Of a DNA stretch of 64,000 bases, positions 1 through 64,000 are shown one piece after another. Each line of letters begins with the position of its first letter. Position 1 is the stretch's first letter. The stretch lies in NCBI GenBank assembly GCA_014905825.1, contig JACGCN010000033.1, forward strand, positions 372,001-436,000, read 5' to 3'. The translations under genes and the position numbers were made by a program. The stretch is from Lyophyllum atratum (Eukaryota; Basidiomycota; Agaricomycetes; Agaricales; Lyophyllaceae). The notes below the pieces were generated by a model. That model saw only the letters and a program-made list of their open reading frames with translations, was not told the origin of the DNA and did no database searches.

Positions 1-757
1 CTATGGATGCACCGTCAGCAAGTATACCCGGTCATTAAGTACCAAGCTGCTCACCCTCAACCAATGCCCGCGATAATAGATGGTGTGAGTGGTATCTATC
101 GTCGTGAAACGTTAGTATAGTGAACCAATATCGTGTGAAGGCGCTTACCCAGGCTGGGCATGAATGCGACCTTGCGTTTTCTCCGTCCATGGACTAGACC
201 GCCGTCGTGCGCTTCCTCCTCCTCATCCTCTTCTAAATCCCCAGTCGTCGTTTGCGTCAGCCCATTACGTCCTGCCGAGCGAGTGGTGATTTCGAATTCC
301 CTGCTGCGACCCCATGCAGGTTGCTAATGTGGGTGTCAGTGGCAGATATGGCAGGATTGACAGTCATGAAATACCTTGGCAAGCCAGTGCATTAACCTAA
401 GGGAGAGTACGCTTAGGGGGACATCAGTATCAAGTGTAGATGGGGCTCACCAGTCATAGGGGTAATCTTCTTGACTGAAATGAGCCGTCAAGAAGAATGC
501 TGTCATGGGGATTCAACGTGTGAGCTGGTGGAATTGGTTAGGAGTGAGAGGGTGACGAACAATCTACAAAGCCATTCCAAGCCGAAACGGACGCCCGGCG
601 GGCGGTCTCTACGGTTCCACCGATGACCACAAGTTTCTGCGTGGCGGTGAGTCACAGCACATAAGAGTGTGGCGGGCTTGAGGGGACTTACAAGGGTATC
701 CTGAATGGCTCCCGTGTTCATGCCAAGGGGGGAGAGTATATTCTTGAGCGCGTCCAT
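1..757 (-). CDS. BCS1: BCS1-like mitochondrial AAA ATPase, N-terminal part (cut by left edge)
   Basis: BCS1 proteins are inner-membrane AAA ATPases that move the folded Rieske iron-sulfur protein into complex III. Only the N-terminal BCS1-specific domain is in the window. The start ATG is at 757-755 and exon 1 (692-757) encodes 22 residues, followed by a GTAAGT donor. Hand-splicing gives KLVVIGGTVETARR, then SFFLTAHFSQEDYPYDW, an acidic stretch DLEEDEEEEAHDGG, and DTTHTIYYRGHWLR, the order seen in fungal BCS1-like proteins. At least five introns interrupt this part. The last intron in view ends exactly at base 1, so the AAA module lies off the left edge. Fungi carry several BCS1-like paralogues, so this may be a paralogue rather than the complex III chaperone itself. 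No ATPase motif is visible, so activity cannot be judged. Confidence 0.82.
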
Positions 758-3700
758 GGCGAGAAGGCGTCGGGGAAGATGACAAGGGAAGGAAAAGAAA
801 GGCAGGCAGTGGTAACCTACGGGTTGCCCTTATATGGATTTGATATTGCCTCGTGTAAAGAAGGCAGGGTAGCGTCTATGAGGTGGACCGATTCCGCGGC
901 ATCTTTCCCACTTCGATCACCATAAATCCGAAATCAATCTACTCGTGCGATCATGACCATTCACTGGTCAATATCAGTCAAGGCTGTCAAGCACCCAAGG
1001 ATTCGGCTGCGCTGAACATCGTCTGAGTCAACCAACGGGTGTATTGGTCTGCACGACTGTTGAAGATGGTTGCGCACTGTCTGCGCAGTCCTGCACGTCG
1101 CCGTCAGGTTTACGTTTCGTGCTCCCCCAAGCATTCATCTGTCGAACCTGAAGTGGCGTCGGAAAGCTATAAGATTGGACCCTGATACCGCTGATCCCCT
1201 GACGTGGTTGCGGCAAATGTGGAATTAAAACTGCAAGAGTCCGCTAGTAAGCGAGAGTGTTATCTCGAACGGAAAGCGTCAAAACGCTTTGTACCAAAAC
1301 ACAACGAAGATGAGCATGAAGAAGGGTAGTCCGCGGCCAATAATTCGAGTAAAATTCTTTGAAATTTCCAATCAATTACGGCTATTATTTGTCTTCCCCT
1401 AACTCCGATGGCGACTTGACCCTTACGCGTACGCCTTGTGTTCAAAACATGCCTTATGTTCCACGCCTACACACCCTTCTCTCTACTGAGCAAAATGGCG
1501 ACCTCTTCATCCTCTTGACAGTGATGACTAGGCGCTGGACCGGTCCGCCAAACGTAGCCATGCCCCTGGGAACCGGCAATACAGATATGTGGGGAAGACA
1601 AGGCGAGATTGAATCTTGGATCAATTGGGGACAATTATGAGTACGCCGATGAAGACGCGAGCTTGGTTCGGCCGCAGGCGGCCCCAATTTCATCACTTGC
1701 TCAGGAGTCTACTGAAGAGCATTCCTATTGACGTATCATGAACGACAACGTGACGGTGTACAACTTCCAGCATGGAACTCATCACCGACTCGTAGAACAC
1801 CACGCTCGGCCGAACTTCACACACGTATTTTTGGTCAACGCTCTGCCTCTACAGGAGTGTACAGGGCTTTTAGCACCTGTTCAATCCGCATTCCGATCCG
1901 CGTGTTGCTAATGAACTTCAGGCGTGTCCCAGTATTGAGGCCTGCAGACCTCAACCGAGGCATATATATTCCGCCTGGATTTATTGCCCTTCAGATCAAC
2001 CAACTCATTGGACCACGAGTCGGTATTACCATGGGGCTATGCCAACGGTAGATTGATTGTTGCAGCTGAGTTCTTCATGACGGACAATTGAGCTTACCAA
2101 AAATAGTGATGTGATGGTGCCCAGGCTGTGTACAGTGTACCTACTGTGTACGCAGGGTTGATCTTGGTCCTTACGGATCACCTAAGCGTCTATCTTTGCT
2201 GATTACAGAGCGTGATATCTGGGTTTCGAAGGAACACCCGAAGAGATTACAAGCCAAACTGTGGCGCACCCACCCCATGAGGAATCATCACTGTCACAAT
2301 ACACAGCCATGCGCGGCCTTCGAAGGCAATCTAAGCGCGTGGTACGACCCAGAACAGAAGCTTGAAGGAAATCGGACGTTTAAAACCTCACCGGCGCTCT
2401 GGATGATCTTCCCATGACACCGAATGTTCCGCGATGCGCAAGGACTCGTGGCCACGTCCATCGTTCGAAGAGGGTACCTTGACTCGACGACATCGCTGCG
2501 GATTAGCCCCCAATCTCACAAGTGACTCCGGGACCGACTGGATCTGCGATGACATTCCCGAACAAGCAGGAGGACCTTGGATTTCTGGTGACAAGATTGC
2601 GGAATCTCAGGCGCTTATCGAGTCATCCTCAGGGGCCAATCAGGGGTCCGAATACACCACACTCTAATTCGTGCTCCGGCGATATTTATGTTTTCGAAGC
2701 AACTTCGAAGACACTTCGAGCTTGGATGCGATTTCAGGGTGTTGCAGATTCACCCAAAGCAGAAAACGAACGCGGTTCCAGGACGCATCCGCTGCTTGCA
2801 GGTACGGATGTAACGCGGAATGATAGGGCATGAGCGGGTTAATTCATGAGGGTTAGATTTCCCCTTCGGTGAACAGCAAGTTGGGAATATAAGGTCAATT
2901 CAATAGGTAGGCGGTATGAGCAACCTGGTGAGAAGTATTAGCAGAGATGCGATACGAATACTAGAGCCTTACTTCTCGCGTGTCTTTCAATACATCACAG
3001 GGACCGAGCATCTCCGTCCTTAATCCTTCTGTTGGGTCTGATCCTGAAAGAAGGTGCAATCCGACCGCGTGTCTAGTTGGGTTGTTGTTGTAACGTTACA
3101 CTTGAGTCAGATGATAATCCAATAAAACCAGAGCGTCTGCAGTAATGCGGATCTATGAGTTAGCCTCGTGAGTTGTTGTCCTCTGTCGCTCTGTGTAGGG
3201 GGATGACCGCCTTCGAAAACAACGCGAGGCAGCCTTGGAAGGCGCACAAAGGGTAAACCAGGCCGCAAGGCGTAAACGATGTCGATAAGAAGGAAAACGA
3301 ATGTAATACAAGGACGGGTGGCGTACCTCGTGTGGTAGTGAGACACGAATATCGGACCGGACCGCTGCCTAGAAGCATAAAGCACTCCTACAAAAGGGTT
3401 CGCCACCCGAGTTAAGCGGCAGGTTCGACGGCGTGCAAGTCAACGATGGGAAGCGGAAAGGGTAACCAGAGTCCTCGCGGTCTAGGATAGCCCGGGTATA
3501 CATGAAATTAGGTGACGCGGCGAACGATTCGATACAGACGGCTAGGTACGACGCCTCCCAAGGACAGCAGGTCACGTACTCCAGAAAATTGAAGGGCATG
3601 GCGACTTTTGCAGATCCATGGCTTTTAACTAAGTATGGATCTCCAGGTAACAAGAGTAGCGTTCGCCCGAGCTCGATCCCCCCATGTCCGACCGGAAATC

Positions 3701-5687
3701 TCACGAGATCAGTTGAATCTTGAGTTCGTCTCAAGTCGGACTTGATCAGTGTTGGCATTCGTGAACAATCGGTCCGCCCAAGCAACGTCCCGGATCATGG
3801 AAATAAAGTGCAGCCTGCGAATGATTTTCGTGTCCTATGACCAGGTCGACAACTGTTAGACTCGGATACAGCGGTTGATATATAATCTGGGGCGAGCCGT
3901 CGCGCTCCTTTCGACAATTCGTCCGCGAGGCTGAAGGCGATTCAATGTAGATCACTCGGGTCACCGTCGTCCCACACAAGGTGTACCTCGTGTGAGAAAA
4001 CACTTCATTTGCCGGAATAACTCGGAATCTGTTTCGGAGGATTTACAACGCAGCGCTGGAACGCTGGAAGGAATCTGAAGTATGAGAGATTTGACAGAAA
4101 TGCGCAGGAAATAGGAATGCGGTGGGAGCTGACTGTGGGCCCGGCGTTAATTGGATCAGCACAGCCCATCAGATTCATAGACGCTGGTGTCGAGTCCGGC
4201 GGTAAAGACAGTAGAGCGAGGCGTTTAGAGCCTTAAATGCGAGTATCCAGACTACTGGGTACTTGTGGAGCGAGCGTCCGTATATGTCGTAGAGCGGAAT
4301 GTCTTCTTAGGAACGGTCAGTATCTGTGGACGCACATTTTGACCACGCGACTACAAGTGACCACGCGGCGATTTTGTCTGGACAGGTCGGGGTCGTTCTT
4401 GTCTGAAATGCATCATCTGGCCTTCCACTAAGAATAGCTCGAAAAAAGGAAATTTGCGGTCCGGGCTCTTCGGGCATCAAAAATCGCCTCAAAAACACTT
4501 CAGAACACCTACTGAGCGAGCGTAGACTCGAACCCAGTCGTCTTGATAGTAATCGCAATGTTTAATCTGAGGGAGTGAGCGCAATGCTGAATCTGATGAT
4601 GTTCTGTTTTTGGATTATGTGAAGGGGGTAATTACTATCAAGAAGACTGGTACGGAATAACCGTGATTGAGTACAGAGGAATTTTCGAGCCCCGACATTT
4701 TCCATAAAAGGTAGAATATCCGTCATGTGATTTCACGTGTGCTGATCCGTTGGACTTCCGACGTGCTTGAGGATGTGGTGGGGTTGACGAGCAGAAGCCG
4801 TGGTTAACACAGACCAACGTAGGAACAGAGCCAGCAGCTTCATAGGATGCACGACAAGTAGTCTGACTCTCACGGCAAACTAGAATGACACGGAGATTGA
4901 TACAAATTGCGCGCGGAAATCCTGCGCAAAGAGCTGTAATTAGTGTCTCTGTTGGTTCTGGAGTGTGACAGGAGTGCTTTCATCGGTACACGAGCGTTTT
5001 TGGGAGCTCATAAAGACCGTAAAGACAGGAACTCGTCTCAGTCAACGCGCTTGGTGGTGGGGGCACGGTCAGATCACGAATTAGGAAATTGTCGGACTTC
5101 GAAATTTCCTCTGTACTAATCTACGGTTATTCCCTCCCAGCCGTTATGGTAATGATTACACGCCCACAGTGTACCATATCCGTAACGGCTGGTGTCGAGC
5201 CTAGAGCGAGCGCTTTTTTGGTGGTTTCGAGTGCATTCTTGGTGCTTTCCAAACCACAAAAAATTCCAACTGCCCACCATTATCCCCAGTTTCGTACCAG
5301 CACCCAGCGATTTGTCCGAAAATGGATCTAGGTGTCCGTGCAAAAACACCCTCTGGGTCTGAAAATTGATCTGGCCTTCGAGGTCAGAATGTTCGATTCT
5401 TGTCTGAGACGGTATCTGGCCGTTGGTGAGATAATCCGGAGTCCTGTCCAGCCTCATATTACACAGGAAGAATGTCGTTCTATCGTTCCCAAGCGCTGCG
5501 GATCCATCCAATATAAATTCATTCGGCCACGACATCCACGTCCATCGAGATGAGTCATGTTGGGCTGGCTGGATTAAAAGGGTTGTACAGGTACATCAAG
5601 TCGTAAAGTCATCTATAGACCAAGTTAGCGGATTCGTTTCAGGCAGAGAGGGTTATGTCATGCCTAAGAATCTCGAGGGTGGAGCTG
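758..5687. other. Gene-empty stretch, probably decayed repeats
   Basis: I find no convincing gene in these 4.9 kb. Reading frames are short, lack signature motifs and do not join into a spliceable protein. Weak internal similarity exists: the text around 4390-4430 (TTCTTGTCTGA, then TCTGGCC) resembles 5395-5420, and the words CTGGTGTCGAG and AGAGCGAG recur near 4180-4220 and 5190-5210. This suggests diverged copies of an old repeat. No tRNA, array or long inverted repeat was seen. Confidence 0.4.
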
Positions 5688-6516
5688 CTAATCTCTTCGC
5701 AACAGCGACCCCAACTCCATCTCTTCCACCACCTCGTCGTCTTGGTGTATCGGAACAACATTCAAGCCTTCCGACATCTCCCTCTTCACGCATAGTTGCT
5801 CAGCCACGATGACGGTGAGGATGGACCCTGCGATCATGACAAGCCAGAAGAATCCTGAAGTCGGTATCGACGCGGAGTAATAGCTTGACAGAACAAGGTG
5901 GTTGAAGACCAGGGTCAATGCAAAGTCGAGGATGAGTCGTGGCCGACGGACGAGAGCATAGAGGTAATAGATGCTGTAAATTTGAATTCTAGTTTAGTGG
6001 TCATACCCATGTTAAATGAGCTGGAGCTTACTCTGCGGAGCACGCAATGAGCCAGCATAGCGCAATAATCCAACCGCGCATTGGATCTGCCTGCCCATCC
6101 CACCGGTCCTTCTGCCAGCCATACCCGACTTTCTTCCCTCCACTCCAAGCCCAAGAATATGCACCCCACTTGCCTTCTCCATGTATCCCCCGTACTGTCG
6201 GGCGACCTGCCATCTCGCGCCAATCCATAATCATGCCTATGGAAACGTCAACTCCGGGCAGGGCATGTTTGTCACATTAACCCACCAATGTTGGCCGCAC
6301 CTCCTTCATAGTTGAGTGACGTCGCCTCTGCGAAGAGACCAAGCAGCGGCGGAATTAATATCGATAGCGTTAGGTAGTGGAGCGTCTGTATTGATACGAT
6401 CTGCACGTTGGCCGTCAACCTCAACAGTACTTTCTGTCCCTGCCAATGAAAGGAATTTGAAATACCTGAGAAATGAGAAGGACAGGATCCCAATTCGTAT
6501 TCGCTTTCGGCGCCAT
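5688..6516 (-). CDS. SYS1: SYS1-family Golgi integral membrane protein
   Basis: Sys1 is a small four-span membrane protein of the late Golgi that recruits the Arf-like GTPase Arl3/ARFRP1 and supports vesicle tethering. Four exons can be joined: exon 1 at 6516-6466 (MAPKANTNWDPVLLISQ), an exon reading IVSIQTLHYLTLSILIPPLL, a middle exon with a hydrophilic Gly/Trp-rich loop (WREMAGRP, KKVGYGWQ) then WIIALCWLIACSAE, and a last exon with LILDFALTLVFNHLVLSSYY, SFPTS-like SIPTSGFFWLV and an acidic tail. The N-terminal WDP..LISQ and the FNHL..SSYYSASIPTS segment are typical of the family. The hydrophilic loop between spans 1 and 2 looks longer than in animal Sys1. The spliced length of about 215 residues fits. 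It is transcribed away from the peptidase gene, with 214 bp between the two starts. Confidence 0.88.
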
Positions 6517-6730
6517 GGCGTGGGCTAGGTCGTGTGGGGAGGGTTAGACAGCCGAATCACTGGCAGCTGCCATGCAAGTGGTGGTGGTGTTCAAGGAGAA
6601 CAACCATTCTAGGGTTAGGGTTTTCATGACAGTTACCAATTGAATACAGCCCTTCTTCGGAACAGATGCCATTGCGTTCGTGTCAACGGGACCCCCCTAA
6701 ACCCGTGCTAGGTTGATCCCAACTACGACG

Positions 6731-9700
6731 ATGCCCAGCTCACCGTACCAGAGGCTGCCGGAGGGCGTAGGCCAGAGCTCGTCGCCTGCGAGCTCGAGTC
6801 ACACTTCGGACGGCGCTCTTGAACCAGCCTTCGCGAAACCGGCTACGTACTACGGGGAAGGCCCATTCGATCCACCAAGTTCTGACGATGAAGATGACAA
6901 CGAGACGGAGTCGCTCTTGGAAAAGCATGCTGCGCCATCGAGTCCAGGACTCGCAGAGCTTGGGGACAGGTTTTCATCGGGCTCGGGGCAAGTGCACGAG
7001 ACCGACGATGCTGACTTGAAGGTTAGTTGAATCAACTACAACGGAATCATGGCTTCACGTATCTCGTCCTACGTGGGGTATAATAATTTCTGGCCTATAA
7101 TATGTTGCATGTGCAGTTACAAAGTTCTAACTTATACCTCCGTTTCTAGAAACGTTCATCTCTCCGCTTTTTCGCCATCCTGCTTGCAGCAGTCCTACTT
7201 CTATCTGCGGTCGTCGGAATTATTGCTGCACAGACATACAAAGGAACTCCACAGCATCGACCAGGCACCAGGAAATTCACCATGGATCATGTATTCAATG
7301 GAACTTTCAACGCGCAGAGGAAAACTATCAACTGGGTGGAAGAAGGTATATTCGGACTTTTATTCTCCCAACTTGATTGATAAAACTCCACTGTAGCTGG
7401 AGATGGTGTATATTCGGTTTTCGAGGCAGGCGACCTCAAGCTGGTGGATCTGAAGACTAACACTACAGAAGTACTAGTTTCTTCGAAGGATATCAAGGAT
7501 GTAAGCACGTCTCCAAGATCCCAAATACAACCAAACTTAACAGCGCCCCATAGCAAAAAGGAAACCTTCTCATGTGGTACGCTTGGGATCTGTCGCCAGA
7601 TATGAAATACATTCTTTTAAAAGCTGACTATCGCAAGGTACGTGCACGTATACAGGAAGCATTAAGGATCGGGTTTCTTACATTCTTTCAAAGCAATGGC
7701 GCTGGTCAAGTTTCGGGAACTACTACGTCCACAATATAGAAGCCAAGACAACTCATCCCCTTATACCCCCCACTCATCCATCTGCTACCTCTTATGCTAC
7801 TTGGGCGCCAACAGGGCAATCTATAGCATATGTCACAGACAACGACCTTTACGTGCTTACCAACCCTTCGTAAGTGATATTCCCCTCGCACACTGCTCGA
7901 CCAATGACCTCCATACCACAGAGCCACCCCAATCCGAGTCACCGCCTCCGGAAACGCTTCCCTCTTCCACGGTGTCCCCGATTGGGTCTACGAAGAAGAA
8001 ATCTTCTCCGCCGACTTCGCCCTCTGGTGGTCCCCCGACGCCAAAAAAGTCGCATTCCTCGTCTTCGACGAAACCGCCGTCGAAGAATACAACTTCCCCA
8101 TCTACAACCCCACGGCAGACAACAACGCCGTTATCCCCTATACCTCGGACATCGTCATGAAATACCCCAAGCCCGGCTACAACAACCCTCTCGTCTCAGT
8201 GCACGTATTCGATGTAGCCCGGCATGCTGAGGACGCGGGGACTGAGACAGACTTCGCTGCTGAGGAACATACGTATGAGTTGGAGTGGCCGCACCGCCAC
8301 GCGGCGAATGATAGTATCATTTCGCAGGTCAAGTGGGTGGGCGATGCGTCGCTGATCCTGAAGGAGGTCAACCGTAATGCGGATGATGGGAATGTGGTGT
8401 TGTTCAATTTGGACAATGCGGAGGAGCGTGCGCGGTCGCGTGGAAAGGTCGTTCGGAAGCTTGGGAAGAAGGGCGAGCAAGGAGATAATGGGTGGATCGA
8501 TCATGTAAGTCGGATTTCCATGGTTCGTAGGCATATGATGACCGGCGTGCTGACTCGTTTTTAGGATCAAAGCATCCACCGACTTCCTGCAAGCCTTACT
8601 CCCGGCGAGACTGATGCGTACCTTGACATCGTACCCACCCCGGAGGGCTACAACCACATTGCACTGTTCAGTCCCGCCAGCTCTGGGACCCCGCATTTCC
8701 TTACCAGTGGCAAGTGGGAGGTCACAAATGGGATCAAGGGCATCGATGTGAAGAGAGGCATGGTGTGAGTCTACTCTTGTTTCCCTTTGTAGCAAGGTTT
8801 AAGAGAGTATCGCAGGTATTTCGAGGCTGCGAACCCTTCTTCGATTGAACGTCACGTCTACTCGACACCTCTGCCAAAGGATGTCCCTTTCAAGGCCGTT
8901 GAGGCGATTGCCCTTACGGATGTGACGAAGCAGGCGTACTACTCGACAAGCTTTTCACCCGGCGCTGGATTCTACGTACTGGACTACCAAGGCCCTACCA
9001 TCCCCTGGCAGAAGATCATAGCTGTAGGCAACTCGAGTAAGCACCTGTTCAAGACGATTGCGCTCCCCACTTATGCCATCATCCATAGCGTTCGAACATA
9101 GTCTAACCAACAACGAATACCTGACCAATGTCACCATGGAATACGAAGCCCCCACTATCTCGCATTCCAAGATCATGAGCGATGGTTACGGTCTGTTTCT
9201 CATCCGTTCCGATGATTATCATCGAAGTAGCTGAAACAAGCGACTGTGATCCAGAGCTGAACGTGCAAGAGATCCGCCCACCCCGCATGGACGATTCTGG
9301 GCGCGTCAAGTACCCCGTCCTCTTTCGTGTGTGCGTAACGCTCTTCCTCCTCGGACCTGCAGTGGCGGGTTCAGTCGCGCGCCTGCCTATGCTGATACCG
9401 CATCTCGTTCTATCCCCGCATTAGCTACGGCGGCCCCCAGAGCCAATTGGTCGACCTCAAATTCACCCGAAATTGGCACGACTATCTCGCGTGTGGGTTG
9501 TCGTATATCGTCGTGACTGTCGATGGGCGAGGAACGGGATTCAAGGGCCGCCACCTCAGGAACCCCGTGAAAGACAATCTCGGATTCTACGAGACGATTG
9601 ACCAGATTAATGCCGCAAAGTGAGGGGTCATCTCGCGTTGTGATTGGCTCTGGCTGTGGGCCCAATACTGAACGACCCTGTGGCTAGGATCTGGGCAGCC

Positions 9701-10438
9701 AAGGAGTATGTGGATCGTAAACGAATCGGCATTTGGGGATGGGTAAGTATTTGCTTTGGTTCTAGGCCTCTATAGTTGACGATTAATCTTTTTGTAGTCG
9801 TATGGTGGATTTATGGCGTCCAAGGTCGTCGAAGCCAATGCTGGCGTGCATTCATTATCCATGGCAGTCGCAGTAAGTGGCATGTGGTTTCATTACCGTT
9901 TCCTTCTCTGTCGGACTCAACGATTCCTCCGGTCCGTTTCTCACAGCCTGTGACCAGTTGGCGTCTGTACGGTGAGCACATGGTAATCTTTTCCACACGA
10001 TCCATCAGCGTTGAGGCATTTCCGTGGTCTAGACTCAATTTACACCGAACGGTACATGAACCTGCCACAGCTCAATCCAGGAGGATATGTGAACGCGTCC
10101 ATCTCGAACGTGACAGGCTTCCACAATGTGGACTACCTACTGGCTCATGGGAGCGGCGATGACAACGTGCACTACGCGAACTCGGCACATCTGCTTGATA
10201 TGTTCACCAAGGCCCAGGTCCGGAATTTTAGGTTCAGGATGTTCACTGATAGGTGGGTTGGCTGGTTGCTATCCGGAATTGCCGAGCCAGCGCTGATTGG
10301 CTGTTGGGCTGTCCGCCACTGTTCGGTTACAGCGACCACTCGATAAGCCGACGGGGCGCGAACCGGGAGGTGTATCAGTTCCTGACGGACTTTTTAATCG
10401 AGAAGTGGGGCAAGGGAGGGCGACGACGGGGTTGGTAG
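6731..10438 (+). CDS. Dipeptidyl peptidase IV (family S9B), type II membrane protein
   Basis: This serine exopeptidase removes X-Pro or X-Ala dipeptides; fungal relatives are vacuolar Dap2 and Golgi Ste13. I chose the ATG at 6731 ([12 protein letters not shown]). A Ser/Asp/Glu-rich cytosolic tail of about 97 residues precedes one membrane span ([20 protein letters not shown]), then a beta-propeller with the landmarks [22 protein letters not shown] and [20 protein letters not shown]; the EE pair in VYEEE binds the substrate amino terminus. The hydrolase domain shows [21 protein letters not shown], the nucleophile in GWSYGGF (about 9790-9820), the Asp in GSGDDNVH (near 10155) and the His in SDHSI (near 10336). 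About a dozen introns are needed; the last one completes the Ser codon before DHSI. All three catalytic residues are intact. Vacuolar versus Golgi location cannot be decided from sequence. Confidence 0.93.
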
Positions 10439-10702
10439 AGAGAGCTGGTAGAGGCAGTGGATAGAAGGATTCCTATTGGTCAATCTACACTTGTGTAATT
10501 GGAATGTGTATATAACTCTGGAGTGGTCTGGACTCTGATGCGAGTGATTTAGAACTCCGAGCTAGACACACGCAGGGTCCAGACACAGATCACATCCCTC
10601 GGTGGAGGAATGCCGGGTCGATAAATATGCTGGACGACCTGACCTCCTACGGTACGTGTTTCGATGCCCTTCCCTGTCTCTTTTACCCATCAGAACCCAA
10701 GG

Positions 10703-12568
10703 ATGTTGCCAGCGTCGAGTCCCAACAGGCGGGATCGGCCAAAGGGTCTGTGGAAAGCCCGCGTGATGGCATTCTCGGCAAGAAATCCCCGCGGAAGGCA
10801 ACCCCCCGGCTCACCAGTTGAGTCCGACACCGACGACGACGACGCCTCCTCAACCTCATCCAGTCTTTCGGACACACAGCGCCGCGCATCGTCCATCGAT
10901 TCCCTCAGTGACGACGACCAAGTGTACTACTGGGGCTATTCGCCCAAGTGCAGTCCCTATCCCGATCGTGTCAGCAATTGGGCAACGTCGAGAAAAATAA
11001 TGGACACCTCATCGACTGCTGGGCCTGGCGTTTCGTCTGAAAACAAGGATTCATGCGACTATGAGGATTGGGAGGATCTAAAAGAACTGTTTGCAAAGGC
11101 AACAGATCAGTATGAGAGTGCGTTGATGACAGTGATCGATTCAGGGTTTTCGTGAACTGAATTGTATTTTTGGCGGACAGATGCCGACGCGTCTGAAGCC
11201 CTGCCAATCCTTCGTGGAGTCATCCATGAATGCCATCGTTTTCTGCTCTGCTACCCAGATCCTTCAGAGTTGTTTCTCAATTCACCACAACCTCCCCCAG
11301 CGACCACGCGTCCAGTGGATGAGCCAACGTCCAGCTTGCTTCTCAACTCTACAATATCAAAGGAGCGGAAATGGTGAGCTAAATTTCTCGGACTGAAATC
11401 CTGTCAACTTAAACCCTGCCGCAGCAAATGTGTCGAACTGCCGACCACGTTCCACGTTATCCTGGGGACCACTCTCTTCCTGTTCGGCAATCTAATCGCC
11501 CAATGGCCATCCCTTGCGCTGGAAGGCGAACCCGACGTCCCCCTCCCCTATTGGTTCGCCGCACTCGACGTCTTCGAAACAGGGGAGAACCTCCCCAGCC
11601 GGACGGATGGTCGAGGCGGCGAAACGCCAGAAGACTGGCGCATGGCGATCGTCTGGGGCCGCACCCTCGTGTGCATCGCGGACGAATCCATAACCCGCTC
11701 TGCACGTAAATCCAAAGACACTGGAGGAGGCCCAAGCTCTGCAGACACCCAGCCGCCCTCGCTCTCTAGTCTCAACCTCTTCTCCGCCGACGACCCCGAC
11801 TGGCCACCCGAGTCCCCATTCGCCGCGATCGCAGAGCGCAGGCCGCCCATCACGCGCCGCATGACCCTCAACTCGTCTTCGCCCAGCGAGCTCCTCGACC
11901 TCGCGATGGACCAGTTCTCCCGCGGTATCTTCCATATGCCGCACCCACGACACAACGGGCACGCGCAGAACTCCCGCCCGCCGACGGTGGGGCCGGGTGC
12001 CATTGCAGGGGCGCCGACGATGCAGGAGCAGGCGTTCTCCCGCGCCAAGGAGCTGTTCACCATCGCGTCGGAGGTGCTGCTCCTCGCTGAGAAGCTCCCT
12101 ACGCCCGCGCAGCGCCAGCAGTGGGCGTCCTGGGCGGACTCGGTGTTCAACCAAATGAAGATGGAGGCAGATATGGACGCCTGGCGCGGCCCGATCAACC
12201 GTGCGCGCGGGCGCTGCTGGTTGATTGTGGGCTCGGCGTGCATCGATGAGATCGAGGCTGCGATGGAGAGGGGGGATATGGATTTGACGAAGTCGGAGGA
12301 GGCGGAGGAGGCGAGGGAGGGGTTGGGGAAGGCTGTGGAGTTTTTTGAGCGCGCGAAGGGGTCGGCGTCGATGGGTGCGCTGAGCGATCCGGAGGTGAGG
12401 GAGCTGCAGGCGCTGCTGGCGGAGGCGCTGTTGACGCTGGGGAACCTGACGCCGGATGAAGCGGTGCAGGAGGACCTGTATGCGAGAGCGCAGCTGGAGG
12501 GTGGGGAGGATTACCTCATGGAGAGTCAGGAGGACGATGATGGGGATGAGATGATGAATGACGCTTGA
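10703..12568 (+). CDS. ETT1: ETT1/Nro1-family protein (enhancer of translation termination)
   Basis: Family members are nuclear helical-repeat proteins: yeast Ett1 affects stop-codon readthrough, and fission yeast Nro1 restrains the prolyl hydroxylase Ofd1 in oxygen-linked SREBP control. The starting Met at 10703 (MLPASSPNRRDRPKGLWKAR) keeps a basic RPKGL-type N-terminus; an in-frame ATG also exists at 10664. An acidic serine-rich stretch follows. Two introns are predicted: one with a GTGCGT donor that joins DQYEN to ADASEALPILRGVIHECHRF, and one ending GCCGCAG that joins KERKC to KCVELP. The GVIHECHRFL block is the strongest family signal. The large last exon is helical (MDQFSRGIF, FSRAKELFTIASEVLLLAEK) and ends in a very acidic tail. 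A long open frame lies antisense to this GC-rich exon and is judged spurious. Confidence 0.75.
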
Positions 12569-15464
12569 TGCTGGTCGCCTGCGGACCCCGGACTGGACAA
12601 TTTTAGACACAGCACTTCTTGATTCCTCTTTCTTTCCTTTCTCTCGCATCTTGGGATTCAAGTCATCGCATTCATGGATATCCATCATTCTGCACGCATT
12701 GTAATTATTCCGCACGTCCATCTAACTTATTAAACGGTGTATACCATTGTACATTTTTGCCTCCCACCCCGTCCCCACTCGTCTAGCAATAACATTTCCG
12801 GTTCTTGGACCAGTCTAGGCGTTGTAGTCCTGGGCCATTTCCCAACACTACCCATAGCGCCATGCGTCTAACCATGACATGAAGCCTGAAGGCCTGGCCA
12901 CAGTCCAGATTCGCATTGTCAGGAATCGCAGGGTGGTTCTACGCCACCGTCAGAACCGGGTGATCTTTGCGGCTGTATCATGGATTATCCGTGCCTCGGT
13001 GTGAGCGGAGAGCTAAAGGGTCTGGAGAGCGCGTGGATGAAGGTCTCGACTTTCAATGATGAAAATGGATCATGTTGCGCCTGAATGTGGCAGATGAGGC
13101 CCCGCCGCAGTAACGCGAGCCAATAGCACTAATCCATCAGACAGTCGAAGGAAGTTCGAAGCAAAGACTTAGGAGATACAGTCGAGGACTACACGCCCTA
13201 TGTGCGCAAACAGAGATTTTTGAACAAGTGCGGTACTTAGGAAATATTGATTCATGTCCCTGGCCGGTTCAGTTATCTTCTTCCCTGTTCTTCGTTTCTC
13301 ATACACCTTGTTTTCGATTTTATCCTCGTCCCCGACGTTGTCCCGCGTTGGAGTCACAAAGATTATCCGCCCACCAAATGGCCACTACTCTCCTGCGTCT
13401 CTTGCACCAACTCAAGATCCAAGAAAATATCCCGCGGTCTCGCCACATGAGCCGGGCTCTCTTTAGCCCCAGGAGCCTCAGCGTCTGACCACGATCTGCC
13501 GTTCTCACGAGTGCGTATTTATGCAGCCTTCAACACTACCTTGTCGAACCTCACAGATCATCCCATGCGATATCGCTCCCTGATGCTCCCGCGCGTGGGT
13601 CGATGGGAAGAAATTTAACGCGCATTCTTCAGTCAACTTTTCTTTTCCGACAATACGGGTGCTTAATTGTCTGTTGACGTCGTGATCTGCGAGGGCCAAG
13701 GGTAGTAAGGCATTTGTGAGACGTCTCGGCAGCGCCAAGAGACCCTCGGAGGGGGGGTGTATCGACTGAGGCGTTGGATTGTATGATAGCAGACTGCAGG
13801 TAAACTCTTGAGCCGGCAGGGACGCAAGGCCGAAGGGCTCACTGGCCTGATCGAGAGAGGACTAGAACCACACCCTTGTCGGAACGGGAACGGAAAGGCG
13901 ATGGTAGCCTCCCAAGCAACTCCCAAGGCCATTCTCGCGGAGATTGGTCATCGTAGTCTGACTTCTCTGCGGAGTGACCCTCAAAGTCTTTCTAGCACAT
14001 GTCAGCTAGCTGCTACAGTTCCTCGTGAGGGGCAAGAGTGATATCCTCCAAGTCGACCGGCTATACTATTCATGCGCGTTCAAAACGACTGCCGGCCGGA
14101 GCTTCGCCTCCCTGTCGAGTGCTGAGAGCAATGGAACTAGCCAAAGAGAAGGGTCAGGATACCCTAAGACGGAGGATAGCATCTCACATAGACCAGAGCA
14201 CTAGGTCGAACAAGGGCGGATATGGAAGGCGATGATCATATTGTCTGATATTATTATTTGACCTGGTCAGAGCTGGTGAGCTTCGTCAGCAGAAGGCTTA
14301 TGATACAAATGGAGAGCATTCACAGAGGTCGAAATCCATGGGCGTGACAGCTGATCGCTGAAAGCCGTTCCGCAGCTCCTCGCAGCCAAGGGTCTCCTCA
14401 AGCCTAAAAATCATGCGTTCAGGAGCCCACCGACCTCGTGTGCCCAGCCCAGCCCTGATTGAGTTCCCAAACATCGTTTTTTCTCCTAGCGTACCTGTTT
14501 TAGCCTCCCAAAGACGGTACTGGAGACGTTGCGGTGATTCTTTTGCCAAGGAAGGTGGCCACGGCGCAGCGAGTATATGACGTATACGCAACGGACTGCA
14601 GATCCAGACGGGAGGTGATGTGACCGCATTGACTATTTACGCTAACCCAGTCTAACGTTTCCGAGACACAATGCATGACCATCCGCCTCTAACAGACCTT
14701 GGCAGGGAGAGACGCGTAAGCGGAAGGGACCAAAGTCGATGAGCGCAATATAGGGTTAGCCCAGGCCCAGAGTTAAGAAGATGTTGCCTAGTCTATGTAA
14801 TTCCAAGCGACTGTGCGCTCGAGGTAAGTGGTCCTAAACCAATAAGACCGGTCAACTTCGAAGGTCGTCACCAAAGCGGTTCGAGTCCAAGTTGCGATTC
14901 AGCCCAAATGGAAACGGGAATTCCCGCCACCGGCGTTGCCATAAATAGACGGCCTCCTCTATCGGGCGCTGACACTGCGCGCGCCGCGACGGGTTGAATT
15001 GACGAGCACTCTGGTCACATAGGCCCTCAGATCTATTTCTTTACGGGAAACTTCGTGCTAGAAAATGGGGTAGGAAACAGACTAGCTGCCATGGCCGACT
15101 TTCTTCAGGAAATATTCTCTTGGCAGAATCTTTGTGTCCTCCGATGAGTCCTCTCGCACTTCTTTGCACATCTTCAAATATGATCTGTGGGTCTAGATTG
15201 TGTGGCTGCCTGTAATCTATGAACGATGATACCTCACATCTACAGATATTATGCAACTGGGAAGGGGGCTTTTGACCTCTCGGCAATTGCTTTCCTCCCA
15301 GATGCTAGATGGTAGCCTATGTCTCAATATGAGAAGCGGTCTGAATGTAATCCACTTCCGTCTACATAACTCGAAAGAACACCGAGTGGTCTGTCCTGAT
15401 TTTCTCGATAGTAGCACCGTCGTTTATCCGTACTTCCGTCGGCCCAGCGAGCCAAGGCCCGAGG
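12569..15464. other. Gene-empty intergenic stretch
   Basis: I find no supportable gene, RNA or mobile element in 2.9 kb. Frames are short and lack motifs. The sequence is less GC-rich than the flanking coding exons. It may hold decayed transposon remnants, but I could not match any. Confidence 0.4.
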
Positions 15465-16865
15465 TCACGAAAGCGCGTGGACGACCATCTCGAACGTCGC
15501 GAAGGTCATCATGTTAACCGGAATAGCGCTAGAGAATGGCAGAACAAGGCAGAGAAGTCAGGCCGGGGCAGGCATGAAATATAGGACAATCCGTGCCGTA
15601 TCAGAGTTGGGGCGAGGCCTCGGTAGAATACGCTGATCCCTTCTGCGCGATAGGAGTTGACAATCGTCGAAAGCGTCGTCCGGTACGGATTGGTATCGGT
15701 TAGGCTCGACGCAGGCGTGCTACCCAAAAGGGGCGTGCTGAGAGAAGGTGCTGCCAGTGATGGCTGTTCGGTAGCCTGCATGCGGGTCTTCACCACATCG
15801 AAAGGAAAGGTTGCGAGCCATCCGACTGAAGCCGCAATATAAAGCGAATGTACACCTCGGATATACGCGAATACGCACAAATTCCGGCCATTCCGCCAGC
15901 AAAAAGCAATGAAGGCCAAGAGAGACTGTCGACACCCGACGCACTCAGCTTAGAATTGGGCGATGCATTTCCGGGCGCAGGGGAGACGAGGAAACGCGAG
16001 GTCGCTTCATACTGAGGGGAGGGGAGTTACGAGAAAGTTGATCAACCATTAGACGTCGGTATGAGATCTGTTGAGTGGCCTACAGTGAGAAAATACACTC
16101 CATATCCAGTGTCTCTGAGTGCAGTCGCGGTTAGTCCGCGATACAAGCCGGTTATGCCAGACTCTTTCAGGATTCGGAGAGCGACTCGGTGGGCAGAAGT
16201 CGGTTCGGTACAAGACTGCTGCCTGATTTTGATTAATTCAATTGGCGTGGTCAATATGCTGTGAACAGGTGATAAGCACTGGGAGGAATTTTTATGCAGC
16301 TGGGCAACTTGCGAGGATACAATACCACATCCTGCCCCTGCGAGCGTAATTTGGCTAAGTGTAGGGATGTCGTCGCTCTGGCCAAGTTGCAGTTTCAAAA
16401 AGAGCTTGTACGATGCGAAGACTAAGCCATTCATAAGTGCGACAGTAGCCTGCAGAAAACAATCAATGCCATGATTTCATGCCAAGATGGACGAGGTGTG
16501 GAAGTACCAACGGTGATGAAATCCCTTTATATAACCCAACAAACTTCTCCTCACGGACAATCTTTGCGACCGCATGAAACGTAGAGCGGTACTTGGAAGC
16601 AGTCTCGGGATTCTGGAAGCGTACTTTTACTAGAAGATGCGAATGTCATTCATTTTTGCGCGTTGGAGAACGCAGGGCGAATAGCAAAAATACAGCAGAA
16701 TACGGACCAGTGTCGAAGGGATATCCAACCACCAAACTCGTCATTCCCTGGAAAATTCATTGTGTCGGAATACCAGGAAGATCAGATAAGGTGTTTGCCT
16801 ACCGCGACAGTTCCAGCAATGAAGTCAACTCTAGGGTCAAGTTCGACTGTCAGGGAGAGATGCAT
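15465..16865 (-). CDS. Mitochondrial carrier family (SLC25) protein, probably amino acid/carnitine group
   Basis: Carriers of this family exchange metabolites across the inner mitochondrial membrane. Splicing from the ATG at 16865 gives MHLSLTVELDPRVDFIAGTVAG and the three signature repeats: GYPFDTVKVRFQ, TTPIELIKIRQQ and FPFDVVKTRMQ, each with its matrix-side GLYKG / GLYRG / VFYRG partner. The protein ends RAIPVNMMTFATFEMVV before a stop at 15467-15465, about 300 residues in all and typical of the family. The sequence PFDTVKVRFQNPETASKYRS with ATVALMNGLVFASYKLF points to the SLC25A45/A48 or ornithine/carnitine-like branch; the substrate is inferred only. Of the six or so introns, two appear to use GC donors: one GCAAGT (54 bp) between GIVSS and ILTTP, and one GCACGG before AIPVN. 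Without them the conserved motifs do not join. Confidence 0.88.
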
Positions 16866-17497
16866 GAGCTTGATATCTTAACAATCTGGTGGGTTCTGCC
16901 ACCTACTTTGTCCCTCAAGCAGATCACTCATCTTGTGTCTCTGAGCCCTCTCAGTCTGCTTTTGGGCCCCTCTCCTTGACTCATTCAGGCAGAATGTCAC
17001 GGATGATCTTGGGATGGTCGGATGATATCCGAAGTTCAAGAAGCCTGTGATTCTGACGCCCGGTCCGACAAACTTCCCTGAGTATGCCTCTGTTTTATTT
17101 CGACGGCTTCAAACTGCTCTCCTCGATTTGTCACGGTCGTCCAGGTATGCCACGACGTTTAATGTCGTGCGCTTATCCTTCTAGCATGGTTCTTCCGCGG
17201 ATGCTGGTATCCCTCCTAGTGCGAATGACCCTTACCACCGAAACTCTTGCTGCCCTCCTGCTTGGCCCTAGTCGGTGATCCGTTCCGAGTTTTGGATATC
17301 TCACTTCCGACCTGAAGAGTCGAACTTGGGAAAATGCCTTTGAGTTGCGTCCTGGAGCAGATATTCTATGTAGATCTAACAAGGCTGTATCCAACTTGAA
17401 ACACTCGCCATCCGATAACCCATACTTCTGCCCCGCATTTTTCTGAAACTAATGCACTCCTTAAAATCGCCATCAACATCAAATCAACATCAAATCC
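16866..17497. other. Divergent intergenic region between carrier and Kre9-like gene
   Basis: No gene is seen. The two flanking genes are transcribed outwards, so this stretch should hold both promoters. The only clear core element is the TATA box next to the Kre9-like gene. Confidence 0.4.
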
Positions 17498-17506
17498 TAT
17501 ATAAAG
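17498..17506 (+). promoter_or_regulatory. TATA box (TATATAAAG)
   Basis: TATATAAAG lies 100 bp upstream of the ATG at 17606, the usual position for a strong fungal core promoter. This fits an abundantly made surface protein. Confidence 0.6.
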
Positions 17507-17605
17507 AGCGCATTTTCTTTTCCTGTTGCTTTGTGACTGGTCATTCACCCCCATCTTCTCTCAACTTGCTGGTCTTGTTGTTGCGTCTACAGCCTAATTT
17601 CGAAA

Positions 17606-19637
17606 ATGTTTGGAACATTCACATTGACGGCTCTCCTCGCCTCCGCCTCCCTTCTCGTCGTCCGCGCTGATGTCGGTCCAACTGTTCCTGGGCCTGGCAC
17701 GATCTACAAAGAAGGCAAGAAATGTCACATCGAATGGACTGGAGACGCGGGTTCTAAGACTGCATGGAAGAACATGGCTATTGAGCTCATGACGGGCGAC
17801 AACTTCAACATGAAGCATCTGACTAGTACGTTTGCTGAAACTTCCCATCTTCTCGTTCTTTACTTTTTCTCACAAAACAACGTAGCTGTTGCGACTGGTC
17901 TCGACGGTACAGTTGCAGGAACTTTCGATCATCCTTGCCCCGCGGTACGCAGACTTCCATGCATCACATAATAACCGCTCAAACTAAATTCTATTTCCCC
18001 TAGGTTAAGCCCAATTCTGCAATCTACTTCTACCAATTCTCTGCTCCCGGCGCGACCACGAAGCAATGGGCTACCCGCTTTGCCATCGCCTCCCCCAGCG
18101 GCGCAACCACTCCCCCTCCCAACGCTCTCCAGCCTACCACGAACGCGCCCATCCCGTGGGGCGTCGGCGCCCTCGCGGACCCTTCGAAAGCCGTGCCTGC
18201 TCCCGCCAAGCCTGATGTATTAGCCCTCCTCGCCTCCGTCACTCATCTCGTTGCGCGCGCTGATGTCGTCCCTACTGTCCCTGGGCCTGGCACCATCTAT
18301 AAAGAAGGCGAGAAATGTCACATCGAATGGACTGGAGATGCGGGTTCCAAGACCGCATGGAAGAACATGGCTATCGAGCTCATGACAGGCGACAACTTCA
18401 ACATGAAGCATCTGACTAGTACGTTCACTGAAAGCTCCTGATTCTTTCGTTACTTACCGTTTTCCACCATAGCTGTTGCGACTGGTCTTGACGGTACCGT
18501 TGCAGGCACTTTCGATCACCCTTGCCCCGCGGTAGGCGAATCTCCATGCCTCACATAATAACCATCCAACTAAATTCAATTTCCCTTAGGTCATCCCCAA
18601 TTCTGCAATCTACTTCTACCAATTCTCTGCCCCCGGCGCGGCCACGAAGCAATGGGCAACCCGCTTCGCCATCGCCTCCCCCAGCGGCGCGACCACCCCC
18701 CCTCCCAATGCTCTCCAGCCTACCACGAATGCGCCCATCCCCTGGGGTACTGGCGCCCTCGCAGACCCTTCGAAAGCCGTGCCTGCCCCCGCCAAGCGTG
18801 ATGCACCTCCCCACCCTGGTGATCCACTTCCCCACCCCGGCTCCGGCTCCCGTCTCGTCGTCCGCGATGTCGTCCCTACTGTCCCTGGGCCTGGCACCAT
18901 CTATAAAGAAGGCGATAAATGTCACATCAAATGGACCGGAGATGCGGGTTCTAAGACTGCATGGAAGAACATGGATATTGAGCTCATGACAGGCGACAAT
19001 TTCAACATGAAGCATCTGACTAGTACGCATACTGAAAGCTCCTCATATCCTTTCGTTACTTACCGTTTTTTTCACCATAGCCGTTGCGACTGGTCTTGAC
19101 GGTACTGTTGCAGGCAGCTTCGAGCATCCTTGCCCTGCGGTACGCGAACTTCCATGCGCCACATAATAACAGCTCAAACTAAATATCGATTTCCCCTAGG
19201 TCATCCCCAATTCTGCAATCTACTTCTACCAGTTCTCCTCGCCCTGTGCGACCACAAAGCAATGGACCACCCGCTTTGCCATAGCCTCCCCCAGCGGCGC
19301 AACCACCCCCCCTCCCAACGCGCTCCAGCCTACCACGAACGCGCCCATCCCCTGGGGCGTCGGCGCTCTCGCTAACCCTTCGAAAGCCGTGCGTGCTCCC
19401 CTCAAGTCTGGCGCGCCTCCCCCGCCCCAATCTTACGAGGAGTCGACGAAGACTCTGGTGCGGCGCTTCACGACCGTCAGCTCCTCGAGCGCATGTACCA
19501 GCACGGCGTCCTCCAAGAGCGGGATCAAAGTCTCTTCCAAGGACAATGCTGCCGTGGCGGCGGTCGTTGATGCGCGCCTGTGGCAGGCGGCCGTTGCGCT
19601 CGGCGCGTCTGGTTTGGCATTCGCTGTTTTCCTTTAG
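17606..19637 (+). CDS. Kre9/Knh1-like GPI-anchored cell-surface protein with three tandem ectodomains
   Basis: Single-domain relatives are common Ser/Thr-rich cell-wall proteins of mushrooms, with an Ig-like fold named after the yeast beta-1,6-glucan proteins Kre9/Knh1. Residues 1-22 (MFGTFTLTALLASASLLVVRA) are a signal peptide. Each ectodomain reads TVPGPGTIYKEG, CHIEWTGDAGSKTAWKNM, IELMTGDNFNMKHLT, VATGLDGTVAG, PNSAIYFYQFS and TRFAIASPSGATTPPP, and occurs three times, beginning near 17675, 18270 and 18865. Each has two introns in the same places: a GTACG donor after HLT and a GTACG or GTAGG donor after CPA. All units stay in frame across the joints. The C-terminus (SSSSACTSTASSKSG, then AAVALGASGLAFAVFL ending at the stop) is a GPI-anchor signal. 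The first two units have lost that signal, and units 2 and 3 begin with remnants of a signal peptide (LALLASVTHLVARA; RLVVRD). Function is inferred. Confidence 0.85.
17625..19420 (+). repeat. Direct tandem repeat, three units of about 600 bp, inside the Kre9-like gene
   Basis: The phrase GGGCCTGGCAC recurs at about 17690, 18283 and 18888, giving spacings of 593 and 605 bp. Similarity covers exons and introns alike, so the array arose by DNA duplication, not by repeat expansion of the protein alone. Confidence 0.9.
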
Positions 19638-20385
19638 CAGCATCCGCAATTGCGATCGTATTTTTCTTATTTACCTGGGAAATCTATCGGGGGCTATTTC
19701 GTTTTGGTTTTTACTATTCTCTTTTGGTATTAGTTGTTTTGGGGATTTGCCATGTCCGCTTGCTTGCTGGGTATGGGTTATGGGATGTATATCATTATAC
19801 GTATCTGCTATGCATATAGGAAGGGTCTCACGGAACTTGGTGTCGAATTGTGCAACCAAGGAGCAAAACCTCTCACATGAAGATCCCAAAAACGAAATGC
19901 ACGGCGCCATCCACATGCTGTTGCAATTGGTGGGCAATTGGTGGTTATGAGCATGATATTCAGGGAATAATTATAAGCGGGTAAAGCAGAGCTCCTGCTT
20001 CTCCAGACGAAATACCGATCGATGACCGGTTATCGATCGGTACTTCGAGGAGAATTGGGTAAGTTGGCACGGTCTTCGGGGATCCAACCTTCCATTAGCT
20101 TAACAAGTTTCCGCAACATCGTGTAGTTGGTTCGACACGGAATAATTTGAGAATAATCCTCAACCCTTCGTCATGCTCTCACCTCCCTGAGGTACTCCGC
20201 CGCCTGGTCTCTTCAAAAAGCAAGGAGCCGCCTCCTACTTACTGGGCATAAATCTGTTGAACCTCCGGACCGTCACATCCAATCTCAACTGTTTACTGAA
20301 CTCTGTATTCGGTCCCCGGGCCCCAATACACCTATACTTCCATGCTCCCTCGATCACCGCAAAAAACCATCCTACAGTTTATGTA
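19638..20385. other. Intergenic region with a perfect hairpin
   Basis: This stretch holds the 3' flank of the Kre9-like gene and the flank of the tRNA. There is no gene. The one structured element is the inverted repeat listed separately. Confidence 0.4.
20013..20042. repeat. Perfect 11 bp inverted repeat with 8 nt loop
   Basis: TACCGATCGAT (20013-20023) and ATCGATCGGTA (20032-20042) are exact reverse complements around GACCGGTT. It lies between the Kre9-like gene and the tRNA. It could be an RNA 3'-end hairpin or a protein-binding palindrome; nothing in the sequence decides. Confidence 0.6.
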
Positions 20386-20491
20386 GGGCTTAACTGGGAA
20401 TTGAACCCAGGACCTCCTGCATTAAACGCCCCACAACGGCGCGAGATTCGGAAACCCCGAAGCAGGAATCATACTACTAGACCATTAAGCC
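20386..20491 (-). tRNA. tRNA-Pro (anticodon CGG) with intron
   Basis: On the minus strand, GGCTTAA (20491-20485) pairs with TTAAGCC (20393-20387), followed by discriminator C, which is normal for eukaryotic tRNA-Pro. The D arm reads GGTCTAGTAGTATGATT, the anticodon stem is CCTGC/GCAGG, and the T arm is CTGGG-TTCAATT-CCCAG. The anticodon loop begins TTCGGG, so CGG is at positions 34-36. About 34 nt follow before the 3' half of the anticodon stem, the canonical place for a tRNA intron. Total length is 106 nt including the intron. Confidence 0.9.
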
Positions 20492-20517
20492 GACGAACAT
20501 CACCACCTGCCTGATCT

Positions 20518-20543
20518 GGAGGCCACTATACCATTATGCCTCC
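20518..20543 (-). other. tRNA-like 5' fragment / A-box hairpin next to tRNA-Pro
   Basis: Read on the minus strand, this 26 nt piece has the tRNA A-box-like word TGGTATAGTGG inside a GGAGGC/GCCTCC inverted repeat. No anticodon or T arm follows, so it is not a complete tRNA. It may be a relic of a second tRNA or an element derived from one. Confidence 0.35.
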
Positions 20544-20690
20544 AAGAGACGCGCATCATATTCTTGAATCTTGGGGTCGCTGCAAGGTCGCTGCATGAAC
20601 GAGACCAAGAGCAAAAGAGATACACATCTTTTTCATTCGAGTCGGCACATATCCTCACTCTATTTTATCGCATCCCCACCGCCGCATAAA

Positions 20691-23680
20691 TCAAACAATA
20701 GCCCTCCTCCTCGCCGCCGGCCTCCCCCTCTTCCTCTTCTTCCCCTGCTCAAACGCACCCGCCGTCTTCAAGTCCCTCCCAAGCGGGTCTTCCTTCTTCA
20801 CCTCATAGATGCGGACCTACCATTCACATCAAATTCAGTAAATCGTTGAAACAGGGATGCGAGAAGAGGTGAGAAGAGAGGGAAAGGGGGGACTCACGAT
20901 CCAGTTCTCCGACGTAAACGCCTCATCGAGGTAATCAAGCGTAGGCCCCACCTTCGGCATCGACTGCTGCCTCACCCGATCCATCGCCTGTCCTCCCCCA
21001 TACAACTCCGCGAACCTACCCCCCGTCCCAAAATCAGTCTCCATCCACCCATACACCAAAACCAAAAAGGAAGGGGGAAAAAAGAAAACGCACCTATAAT
21101 ACGACATCTTATACATCAAACTCTCCCTCATCGCCTTACTCGCCCCCTCATCCACCCTATACTCCCCCTGCGGCGTAAAATAACTCGGCTCCTGAATCTC
21201 GTCCGGCCACACCCCCTGCGCGATCCGCACCATCCAGAGGAACTTGTTGATGTCGTCCCCGGAGTACCCGATGAGCCCGCCGAAGATGACGAGCACGTAC
21301 GAGACGTCGTGTTTGCGCAGGATCGGGTAGGCCACTTCTTCGGGGGAGGACATGGCTTTGCCGACGGTGGCGATGTGCGCTGTGATAGGCAGGTTTAGTA
21401 GGTGCGCAGAAGGAGAGGTAGGGGGGAGGTGGGAAAGGAAAGCAAGAAAGAAAACGCACTATTATTCCACGTATTATTATCCACCAACGTCGGCCTATCC
21501 GCCATCCCCGCAATCTGATACCCATAATCCCACCAACTCATCACCACCGCGTCCTCCCTCGTATTCTCCCTCAGCCAATAATACGCCTCCCTAAAATCAT
21601 CAATAATATGCTGGCTCCCGTCCGCGTTCTGCGACGCCAGCACCACCGACGGGCTCGAGTACGCAGAGGACGTCACCCAGGTGCAGTGTGAGACGAAGAA
21701 GGCGAGCATGCAGATGGTGTTGAAGATCACCATGATGCGCGTGTCGAGGCCGTAGATGCCTTTGGGGCGGGTGGATTTGGTGGATTTGGCGGTGGAGGGG
21801 GAGGAGGGGGAGGAAGGGGAAAGGATGTCGCTGAGGGTGGTGGAGGGCTCCGCTGCTGCTGCCGCCGCCGCTTTTTTAGCCTTCTTGGTAGCTGAGGCCG
21901 TGGTGGTAGAGGTCGCGGTGGTGGTGGCGGAAATAACCCCATTGATTCCAGCAGTGCCAGCCCCGCTTTCGCTCTGTGCATCATCGACAGCGTCCGGCTC
22001 CGTGGGGTCGACAAAGGTGTCGAGTAGTGTAGAGAGGGCGACGGCGGAGGTGACGCAGACCACGGGGGTAAGTGTGAGCATGAGACGAACCATGACACCC
22101 GCAAAATAGCTCGCCACGACGGCGTAGATGATGACGAATATGTGTTCATCGCGCAGCTCACGGAAGCACAGGAACACGCCAGCGGGGAAAAGGAAGATGA
22201 GGAATTGGAGGTCCATGAAGAAAGACGGCCAGGCGGTGGGTTGATGCTCAGACACGGAGGCGATGATGGGGATGTATCTGGACGACAGGTCAGTATGGGT
22301 TAATCGCGAACTTGACAATTCACGTACTTTTTGGCATAGCCAGTGTCCCACAGGGAGTAGAAGCGACCGGTCCATGGGGCGATCCATCCTTTGTAAGTAA
22401 AGGCAGCGAAAGTGACTGCTCCCAAGATGCCGATGGAGACAACACCAGCGGCGAGGAGCCTTTGGAACTGTTGCGAAGATACGTGGGACCTTACCAGTTG
22501 TGCAAATGCCACGACCTGGAGGAGACCGAAAACGCCTGCGGGAAGCGGGCATCAGACTGGGATGGCGAGAGTATAAGGGTGAGACAAACCAAGTGCAGCC
22601 ATATGCTCGCTAGTTTTGACGGGTTGGAAGCCAACGAAGGGGACTTGCATGCTGGCCAATGTGCCAATGGCATACCAGGAGGAGTAAGCTACATAAAGGC
22701 GACTGCTGAATCGTCCCATGAGGATGAGGACCAGCGCGTGAAGGGGAATCATGTTTGTGATGAAAGCATAACCACCTGCGCGTACCGTCAGCGGAGGGCT
22801 GCAATAGACGAAAACGACACGCACCCCATGCGGCGACCATGTAGAAATAAAATACAGCGGCGGTGGTGCCGTACAGAGCACTTCCTTGTTTAAGAGCTTT
22901 GATCCAGCAGAAGAATGTAAACATGAGGAGGAAGATAGCGATGGCTTCATTGTCGTAGGACCCCGCGACCGAACGGGAGATATAACCAGGAACGATGCCG
23001 ATGAACGCTGCGGCAAGAAGACCAGCGCTGGCGTCTTTCATTTCCTTGGTAAACCTAGAAGCAATATGAGATGGGAATTGCGCATATATGAATGGGTCTC
23101 ACTCGTAGGTCGCCCATGCGGTCAGTGCACTGAATCCGGGTGCGAGAAGCACACAGATATTCCGAATATCGACAGGAAGGTTGACGGCATGCAGGAGGTT
23201 GTAGATGACACCGCTTGTCGCCATGAGACCGGGGTAGACAGTTCCACCAACGACTCGACCGAGAGGATACCATGCCGTGGGATCAAACCAGTTCCAGAAT
23301 TCCTACATGACGGAATCTGCTTAGAGCACCAAATCAACAGATATAGGAGACGCACATAGAACCCTTTGGACGCTAAGACTCTCGTCGCGCGACTTGTACC
23401 GACAATTCAACGCAAGCTATAAACAGAAACGCCAAGCCACTCACTAATTGAACCATGGATCGCTAGAACAGGTCTGTGTCAGAAGCACGACGGGGAACAT
23501 ATGTAAAGGTAGAAAGACGTACAATTCGTGAATGATACTCTCAAAATTGATAACAGCGAACAAGCGCGAAGCAATGGCAGCGCCAGATATGAGGGCGAGA
23601 GCTACGATCCGGATGAGCGACGCTGTGTTCGCGACGGTGGTAGGAGAAAGGTTGGTAGGGAGCGGGTAGGCCTTAGACAT
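20691..23680 (-). CDS. STT3: Oligosaccharyltransferase catalytic subunit STT3
   Basis: STT3 transfers the preassembled glycan from dolichol pyrophosphate to Asn in N-X-S/T sequons in the ER lumen. The start [12 protein letters not shown] is at 23680. The first lumenal loop gives [20 protein letters not shown], then [20 protein letters not shown]. The second acidic motif sits in [14 protein letters not shown]. Many membrane spans follow, then the catalytic-fold motif [20 protein letters not shown] and [16 protein letters not shown]. The C-terminus is basic ([15 protein letters not shown]). Ten or so introns are needed; one acceptor looks to be AAG. An Ala/Thr/Ser-rich, low-complexity insert (near 21760-21960) interrupts the lumenal side just before the WWDYG domain. 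All diagnostic motifs are present. The gene is divergent with the deacetylase, 220 bp between the two ATGs. Confidence 0.96.
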
Positions 23681-23900
23681 GGCCGCAGTCGGGCTGGCGA
23701 GTGTGCTCCTGGCAAGGGTCAGGGGAGATACCAACTACAGAGAGAGCGTGTTCACGGACGTCGTGTGGAAATTGTAAAGGTCGACGTGTCGACTGTCGAT
23801 CCAATTTTAGACGCTGACAAATCATGATCTCACCCGTTATCCCAAGTACTCGCGTGGAATTCTTGACCGCAACTTCTCGCGTTATAACTCTCGCACCAAC

Positions 23901-25581
23901 ATGCCTGCTAAACGTGTCCTCATTGGTTTCGGAGTCGATGTTGACGCTGTCGCGGGATGGTAAGTAGTACTGATCCAATTCTAGCAGACGGACATGTAGA
24001 CCAGTTTACTAGGCTCGGCTCGTATGGCGGGGAGAACTCACCCCTCGATATTTCGAGGGTATATCCACTTGCAACCTACGCAACCCAAGGCTTTTGTTTA
24101 TTCGGTGTATGATTCGTAGGGAATGTTTGCTGGAGAAGTTGGAACACTCCGCCTGCTGAAGCTCTTTGACAAGTATAAGATGAAGACCACTTGGTTCATC
24201 CCTGGTCCTACACCCAATGCGACTCTGCATTCCTGTCTGCTGACATCTGTTTAGGTCACAGTCTTGAAACATTTCCGGAGCAGATGAAGGCTGTTCGCGA
24301 TGCGGGACACGAGATGTACGTGCTTTCGTATCGTAAGACTTGTTTAGCTGAACATTGCACGCGCAGTGGATTGCACGGATATTCGCATGAAGTACGTATA
24401 CGACCGATTACCGTCTTCAATCCCTTGCCTGATTTATGTTATCAGAATCCTGTTGCTTTGAGCCTCAAACAACAGGAAGATATCCTCAATCACACCTACG
24501 ACTTACTGACAGCATTTAAAAACGGCATACCTCCCAAGGTGAGGAAACGACGTGCCCCATGTCAGGTTTATGTAACCTCTCTTGGAAGGGAAGCGTTGCT
24601 CCGTGGTGGGAGACAAGCAAAGAAGGAACTGAAATCTTATTAGACAAAGGCATCGAATATGGTAATCATGGCTACAATTCTTGCGGTCTAGACTGCTAAT
24701 TCCCTGCCAGATCACTCTAGCATGGCCCACGAGTCGGTATACCTTTCAGCACCCTCGAGGTAGTGTTTAACGCCTCCCAGCTGTCAGGCGTACTATATGA
24801 GAGACACCGACACCTGGACGAAGATCGATTACTCTGCTGATGCTGCTACATGGATGAAGCCGTTGGAACGCGGCAACGAAACGGGGCTGGTTTGTATTCC
24901 GGCGAACTGGTGAGATGGCCCAGCGCCTTGCTATAATATTGTTTTTGCCGCTAACTGTGATTTGGAAACATGGTATCAGGTACCTTGACGATCTCCCTCC
25001 CATGATGTGCGCTTTTTTCATCGGTAATGGGTTCATTTCTTCTCACCGAGAATACTCTTAGGTTTATCAAGTCGAGCCCTAACTCTCATGGATGGGTGAA
25101 AACTTTTTAAAGCTTCGATTTCTTCTATGCTTATTTCCACTCTAGGTAAACCCGAGGGATCTGGAGCAATTATGGAAAGACATGTTCACGTATTGTTATA
25201 GGTGCCTTCTCTCCCTTATCCAAACCTCTCAACCTTTTCACATGCCCATCATTCAGGGAGGAAGAAGAGTTTATCTTCCCTATAACAATACACCCAGATG
25301 TCAGCGGGTAAGCACACCCTATCCCTAAATCATCTTTTCCTTCACCTATTTTCATATGCTGCAGCCGCCCGCAAGTTCTACTCATGCTCGTGAGTAATTC
25401 CGTCTCTGCGACTTCACCGCGATACCCATGATGCATGTACCACCAGGAACGCTTCATTGAGTGGGTCAACACTCACGAAAACGTACACTGGGTCCCCATG
25501 ATCGAAATGGCGCGGGAGTTCCGCAGCAAGAATAAGCCTGCCTCTGGCGCGAAAATGCCGCGGGGTTTCACGGGCGTCTGA
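23901..25581 (+). CDS. Polysaccharide deacetylase (NodB/PgdA-type, CE4-like), cytosolic form
   Basis: The NodB fold removes acetyl or formyl groups from amino sugars or small amides using a metal held by Asp-His-His. The start is [20 protein letters not shown] at 23901; the Asp pair in VDVDAV matches the metal/base motif. After splicing, [20 protein letters not shown], then [15 protein letters not shown], gives the H-x-x-S-H metal motif. Later blocks are PISI-like [10 protein letters not shown], then [16 protein letters not shown] and the His in that block. The end is MPRGFTGV at 25581. About a dozen short introns are needed. No signal peptide or chitin-binding module is seen, so it resembles intracellular PgdA/PuuE-type enzymes more than secreted chitin deacetylases. 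The true substrate is unknown. Confidence 0.87.
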
Positions 25582-25880
25582 TCATGAGGTTGGCTCCCTT
25601 CGTTATAAAGTTGAAGTCGGAAAGGTTTCCTTTTCTTTATTTATCTATGTATGTGATCCTGTACTGATAGCAAGGAAGATCCTGTTCCTTTTTATGCAAA
25701 TTTCATTATTCATCTCGTCAGCTGTCCGTTTCGCTAACCACGCGAACGATAGTGGCAGTATCTTGACCGGCAATGACGGCCCGAGGGTACTGATTGACAT
25801 CTCACGTCTACGGTCTTCGATATCTCATGGTATCGAACAACAACGTCCCTTCCCATCGCAGTCTAGCTCAAGTCACCACA

Positions 25881-27959
25881 ATGGACAACCCCCATCTCCA
25901 CAAAGAACTCTCCCAGAACCCAGCCAGAATCACTGTAAACACGCGCTTTGGACCGGTGACCGGTGGTCGAGCATCGACAGGAGCTGCTGTATTCCTTGGT
26001 ACCGCATTCTATAATGAATCCACGGCGAATTCACCTTGGATAACGTTGTGTATTCCAGAAATCCCGTTCGCACTACCTCCAGGGCGGTTTGAGGATCCCG
26101 TGCCTCTGCCTGATAGTTTCAAGTACGAGGATAAGGTTTATACGCAAGAAACGAGATGTACGTCGGCTATGATGAATATTCGATGTTATTGTGAGATGAG
26201 CTGATAAAATGAAGATGGCGTTCAGCCTACGAACGACGGTCAAGCTCGAGGTGATTATTCCCGATTCGACTCGGTAGTCGCTAAGTCGAACCACCTTCTT
26301 AGACACGCCTTTCGAGGATAAAGTGGGACTTGGAAACCCTTCAGAGAATCCGTAGGCATAACCCCTGTCTACCATGTACCGGAGTTGATTATTCTTGGAA
26401 GGTTGTTCCTCAACATCGTCGCGCCACCTTCTTTCCCAGAGAAGCAGAACTTCCCAGTCAAGATCTATATTCACGGAGGGTACGTACCCCCCCTCGCAGA
26501 TTTCGACGTCAGACTTAATCCCCCTTGGATCTTACTACAGCTTTCTTCAATTCGGCTCCCCGCACACCCTCGGTTCCCAAGCTCAATACGTCGCAGCTGA
26601 GCGTTCCGAGGTTTGGGTGAATATTGGATATCGACTGTCGGCTTTTGGATTCCTTGCGTGCGATAAACCGTTGTTGAAAGGGAATTATGGGTTTAAAGAC
26701 CAGTGGGTGGCGCTGGAGTGGGTTAAAGCGAACATTGCAGCTTTTGGGGGTTCGTTACGACGTGTTGTTATTTTTATGTGCGCCACTGATAGTGATGCAT
26801 AGGTGACCCTGATGATATTCAAGTGACTGGACTTTCTGCAGGTGAGCCTTGCATCTCTTTCTACATACGCAATAGTGCACACTCATGCCTCGGAACGACG
26901 AAGGTGCACACTCGGTTCACCAGCTACTCCACCACGCGTCGCGTCTACCGGAGGGACAGATGGCACCATTTCACTCCGCTGTCCTACAGTCCAACGCGAT
27001 ACTGTAAGTCTTGCTTCTTGTCCGATTGATTGGAGCTGACACTGCCGACCCAGGACGAATCCTCAAACGCCACAAGAGTATCGACCCCAGTTCCAAGCCC
27101 TCTGCCGTGCACTCGGTCTAGACCCCGAGGCTCCAGACATTCTAGAAACACTTAGGGATCCAATCAAGGTTCCCTGGTCAAGTATCACGCACGTCATTGA
27201 AACGGACGCCCTCGGTACCTATGGTACATTCCGTGGGTGTTTATCAGAGGATTGGCTCGCAGTATCCCCCGACCCCGTTACCTGGCAGCGCTCTGGAGGG
27301 CTGGCCAACGGACTCCGGGAGCACGGGGTGCGAAGCATCGTGGTGGGGGACTTGTCAGAGGAGTGGTACCTCTATTCAATCGCGCATCCGATTCAGACGA
27401 CTGGGGATATAGCGCCGAACCTCAGGCGGTATGTCCCGAAAGATGTCGTTGACGGTTTTCTTGAAAAGTGGAGAAAGGTACCGGAAGATGCGGGGAGCGA
27501 GGGGGCGCAGAAGGTATATGGCGAGATTTTGAGCTGTTTGCAGGTGCATCTACCGATTCGACTGCTTGTTGAGGATTTGCATGCTGCCGACTTTCCTGTG
27601 TTTCGGTATACCATCGAATGGACGCCTGAGCAGAACCATATTGAAGGTATCTTTGTTTCTTCTGGATTTCGACGTGCCCCGCAGCATAATAACTTCACGT
27701 ATATTCGTTAGGATATGTGACCCACGGGACGGATCGTTGCCTCTGGGCGTTGAGAATACTGACTCTCGAGCCGCATCAAGTGGGAATTGCGAAACGGTGG
27801 TTGGACAGGATAAGCATGGAGATAAAGGAGATAGAAAAGGAACAAAAACCGTTACGAGGCGTCAAGACAGTGTTGACTTTGGGAAAGGACACTGACATTC
27901 GTTGGTCAGAGGATAAAAGATGGGATGAAGTCATAGCTTTGAAAAGCATACTTCTTTAG
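25881..27959 (+). CDS. Carboxylesterase, type B family (alpha/beta hydrolase)
   Basis: Type B carboxylesterases hydrolyse ester bonds. I start at MDNPHLHKELSQNPARITVN (25881). The spliced protein shows TRFGPVTGG, EIPFALPPGRFEDP, the oxyanion-hole block KIYIHGG, AERSEVWVNIGYRLSAFGFL, KDQWVALEWVKANIAAFGGD, and the nucleophile elbow VTGLSAGAHSV. The usual Glu before the Ser (G-E-S-A-G) is Leu here. A likely His lies in YVTHGTDRCLWALR. There is no signal peptide, so an intracellular enzyme is likely. Six to eight introns are required; the junction after QETR is the least certain. The substrate is not predictable. Confidence 0.87.
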
Positions 27960-28303
27960 GACGAGTGTTGAAAACATTCCACGTCTCTTAGTACTTGCGA
28001 ATGTTACACAAGCGCAGGTCTAGTCAGTTGGGGGATCATATAGATAGACGATAGCAAGGTAACAGTACTTGTCCTCATGGTAGATCCATTGTCTATTTTT
28101 AGCCCCAGTCCAATGCTCCCAATGCCAATTGCTTGGATGCAAATCTGCTCTGGGAAATGAAATTTTGTTCTTTCCAGGGGCGAGTAACAAGACTGAGACG
28201 TTATCTCAAAGACGTCAACATATGCATTCTATAATGGTTCCATCGCTTGGTCTGTACATTTCAAAATCGTGTCGTAACTCTACGTTATATTTCATGAGTT
28301 TGT
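27960..28303. other. Convergent intergenic region
   Basis: Nothing is seen apart from the 3' flanks of the esterase and the NTF2-like gene. Confidence 0.4.
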
Positions 28304-28843
28304 CTAGGCCTTTCCAGCCGCCTTCTCGTCCTCAGACAGCTGAGCGACGTATTTGGAGTCCATGAACTCCTTGATGCTCGAGATCTTTCCTCCTTCGAAG
28401 TGGAAAATGAACAAGTGTTCGTTTGGGAACGACTTGCCGAGGGAGGGAGTCTCCCCAGCGGAGAGGACCTGTATTCGATATGGTTAGTGTTCTTCGTAGT
28501 AAAATCAAGTCAGGTAATTGAGGCGCACATGGACGACAACGGTATTGTCCGCAACGATGGTCTCAACAGGCGCATTGAACTATGGAAGTAAGAGTGATTA
28601 GTTGTAGGATCCTCCGCAGGTGGCTGGCGGACTAAAACTCACGTTCAAGGCGACAATCAACTTCTGCAAGTTCTTGAGCCAGTCCAAGAACTGGGCGCTG
28701 TTGCGGACTGGGATACCCATTCCGCCGATGGAAGCAGGGCGGAACTCGTGCGTGAAGTTGCCGGCAAAGAGGCTTGCGAGCCCATCGAAGTTGTAGGCGT
28801 TGATGTATTGGAAGTACTGGGAGACGACGTTGGAGGGAGACAT
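28304..28843 (-). CDS. Small NTF2/SnoaL-like fold protein
   Basis: Proteins of this cone-shaped fold act as small isomerases, cyclases or ligand-binding proteins. The start MSPSNVVSQYFQYINAYNFD (28843) is chosen over an upstream TTG frame. Two introns (GTGAGT donor after IVALN; GTGCGC donor after VVVH) join to FNAPVETIVADNTVVVHVLS, then GKSFPNEHLFIFHFEGGKIS and SIKEFMDSKYVAQLSEDEKA. The pattern (N-terminal helix YF..YNAYNFDGL, then FHFEGGKI..IKEFMD) is typical of SnoaL-like fungal proteins of about 140 residues. There is no signal peptide. No secondary-metabolite genes are adjacent, so a stand-alone role is likely. Confidence 0.8.
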
Positions 28844-28930
28844 TCTCGAGGTGGTCGTTATGTGTTGAGGTGGAGGGGAATTGAAGTGAAAGGGAGAAGC
28901 TGTTGTCTTCAAAATGCAGCTCCTGGAGCT

Positions 28931-28938
28931 GTTTTATA
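28931..28938 (-). promoter_or_regulatory. TATA box of the NTF2-like gene
   Basis: TATAAAAC is read on the minus strand about 88 bp upstream of the ATG at 28843. Confidence 0.5.
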
Positions 28939-29779
28939 GCGGGTCTCTGGACTGCAGCACCTACGAACGAGCAACAGTGCCTGGATGGGGCAGGACAACA
29001 GATGGCCGCCCATTCAAACTCGGCCCCGTACAGGTGCACGACGAATGCGTAGTTGTATTAGGACCTTGGTGTAACCATAGGCTATGACTGTACTCGAGGC
29101 CTGTTTAGCAAAGGCCAAATGGATCAAAGAAACTGTCTTGCCTATGTTTGAAGACGACGGTAGCATCATTTTTCTCCGCAAAAGGCCACATTCGAGCTTT
29201 GAAACCGCTGGGACCAGAGTGGTTGAAGGGAACACCACTACGCATTGATATGGCTCTCCCAGCTGAACGACAGGTCGGAACGGAATTACCTAGGTTCGTG
29301 TGTAGTGATCCATCGCAGGAAAACCCGGGGTACTATGCCAATGCGGGGTTGGTCGCTATGGTCGTGGCGCGGAACCTGAACGCACATTCTGCAACTATTC
29401 CGACGGTAGTCCAATATTACGCAAAGAGGTGGAAACTTGAATGAATGGTCATGGAACAGACGAGAGATGACATGCACTAAGTGGCACTGTACTTTCGACT
29501 CCGAGTCCTGAAATCCTGTTCGACTCGGAACTTTCTGAGAGCTTGGTACTATAACTGGGCATGTATGTCATTTAGAAGAATCCTCGGTTGTGATGTTTAG
29601 CTATGCGACGCTTAGAGTTATAGACTCTTCCCTTTGATGATATGTCAAACTAACCTCAAGGTTAGCCTTTCGCTGCTAGCGCCGCCTTGAGATGCCGAAG
29701 AGACGGAAAGAAACGATCATGCTTATTGTTCTTCTCCTAACGGATGGATAACTCCGATGACCCAAGCGCTCTGTAGAAC
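28939..29779. other. Intergenic region left of the mobile island
   Basis: No supportable gene. A short frame (29148-29444) has no motif. A small inverted repeat CTAACCT/AGGTTAG is near 29650. The region ends where the truncated mobile copy begins with TAGTCT at 29780. Confidence 0.4.
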
Positions 29780-31988
29780 TAGTCTAGTTCAACTTAAGCG
29801 TCGTTAGGTGAAGGGTTCCGTTCGGTTGAAACGGCCAAAAATTCCGATGGCGTGATCATCGGATCTGAGCACCGAACCACGTTTAAGCTCGCTAAGGCTG
29901 AGAAGAACAATCTCGGATGTCATCACATGAGCTCGACGCGTCGCGATACCCCAGCATTCTCATGGCTCACTGTCGAAGGACGGACGCGAATCCGGGGCAT
30001 CGTCGAAGAACTCATTCCACAATGGTCAAACGGCGGGCGGCCGCATCAGATCGACTCATGGGCACACACCCTCGAGAAGGTCCCTGTCTTGCTTATCTCT
30101 TCCACAGGTTCTGGGAAGACGGCCGCCTTCTATATACCAATCCTAATCATGCGGTATCTGTTACAGAATCCTGTTGATGGAATACCCAAGCCGCCCAAGC
30201 ATCCTGTTGCATTGGTAGTGACACCTCTTGTGGAGCTCGGGAATAGCCAAGTGCGCACACTCGATTTTTTGCCTCATGTACCTAGATCACTAACCTCACC
30301 TCTTCAGGCTCGAGAAATGGGGGAAATTGGGATGCGAGCTGTAGCTTTAAATGCAGAGAGTATTAGTAAAGCATTCGACGAGGGACGCAATCTGTACCGC
30401 GAGATTGCTGCATGCCATTGGTCAATTGTGCTCCTATCCGCCGAAAGGCTTACTTCGAAAGAATTTGACGCCGTCATTCGAAACGAAACATTTCAAGAAA
30501 ACGTCGCAGTCCTCGGCATCGACGAAGCGCATGTATTGGTCCCATGGAGCCTTGAATTCCGAACAGCATATCAGCAAATATTGCTTTTGCACAGACGGCT
30601 GCCAGACCATGTGGCCTTAGTGGTTGCAACCGCTACCCTGGCCCCAGGACCCGCCTACGACGCACTCTGCTCTGCACTCGACCTTCGCCCGGGCGCATTC
30701 CATTGCATTCGTCTGTCATGCGAACGCCCCAATGTTCGGACCGTGATACAAGAGCTCGGCCATTCGCTCAGTGGATATACATTCCCGGGGATTTGTTGGG
30801 TCTTTGTACCTGGGATGAAAGCGGTCGTATACTGCAGGACGCTGGAGCTCAGCTGGCGCGTTGCCGTCTACGGCTGGTCAATGTTCCCTCCAGGAGAAAC
30901 TCGACTGTTGCACGTTCGATTGTGGAACTCGATTACGTCCGCAACTTACAATCAACGAACCCTGGACAGATTTCGCCAAGAAGATACTACATCTATCATC
31001 ATAGCCAGCATCGCATTCGGGATGGGGATGAACCTTGTCAACATCAGGTACTCAATCAATCTTGGGATTCCTGAGGGCTGTGACGCGCTCGTACAGCAGA
31101 ATGGGCGCGCAGGCAGGGACTTAGTCAGCGACTCGTTTGGCATAACATATGTCGAGCCGACTGTGTATTCGACTGTCAAAGGTAGTGTGGAACCAGCCGA
31201 GGAGATAGAAGCGGAGAAGGTCGCGCTAGAAGAGGAGGGTGATGGAATACAATCCGACTCAGAGGTCCCGTCGAAAACGTCGAAGAAAAAAGTTGCCACC
31301 AAGCCAAGGACAAAACCACGCATTAAGAAGGCGAAAAAAGCGGCGGAGCTCTCTGTTATCTATGGGGTGAATGGTGGGCGTTCAATAGAAAAGAATCTCG
31401 CGCGCTTGTTGGGTGCTTCTGTTCTAGGCCAATGCATCGAGGCTGAGAAGAATGCCATTTATGGAAATCCTGGGAACTCGGTGGCTTTACGGTGCAAAGA
31501 AGCAGGACGCCCCCTGCCCTGCACATCGTGTGAGCCATTCTCACCGCCCATGACTCCCGGACCTACACCACCACCATCGCCACCACCACCGCCACCACCA
31601 CCGCCCTGTGATGCAACGCCGACAAACCCCAAGCCTTATGGTCCACCTCTTCCGCCTCCACTGAACCAAACCCACCGAGCACATGCGAAGGACAAGCTCA
31701 TGCAGTTCGCACGTCAACAATGGTCAGCGAAGCGTGGTGCTCGTTTTCTCTACATCCCATATACTGCCTATTGGCCATCCTCAGTCCTCAGCACCCTCCT
31801 CGACCGCTTTCATCTCTTTCGTTCTCGAGAACTTCTGCACGGTGCTCTCGCGGACTGGGAATTCTTAGCCGAGGACGGGATCAACCTGTTTCTTCTCATC
31901 GATTCGCTCAATCAACGCTATGATGGGAGAGTATGCAAGGCCAAGTTTTTGAAACAGAAGAAGGCCGCCACTACGAGGGAACGGAATA
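29780..31988 (+). mobile_element. Truncated inverted copy of the DUF6589/RecQ element (helicase end only)
   Basis: From TAGTCT at 29780 to ACGGAATA at 31988 the sequence matches the reverse complement of 35632-37840. The translated helicase frames agree residue for residue over about 710 codons, so the copy is recent. It carries the outer end, the 33 bp subterminal motif and the first three quarters of the helicase gene, then stops abruptly with no second end. The flanking 9 bp CTGTAGAAC is not found after the break. Confidence 0.88.
29793..29825 (+). repeat. Subterminal 33 bp motif, copy 1
   Basis: Begins CTTAAGCG 13 bases inside the end TAGTCT and ends with GGTGAAGGGTTCCGTTCGG. Identical to the motif at 37795-37827 (opposite strand). 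Confidence 0.85.
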
Positions 31989-32029
31989 GTAGCATGTGCA
32001 GCAGCATTGTGGTAGTCTCCAGTAGCTGA
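29927..32029 (+). pseudogene. Truncated RecQ-like helicase gene
   Basis: Same gene as 35147-37693 on the opposite strand. It starts at MSSTRRDTPAFSW and holds the Walker A GSGKT, DEAH box, GMGMNL and QQNGRAGRD motifs, the Cys cluster and the proline tract. Homology stops at 31988, just after the codons for ERN and before the second intron of the intact gene. The frame then runs through 24 bp of flank and the first 17 bp of the neighbouring element to a stop at 32029. The basic/Pro-rich C-terminus (about 125 residues) is missing. The core helicase domains are complete, so a truncated protein is conceivable, but a product from this copy is unproven. Confidence 0.8.
32004..32012. repeat. Target-site duplication, left (GCATTGTGG)
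   Basis: A perfect 9 bp direct repeat of 37841-37849, directly abutting TAGTCT at the left end of the element. Confidence 0.85.
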
Positions 32030-32078
32030 CCTAATATATCAGATGATAGTCGATCTGATTTTATAAGGTCTGCTCTTA

Positions 32079-32111
32079 CTTAGGCGCTGCTGGGTGAAGG
32101 GTTCCGTTCGG
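32079..32111 (+). repeat. Subterminal 33 bp motif, DUF6589 end
   Basis: Begins CTTAGGCG and ends with the same GGTGAAGGGTTCCGTTCGG core as the helicase-end copies; 28 of 33 positions agree. It lies 146 bp upstream of the DUF6589 ATG. Confidence 0.85.
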
Positions 32112-32256
32112 CGTTAAGCGCGGCTTTAAGTGAAGAAAAAGACAACATATGACGATGGTGTGATCTGTTATCTGCCAGATAAGATTAGAGATATCCGTAT
32201 TTGACTCTGCCATACACCGCGAACTTCTGGCTCAGAGTCCAATTTCTACAGGCACT

Positions 32257-35104
32257 ATGTCTACAGAAGCTCAAACACCAGGAAGACGTCGTACTCCTCG
32301 CTCAGATGCCCAAAAAATGAAAGACATTCTCAATGTAATGCGGGAGGCAGACTGGTCCATCTCGAAATTCCTCCATCATCTTTTCCGACTCGAGAACCGC
32401 GACGAGCAGCATCAACAAATGGTAGTTGGGATGATAAACGGCACGTCGAAGCCGCGGTTTGGAGAGATCCTCCAGCTTATCTACGAGAACGCCAAACGCG
32501 TCGACTACCGAAAAGGGGATAAGACAGCCACCAAGATTGTTATACAGAAGAAGTTCGCACCCGATCTTTGGCCCGAGGTTCTTCATCATGCGGAGCCTGC
32601 AATGAATGTATGGGCCGTGCGTTTGGTGGCTGATCTGGTCCGCAATGAGGGGAAAGTGATGGTTAAACCTGACACGGGCCTCCATTTGCGGGCATCGGCA
32701 AAACCAGAAATGGAGCGAACTCGAAACATTCAGGACAAATTGGCGTCGTGGGAGGCTGTGGATGGATTCAGTATGGAAAAGATGCAGGGCATAGCAGAGG
32801 AGAATGCACCTACACTGTGGCACATCGTGTCTTCCTACGTGAATCCAACATATGGGGATCGGGGTCAAGTTCTCGCAGTACGCGAAATACGCCGTCCCCA
32901 AAACCTGGTGTGTTTCGAGACATGGCATATGAGAGAAAAACTGATAAACGGATAAGGTTACCACAAGTGCCGTGATGTCACTGACCTTTGGGCGCTCCGA
33001 GCGCGCGAGCCTGTATGCGCTTTGTCGTGGAATTTGGTACTTTTCGACTAAAGCACATCGGTCCATCTTCCGGGTTGAAAGTCGGCTGGCACAGTGCGTG
33101 GCGTATTCGTCGGTATACCCTGCATTGAAAGCGATGTCAGAACAACAACTAAAAGACTTGAAAGCTGCACTGTTGCCTGGTTCGGGCCGTCATATACTCA
33201 CCGTGGGTGACAATGTTCAGACATTTGTAAAGCCACGCGACCACCGAATTGGGAGGGAAAGCAAAATGATTAAGGGTTATGCAGGGACGGCTGTCGAGAT
33301 GGAGGACTATGAGGAGGGTGCATTTGATCTTGATGAGCTTGTCCGACGGCAGTCTCTGCAACAGCGGCGAGATTTATCAGCAGAGGGGATAATGGAGGAC
33401 ATTGACTGGACGCACCAAGAGAATGTTGCTGCGGGTGATTTCACTGACACGCTGCTCGGTTTCGTACCTGTGTTGTCCGTCTACAAGAAGGATATGGAGG
33501 AGTGGGTCACGGCGATGCTCACGAAGAGGCAAATTCCCCAGACTCGAAAATCAACGATTACGCCGCTGGCAACCAACAATGCCGATGAGATGCATGTTCA
33601 GGGCTTGAAGCAGGGTCTACTGGATTTCTTCAGCGTTCAGATGGGGATCGACAAGGAGACACTACAGAACCGATGCTTCATCAAATCGGGGGACGGAAAG
33701 ACCTTCGATCAGCTACATAAGCTCAAGAAGTACTTGGCAGCGGAGGAGGGAGATTTCGAATCGTTCAGGTGGTTGGTTCCTCTTCTGGAGCTGTGGCACG
33801 CAAAGTGGACTGATCTGAGCCGTGTTGCGCGCACTCACTGGGGGAAGGACTCTCCGGATGACCCATCGACCCTCAGCTTTGCTGCAAGACTCGCCCAATG
33901 CCCAACGCCAAGTGACCTGCGGAAAGTTGACTTTTACGACGGTCAGCATATTGTCAATTTGACCCTTGATGCTCACCTTCTCAACATCTGGGAGGGACAC
34001 TTTCAAACCGACAATTTGGTCGATCACTTCGCGAACCTGAAGGACCGAGACCAACTTCCTTCATTCGAGGCCCTCATTGATGCCGCGCGCATGCTTGTCA
34101 AACGCCATGCGACTACCGATGCCTTCAGAAGAGCACATAAGCCAGAGGCAGACCACCCCGACACAGTCCCTCTGGGATCACCCTGGACTCGGCCATCGGC
34201 ACAAACAGAGACGGAGACGGTGGATGTTGAAATGGTGTCCGGGGAAGACGAAACGGACCATCTGTCAGACATGTCAGCGCCCGAGCCGGAATCATTTAGC
34301 GACGCGGACATTACCCTCGCTAATTCCATACTGTTCATTCGAAATGCAATCTGGTGGAGGGAGATGTGCAGGGCAGTCGCTCGTGGGGACACGGGTAGGA
34401 TCTGGGAGATTCTAAAGATCTGGATCTTTACATTTGCAGGGAGCGGAAATCCGTACTATTCGCAGTACCTGTTGGAGTTGTATTGCAACTTCAAGTGGGA
34501 GTTTCCACCGAAGCTGACAGACGCGATCTTGATGAACTGGGTGATCAATCTTCATGGGAAGCCAGGGATGTTCATCGAGATGGACCTGATGCAGGAACAT
34601 TTCAATTTCTGGCTGGAGGACATGGCGCAACACAAGGGCAAGGAATTCGACGAACCTTTTTATCGACAAGTCATCTCGATGAATGTACATCATTTCCTAC
34701 GGCTGAAAGATGAGATGGAGGCCGCGGTATTCCTGAAAGCGCGGTCAAAAGATCACGGAGCACGACATCTAAACAACGAACTGAAGGCCATCATGAAAGC
34801 CTTTCGAGCCGCAGAGGTGGACCGCCGTCGGCCCAGCCGTGACGAGGGGTTTCACGGAGTCGATGACCTGGGTGTCGGCCTCGAAACGCTCAAAAAGGAC
34901 AAGATCGAGAACTTTATTAAACGAACGACAGTGTTTACAGATATCCTAGGCCTCCGCGTTGATTCTACCAGTGGTATGGAGGACGACGTTATGGAAGACG
35001 AGGTGGAAGCGGATGATGAGCGGCCTGACGAGCGACATGGTCCTCCACCCCGCGTGTTCGTGGCAGGCAATGAACTGATCATCGAAGAGAGGGAGTCAGT
35101 ATAA
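32257..35104 (+). CDS. DUF6589-domain protein, candidate transposase of the element
   Basis: About 932 residues. Exon 1 is 32257-32907 and exon 2 is 32957-35104, with a 49 bp intron (GTGTGT donor, GATAAG acceptor) that keeps frame and restores RPQNL-VTTSAVMSLTFGRS. The N-terminal 220 residues look DNA-binding (QKMKDILNVMREADWSISKF). The DUF6589 part follows: LTVGDNVQTFVKPRDHRIGR (near 300), PLATNNADEMHVQGLKQGLL, KSGDGKTFDQLHKLKKYL (near 460), WLVPLLELWHAKWTDLSRVA (near 495), YYSQYLLELYCNF (near 720) and GMFIEMDLMQEHFNFWLEDM (near 760). An acidic segment ends the protein. The family is known mainly from basidiomycetes and has no assigned function that I know of. Recurrent D, D, E/D blocks make an RNase H-like nuclease plausible, but this is inference. 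It sits between the element's left motif and the helicase, so it belongs to the element. Confidence 0.85.
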
Positions 35105-35146
35105 TTGGGCATGTAAACCTATTTATGAATCCATACCTGGTACCAT

Positions 35147-37693
35147 TCACAACCGGCGCCGCTTCGGACTGGTAGTGTGCAGAGATCCATTATCAGAGGC
35201 GTGTTTTAAAACTTGGGCAGGTAGTGCAGGGTGCGAGCTAGACGAGGACATAATAGTCATTGAGGGTGCCGGTGGGTAGGGGAGCGCTGCGTAGTTAGGC
35301 CGCATAGGCATCCCAAAAGTTGAAGGGGCGGGGCCAGGATAAATCGGCGGATGCATGAACATAGGGATTGTCACAGGTGGGTCGTAGTAAGCGAAGTTGG
35401 GGCCCGTGAAAGAGGGGTGCGCGTGATGAATGCTTCCCGTCGATGAGCCGACAGCAGAATACAAACGAGTGGTAGAAGATGAAGGGACTGGCTGTTTGGG
35501 CGGTGCAGGCTGATTGACTGGCGGATGGATGTTCTCCTTGTTGCTCGCGGAGATCCTCTTTCTCGCCTCCTTGGCTGTATGCAACGTTAGGATGAAAATG
35601 TCGTGAAACAAAATTGATGCCTTACCGATCTTATTCCGTTCCCTCGTAGTGGCGGCCTTCTTCTGTTTCAAAAACTTGGCCTTGCATACTCTCCCATCAT
35701 AGCGTTGATTGAGCGAATCGATGAGAAGAAACAGGTTGATCCCGTCCTCGGCTAAGAATTCCCAGTCCGCGAGAGCACCGTGCAGAAGTTCTCGAGAACG
35801 AAAGAGATGAAAGCGGTCGAGGAGGGTGCTGAGGACTGAGGATGGCCAATAGGCAGTATATGGGATGTAGAGAAAACGAGCACCACGCTTCGCTGACCAT
35901 TGTTGACGTGCGAACTGCATGAGCTTGTCCTTCGCATGTGCTCGGTGGGTTTGGTTCAGTGGAGGCGGAAGAGGTGGACCATAAGGCTTGGGGTTTGTCG
36001 GCGTTGCATCACAGGGCGGTGGTGGTGGCGGTGGTGGTGGCGATGGTGGTGGTGTAGGTCCGGGAGTCATGGGCGGTGAGAATGGCTCACACGATGTGCA
36101 GGGCAGGGGGCGTCCTGCTTCTTTGCACCGTAAAGCCACCGAGTTCCCAGGATTTCCATAAATGGCATTCTTCTCAGCCTCGATGCATTGGCCTAGAACA
36201 GAAGCACCCAACAAGCGCGCGAGATTCTTTTCTATTGAACGCCCACCATTCACCCCATAGATAACAGAGAGCTCCGCCGCTTTTTTCGCCTTCTTAATGC
36301 GTGGTTTTGTCCTTGGCTTGGTGGCAACTTTTTTCTTCGACGTTTTCGACGGGACCTCTGAGTCGGATTGTATTCCATCACCCTCCTCTTCTAGCGCGAC
36401 CTTCTCCGCTTCTATCTCCTCGGCTGGTTCCACACTACCTTTGACAGTCGAATACACAGTCGGCTCGACATATGTTATGCCAAACGAGTCGCTGACTAAG
36501 TCCCTGCCTGCGCGCCCATTCTGCTGTACGAGCGCGTCACAGCCCTCAGGAATCCCAAGATTGATTGAGTACCTGATGTTGACAAGGTTCATCCCCATCC
36601 CGAATGCGATGCTGGCTATGATGATAGATGTAGTATCTTCTTGGCGAAATCTGTCCAGGGTTCGTTGATTGTAAGTTGCGGACGTAATCGAGTTCCACAA
36701 TCGAACGTGCAACAGTCGAGTTTCTCCTGGAGGGAACATTGACCAGCCGTAGACGGCAACGCGCCAGCTGAGCTCCAGCGTCCTGCAGTATACGACCGCT
36801 TTCATCCCAGGTACAAAGACCCAACAAATCCCCGGGAATGTATATCCACTGAGCGAATGGCCGAGCTCTTGTATCACGGTCCGAACATTGGGGCGTTCGC
36901 ATGACAGACGAATGCAATGGAATGCGCCCGGGCGAAGGTCGAGTGCAGAGCAGAGTGCGTCGTAGGCGGGTCCTGGGGCCAGGGTAGCGGTTGCAACCAC
37001 TAAGGCCACATGGTCTGGCAGCCGTCTGTGCAAAAGCAATATTTGCTGATATGCTGTTCGGAATTCAAGGCTCCATGGGACCAATACATGCGCTTCGTCG
37101 ATGCCGAGGACTGCGACGTTTTCTTGAAATGTTTCGTTTCGAATGACGGCGTCAAATTCTTTCGAAGTAAGCCTTTCGGCGGATAGGAGCACAATTGACC
37201 AATGGCATGCAGCAATCTCGCGGTACAGATTGCGTCCCTCGTCGAATGCTTTACTAATACTCTCTGCATTTAAAGCTACAGCTCGCATCCCAATTTCCCC
37301 CATTTCTCGAGCCTGAAGAGGTGAGGTTAGTGATCTAGGTACATGAGGCAAAAAATCGAGTGTGCGCACTTGGCTATTCCCGAGCTCCACAAGAGGTGTC
37401 ACTACCAATGCAACAGGATGCTTGGGCGGCTTGGGTATTCCATCAACAGGATTCTGTAACAGATACCGCATGATTAGGATTGGTATATAGAAGGCGGCCG
37501 TCTTCCCAGAACCTGTGGAAGAGATAAGCAAGACAGGGACCTTCTCGAGGGTGTGTGCCCATGAGTCGATCTGATGCGGCCGCCCGCCGTTTGACCATTG
37601 TGGAATGAGTTCTTCGACGATGCCCCGGATTCGCGTCCGTCCTTCGACAGTGAGCCATGAGAATGCTGGGGTATCGCGACGCGTCGAGCTCAT
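35147..37693 (-). CDS. RecQ-like DEAH helicase of the element (intact copy)
   Basis: Superfamily 2 DNA helicase, about 812 residues after removing two frame-preserving introns of 57 bp (before AREMGEIG) and 51 bp (after ERNKI), each with a CTAAC branch point. I start at the ATG 37693 (MSSTRRDTPAFSWL); the upstream frame opens only with GTG. Visible motifs: motif I STGSGKTAAFY, motif II GIDEAHVL, motif III ATATL, motif V ASIAFGMGMNLVN, motif VI QQNGRAGRD, and a RecQ-type Cys cluster spread over GQCIE, LRCKEAG and CTSC. A basic KKA-rich stretch, a run of about ten prolines and a Pro/Ser-rich tail ending SPKRRRL (possible nuclear signal) follow. There is no HRDC domain. It is convergent with the DUF6589 gene. 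A role in replicating or unwinding element DNA is inferred. Confidence 0.9.
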   Translation of the reverse strand: MSSTRRDTPAFSWLTVEGRTRIRGIVEELIPQWSNGGRPHQIDSWAHTLEKVPVLLISSTGSGKTAAFYIPILIMRYLLQNPVDGIPKPPKHPVALVVTPLVELGNSQVRTLDFLPHVPRSLTSPLQAREMGEIGMRAVALNAESISKAFDEGRNLYREIAACHWSIVLLSAERLTSKEFDAVIRNETFQENVAVLGIDEAHVLVPWSLEFRTAYQQILLLHRRLPDHVALVVATATLAPGPAYDALCSALDLRPGAFHCIRLSCERPNVRTVIQELGHSLSGYTFPGICWVFVPGMKAVVYCRTLELSWRVAVYGWSMFPPGETRLLHVRLWNSITSATYNQRTLDRFRQEDTTSIIIASIAFGMGMNLVNIRYSINLGIPEGCDALVQQNGRAGRDLVSDSFGITYVEPTVYSTVKGSVEPAEEIEAEKVALEEEGDGIQSDSEVPSKTSKKKVATKPRTKPRIKKAKKAAELSVIYGVNGGRSIEKNLARLLGASVLGQCIEAEKNAIYGNPGNSVALRCKEAGRPLPCTSCEPFSPPMTPGPTPPPSPPPPPPPPPCDATPTNPKPYGPPLPPPLNQTHRAHAKDKLMQFARQQWSAKRGARFLYIPYTAYWPSSVLSTLLDRFHLFRSRELLHGALADWEFLAEDGINLFLLIDSLNQRYDGRVCKAKFLKQKKAATTRERNKIGKASILFHDIFILTLHTAKEARKRISASNKENIHPPVNQPAPPKQPVPSSSTTRLYSAVGSSTGSIHHAHPSFTGPNFAYYDPPVTIPMFMHPPIYPGPAPSTFGMPMRPNYAALPYPPAPSMTIMSSSSSHPALPAQVLKHASDNGSLHTTSPKRRRL

Positions 37694-37841
37694 GTGATGA
37701 CATCCGAGATTGTTCTTCTCAGCCTTAGCGAGCTTAAACGTGGTTCGGTGCTCAGATCCGATGATCACGCCATCGGAATTTTTGGCCGTTTCAACCGAAC
37801 GGAACCCTTCACCTAACGACGCTTAAGTTGAACTAGACTAG
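35632..37841 (-). repeat. Right arm of the 2,210 bp inverted repeat
   Basis: Reverse complement of 29779-31988. The inner border (TATTCCGT at 35632-35639) falls next to the second helicase intron, not at any element end. Confidence 0.9.
37795..37827 (-). repeat. Subterminal 33 bp motif, helicase end
   Basis: Minus-strand copy, identical to 29793-29825, starting 13 bases inside the right end and lying just upstream of the helicase gene. Confidence 0.85.
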
Positions 37842-37849
37842 CATTGTGG
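37841..37849. repeat. Target-site duplication, right (GCATTGTGG)
   Basis: Exact direct repeat of 32004-32012, adjoining AGACTA at the right end of the element; 230 bp from the ABP1 start codon. Confidence 0.85.
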
Positions 37850-38079
37850 TATGGTTTATGTCAGTGATCGATGAGGGGGCTGCGGCTGCTATAGAAGCAA
37901 ATAGGCCTAAACAATCCATACGCCCTTGTCCACTCTCTTTCCCGTCGCGTCACTGTTTACTCCCGCCACACCTCTCTAGTGCTCACGCCGACGGCAGGAG
38001 CATCGTATCCTATCATAAAAGGTGATTAGATTATAATAAGTGTGTTTTCTGCGCTGACCTTCCGATATCCAGCTCTAAG

Positions 38080-40749
38080 ATGTCTCTTCATGTCAATCTC
38101 TCGAGCAGAGAGATCAATGACGCTTATCAAAACGTTGTCAATGCGAATGGGATAGACTGGGCTATCTTCACTTATGAGAAAGGAACCAACGATTTGAAAG
38201 TTCAGGCAACTGGCGATGGCGGTCTTGAAGAACTGGAGGAAGAGTTCTCCGATGGCAGGTTAGTCTGCAATCGCATCTATTCTGCGATGGGCTGATTTTA
38301 AACTCATAATACCAGAATTCAGTATGCATTCGTTAGGGTTCAGGATCCCAATGTTCGTTCTTATTGGATCACCCCTACTACCTCCTTTAACCCATCATAT
38401 ATGACAGAGCCAACTGCCCAAGTTTGTTCAGATAAATTGGTGTGGTGATGGTGTACCGGAATCGAAGAAGGGACTCTTCCACACGCATTCAAGCGCAGTG
38501 GCTAACTTCCTACGCGTGGCCCATATTGCAATCAATGCAAGAAATGAGGTTTGTCTGAATCCACACCACATTCCGACCTGCCGATCTCACTAGTCTTCAA
38601 TCAGAGCGACGTCTCGCCAGCGCTAATCATGTCTCGTGTAGAAGCTGCTTCAGGCGCTAAGTATTCGACGCACAAGGAGCAAGCGCGCAAGGCCGAGCCT
38701 ATCGCTCCTGTAGGCACAAACTACGTTCCCATCGGTAAGGTCGACATTGGCGAGCTCAGGAAGGCTCCAACGCCCGCAGCCAAGCCATCTGTTTCCACTC
38801 CAACTTCCCGTCCGGCATTTAGTGCTGCGAAACCTGCAGCATCTGCTGGATCGCTCTATGGACGAACTGTGATCGGCGGTTCGGCGCCGAAAGACGCTTG
38901 GCCTGAAGAGAAAGCTGCTCCTGCTGCTGCTACGCCACCTCCTCCGCCACCTACCGCAGCACGTCCTCCAGTGCTCCCAACCGCCTCTCGCCCTGCTTTC
39001 AGTGCAGTAAGTTACAAGTTTCCGAGATAGCCTGTTCGCTCTCTGATTATCCGACAATAGCGTGCTGCCTCTCCTGTGTCTACAGCTGCCCCCATAACTC
39101 CTTCGCGTACGCCGGTAGCCGCTTCTCCTGTTCCTACCAAGCCTGTCGAAGAAGATAGAATCGCACCTGTCGGAACCTCCTACACTCCAGTTTCCCTCCC
39201 CGCACCGAAGAAGTTGAAGAACCCTTTCGCAGCAATGCAACAACAGCAACAGCAAGCACCCGCTTCCCCCGCCCCAGCCGGAGGCGCCAAGAAGTTGACA
39301 TGGAGCGAGCGGCAGGCGCTGGCCAAGCAGCAAGCTGAAGAAGAGGCGGCTCGCAGCCGTGGTGCCGGGTTTGTCCCCCCTCCCGCTGCCGCCAAGTCAA
39401 CCTTTACTTCGAGCGCACCTGCTTTCGGAAGGGCTACGGCTCCTCAGAGTGCGCCTAGAAACTTTGGGGCTGTCGGGGCTGCAGCAGGCGTGGGCGCGGC
39501 AGTTGGTGCAACGGCTGCTGTGGCTACGCGATCCTCTGATTCGTATATTGGTGCTCGGGATGCTGGGTATGCTAGTGCCCGTGCTGCTGTGCAGGAGGCT
39601 GCTTGGGGAGAGGACGAGCCGGAGGAGGAAGAGGAGCCTGCTCCTGTAAGTGTAATTTTGTCTCTGGCATGTTCAACGCTCACGTATTTCTGTTAGTTCC
39701 TGCCAGCACCTGTATCTGCTCCATCTCCGCCTCCGCCGCCGCCGCCACCACCACCACCTCCGCGTCCACAGGAGCCGGAGCCAGAGCCAGAGTGGGAACC
39801 AGAACCCGAGCCAGAGCCAGAAGTGGCTGCACCTCCACCTCCTCCCCCTCCTCCCCCTCCGCCTCCACCGCCACCTCCAGCCGTAGCCGTAGCAGCTCCA
39901 GAGCCCGAACCGACACCTGTACACGAGGCCATCGAAGGCGTCACTGCGGTCGTGGTGTATGATTATGAGGTAACATCTGACCGTATCTGTCCTGCTGTGC
40001 ACCGGAAACTTATCGGGCAACCCTTCAGGCTGAGGAGGATAATGAGATGAGTCTTGCTGTAGGAGAAACTATCGGGTCTATTGAAGAAGTTGGGGACGGA
40101 TGGTGGAGTGGTGTTGGGCCTGGAGGGAAGACAGGGCTGTTCCCTTGTACGTCTCTTTGGGTTGTGGCTTGTTGCGGTGGTGGACTGATATCCTTTTTTT
40201 TGTTAGCCAATTATGTCGAACTCGTCGAGCAGGAGGAAGCGGCCCCTGAGGAGCCTGAGCCGGAGCCTGCAGCTGCTCCTCCGCCGCCACCCCCGCCTCC
40301 ACCACCACCACCTCCACCACCTCCACCGCCTGCGCCAGCAGCGCCTGCTGTATGTTTATTCCCTAACCCTGTGTATAGCTAGATAAACTCATCCGTATCT
40401 ACAGCGGCCCGCGACGCCTCCTCCCCCGACGCCTCCCGCAGCCGACGAGGGGATCACTGCTATCGCGTTATACGAGTACGTGATTATCGTTACTACCCAG
40501 CCGCCAATATGTTCTAACTTGTATGCGCGTACAGCTATGAGGCAGCAGAGGACAACGAGATTTCGTTTGCGGAAGGAGATAGGGTCACGGAGATTGAACC
40601 TGCTTCGGAGGAGTGGTGGCAGGGGAAGAATAAGGACGGGCATGTTGGGCTGTTCCCTGGTGAGTTCTTTTTCTTTGCTATTGTATTTTGGTGTTGAGGA
40701 GGCTGATGTGGTTGCTTCTTTAGCGAATTATGTGGAGGTTCAGGAATAA
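38080..40749 (+). CDS. ABP1: Actin-binding protein Abp1/drebrin-like: ADF-H domain and two SH3 domains
   Basis: Abp1 links cortical actin patches to endocytic machinery and Arp2/3. It starts MSLHVNLSSREINDAYQNVV at 38080. The N-terminal ADF-homology domain shows DWAIFTYEKGTNDLKVQATG, FVRVQDPN, QINWCGDGVPESKKGLF and SAVANFLRVAHIAINARNE. A long Ala/Pro/Ser linker contains two copies of an IAPVGT-Y-PV/I motif and a basic-acidic helix WSERQALAKQQAEEEAARS. Acidic Glu/Pro stretches alternate with proline runs of 12 to 18 residues, possible profilin or SH3 ligands. Two C-terminal SH3 domains follow: VVYDYEAEEDNEMSLAVGE, then GWWSGVGPGGKTGLFPSNYV, and ALYDYEAAEDNEISFAEGD, then WWQGKNKDGHVGLFPANYVE. 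About ten introns are needed. Two SH3 copies, against one in budding yeast, is common in basidiomycetes as far as I recall. Confidence 0.94.
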
Positions 40750-41265
40750 TAGGAATCATTGAGGATAGACTCGCTGGTGTTATAGGTGTCAAGCGGTTGG
40801 ACTTCGTTTCGGAATGACTGAAGTAATTTTATTGAATGCGAGCGTCTTTTGTTGAAACCCTCTAGGGTCTCCCAGGGTTTGGTCGAAAGTAATCAGGGGA
40901 CATTGCTCGCCGTTCAGCCTTGTACTGTCTACTGGGTTTGCATCCAAGCCTATCGTAGCCGTTCCGGTTATCGGCGATATTCTTTTTTCACTTTCGGGGT
41001 GCCCGCGCAAGGCAATGAGAGCAATGAGGGTCATATGCGCAGCGTTACGTTCTATAGAGGGACCTCTTGACACCTCGCCTTTGCCCTGCTTCCAGAGATC
41101 AGCAAATTGCGTGACGAGGACAAGATATGTAGATCCAACAGCGTTTCATGCAAGCGAGATAAACCATACAAGTGATCGTGCATCGTCTCCAACTACGAAG
41201 ATCTGGAATTGTCGACAGAGCTCAAGCCATACCATTATCTACACCAAGTCACAAGTATCCCAGTT
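40750..41265. other. Convergent intergenic region
   Basis: 3' flanks of ABP1 and of the dehydrogenase-like gene; no motif or gene seen. Confidence 0.4.
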
Positions 41266-42854
41266 TTAGTTAGTAGTGAAAGATGAGCTTTCAAGCACGA
41301 AAAGCTGCGCCACGGCATGTGAGTTGATGCACGAAAATAGATAGGGCCATACAACGCACCTCTCCACTAGAATCGCTGGTGACATATAACCTGCCATCTT
41401 TTCCAAATACAAGGCCGACGGGGCGGATACAACTACCTGGGCACGTATCTAAGTTTTTGGCTTGAACTAGGAACGAGTAAGGCGATGTGGATGGTGCAGT
41501 CAGGGGGAAAGGGACACTATTGCATGGTGGTCAGCACCTGGCAGCGTCATGAACACGATGGAAACGACGAACTGAACGACACCATATCCAGTGGGAGGTG
41601 TACGATCGAAGGAGCCATGGAATGATACAAACGCGTCACCGCTCAGAGTGCTTGTAAATGCTGTTGGCGTCGTGCTCGCTTCTGGGGTATAGAATTTAAT
41701 GTCAAGGGGTACAGAGTGGGCCTGGAAAAGGTTCGACGATTAGTGTGTCTTAGTATCATTATCGTGTGGTCTCAAGCAACGGACTTGGAAGTTCAAGGAC
41801 GGAGGTTGATTATTAGCCGTCTTTTGGCACCACGCATCGTCATGTACAGTATCCAGGTTGAGGCTAACTTGAGTACCTCGGGGGAGCCCAACATATTGTG
41901 GTACACCCAAGGGATCAGCGGTAGCATTCCAGAGAGAGATGCAATCAGGAAACCCAAAGGCTTTCGAGGCCGCAGTGGTTGAGGCAGTGGAATACGTGAC
42001 CTGCTCGAGTTCATCTGCTGGATTGTCGTTCACGAACGCGGCAGTGAAACTGTTCACATCATCGATCGAGGCTCCGTTTTCGACCAGAGTCAGGCTCCTT
42101 TGCCCAACAGGACCTATCGTGGGCCCGACACCGAAGGCAAAGCCTGCTGGGTTTCGGATGCCATACGCGATCACTTGCCCTTGTGCCCAATGAAGAGGGA
42201 AAGGTGGAAAGATAGCGGGGCTCATAAGAGGGAAGGCGATACGGCGGATCTGGGATCGCCCGGAGGCAGGATCACGGGCAGTGGGGTCGATATTAGTCAA
42301 TGGGCCGGAGCCAATAAGGATTGCGCTGGTCCTTCCCGCCGAATCCTTCTCGAGCAAGAGTGTGTGCGTTTTCAATTCTGTAGATCGTGGTCAGTGATGC
42401 CTGGCAGAAAATCATATTACTGACCTCCATCTCCAGGAAGTCCATCAATAGCAACATACGGGAAGTAAGGGGCGGTGGACACCGTCTTGGTCGTGGCATC
42501 ATAGTCGTAGGCGAGAACGCTGGTCGCCGTGCTAGCATACAGGATTCGCCCATCGATCTGAATTCCATGTGTCAGGGCAGTATTCTGGAGAACAACTGTA
42601 CGCTCGAAGCCTGGACTCGGGGTGGAGACTCGGGTGAATGCCGTGACACCGAAGCCTCGCTCCACGACAAGAAGGTTCTGCTCTGAGTCAATGACAATTC
42701 CTCGAGGCGCCGTGAGGTTAGAAAAGGCCACCCTAGCCACGAGACCTGACGCCACTGTCACAGGAGACTTGAATGGTACTCCAAGGGGTTGAAACGTCGC
42801 GGCCCCGAACTCCGTCAGGCACGCAAGTCCAAGGAGTGTGGGGAATAGCTTCAT
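41266..42854 (-). CDS. Secreted L-sorbosone/glucose dehydrogenase-like beta-propeller protein
   Basis: Related proteins are PQQ-binding six-bladed propellers (pyranose dehydrogenases) or orphan secreted propellers. The start is MKLFPTLLGLACLTEFGAA (signal peptide) at 42854. Propeller landmarks are NLTAPRGIVIDSEQNLLVVE, TALTHGIQIDGRILYAST, GLPGDGG joined to ELKTHTLLLEKDSAG, QVIAYGIRNPAGFAFG (substrate-site region with RNP) and SFHGSFDRTPPTGYGVVQ, then SCIRPVGLVFGKDGRLYVTS. It ends LFVLESSSFTTN. Six or more introns. There is no cellulose-binding module or cytochrome domain. The RNP and HGSFDR blocks are those of the sorbosone dehydrogenase family; cofactor binding is not shown. Confidence 0.85.
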
Positions 42855-43273
42855 ACTGACAGAGAGTGGGTATGATGAAGATCAGGTAAGTGCTGCGCTT
42901 TATAGCATTTATATTGATCCACAGGGTCGACGTAGCATGGTCGTCAGATTTAATGTGTTATGCAGACATCATGACCAAAATCTGTCAAAGGGCTGAACTT
43001 CGAAAAGACATGCGAAATTAGTTGTGTGCTAGTGCACTTGAAACGACAAGACTAAAAGGCCGTGAATTGACATATTCGTCAGGCCAAAGAGACCAAGTTG
43101 GTCATGGGAGGAGCAACCGGGACGCAAAGAGAACAGGCTCGCGTAACCAAGAACCAGATGACGAAAAATGACGTTGCCTCTAATCAAGTGCCCATCTAGA
43201 TGACACACGTTTCGAAGAGCAGTAGAAATAATCTAAGATGGCAGGCCCAACAACATATTACAGGTCTCCATCA
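42855..43273. other. Promoter region of the dehydrogenase-like gene
   Basis: Between the dehydrogenase start and the stop of the next gene on the same strand. Only the TATA box is recognisable. Confidence 0.4.
42897..42904 (-). promoter_or_regulatory. TATA box of the dehydrogenase-like gene
   Basis: TATAAAGC on the minus strand, 43 bp upstream of the ATG at 42854. Confidence 0.5.
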
Positions 43274-43823
43274 TCACAACACATTCAAGGTTATGTTATT
43301 GAACTCCAGGGTAGCAGATGGACCCGCCTGGGAAAAGATGGCATGGCATAAGTGGCAGCCTCAACTATCAGGATCGAAGAATGACGTACGCCAATGAGGT
43401 GAAAACGGCTGACGCTCAGTTGCGCCTTCCCCTGGAAGTAATCCGCGGTGGGAATGGTAACCGTGAAATTCTGGTATGGCCTCCCAGGTTGCTCATGTAG
43501 CACAGGGTTGTAGGTACCCTTATAGAGGACAGAGCCTACTGCCTGAGCGGGAGGGTAGCAAGTACGGGTTGGGTCAGAGCACGACTGGAGGCCAATGACA
43601 ATTCCGACTTCGATGGATCCTTGAATGCTGTTCTGTATGATCACTGTCAGTGCATCTCGCCGATGGGACGAGGGTTCAAACGTACGGGGCGCACAACTTG
43701 CACAACGACCTTGCCTCCTCTGGTCACCTGCGATCCGTCCAAGGGATTGCCAATGAAACTCCGCTGCGCATTGGTGACTCCGAGGAAAGCTAACGCGGAG
43801 AGGATGGGAACGAAAAGTTTCAT
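43274..43823 (-). CDS. Small secreted protein A (paralogue family of three)
   Basis: Unrecognised family. Three exons give about 144 residues: a signal peptide (MKLFVPILSALAFLGVTNAQ), a beta-rich start RSFIGNPLDGSQVTRGGKVV, then VQVVRP-NSIQGSIEVGIVIGL, a Cys pair in QSCSDPTRTCYPPA, VLYKGTYNPVLHEQ, a sequon in YQNFTVTIP, SVSRFHLIG and a last exon AGPSATLEFNNITLNVL. Introns fall after VVRP and after LIG with GTACG donors, the same in all three paralogues. The fold looks like a single Ig-like/beta-sandwich domain. A CATAAAAGG box lies about 45 bp upstream. It is closest to copy B. No function is assigned. Confidence 0.8.
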
Positions 43824-44847
43824 GGTGAAGGGCGTGGTATATTATTTCTGACGTTGTCGAAAGCGGTCCTTTTATGTAGTGAGCATTATGATAAGCATCA
43901 TGCAGTCCCTAGATGATGGAGCGGCGCAGATTGAAAGGCGTGGCTTAGGCACGGTCGATCTAGTCGTTGGAGTCGTGGTCACGGTCAACACTGGCCGTAA
44001 TGTAGTTGGAATGTATTGCGGCACTCCTTGACCTTCCCGCGAACGCTGACATTCAGCAAAGGTGGGAGAAGCGTCAACGCTCCTGGTATGCTGAGAGCAT
44101 CAGATCCACCGCACAGAGACAGAACCAGTCAGCCTAGGTATGCAGAATAGCGGGCCCAACATGCTGCCCGTCGGTGGCGATTGACATGACGTGCATCCTC
44201 AGGCTGGCCCTGATATTCATAATTTCCATGACGTGCAGGGTCCAGCAAGTTCCACATAGCCAACATGCAGCTCAGGCACTGAGCGACGATTCGAGAGATG
44301 GAAGAAGTTAGAAATGGGATGTTCGCCGATGTTGAAAACACTTGTACAGTACAAGTTGAAGTGCGCATGAATCGGAGAGGGTGGGCCCAGAGTCGGATAT
44401 TCCCGGCATCATCAGAAGCAAGCAAGGCCAAATCGGTGGTCTATTTTTAAGATGCTTTCTTGCGCCGCTGATTTTGACCAAGAAGAATTGTGAAGGGAAA
44501 TGACCCAAAAAATGGCGATGCAGCGATGCTACAAGGGTAGCTCTACAAGCTCTGGACGCACCCAACATTCTTAGGTCGCCTTTGTGAGTTGGCTTGTCGT
44601 ACTGAGTGGCAGTTGCCGGACTAAGTCTGCAAGATGTTAAATAGGAGGTAGCTATAGAACAAAGACTCGAGAAAATCAACTATTTGCCAATCCACACGCT
44701 CAACCTAACACCAAAATACCCGCAAGATAATGTTCTTTTCGAGGAATGGAGGTATCTTGGCCTAAAGAAGCGAAGTTAGTCTGCTTTTCGAAGGAGTTGT
44801 GGAAAACCATGGACCTACGAGCAGTAGAAAACCGAAGATAAGCATCA
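43824..44847. other. Intergenic region between secreted-protein copies A and B
   Basis: About 1 kb without a supportable gene. Some segments resemble the upstream flank of copy B (for example the words GATAAGCATCATGCAGTCCCTA and GATAAACATCGTTCAGTCCCTA in shorter matching pieces), consistent with duplicated promoters. Confidence 0.4.
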
Positions 44848-45410
44848 TCAGTGACCCGATTTTACGACATTTAAAGTTATGGTGTTGAACTCCAAGACTG
44901 CAGCAGGACCAGCCTAAGAATTGATAGTGACAAATGAGCCGCATTCACGGCGCACCGGACTCAAAAAGCAAAACATACGCCAATGAGATGGAAGCGGCTG
45001 ACACTCAATTGCGCCTTCCCCAAGAAGTCAGGGATGGTAACCGTAAAATTCTGATACGGCCTTCCAGGCTGCTCATGTAATACGGGGTTGAAGGTGCCCT
45101 TGAAAAGGACAGCGCCTACTGCTTGACTCGGCGGCAAGCAAGGACGGGTTGGGTCAGAGACTGGGCACGACTGGAGCCCAATGACTATCCCGACTTCTAT
45201 TGATCCTTGGATACTGTTCTGCATGATAATTGTCAGCCCACGGTCGCGGACACAATGACGTGTTAGACGTACGGGGCGGACGACTTGCACCACCACGTTG
45301 CATCCACTAGTGACAGTCGCTCCGTTCAAGGGGCTACCAATGAAACTCCTTTGCGCGTTCGAAGCCCCGAGGAAAGCCAACGCAGAGAGAACGGGAACGA
45401 AAAACTTCAT
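44848..45410 (-). CDS. Small secreted protein B (paralogue family of three)
   Basis: Same three-exon design as copy A. Signal peptide MKFFVPVLSALAFLGASNAQ, mature start RSFIGSPLNGATVTSGCNVV, then NSIQGSIEVGIVIGLQSC, PCLPPSQAVGAVLFKG, YQNFTVTIPDFLGKAQLSVS, and last exon AGPAAVLEFNTITLNVVKSG ending at 44848. It has an additional Cys in TSGCNVV compared with A, and a slightly longer C-terminus. About 80 percent similar to A by eye, so a recent duplication. Function unknown. Confidence 0.8.
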
Positions 45411-46051
45411 GATGGACGAGGTGGAGAAGTAAATAGAATCTACGTAGTGTTTGCGAAAAGAGGGGCCGCTTCATACGTCGTGATAAACATCGTTCAGTCC
45501 CTATCGACAAAAAACGAAGGGCGTGGTGTCGGTGCGGTCATTGGAGTCGCGGGCAACGCAGACCGTAAAGGAATGCGAAGGCAGCCAGGCACCGTTTGAA
45601 TGCTGCTGTCCAGGGCATATAAGCGTAAGCATCGGCGCCCATACCGTACTTAGAGCAGTAGATCCGCCGTGAAGACCCTAAAAAAGGTTTCCAAGTATCA
45701 AATACATCAAGGTAGACGTGTCGATGGTCCAACACTGGCCCAACATGCCCGCTGGTGGTGTTGACATGATATGCATCTCCCTCCTGGATATTTATGCATC
45801 AAACAAGGGGTGAGGCCACCCAGTCCCACAGAGACAAACCAGAAACAGCAGCCGTCCGAACTGAAGGAACTTCTTTGGGAGCAGATGAGAAGTCGAGTTG
45901 TGAAGGGATAGAAGGTGTGTTGTATTCGAGAGCCAAACTGTCCATCGTGTCATGTCCATGCAGTAGAGTAATAAACAGGTGATAGCCTAGTAATAATGGG
46001 TATTAGAATATCGACTGTCCGATTGTCCGTCCGTCCGTCTACGGGTGGGTA
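45411..46051. other. Intergenic region between secreted-protein copies B and C
   Basis: No gene seen. A short GTCC-repeat run (TGTCCGTCCGTCCGTC) lies at about 46025-46040. Confidence 0.4.
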
Positions 46052-46593
46052 TTAAACCACATTGAGAGTGATGTTTCTCGTTTCCAAAAATGGAGCCCGG
46101 CCGGCCTGCGGCAGCGATTAGACCTCGCGCCTTTGGTAATATAATCGTGCGTGACTTACTCCTATGAGGGATACATGGGTTACTCCTAGCTGTGCCTTCC
46201 CTTTCGCGATATTCGAGGGAATGAGGACAGTGAAATTCTGGTGGGGAGGCTTGGATCCAGGGGCGTTCTGCTGGTACTGGGGTTTGTATCCACCGTTATA
46301 GAGAACGGTTCCCATGCCGTCAGTTACGGGACGACAGGGAGATGTAGCACAAGACTGCAAGCCGATGACGATGGCAACTTCAGTCGAGCCCGATAGACTG
46401 TTCTGAGAATAGAATGAGTTAAGCGCACAGCATGCTATTCATGAGGGCAACGTACTGGTCGATCGATCTCAACTACCACGTTAGACCCTGCTTTTACAGT
46501 GGTACCGTCGGCAGGGAAGCCTATAGCAATGCTTTGAGCTGAGGCAGCAGCCAGGAATGTACTGAGCGCGGCGAATGTGGTGAAGAATTTCAT
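46052..46593 (-). CDS. Small secreted protein C (diverged paralogue)
   Basis: Signal peptide MKFFTTFAALSTFLAAASAQ, then SIAIGFPADGTTVKAGSNVV, VEIDRP-NSLSGSTEVAIVIGL, QSCATSPCRPVTDGMGTVLY, PHQNFTVLIPSNIAKGKAQL, SLIG and last exon AGRAPFLETRNITLNVV. The intron positions equal those of A and B, which proves common descent despite roughly 50 percent identity. A CTATAAGA box lies about 80 bp upstream. All three copies share strand and order, with C the oldest split. Function unknown. Confidence 0.8.
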
Positions 46594-48039
46594 GGCAGTG
46601 AAGAGATTGAGGTGTCGATGTGGTCTTCGAGAGAGTGAATAATGAGAAAGACCAGTGGCAGCGCCATCCTTCTTATAGGCTGCCTTCGAGGCTAGTGCAA
46701 GTGGAGTTTAGAGCAAGAATAGACGAAACGCAATCTAAACGTGCCACAGAGGAGCAAAATCAACAGTGACAAATAAGCAGCAGGCCAACTATCACCGTCA
46801 TGACAAACGGTCTTTGGCACTCTCCTTCCCAGCCGCCAGCCCTGCGAGCCTAGAGACGCCTTTCCTCGACAAAAAGAACTGTTGTACCTCATATTCTCGG
46901 TCTCTGCGAGCACTCGGCCAATCATTAAGTGTTACTGCTGCTCTCCTATGCAACGTGCACGAATCTCATATCTGATTATGGACCCCATCGCTCCGATCTC
47001 TGAGGAGCTGTGTCGCAGCGATTGCACAACCCGAGTTTAAGCGGATTCGTGCCCGACTATAACCAAAATAGCCTGCCATTCCACACAGTATCGCCGGGTG
47101 GCCGACTTTACAGTGGCACTCCCTGGTTAGGTCAGGCATTTGAAACGTTTATTTCAATTTGTGCGTCTCGGCCAGGTCTTTCCGATGTTTTGACATGCAC
47201 AGGATTTACGAGGAATTCTGATCCGTCGTTGACCTGGCGATACGAATAGAGTGCTAAATAGTCAAAGGTGCTTGTCTAAGTCCTTTCGATTTCGGCTTCA
47301 TGGAGCTCGGGCATCAATCGTCCGAAGGGGAGAAACTTGAGGCGCTATTGCAGTGCTTTTGGTCGGTGATGCGTGGCGATGATGCAATTGAGGGCCTAGG
47401 GCGTTCTTGAGCATTCGGCTGCCTTCTTTCTCCTCTGCCTGGCTGCCCAATCTTGCTTTTTCAATTCAAGGTTTCTTTGTGGTCGAGGCCGGAATCCTAA
47501 TTTGTGAGTCTTTCATGAACCCTGATCTTCCCAACTTCATGATCGAAACGAGATGTTAGAATAATGTTATTGTCTGTGAAAGAAAGCGTATGTTTTCGGC
47601 ATACAAGTCAACCTGACAGAACACTTTCTCTTCGTATCTGAATCAGAACTCACCGTATGCCGGCCCGGAGACCCGCCGGCGAATGAACGAACAACCACAA
47701 CTTGTCTGTAACAATATCAGCCACTAGTGAGGCGTCCAGACCCTGCGAAAAATACTGATATATAACGGAGAAACTTGCGTCCTAAACCTCGTTCATGTAC
47801 CTTGAAAGCCGGAAGCCGTTCTATGGTGGTCACGCCAGCCCAGCGGACCGGTTGAGAAGGTCAAAATGTCGGCAAGGATGCACCCATGACTCCCGCCTCA
47901 TGTGTTCTGCTCCCCAGTACATGGATAGAAGATGCGATGGCAGAATGACGACAGAGCTTCTTTCCGCATCAAATCCGCACGCTTGGAGGGTACTTATACT
48001 GTAGCGTTGCCAGAAGTCTGGATAAGAGCAACCGGCGTA
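46594..48039. other. Divergent promoter region of secreted protein C and GH35
   Basis: 1.4 kb without a gene. Short frames lack motifs. The size suits a regulated promoter for the secreted beta-galactosidase, but no binding site could be assigned with confidence. Confidence 0.4.
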
Positions 48040-51000
48040 ATGAAGGGTTTCTTGCGCCTTTTCCTTGCTTTTCAGCTGTCCCTTTTAGGATCACTTGCAG
48101 CCACACCTCCAGATCTTGTCTCACGACAGTCGACTAAGGACGAAAGTGGAAAATATGTCTTGCCAGTGGGCTCACGTCAGTGCCAAACCTCCTTCCACAG
48201 AAGGATGGCGTTAACCCTTTACTATGTAGCAAACTTCTACAACGGCCCATCGAAGGCTGCTGTGACCTTCGACCAGCACTCTCTTCTTCTGGATGGAAAA
48301 GTTCGTCCACAGTCCATCCAGAAGCTCCCGAATCACTGAGAATGAGAGTATCTACCTTCATTTGGGTAGCGTGTCATGTTTTTCTCTGGAGAGTTCCACC
48401 CCTTCCGCTTGCCGGCTCCTGAACTTTGGAGAGACGTTCTGGAAAAGTGAGCTATCCTTCTAAATTTTAAGCCTGTACTGACGTCCTGGAAGATTCAAGG
48501 TAACGTGTATCTGCGTGGAAGCTTTTTAAATTCTCATTTCTTTCAAGGCGGCAGGATTCAATGGCGTATCCGTATATTGTACGTTACGTTTTGTGGTATA
48601 CCACCGTCCTCCTAAAACGGGTTTAGGGCATTGGGGACTATCCGCTCCAAACTCCAAGGAAATCCATTTCACGGAACATAATGATTTGGCCAAGTTCTAC
48701 CAGGTTGCAAAGGATGTGGGTGTCTTGTTGATCGTGCGCCCTGGGTGAGCAGAGATAATAACAATGCAAATTGATCGTGCGAACCAACAAATTTCGTCGT
48801 CCGTAGGCCTTATGTCAATGCAGAGACCGCCGGAGGTGCGCGGCCACAAGCATGTCACAGTGTGGTTTGACCGATCATCTTTGTTTAGGTGGAATTCCTG
48901 GGTGGGTGACTAACATCGCCGGTCTCGCTAGGACGAACGCAACCGATTACAAGGCTGCCTGGCATCCTTAGTGCGCAGTGCTTCATCGAATGTAGACTGC
49001 CTCTCTGACGAATCCATCAGTATTTTGGAGTTTGCCAAGCAGACTGCCCCGTTCCAGGTTTGATCTTTCTCCTTCCCGTCCACCCTGTTTATGACTCACA
49101 ATTTCCTTATACCAGTACCCCGACGGACCTGTCATCGGTACGGCTAAACATGCCTTGCAAGATTGGCCACTCAACTCATTCTTCCTTTCGCTCTGTAGCT
49201 GTGCAAAGCGAAAACGAATATGCCACAACGGCGCAGGCTCACATTCCTGGCCTCAATGAACATATGCAAGACATTATTGACACATATCGTGAGGGCGGCC
49301 TCATGAAGATTCCTACGATCCACAACGACAAAAACCCCAGTGGACAATATGCCCTTGCCGGTTTAGGCAAAGTAGACCTGTAGGTGGCTCTATAGTACTG
49401 ACAGATAAGACGAGCTGACGGAATTGGTGCAGTTATGGATGGGATGGGTGAGCTGCTCAGATCGCTGATTAATTTACTTGGCCGCCTTACGTCTTACAGC
49501 TACCCACTCGGGTTTGATTGTGACACTCCCACGAAATGGACAGAGCTTTCCACTCGTACGCTGGATCATTAATACACAGCTTAACCTGTTAGTCTTATAT
49601 TACCGCCAGAATTCGACACAAGCCATCAAAGGTGGAATCCTGCGGAACCTCTCGCCTTATTCGAGTGGCAAGGTATGTTTAAACTTCTTCAACTTTCGGC
49701 GCAGGTACTTACCGTAAGCCATTCTATAAGGCGGTGCTTTCTCCTACTGGTCTGGCCCAGGCTATTCGGAGTGTTATAAACTCATAAATGAGCAATTTGC
49801 AAATGTGAACGCTTTTACCTTCGCGATAAACCCATCTCTTAACTGTAGCTCTCACGCACTCCTAGGTATACTATAAGGTCGAGGAAACTCTTTTTCATTA
49901 TTCTATCAAGATGACTGACATGCAGCTTTAGAATAACTATGCATCCGGAGCAAGCCTCCAAAACCTTTATATGACTTATGGTCGGGTCTAATCTCATAAG
50001 TCAACTGCAGACGGTTTACCTTGGAATAGGTGGCACCAACTGGGGGAACATGCATACTCATACGATCTATTCAAGTTACGAGTAAGCTATTATTTATTCT
50101 TCGTACTAAAATTCGACGCTCACACTCTTCCTCCAGCTACGGAGCAGTGAGTGACCCATGCAAAATTATTCGCTACCTCCCTGACAATGACACTTGTCGC
50201 AGGCGATTCGCGAAGATAGAACTCTCAGTCCTAAAGTCGACGAGCTCAAACTCCAAGCCTACTTCCTTCACGCATCGCCGGACTACCTTCTTGTCGGACG
50301 CATAGGCAACGGGACTGTCGGCCAAGGCACCGCCTACAGCACCTCGGCAGATATCTACACCACGCACCTGAACTCCCCATCGAGCGGGGCGAACTTTTAT
50401 ATTGTCCGTCAAGTCACGAACACGAAACTCACAAACACGGATTTTACTCTCAAGGTTAATACTACCTTAGGCGGCCAAATCACCATTCCGAAGTCTGGAA
50501 CATTGACTTTGGCTGGGAGGGAGTCGAAGATTATCGTGTCCAATTATCCATTTGGAACCTCAAGACTGCAGTATTCGACTGCTGAGGTGATTGCCATCTT
50601 ATTTCGATCGATGACATTTGAATCTAACATGCTTTAGATCATGACTTGGGCGACATTTGACAAAGTAAGGTGTTCTTTCGCAAATCACGACATATTTAAC
50701 TCAGCTCCTTTGCAGGTCGATACATTGGTTGCTTACGCTCTCGCCGGACAATCCATCGAAACCGCTGTTGAAAGCCCGACCGCCTCTACTGTGAAAGTCT
50801 TAGGCTCACGTTCCATCACCGCGACCTCTGCTGCAAAGGTATGTATTTTAGTCCCCATGATTCAAGCCGCTATCAATAATAGAGCGAAGGTCGTTACCCT
50901 CTCAGGCACCGCCTCTGGAGTCACTATCGTCACCTTCGGAAACAAACGCATTATCGTCGCAGACAAGAAGACTGCCGCAGCATTCTGGGCACCCCGCCTC

Positions 51001-52877
51001 GCAGTCATCGGAACCGGCCACGCTCACTACGATCTTGGCCCTGAAGCCGCGTCTGTCCTCGTAAAAGGACCTTACCTCGTCCGCAGCGCAGCCGCACAGG
51101 GTTCGACCTTGAGCTTGACGGGTGATCTGAACAGCACGACTGTCATTGATGTCTTTGCACCGGCAGCGTTCACTGCCGTAAGTTGGAACGGCGCGGCCGT
51201 CAAGGTGGTGCGCAGTGATATCGGGAGCTTGAGGGGGACCGTCACTTTCCCTACCATCCTCAACTCGGTCCAGGTGCCGGTCTTGAGTAGCCTTGCATGG
51301 AAGTGTGCAGATTCATTGCCGGAATTGAGCCCAACGTTCGACGATAGCAGATGGGTGCTCGCTAACAAGACTTCGACCTTGCGGCCCCAGAAGCCAACAG
51401 CTGGAAAGGTATGAGATCGCGATAGACCCCGCGAGCTCCGTGATTCTTACTACGTTCCCAAAGAATGTTTTGTACTCTAGCGAGTACGTTTTTGTAATGG
51501 CTGGGTAACGTTCTACGTATACTAATATTTTGGTTTTCAGGTATGGTTTCCACGCAGGTACGATTGTCCTCCCTCGAGGTTAGACATGGCCCTGAAGGGT
51601 TTACAAGGTCAATGGGTTTGGCGTGGACACTTTACTGGCAATGCCACAGGCGTGCAACTGTCCATCCAGGGGTACGCTTCGCTCTTCTCGAGGCATGGGA
51701 TGGCAGTTCATCTATATTCTTGGTGTCCTCCAGTGGTTTCTCCTTCGGATATTCCGCTTTTATCAACTCACAGTTCTTGGGCTCGGGGCAGGGAAGTTCG
51801 CACAGCCAAGATGGAGTAGATATCCTCTCGCCTGTGTTTAATTTCACAGCAGGCCAGCTTCTCCCTGGCGACAACGGTTAGTTTCTCCTCTGCCTGTATG
51901 TTGAAATTGGCTAATTTCTTAATCTCTAGTGATCACTGTCATACACGATTCGACGGGAATGAATCAAGACTGTAAGCCTTAGGCTCATAACTTGGCTAAT
52001 TTCTTATCTGATCAACTGCCTCCTCGTAGACAATATCAATGACGAGTTTAAAACTCCCAGAGGCATTCGAGGGTACAAGCTATTGTCTGCGGACGAGAAG
52101 GACTTCACAGAATGGAGAGTCGCCGGCAGTACGTCATATGTTGAAGTCAAAATGTTGTCTAGGTTCCCGACCTTGTATATGTGGCAGATATCGGAGGCGA
52201 GAACGCACCAGACAAGGTTCGAGGTCCCTACAACGAAGGAGGGTGGTGGTTCGAACGTGTCGGTAAGGATACCACGCCGCATCTTTGATGACCTTCTGAA
52301 CAGTTGTCATCAGGTGCTCATCTGCCCGGCTATGACGCATCATCGTGGCAAGCATGCACACCTTATCAGGGCATGAGCAAGCCAGGAGTAACAGTATACC
52401 GCACCACCTTCGCCGTTAACCTCCCACACGGGTCGGACGTACCCCTTGCGTTTGATTTCGCACTGGACAGCGTTACACCTCACCGTGTCTTAATCTACGT
52501 TAATGGGTGGCAATTTGGAAGGTGACGTGAAGCGGTCCCTCACCATCGCCACCTACTGATGACTTCCTTCACGGTGGTCAGGTTCCTGTCCTCACTTGGT
52601 CCGCAGACCAGTTTCCCTATCCCGGAGGGCATCCTTAACCATCATGGGACCAACGATGTCTTGATTTCCTTGTGGGCCCTAGGTCGGTCATCCCACTTTA
52701 GGTAGATGTAGAAGAACATATCGCATTGACGGGTTCCCTACAGGACCACAAGGGGCAAAACTGACGAAGCTTGAGCTGAACAAGCGGGCTACGATCTCAT
52801 CTAGCAAGACCGCGACTGTGAACATCGTGCCAGCTCCGGGATGGAAGGATCTTCGGGCAAATGTGATCACTAATTAA
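48040..52877 (+). CDS. Secreted beta-galactosidase, glycoside hydrolase family 35
   Basis: GH35 enzymes release terminal beta-galactose from plant galactans and xyloglucan or from lactose. The signal peptide MKGFLRLFLAFQLSLLGSLA starts at 48040. The TIM-barrel part splices to LLLDGKRVMFFSGEFHPFRL, AAGFNGVSVYWHWG, LLIVRPGPYVNAETAGGGIP, PYILEFAKQTAPFQYPDGPV, the acid/base block VQSENEYATT (near 49203) and VDLYGWDGYPLGFDC. The nucleophile region is in the segment around 49660-49760 (family motif ...GE.Q.G), then YGGTNWGNMHTHTIYSSYDY. Downstream are the family's beta domains: SSGANFYIVRQV, KRIIVADKKTAAAFWAP, a jelly-roll GGWWFERVGAHLPGYD and VTVYRTTFAVNLP, ending at TAA 52875-52877. About twenty short introns and about 1,000 residues, the usual size of fungal LacA-type enzymes. 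The start of exon 2 (near 48200) is the least certain junction. Confidence 0.93.
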
Positions 52878-53292
52878 GGAATTTCGTGTGACTTGTCGCT
52901 CTATCGTCTAAATGAATTATACCTGGATGTCAGGCCTTCCCGAATAAACGATGAAATAACAAAATAACGGTATGTATAGTAACATTCGAACGCCGTCGAA
53001 TGTCGAACCCAAGTGGTGGTCTCAGTGACCTGGGTATAGGCGGATCCGGGTATCTGCTTGGCATCCTCGCACTCGTCGTGGGTGGGTAGGCTGGTGTTGA
53101 TCCAGTTTTTTGTCCTGCCGCCCGCTCAGACTATATCTGTCACTGAATATCGCTGTTCAAACCATTCCGCCGAAAAGGGAATAAATAGGGGGATTAGACC
53201 AAGTGATACAGGTAACGCCGGAAGGGGTGGCAAGTACAGCAATATAGCAAGGGCGCAATTAACACGATGGAACAACCATGGACGTGAGTAAA
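52878..53292. other. Convergent intergenic region
   Basis: 3' flanks of the GH35 and MPDU1 genes; nothing else seen. Confidence 0.4.
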
Positions 53293-54317
53293 TTAATCCA
53301 CCTTCCGAGCCCATTTCCTAGCACCGCCTGCGGAGGACGTACGCGGGGGCGGTGTCGCCACGCGGTGTGTTTGCGGTGCTTGCCATGGGGCTGGTTCGTA
53401 TGTGGCGGGGCTGGCTTTCTCCTTCTCCGTCTCGACACTGCGCAACTCGTATGCACCACCCTTCTCCTTGGCATCAACACCTGATTGGCCCCAGTACATC
53501 CATAGCTGTGCACCCAGGACGAGATTCAGGACGAGTGCGAGCGCAAAACCTGCGGAGACGAGGCTATCCCCGACTTCGGTGGCGGTTGTGAAGAGGCGGG
53601 CCATGCAGCCTAGAATTTGGGAGATGACGGCAAAGGCGGAGAGCTGGCCCGTGGATTGGGAACGAGCATTTTGCCGGATTTGGGGTAGTTTAGAAAATAA
53701 GGAGAGCGGGAGGGTGGCAAGTTGGAGGAGAGATAGAGTGCTTTCGGGGAGTGCATAGAGACCAGCGGAGGAAGCAGCCATCAGGACAGCCCCTGAAACG
53801 AGCTTTGAGGTCCTCGCGCGGGGCGAAGAGGAATAAGAAATGATGAGGAGGGTGATGACGGCATTCTGGATTGTGAGGAAGAAGTTCTCTCCGTATGTCG
53901 AAAAAGGGAACCCATTACGGAATGAATAGGTTAATGTTATGGCGTAGGACAACGTCTCGAGCACATATGCAGAGAGTGACAAGCCACGCGCTGAGCGGGC
54001 CCTGAGAACTTTGGAGATAAATACTTCAGTATCCAAAATTGGTCGGATCTGACAACAAACTTACTTAGTAGAATCTGTGGTACTTTCATGATAGAACCTC
54101 CAACAACGATCCCAATACCAAGGCCTTTAGAAAGGGAGTATTTGATACATTGCACATCGCCGATGTCAAGGTTTTCCACTAGTGACGTGTAGCATTCCTA
54201 GAAGGTGTATTTAGCTGGATTCTCTTGTCAATATCAACATTTTAAGCGTACTTGTCCTACGATAGAGACTCCGAGGTCACGAATAAACCAGGGGAGGTTG
54301 CGGGTTATGGTGGTCAT
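53293..54317 (-). CDS. MPDU1: MPDU1-like PQ-loop protein (mannose-P-dolichol utilisation)
   Basis: MPDU1 (Lec35) is an ER membrane protein needed to use dolichol-phosphate mannose and glucose in N-glycan and GPI synthesis. It starts MTTITRNLPWFIRDLGVSIV at 54317. After two introns it reads CYTSLVENLDIGDVQCIKY, GIVVGGSIMKVPQIL, then ARSARGLSLSAYVLETLSYA, and TYGENFFLTIQNAVITLLII. The second PQ-loop is LPLSLFSKLPQIRQNARSQS, TGQLSAFAVISQILGCMARL. It ends in a Pro/Thr-rich, basic cytosolic tail. Two PQ motifs (VPQ and LPQ) with seven spans match the SWEET/PQ-loop family. It is functionally linked to STT3 about 30 kb away. Confidence 0.9.
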
Positions 54318-54959
54318 GGTTGGCGTGAGGGTTGTGCAACGACTGTGCTGCCAAATTTAGGCTCGGTTTGGTACACCTGGTGCCGGCAAGCAACGCGCAC
54401 CGCCACACACTGGCATGTCACCACCTAGTCACCACTTCTTCAACGTCTCGACGACCACAGACCACATCCAAGATCATACCGAAGATTTCTAACGGCACCC
54501 AGTATATATCAGATGTTATTCTCTGGAATGGGTGATTATTACTTTATCATTGACAAAAAAAGCTCTTATGCTCGGTTGCAGCTTGCTTCAGCCCGTCGGT
54601 CGCGTCCTCGCTCAGAAAAGGATGGGGTACGTGTGCACAGTCTAATGGCAGATCGTGACGACTGATGATGTATATCGATGAAAGTCAAAAACGGGGGCAC
54701 GCTGACGCACTGTGTAGCAGATTTCTTTCAAGCGGACTTCTTTTTCTGTAGCGGACTCGATGATCCCTGGCTATCTGAGTGAGCACTCTCCGTCTTCCTG
54801 GAGATCTCATGCCATTTTGACATTGGGTAGACTTTTATCTCGATTTCTAGTGGTTGGCATGGTCTTAATACGACTAATAAAAGTCTGACAGATGGGACCA
54901 TTATTCGATAGGTTAGGCATGCGAACTGGATCTCATCATGCATCTCGGAGCAGTTCCTC
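54318..54959. other. Divergent intergenic region
   Basis: Promoters of MPDU1 and of the unrecognised gene should lie here. No motif or gene identified. Confidence 0.4.
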
Positions 54960-56088
54960 ATGCCCGTGGCACCATATACACTCGATGGTAAGTCACCCTG
55001 GGAATCCTGATCGATACGCTGATTTCTTTGTTTCGAAGATCATTTCGACCTATCGTCGATAGCCTTACCAGAAGCCGACTCAGAGCCCGCAGCATCTGGC
55101 CATACCTCCTTGAACCCCAAAACCGCTATTTTTTCGAAGCTAGCCGATGCTCAAGCCAATTCCCTCAAGAGATCATTCCAGGAAATCAAGGCAGACGATT
55201 CGTATCCCGAGATAGATCCCCGATTGGCCAAGAAACCTCGCATACAGGCGGATAAAAACTCTCCTCCGGCTTCCGAATTTACTCGTTCAGCGCAGAAAGG
55301 CCTCACACAAATAATCACTAAGGCTACCGAACTAAATACCGCTTATGACCAGCCTAGGTCCATGAATGATACTGCCCTCCAATCCGACTACGCTTCGCCT
55401 CCTGGGAAATCGATGCTTCTGAATGCTACCCGTCGAGCCATCAAGATTGCTTCCACTAACCGACAAGACAGAGGTCCATCCCCGGAAACGTCTCAGCATG
55501 GATCTCCTGATGCTCTTGCCTCCCAACCCAAATACTCTTCTAAGGCAACGTCCACAATGGATGCTCATAACGCGCAGTCAGAGTCTCTCAGCAATACCAC
55601 CACTCGGCACCGACATTCTTTTGGCAATCCTCGCGGATTCATCATCAAAGTTCTGAAGCCGCCATCTGAAATTTCAGCTCGACCGTCTGCGACCGCAACT
55701 CCTCAGTTCTCCACATCAAGGCTCGAAGTCAAGACCGTAACATCCCAATATACAACCTCGACCTCTCTTAGCAGGAAACGCAGCGAACTCGTCATGAAAT
55801 CCCTCATCTCGGCCATCAAGTCTCCAGGTCCCCAGCCGTCCACGCAACCCACGTACCAATCATCCGCGTCCCGAATACTAATCAGTGTTAACATCCTTGC
55901 CTGATAATAGCATCGAAGCCAGCCGCACTGCGTTCTGGAAGCACTCTCGAGAAGCATACTCTGGCTCTGGCCCACTCGTCCTCTGCATGGCTGATATCCT
56001 GCGCGCCAGTAAACCCAGCGTGGAGGCCAAGCTCTTCACCAAGAATGGCACATACTACGACGAGAAGTTTGGTTGCGTTTGGCGATGA
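54960..56088 (+). CDS. Unrecognised Ser/Thr-rich protein
   Basis: I do not recognise the family. The ATG at 54960 gives MPVAPYTLD, with an intron (GTAAGT donor, TTCGAAG acceptor) joining to DHFDLSSIALPEADSEPAAS. The middle is low-complexity Ser/Thr/Pro with basic patches (AKKPR, SRKRSE) that could be nuclear signals. A second intron with branch point ATACTAAT, ending AATCAG, joins KSP to VLTSLPDNSIEASRTAFWKH. The C-terminal 60 residues look folded: SGSGPLVLCMADILRASKPS, VEAKLFTKNGTYYDEKFGCV, WR. About 350 residues. It could be a chromatin or nuclear adaptor; this is only a guess from composition. Confidence 0.65.
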
Positions 56089-56810
56089 GGCTTCCACGAC
56101 GTTAATGAATTTCCGGTGGATGATGTCCTTTACTTTCTTTCTCCTACGTTGTCTGCAATAGCTCTGTACATTCAGACTATACGATCTTCCCATAACCCCA
56201 AAATCAGAAAAGCATATGAATTTGACGATGTTACATAGACGAAGATGCCAGATTTCCAAGCTCTGAGTGCGTGCTCGACCTGTATATCCATATTGGAGTC
56301 GAGTCAAGATAAAAACTAGACAAACACGAAATGGATGATGGTAAGTTGGAACCCAAGGCACGGCCACCGACCATAGCATCTTCCCATTTCCAGAACGTCC
56401 TGTACGAATAAATTCATTTTGTTATAGTATTACATGTGGGCCCCATCACAACGGGGCTTCCACACCCAACATTATCAAGAAGAATAGCACTCCACTATGT
56501 GTAATGTAAGAAGGTAAGTATTATCAAGGTTACTTACAAGTATGAGCATGCGTCTCCATGGGTCAACATCATAATACATGGCGGAGGGCGCTCGGTCATT
56601 GCCAGCTGTCTATATTCCAACGCAACGGTGATGGCGGTCGTTGTGACAGCAGTGTGGGCCGCCTTTGCTTCAGAAACAGTTGCCTGCTTCATGACCCCCA
56701 GCCCCGCGCGCAATCCGACCATGAGGGTGGGGGGGGGGAGCGGTGAGGTGGAGGGACCCCAAACTGCCACTCCTGTATCCGTGTCCAAGTCGCTTTCCAC
56801 CCTCTTCTGT
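56089..56810. other. Convergent intergenic region
   Basis: 3' flanks of the unrecognised gene and the F-box gene. A run of nine or ten G lies near 56727-56740. No gene. Confidence 0.4.
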
Positions 56811-58418
56811 TCATGAAAACCCACGGATACTAGGCACACATACCCCGAGCAGCTGCTCCAAGCGTGGGCCGTAAGGGAAGCGATACGGGAAGGACGTGAG
56901 GACGATCTTCAGCTGGTGCAGGTGCCACTGCGGATATCTTCGTTTCTTCATCTTGCGGAAGAAGCCATCCTGTGCGTAAGAGATCGAAGTAAGCAATGGA
57001 GTTGATTTAAGTGAACGTGAAAGACTAACGATTCCACCCTCTCGTTTCCCACGCGCCGCGTTGCGAGACAGAAGAGTCTCGTCCGAATGCGCCGCGACTT
57101 CCCGGACCAAGAGCTCAAGTCGATGGAGCCTTGGCAGTTCCTCCGCAAGAAGGTCGAGGAGATCCGGCGTCAGCGCGACCGACCCTAAACGCAGCGTCTG
57201 AAGCCGCTCATCACGCGGCCTATCTCGGAACGCATCCAGGATGGCAGCGACGTCGGTCAGGGTGTGGTAGCGCCCGGTGAACGCTAGCGAGGTTATGGTG
57301 GAGGAGAACTGGAGGAGACACGCGAGGGAGGAGGTGAATGGGAAGCGGTTGGAGCTGAGGTCGAGGCTGCGTAAACGTGGGAGATGTACGCCCGTGAGCG
57401 CGGAGATTACCCAAGTGTCTATTAATACGAGGTCAGGGGTCATCCCGGGACCGCTGTACTGCGTCGCACGGAAGGAGAGGGAGCGAAGTGTCGAGCTTTG
57501 GCGATTAAGGAATTTGGTAAGGCCATAGGGTTTACCAAGGTGGGGTGCCTCGATTGGGATTCCGAGCGTGAGATGTTCGAGCTGTGGTAGGCGTTCAAGG
57601 GTATGGAATAGAGGGGAGAAGTCCAGAGGCTCCCATGCCTGGATGGTAAGTTTGCGGAGCGATGACTTGAAGCGAGTCACCGCGGGCGCTAAATGGTCAA
57701 TCATGATCTGAACATGATTTGACGCGATGGCGAAGTGATCAATGCGGATAACCAGGTCGAGCTCTTCGAGGTTGCACGGCATGCAGGTGGGCGCAAGTAA
57801 CTTCGCAATGTTCTCGAGGGAAATGTCGAGTGCGAGTTTGCGGAGATTGGGTTGGAAAACAGCAGCGAGGAGGGGGACAGGAGATTCAGGGACGGCTTGG
57901 AGACCACACCACATGATATGGTAGTCGGTAACGTTTGGGAGGCCCGCAAATACATCGAGCATCGCATGTATAACGTCTTCCGCTGTCCTGAGCTTTTGCA
58001 CCACGCGTAATTTGTCGCGACCGAGGGACATGTGTGGTTCCAAAATTTGATTCGCGAATGCTGTGAGCCTCAGGCGTAACGACCGTTGCACGAGGGGCAA
58101 GTCTCGTTTACGATCGCGAATTTGCTTCAAGAAAACTGGATAGACATGGAGTACTCGTACTCTTCTCGCCACCACCGGATCTCTTCAACCAAGACTTATC
58201 AGCAAACGTCTCCCACAGCTATATTTAGAACGGACTCACTTGAGACGAACGATGTTCCTCAGCATCTTATTATCCAGAAAGGTAAAACTCATTTGACGAT
58301 ACCGACAGTCCATGGCAAGGTCGTAGAAGGTGCTGTTGACGCTGATAAGCCCCTCCAGAGACGATGCGGGGATGAACTGCGCGATGTGCAGCCATATCTC
58401 GTGCGGGAGGTCAAGCAT
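56811..58418 (-). CDS. F-box protein with leucine-rich C-terminal part
   Basis: F-box proteins bring substrates to SCF ubiquitin ligases. The N-terminal F-box reads MLDLPHEIWLHIAQFIPASS, LEGLISVNSTFYDLAM (start 58418). A first intron (GTGAGT donor) joins RLK to DPVVARRVRVLHVYP; a second of about 63 bp joins KREGGI to DGFFRKMKKRR. Degenerate leucine-rich repeats follow: LRKLALDISLENIAKLL, LRKLTIQAWEPLDF, LEHLTLGIPIEAPHL, LRSLDLSSNRFPF, LQTLRLGSVALTPDLL. About 490 residues. Such proteins form large expanded families in mushrooms, and targets are not predictable. Confidence 0.85.
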
Positions 58419-59315
58419 TGTTGAGGTAAGAGGGAAAAGCAGCGATAGGTGTGGTTTGCTGGCTCAAGATAGTCATCTGGCAGCAACGTTGACACTAGGC
58501 ATGACAGCAGAAAACTGTGAAGAGCGGCGTCCGTGACCGCCGACACAACGCCGACAACGTTGGAAGGGTGCATTACATAAGCGTTGATGGTCGTTTTTGG
58601 GTAAATTTGAGGATGCTCAGCATGATGCATGACTTCTAGCTTCTTCCAGCCCCTTCTCCGACGCCGATGTTTGGGGAATTAATTGCGTTCATGTCGCTAC
58701 TCGCACGGATCCAGCCTTAATTGTCGTTCCTGCATTAAGCGTCGGCAACAACGGAACGGTAAATGGAAACAATATTGACGACGGGCGCCTGCAGACGCCT
58801 ACCTTGTCTGAGTACGGTTGGCGGAAAGTCCACGGTCAAATTTTCGCACGTCACGTTCACATCACTTGATATTTGCTATCTTATCTTGTGTCGACCATCC
58901 CCAGCTCTCGTTTATCTTCGCCTTTTGGCCTACCCTACACCGCTTCATGTTCCTGGAAGACGGCGCTCGGATACTCGATAGCAAACATCGCTTGCCACCT
59001 GTCTTGGCTTCATCACGGTCGAAGCACGGCCGAAGACGTACAGTGATTGACACAGCAATCACCGCATGCTGCAAGCATGCTGCAGGGTGCCGGTTCTCCA
59101 CCACTTTTTCTCCTAATACACGTACTTGTGAGATGTAATGTATCAAAATTTGCAGGTACAAAGCTACCTCATGTTGACAGACAAACTCTTGTCGCGTCTC
59201 TGGTCGTTCCGGTGCTGTATAAAAGGTACCTTCTCTCAGCGCGATCTCCAGCTTCCTGCCGCTATCCTATTTATCATTTTTTCTTTTCTGTCTACGCAGG
59301 CCCGCTACCATCCCG
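58419..59315. other. Divergent promoter region of F-box and alpha-kinase genes
   Basis: No gene. Contains the TATA box of the alpha-kinase gene. Confidence 0.4.
59218..59225 (+). promoter_or_regulatory. TATA box (TATAAAAG)
   Basis: 91 bp upstream of the alpha-kinase ATG at 59316. Confidence 0.55.
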
Positions 59316-61698
59316 ATGGCAATGCGTTCTCGCTGCCAGACAGCTTCGGGCGATGGTTGTGGCCGTACCTTTCCCAATAAGGATTCTGCCGGCCTCTGCA
59401 GGAAGTGCTCGTTGTTGTCGAGCCTTGAAGTTGGCACGGAGCCATTCGAGACCACCAATGTATGTATTGAGATTACACTCTTCTGAAAATGTATTCATCA
59501 CTTTTAGGGCTACCCGCAATGCAAAGGGTGCGGAGGAACATGGAGGTACTTCAGAGGCAGCCTCTGCGACGACTGCGGAAAGGAGAATCAAGGTTCGACA
59601 CTATCTCATGTAGTTTCCCGTGCGACCGGTTGATTTTTTTCCAGCTCCTGAGCCTCAGGCAGCCGCGCAGTCCATCGGTCTTCTATCTACGCAGGCTGTC
59701 GAAGCCGCTAAAGCAGCACGTGCCCATGCGATGGACGCTCGGGTCACCAAGAAGAAGACAAATCCTCTGCACACAACGGCTGCATTGAACAGTGCACGTG
59801 CAAGTGTAAGCACCACGGCTGCGAGTGATAAAATCCAAGTCTCGGTAGAAGTCCGTGTCAAAGATGTGTCAAAGCGGTCTTCCATGTCTACTGACCCAAC
59901 GTTTGGGAGATGGGGAAGACCATGGGCCAAGGATGATTATCTTTCTGGTATGATTCATTTCTTGTCCTATGTGAGGTGCATTTCTGACGAGTATTCGGTT
60001 TGTAGAAGTCCTCGATGATTCTTTGAAATGCGCGAATTCGGTTTGGGAGAAGGAGAAGCCAGTTAGCCTTATCAGGTGTGTTGTCATACATCTATCACGG
60101 TGCCAGTGCGTATACTCATACCGACACATGATCATTGTTCAGACAAGAGGTTGAGTTTCGCTTTGCAAACAATAAGGTGTTTCTTCCTGGGACGCAGAAC
60201 GCTACAGTTGGTGAGACGTATACGAGGTATATGACCGGCGAACACGCAGTGTTCTATCAATCGAGTGATGCACGTGCAAAGGCAGCCAAGGGGCCCACCC
60301 TCTTTTTAGAGCTGTACATCAACAAGGTCGCAGTATGTTTTTCGAACTTATCATGGTCGTTAAAATGATTGACGAACCTCTACTAGTACGATAAAAGAGT
60401 GCAAGCGATCCAAGGATCAGACGGTGACGAAGAAGTCGAGGTTGGAACACGAAAGCGGCGTCTCGATAGCTACCTTGGTTCCACGGAGTCGACAGCTCTG
60501 TCTTCAGGCACCATGTCACGGGCTGGAAAGAAGGCACGCACAGACTACTCACGTACGCCTGTCATGGAGTTCATCATTGACGGACCTTTTTCAACCCACT
60601 CATTCTCTAGAGCTTTCCTCACGTTTTGTCCGCCCAGTGCTTCCCAAACGCGGCATCTCCGATGATCAGTATTCAATGGTCAAGTTCATCCGTGCAGAAG
60701 CTTCTTACGTAGCGGACACATCTGAGATCGAAATCGTTTGGCCCAGCATTGAAGGCAGCGGCATCATTCAAACTGCCCATCTTTCAACAACTCCTTTCGC
60801 AGACGGGGAAACAAAGCAGGTATACAAGGTATTGTTACATCACCCTAATGTGTTTTGGATGCTATATTTATTCACTATCATCAGCTTATGATCGAGGGTA
60901 AACTCTTCGTTGCGAAGCGATTCTTTGAAGCGGGAACGGGATCTCTGGACGCCGTCAATGATAACGCCAATTTACTGAAGCAGGAACTGATTCGACTTAA
61001 GCAGATGCAGTGGTTTTGGAATCAGTTCCGGACACTTGCCAAGGACAAAGATGTCGACATCTGCCAAGGTAAGTCATATTTTGGCTTTGTGACTCGGAGT
61101 ATGGTAACGAAGCCTGTCCAGACATTCAGGTCTCTGAAGGGTTTCTTATCAGAGAGCAAGGAGTATCCAGCCCTGCATCCGGTGACTTAGCGGGACTGGA
61201 ACCAGTGGTTTGGCTTGTAGAACCTCGTCGAACTACTTCTTTGGTCAAGTTCAGCGGAACTCTTTGCCATCCTAAACAGGACAACAAGATGGGTAAAACG
61301 ATCACGGCGTTCGCCCATTTTGTCTATGAAATTAGCGGCAAAACACTGGTATTTGCGGATATTCAAGGTATGCCGCCCATACACACATAGTCCTCTGTTG
61401 CATCACTGATACCATGCGTCTACCAGGTTCACCGACATCGCAGAATAATCGTGACGGCATTGTCCTTTTTGATCTAATGACACATTCAGTCGACGGGTAA
61501 GCACTTCACGAAATTGAACAACCTTTCTCGCAAGCTCAAACAAGTATATCCAGTTCCAGCGGTGCCGGCGACTTCGGAGCTAAAGGAATCTCAACCTTCC
61601 TCGATCAACATAAATGCGATTTTATGTGTCATGGTCTAGGCTTACCTTCTTTGGAGCGGGACAAGGACGACAATTCTGATCCATCATCTCCTTCATAG
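59316..61698 (+). CDS. Alpha-type protein kinase with N-terminal cysteine-rich segment
   Basis: Alpha-kinases (myosin heavy chain kinase / eEF2 kinase type) are atypical Ser/Thr kinases, expanded in mushrooms. The start MAMRSRCQTASGDGCGRTF is at 59316. An N-terminal zinc-ribbon-like part shows C-x(4)-type pairs: GLCRKCSLL, QCKGCGGTW and LCDDCGKEN. An Ala/Lys-rich linker with a basic segment (VTKKKTNP) and GTRKRRLDSY follows. The kinase domain runs from RGISDDQYSMVKFIRAEAS to the end: FVAKRFFEAG (catalytic-Lys region), PVVWLVEPRRTTSLVKFSG, FAHFVYEISGKTLVFADIQG and VLFDLMTHS, then GAGDFGAKGISTFLDQHKCD and MCHGLGLPS. The H-x-C...C motif binds structural zinc. About eleven introns. No membrane or WD40 domain. 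All recognised core motifs are present. Confidence 0.9.
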
Positions 61699-62218
61699 AG
61701 AGAAGAGTGCTCCCAACCTTCTACTCCTCACATCTATACCCATTCACCTTGTCCTTGTCTCTACATCTCCACATCTCCAAATCGCGCAGCATCCGTCGCA
61801 GCCTTTCATTAACGTAATTTTCTATAATCCATATTCCTTGTCTATCTACACTACTTATCAATCGTTACTACTACTAGCCACGCTCTTTAATGTTACCACA
61901 TTCCTTCACCTTATGTTGACGCGATAACTACTTCACAAACCCGCAGTACACATGTACCCACCAGAGAGTGTGAAAACAACCACGAAACATTTGCAGAATC
62001 CCTGGCCAATTTGGCAAGACAGCAGTTACAGGTAGCGTGTATATACGGGTTACGTACTAGTAGTAAGAAAGAGACACATGAGCGGGGAACGCAAGCACTG
62101 ACGTTTGTGTTCTGTGTGGTGTTGTTGAATCTTAGAGCGGATAGCACTGCCTGCTCCTTTAGGCTACTCGGTCAGATAGTAGGAACATTGTGTACTATTG
62201 GGCCTCTCAAAATGTCTT
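61699..62218. other. Intergenic region
   Basis: 3' flank of the alpha-kinase gene, C/T-rich at first. No gene seen. Confidence 0.4.
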
Positions 62219-62858
62219 CTCCAAGTTCAAAAGTGTCAGCCCACTCTCCCCTTAAATTAGTGTGACTAACTAGAAATTTTTGACCGCTCTTAGAGTGTTG
62301 CAATGTATTTTAAATAATGCCCTACATGCTTTCCTGGTGTTTTAACACAGAAACACCCTTCCAGGGCGGTCGGAAAGGTCTCTCCAAACTCTAACAAGGT
62401 CAGCCCACCCTCCCCCTACCCCTCTTCGACTCACTAGAATTTTTTGACCGCTCTTAGAGTGTTGCAATGTATTTTGAATGATGCCCCACATGCTTACCTG
62501 GTGTTTTAACACAGAAACACCCATCCTGGGCGGTCGGAAAGGTCTCTCCAAACTCTAACAAGGTCAGCCCACCCTCCCCCTACCCCTCTTCGACTCACTA
62601 GAATTTTTTGACCGCTCTTAGAGTGTTGCAATGTATTTTGAATGATGCCCTACATGCTTACCTGGTGTTTTAACACAGAAACACCCATCCTGGGCGGTCA
62701 AAAGGGCCTCTCCAAACCCTCACAAGTTTATCCCACCCTCCCCTTACCTAGATATGACTCACTAACAGTTTCTGACCGCTCTTAGAGTGCTGCAATGTAT
62801 TTTGAATAATGCCCTACATGCTTTCCTGGTGTTTATGGGCGGTCAGAAAGGTCTCTAA
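62219..62858. repeat. Tandem satellite, four units of about 164 bp with internal inverted repeats
   Basis: Unit starts (TCAGCCCAC or equivalent) fall at 62236, 62401, 62564 and about 62728, giving periods of 165, 163 and 164 bp. Every unit holds GACCGCTCTTAGAGTG, AATGTATTTT, GCCC(T/C)ACATGCTT and GGGCGGTC(G/A)GAAAGG. In the last unit TTTCTGACCGC (62769-62779) and GCGGTCAGAAA (62839-62849) are exact inverted repeats, MITE-like. That unit lacks about 20 bp (the TAACACAGAAACACC segment). Confidence 0.9.
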
Positions 62859-62984
62859 CTTTGAATAGCATGTCAGAATTCCCAACTTTCTTGACATCCA
62901 TGTTTCGACTTCTGCCGCCTGCGTCCGTTGGTGGCAAATGCGTATTCAGAGGACAGCAGAGTGAACTTCAAGTCAAGACTCTTA

Positions 62985-64000
62985 CTAATCTAATCTAAGT
63001 AGTAGCTGGGCAAAGATTGCCCATCCCGACAGCGGTAACAATATAGGAGATCCAATCGCCTCATATGCGTCTTGGGCCTGAAACGCAAACTCGTCGTCCA
63101 CCCAGCGCATCGCATCCTCGCGTGAGACGGGAATCTCAGCTCGCAAGGCGTCAATCGTGGTCTGATCGACAGCAATCCTGCAATCCTCTCCTCCTAAAGA
63201 CTGCGGAACAGTAAATGCCTGATGAGGCGTAGTTCCTGAGGCATTCGATTTCTGGAACTGAGAGCGAATGCGATGGTTGTTCCAATACTCGACAAAGGCG
63301 TCAAGTTGGACCTGTAAGATACGGGGCCACAGCCACTTGAAAAGGTTCCTGAAATAAAGGTAAGAAACATCTAAATCTAATTCTGCGATATCTACCGACA
63401 TATGGAGCTCATAATTGGGATTGTATATTCCATCGTGTAGTCCACTTCGGACAATGTCGCCGAAGTTGCGCCCGGTTGTCTTCTGGAACCAGTGCCAGCA
63501 GCCTTCAATCGTGGTGTTATGAACACTTCTCACTTGGAGCATTGGTGGGTAGGAGGCAATATCTATTTCTGGAGCGTAGGTAGTTCTGTGAGATGAACAG
63601 ATTACGGATCAGTACGGTAAAAGGCAGTGTTGCAGATGATACGCACCGTAACGCCGTCTGATTTGCAAATAAAAAGCCAACTTCGCTTCCCTTATCTACG
63701 ACACTTGTTATAGGTATAGCTGAGAGAAAGGCGGTCAATGTTGATGTCAAGGGAGAGAATAACGCGATGTATACCAAGATACTTCTCCACACAATCGAGG
63801 TGAACATGCCCTATAGTCGTTGCAAGACGATTATTGGGGACGGTGACTAGATGCTTGAAGAAGCTTGTCCATTGATCCTTGATACCATAGATGGGTAATG
63901 ACACATCACCCATCTTCAGCGCCTGCGAATTGAGCTTATCGTGTCCGTCCGAATGTTCCTGATGGAAAGGACCGAGGGCCGAAAGTGGCTTGCGTGGAAT
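62985..64000 (-). CDS. Integrase-core (DDE) protein, 3' part, cut by right edge
   Basis: This is an RNase H-fold integrase/transposase domain of the kind annotated in mushrooms as integrase-core proteins. From the right edge it reads KPLSALGPFHQEHSDGHDKL, MGDVSLPIYGIKDQWTSFF, TVPNNRLATTIGHVHLDCVE, an intron (GTATAC donor) to AIPITSVVDKGSEVGFLFAN, another to TTYAPEIDIASYPPM, and LQVRSVHNTTIEGCWHWFQK, then LVQLDAFVEYWNNHRIRSQ-like text and SLGGEDCRIAVDQTTIDALR. The DDE-type residues are likely in SDGHDKL, VVDKGSE and TTIEGCW. It stops at 62985. The N-terminus lies beyond 64000. Such genes are often transposon-derived but can be host genes; no element end is seen. Confidence 0.8.

Follow-up and report, generated by a model that had tools for sequence, protein, structure and literature searches.

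The window analysed here (64,000 nucleotides of Lyophyllum atratum contig JACGCN010000033.1) contains a genuine two-gene DNA transposon of 5,828 bp, which carries a DUF6589 gene beside a RecQ-like helicase gene and is missing from the homologous contig of the same assembly. It is most likely an autonomous AcademH-type element with DUF6589 as its probable DDD/E transposase. The left end of the element, which holds a hairpin, also occurs alone as insertions of about 50 bases; these are unexpected and constitute the most surprising part of the analysis. The features of the locus, with contigs of the assembly denoted by C numbers, are as follows.

29780-31988, - strand: truncated inverted copy, helicase-side 2,209 bp, directly left of the element, with its exact terminus outside and its internal break inside
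31989-32003, no strand: remnant or filler, 15 bp, separating the truncated copy from the target duplication
32004-32012, no strand: left 9-bp target site duplication GCATTGTGG, abutting the element start
32013-37840, no strand: transposon, 5,828 bp, TAGTCT ... AGACTA, no counterpart on homologous contig C75
32024-32074, + strand: left-end hairpin, core CAGATGATAGTCGATCTG with TAGTCTCC in front
32093-32111, + strand: subterminal inverted repeat GGTGAAGGGTTCCGTTCGG, left copy, 19 bp, exact match
32257-35104, + strand: DUF6589 gene, probable transposase, predicted exons 32257-32907 and 32957-35104, 932 aa
35147-37693, - strand: RecQ-like superfamily-2 helicase gene, PF00270 and PF00271, open frame of 848 aa that may hold one short intron
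37795-37813, - strand: subterminal inverted repeat, right copy, 19 bp, exact match
37841-37849, no strand: right 9-bp target site duplication GCATTGTGG, abutting the element end
38080-40694, + strand: host neighbour gene with cofilin/ADF and SH3 domain matches (ABP1 in the first-pass annotation), limits approximate

Structure of the element

The first-pass annotation had described a 5,828-bp unit with TAGTCT/AGACTA ends bounded by an exact, abutting 9-bp duplication, all of which is confirmed in the window sequence, where GCATTGTGG occurs exactly twice on the forward strand and not at all on the reverse strand. The motif it had noticed near both ends is an exact 19-bp subterminal inverted repeat, its left copy lying 81-99 bp inside the left terminus and its inverted right copy 28-46 bp inside the right one, and the two genes are, as described, convergent and nearly touching, with the DUF6589 frame stopping at 35104, the DEAD/Helicase_C frame ending at 35147 and 42 bp between them. 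The right end of the element lies about 230 bp upstream of the cofilin/ADF-SH3 gene. Overlooked at that stage were the adjacent 2,209-bp inverted truncated copy and the left-end hairpin.

Empty allele and age of the insertions

Contig C75 is 91% identical to the sequence on the right of the element, and over the 15 kb compared the two flanks are continuous in C75, with no element between them (identity 90.5% on the left and 91.1% on the right, falling to 87.5% further out on the right). An empty site, which had been proposed as a check in another strain, is provided by this uninterrupted homologous allele within the same assembly. Because the allelic locus lacks the unit and seven further copies carry exact 9-bp duplications (see below), the unit is a real transposon; a host gene pair or a segmental duplication is ruled out by the sharp ends, the duplications and the empty allele. 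At the junction, C75 reads GTAGAAC, 26 bp and then GTAGCATGTGGTATGG, and the window reads GTAGAAC, the truncated inverted copy, GTAGCATGTGCAGCA, GCATTGTGG, the element, GCATTGTGG and TATGG. The 26 bp of the C75 allele are absent from the window at the truncated copy. The target word differs by one base (window GCATTGTGG versus C75 GCATGTGG) and is preceded by CAGCA in the window only, not in C75; an earlier footprint or filler is a possible source of both differences.

Over all of its 2,209 positions the truncated copy shows 0 mismatches to the full element. Because these copies are 100% identical against a haplotype divergence of about 9%, both insertion events are, by sequence identity, young relative to the two haplotypes, and most simply both copies arrived after the haplotype split. 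The recent movement suggested by the first-pass annotation is borne out by the empty allele, in the sense of movement relative to that split. An assembly artefact was considered as the source of the truncated copy; a simple fold-back read would not account for it, since the flank beyond its outer end corresponds to that of the other haplotype. The presence of occupied and empty alleles in one assembly makes the insertions datable relative to the haplotypes.

Other copies in the assembly

A search of the assembly (64.76 Mb, 151 contigs) with the element DNA gave at least 53 matches, and sequence was taken from 17 regions around copies, from 3 around the present locus and its allele, and from C74, with the left end serving as the anchor in the search for duplications. 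An exact 9-bp duplication directly adjoins AGACTA at C88 (761 bp), C69 (617 bp), C99 (858 bp), C103 (716 bp), C97 (5,723 bp) and C119 (906 bp), which supplies the further copies with these ends and a 9-bp duplication that had been proposed as a check. The C74 copy (6,223 bp) agrees in part, having CCGCAAACC exactly on both sides but a right end that reads GGACTA instead of AGACTA. Beyond the window, seven copies thus have an exact 9-bp duplication, and two of them, C97 and C74, are diverged two-gene copies; the DUF6589 and helicase stretches of C97 hold stop codons, possibly intronic. Since the same ends recur elsewhere with other exact 9-bp duplications, they are not due to chance.

The duplication of the C117 copy (5,152 bp) agrees at 8 of 9 positions. 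No duplication was found in the stretches examined at C90, C141 and C60 (780 kb), nor in that at C81, where the left end is lost, and at C24 the 9-bp word recurs 592 bp on, without the right terminus. The copy at C76 (570 kb), of which 101 bp were examined, was counted as a putative longer copy rather than a solo end because C97-like sequence continues beyond its hairpin. When the flanks of C97 and of C74 were joined with one copy of the duplication, uninterrupted matches of 95-98% were detected elsewhere (C86, C81 and C61 from query position 104/107 onwards, C24 over all 600), which probably represent paralogous repeats. Six further copies were tested for an empty counterpart; uninterrupted ones were found for C88 (99%), C69 (99%) and C117 (89%), and none for C99, C103 or C119.

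The DUF6589 and helicase proteins

The Pfam name of DUF6589 marks the family as one of unknown function; it is matched here (E 4e-128) by a 709-aa open reading frame at 32975-35104 on the + strand. Exon 1 is predicted to join in frame to 32957 across a 49-bp intron, and this joining restores VTTSAVMSL, which is present also in copy C97. Candidates for an acidic triad are D302, D463 and E764 of the 932-aa model (D79, D240 and E541 of the 709-aa frame). Among the aligned copies from this genome, the first acid, in a DN motif, is kept in all 6 rows that reach it, the second, in a (G/N)D motif, in 16 of 16, and the third, in a DLxxExxN motif, in 12 of 12. The order of the acids and the long insertion before the last one fit several D-D-E transposases. 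DUF6589 is most likely a transposase with a conserved D-D-E-like triad, and we infer that it would be the catalyst of transposition. A single-sequence AlphaFold model reached a mean pLDDT of 36, too low to show an RNase H fold, no solved structure was a convincing match to the DUF6589 profile (best E 0.24), and searches for relatives in viral contigs, prokaryote genomes and phages led nowhere. Should DUF6589 genes encode transposases, the gene sets of fungal genomes probably include them among the host genes.

The second protein matches PF00270 (E 5.5e-14) and PF00271 (E 1.5e-8) and also the recQ_fam profile (E 5e-24, below the curated cut-off), and its best solved relatives by sequence are the RecQ, WRN, RECQ5 and BLM helicases. 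Mismatches between the window and C97 at codon positions 1/2/3 number 115/82/206 over 328 transposase codons and 102/72/202 over 303 helicase codons; because they concentrate at third positions, a pattern of purifying selection, both proteins appear to be maintained.

Matches to DUF6589 in the assembly (at least 40, with exon pieces merged) fall in 21 places, and helicase matches lie near at least 15 of these, convergent at nine (C79, C97, C24, C78, C57 at 67 kb, C108, C74, C73 and C116) and divergent at six (C13, C64, C76 at a distance of 9.5 kb, two at C75, and C57 at 326 kb). The counts include allelic or duplicate pairs (C73/C116, 99.9%; C68/C130, 94.6%), so that independent loci are fewer. 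No helicase was found near the DUF6589 loci of C87, C95, C20, C68, C130 and C71 among the matches listed. This linkage upholds the assignment of DUF6589 to transposition made in the first-pass annotation, and the expectation that the genes would be convergent neighbours elsewhere holds for their adjacency but not for their orientation, which is of both kinds. That the two genes are passengers of another transposase would be compatible with DUF6589 being a candidate catalyst, but is highly improbable given that, apart from the two genes and with exon 1 counted as part of DUF6589, the longest open reading frame listed in the unit has 254 aa and is antisense to DUF6589, that both genes show the purifying-selection pattern, and that the pair persists in two gene orders and with helicases as different as that of C74 (about 34% identical to the window helicase).

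In the mechanism proposed for the autonomous element, the TAGTCT ends together with the 19-bp subterminal repeats would serve as binding sites for DUF6589, which would excise the element and join it to the target with a 9-bp stagger, giving rise to the 9-bp duplications. Movement would presumably be by cut and paste rather than by copying, and the RecQ-like helicase may unwind DNA in end processing, strand transfer or repair.

Relationship to known transposons

AcademH is reportedly a lineage of the Academ superfamily, attributed to Kojima in 2020 (Mobile DNA 11:15). Passages of two papers describe its hosts as animals and fungi (PMC10045372, PMC10799480), with occurrences in Basidiomycota, Ascomycota and Mucoromycota (PMC10799480), and ascribe to it 9 or 10 bp duplications and an encoded helicase (PMC10045372). 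The present element is likewise a fungal DNA transposon that encodes a helicase (PF00270, PF00271), and a duplication of 9 bp flanks the window copy and those at C88, C69, C99, C103, C97, C119 and C74. The element most likely belongs to AcademH, a diagnosis made from the published descriptions. The earlier view that no described superfamily has this gene pair is probably wrong, given the helicase, the 9-10-bp duplications and the fungal hosts of AcademH, and the DUF6589-helicase pair is probably less novel than had been supposed, its kind having probably been described already. Fungal Academ copies carry PF00270 (DEAD/DEAH) and recQ_fam domains, as here, in passages of one paper that do not mention DUF6589 (PMC6416283); a further paper reports putative non-autonomous elements of the Academ type to be widespread in a basidiomycete, Marasmius oreades (PMC8290104), and Academ is just mentioned in PMC12210899 and in PMC12411881.

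A different or new superfamily, in which the DUF6589 DDE transposase would be non-homologous to that of Academ and the likeness to AcademH convergent, is unlikely. Such a reading is favoured by the fact that the likeness to Academ rests on descriptions rather than on sequence comparison, and by a literature search in which none of 5.39 million papers contained 'DUF6589', but the duplication length and the RecQ-type accessory helicase fit the published AcademH descriptions. The term 'PF20231' occurs in four papers, the titles of which concern steel sintering, pig gut bacteria, nanophotonics and infant gut fungi rather than transposons.

Helitrons such as Helraiser encode a helicase, as does this element, but they are not known to make a target duplication and use a Rep/HUH-helicase protein; they were rejected on account of the 9-bp duplications found here and the lack of a Helitron domain match in either protein. 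Mutator-like (MULE) elements share the 9-bp duplication and were rejected since neither protein has a MULE transposase Pfam match. Assignment to KolobokH, the fungal Kolobok lineage, has a negligible probability: passages of PMC9587614 describe a fungal DDD/E transposon with a RecQ helicase, as here, but with TTAA 4-bp duplications, whereas those of the present element are 9 bp long and of varied sequence.

Left-end hairpin and solo insertions

A 63-nt stretch containing the hairpin, folded as DNA, has a dG of -11.9 kcal/mol (z -4.5), a stability that 0 of 200 shuffles reached. When RNA parameters were combined with simple shuffling, z was -4.3 for left ends of the C97 family, -6.6 for those of the C103 family and -0.9 for the C74 left end, and 0.2 to 0.8 for three right ends. 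The pattern TAGTCTCC-N(12-24)-CAGATGATAGTCGATCTG is found at 32 places in the assembly and at none with a reversed-pattern control. Those classified among the 32 comprise 13 longer copies and 12 solos, two of which are mutually allelic; one further solo, on C113, has a variant core. The 13 solos examined represent 12 independent loci, since that at C60 (409 kb) is allelic to C89, with both alleles occupied.

At 11 of the 12 loci, 46-53 bp of element are followed by the duplication directly after the hairpin arm, the inserts ending within positions of the 3′ arm. The duplication is exact at eight (C89, C1, C75, C113, C57, C70 and two on C86) and has one mismatch at three (C13, C90 and C119); for the C108 solo none was found in the stretch scanned. 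By our own arithmetic, the chance of an exact 9-bp word in about 30 offsets is about 1 in 10,000 per locus. The solos look like left ends from three or more families and are therefore not one amplified sequence. Three solos were tested for alleles in the assembly: that at C75:2053926 has an empty allele (C79:574774-575266, 98%, uninterrupted), and none was found for those of C1 and C113.

These solo ends suggest either hairpin-dependent one-ended insertion or excision scars, and the readings that remain are a transposition reaction that ended too early at the hairpin, a scar left by excision or by abortive repair, and mini-elements moved in trans. Scars have about an even chance of being the explanation: the element would have been excised or lost from one sister and the gap closed with only the left hairpin left or copied back, making one-ended transposition unnecessary. 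End joining can give the variable break points (46-53 bp), the single mismatches at 3 of 12 loci and the missing duplication at 1 of 12, but gap repair should leave variable right remnants and the 11 solos with a duplication lack right-end sequence; moreover, the one allele recovered for the three solos tested is empty rather than full, and the C89 solo is present in both alleles.

More tentatively, the hairpin may be a stop signal, in which case a helicase-assisted reaction starting from the TAGTCT end would terminate early, in the 3′ arm, and only the first ∼46-53 bp would be inserted, with the normal 9-bp duplication. Solos would then be expected to be about as common as longer copies, as is seen. 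A DDE transposon would thereby carry out one-ended, structure-terminated insertion, with the hairpin similar in function to a Helitron terminator; the terminal hairpin of Helraiser is described as a terminator that affects where the moved segment ends (PMC4778049), an analogy only for the left-end hairpin. Among the literature titles listed on solo TIRs and hairpins (20 of 137 matches) and on Academ, hairpins and basidiomycetes together (20 of 234), none describes such solo ends. The solo hairpins make testable both the role of the helicase for a DDE transposon and the possibility that a hairpin ends the transferred segment.

Divergent-type copies

The match among two C75 copies and one C57 copy of the divergent type breaks off at one shared base (3612 of the stretch compared, with 2 chance bases allowed), and their flanks beyond it are unrelated. 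The predicted left duplication, ATTATTACG followed by TAG, is found at C57:316889, and a left end there would imply a divergent-type element of 11,831 bp; this word occurs 7 times in the assembly, 4 of them forward. The predicted duplication was not found at the divergent C75 copy at 658-670 kb, a locus that consists of an inverted pair whose members show no difference within the 3,612 bp compared and whose outer flanks differ.

Copies and remnants of the element

The two-gene element is accompanied in the assembly (GCA_014905825.1) by the following related sequences:

window 29780-31988: truncated inverted copy, adjoining the full element, 100% identity
C75:658234-670430 (L013, L014, L035, L036): inverted pair of DUF6589/helicase copies of the divergent type (genes pointing apart)
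C97, L060:2110-7832: diverged two-gene copy, 5,723 bp, exact duplication
L061, L063-L066, L068, L069, L071-L075, L052:1527-1579: solo left-end hairpins

The truncated copy has an exact terminus on its outer side and is broken on its inner side, and 26 bp present in the other allele, the homologous C75 locus without the element, are absent there. The short sequence at the junction with the full element (window 31989-32012), GTAGCATGTGCAGCAGCATTGTGG, looks like a duplicated, altered version of GTAGCATGTGG in that allele and is possibly an older excision footprint. Contigs C79 and C75 appear to represent two haplotypes, roughly 90% identical, that are both present in the assembly, as would fit a dikaryon or a diploid that is heterozygous.

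Coding stretches of the C97 copy contain stop codons, which may reflect introns or damage. The solo hairpins, 46-53 bp long at loci with definable limits, lack the right end of the element and are mostly flanked by 9-bp duplications.

The C75 pair, a second inverted pair resembling that in the window, comprises copies identical across the 3,612 bp compared, with outer flanks unlike each other.
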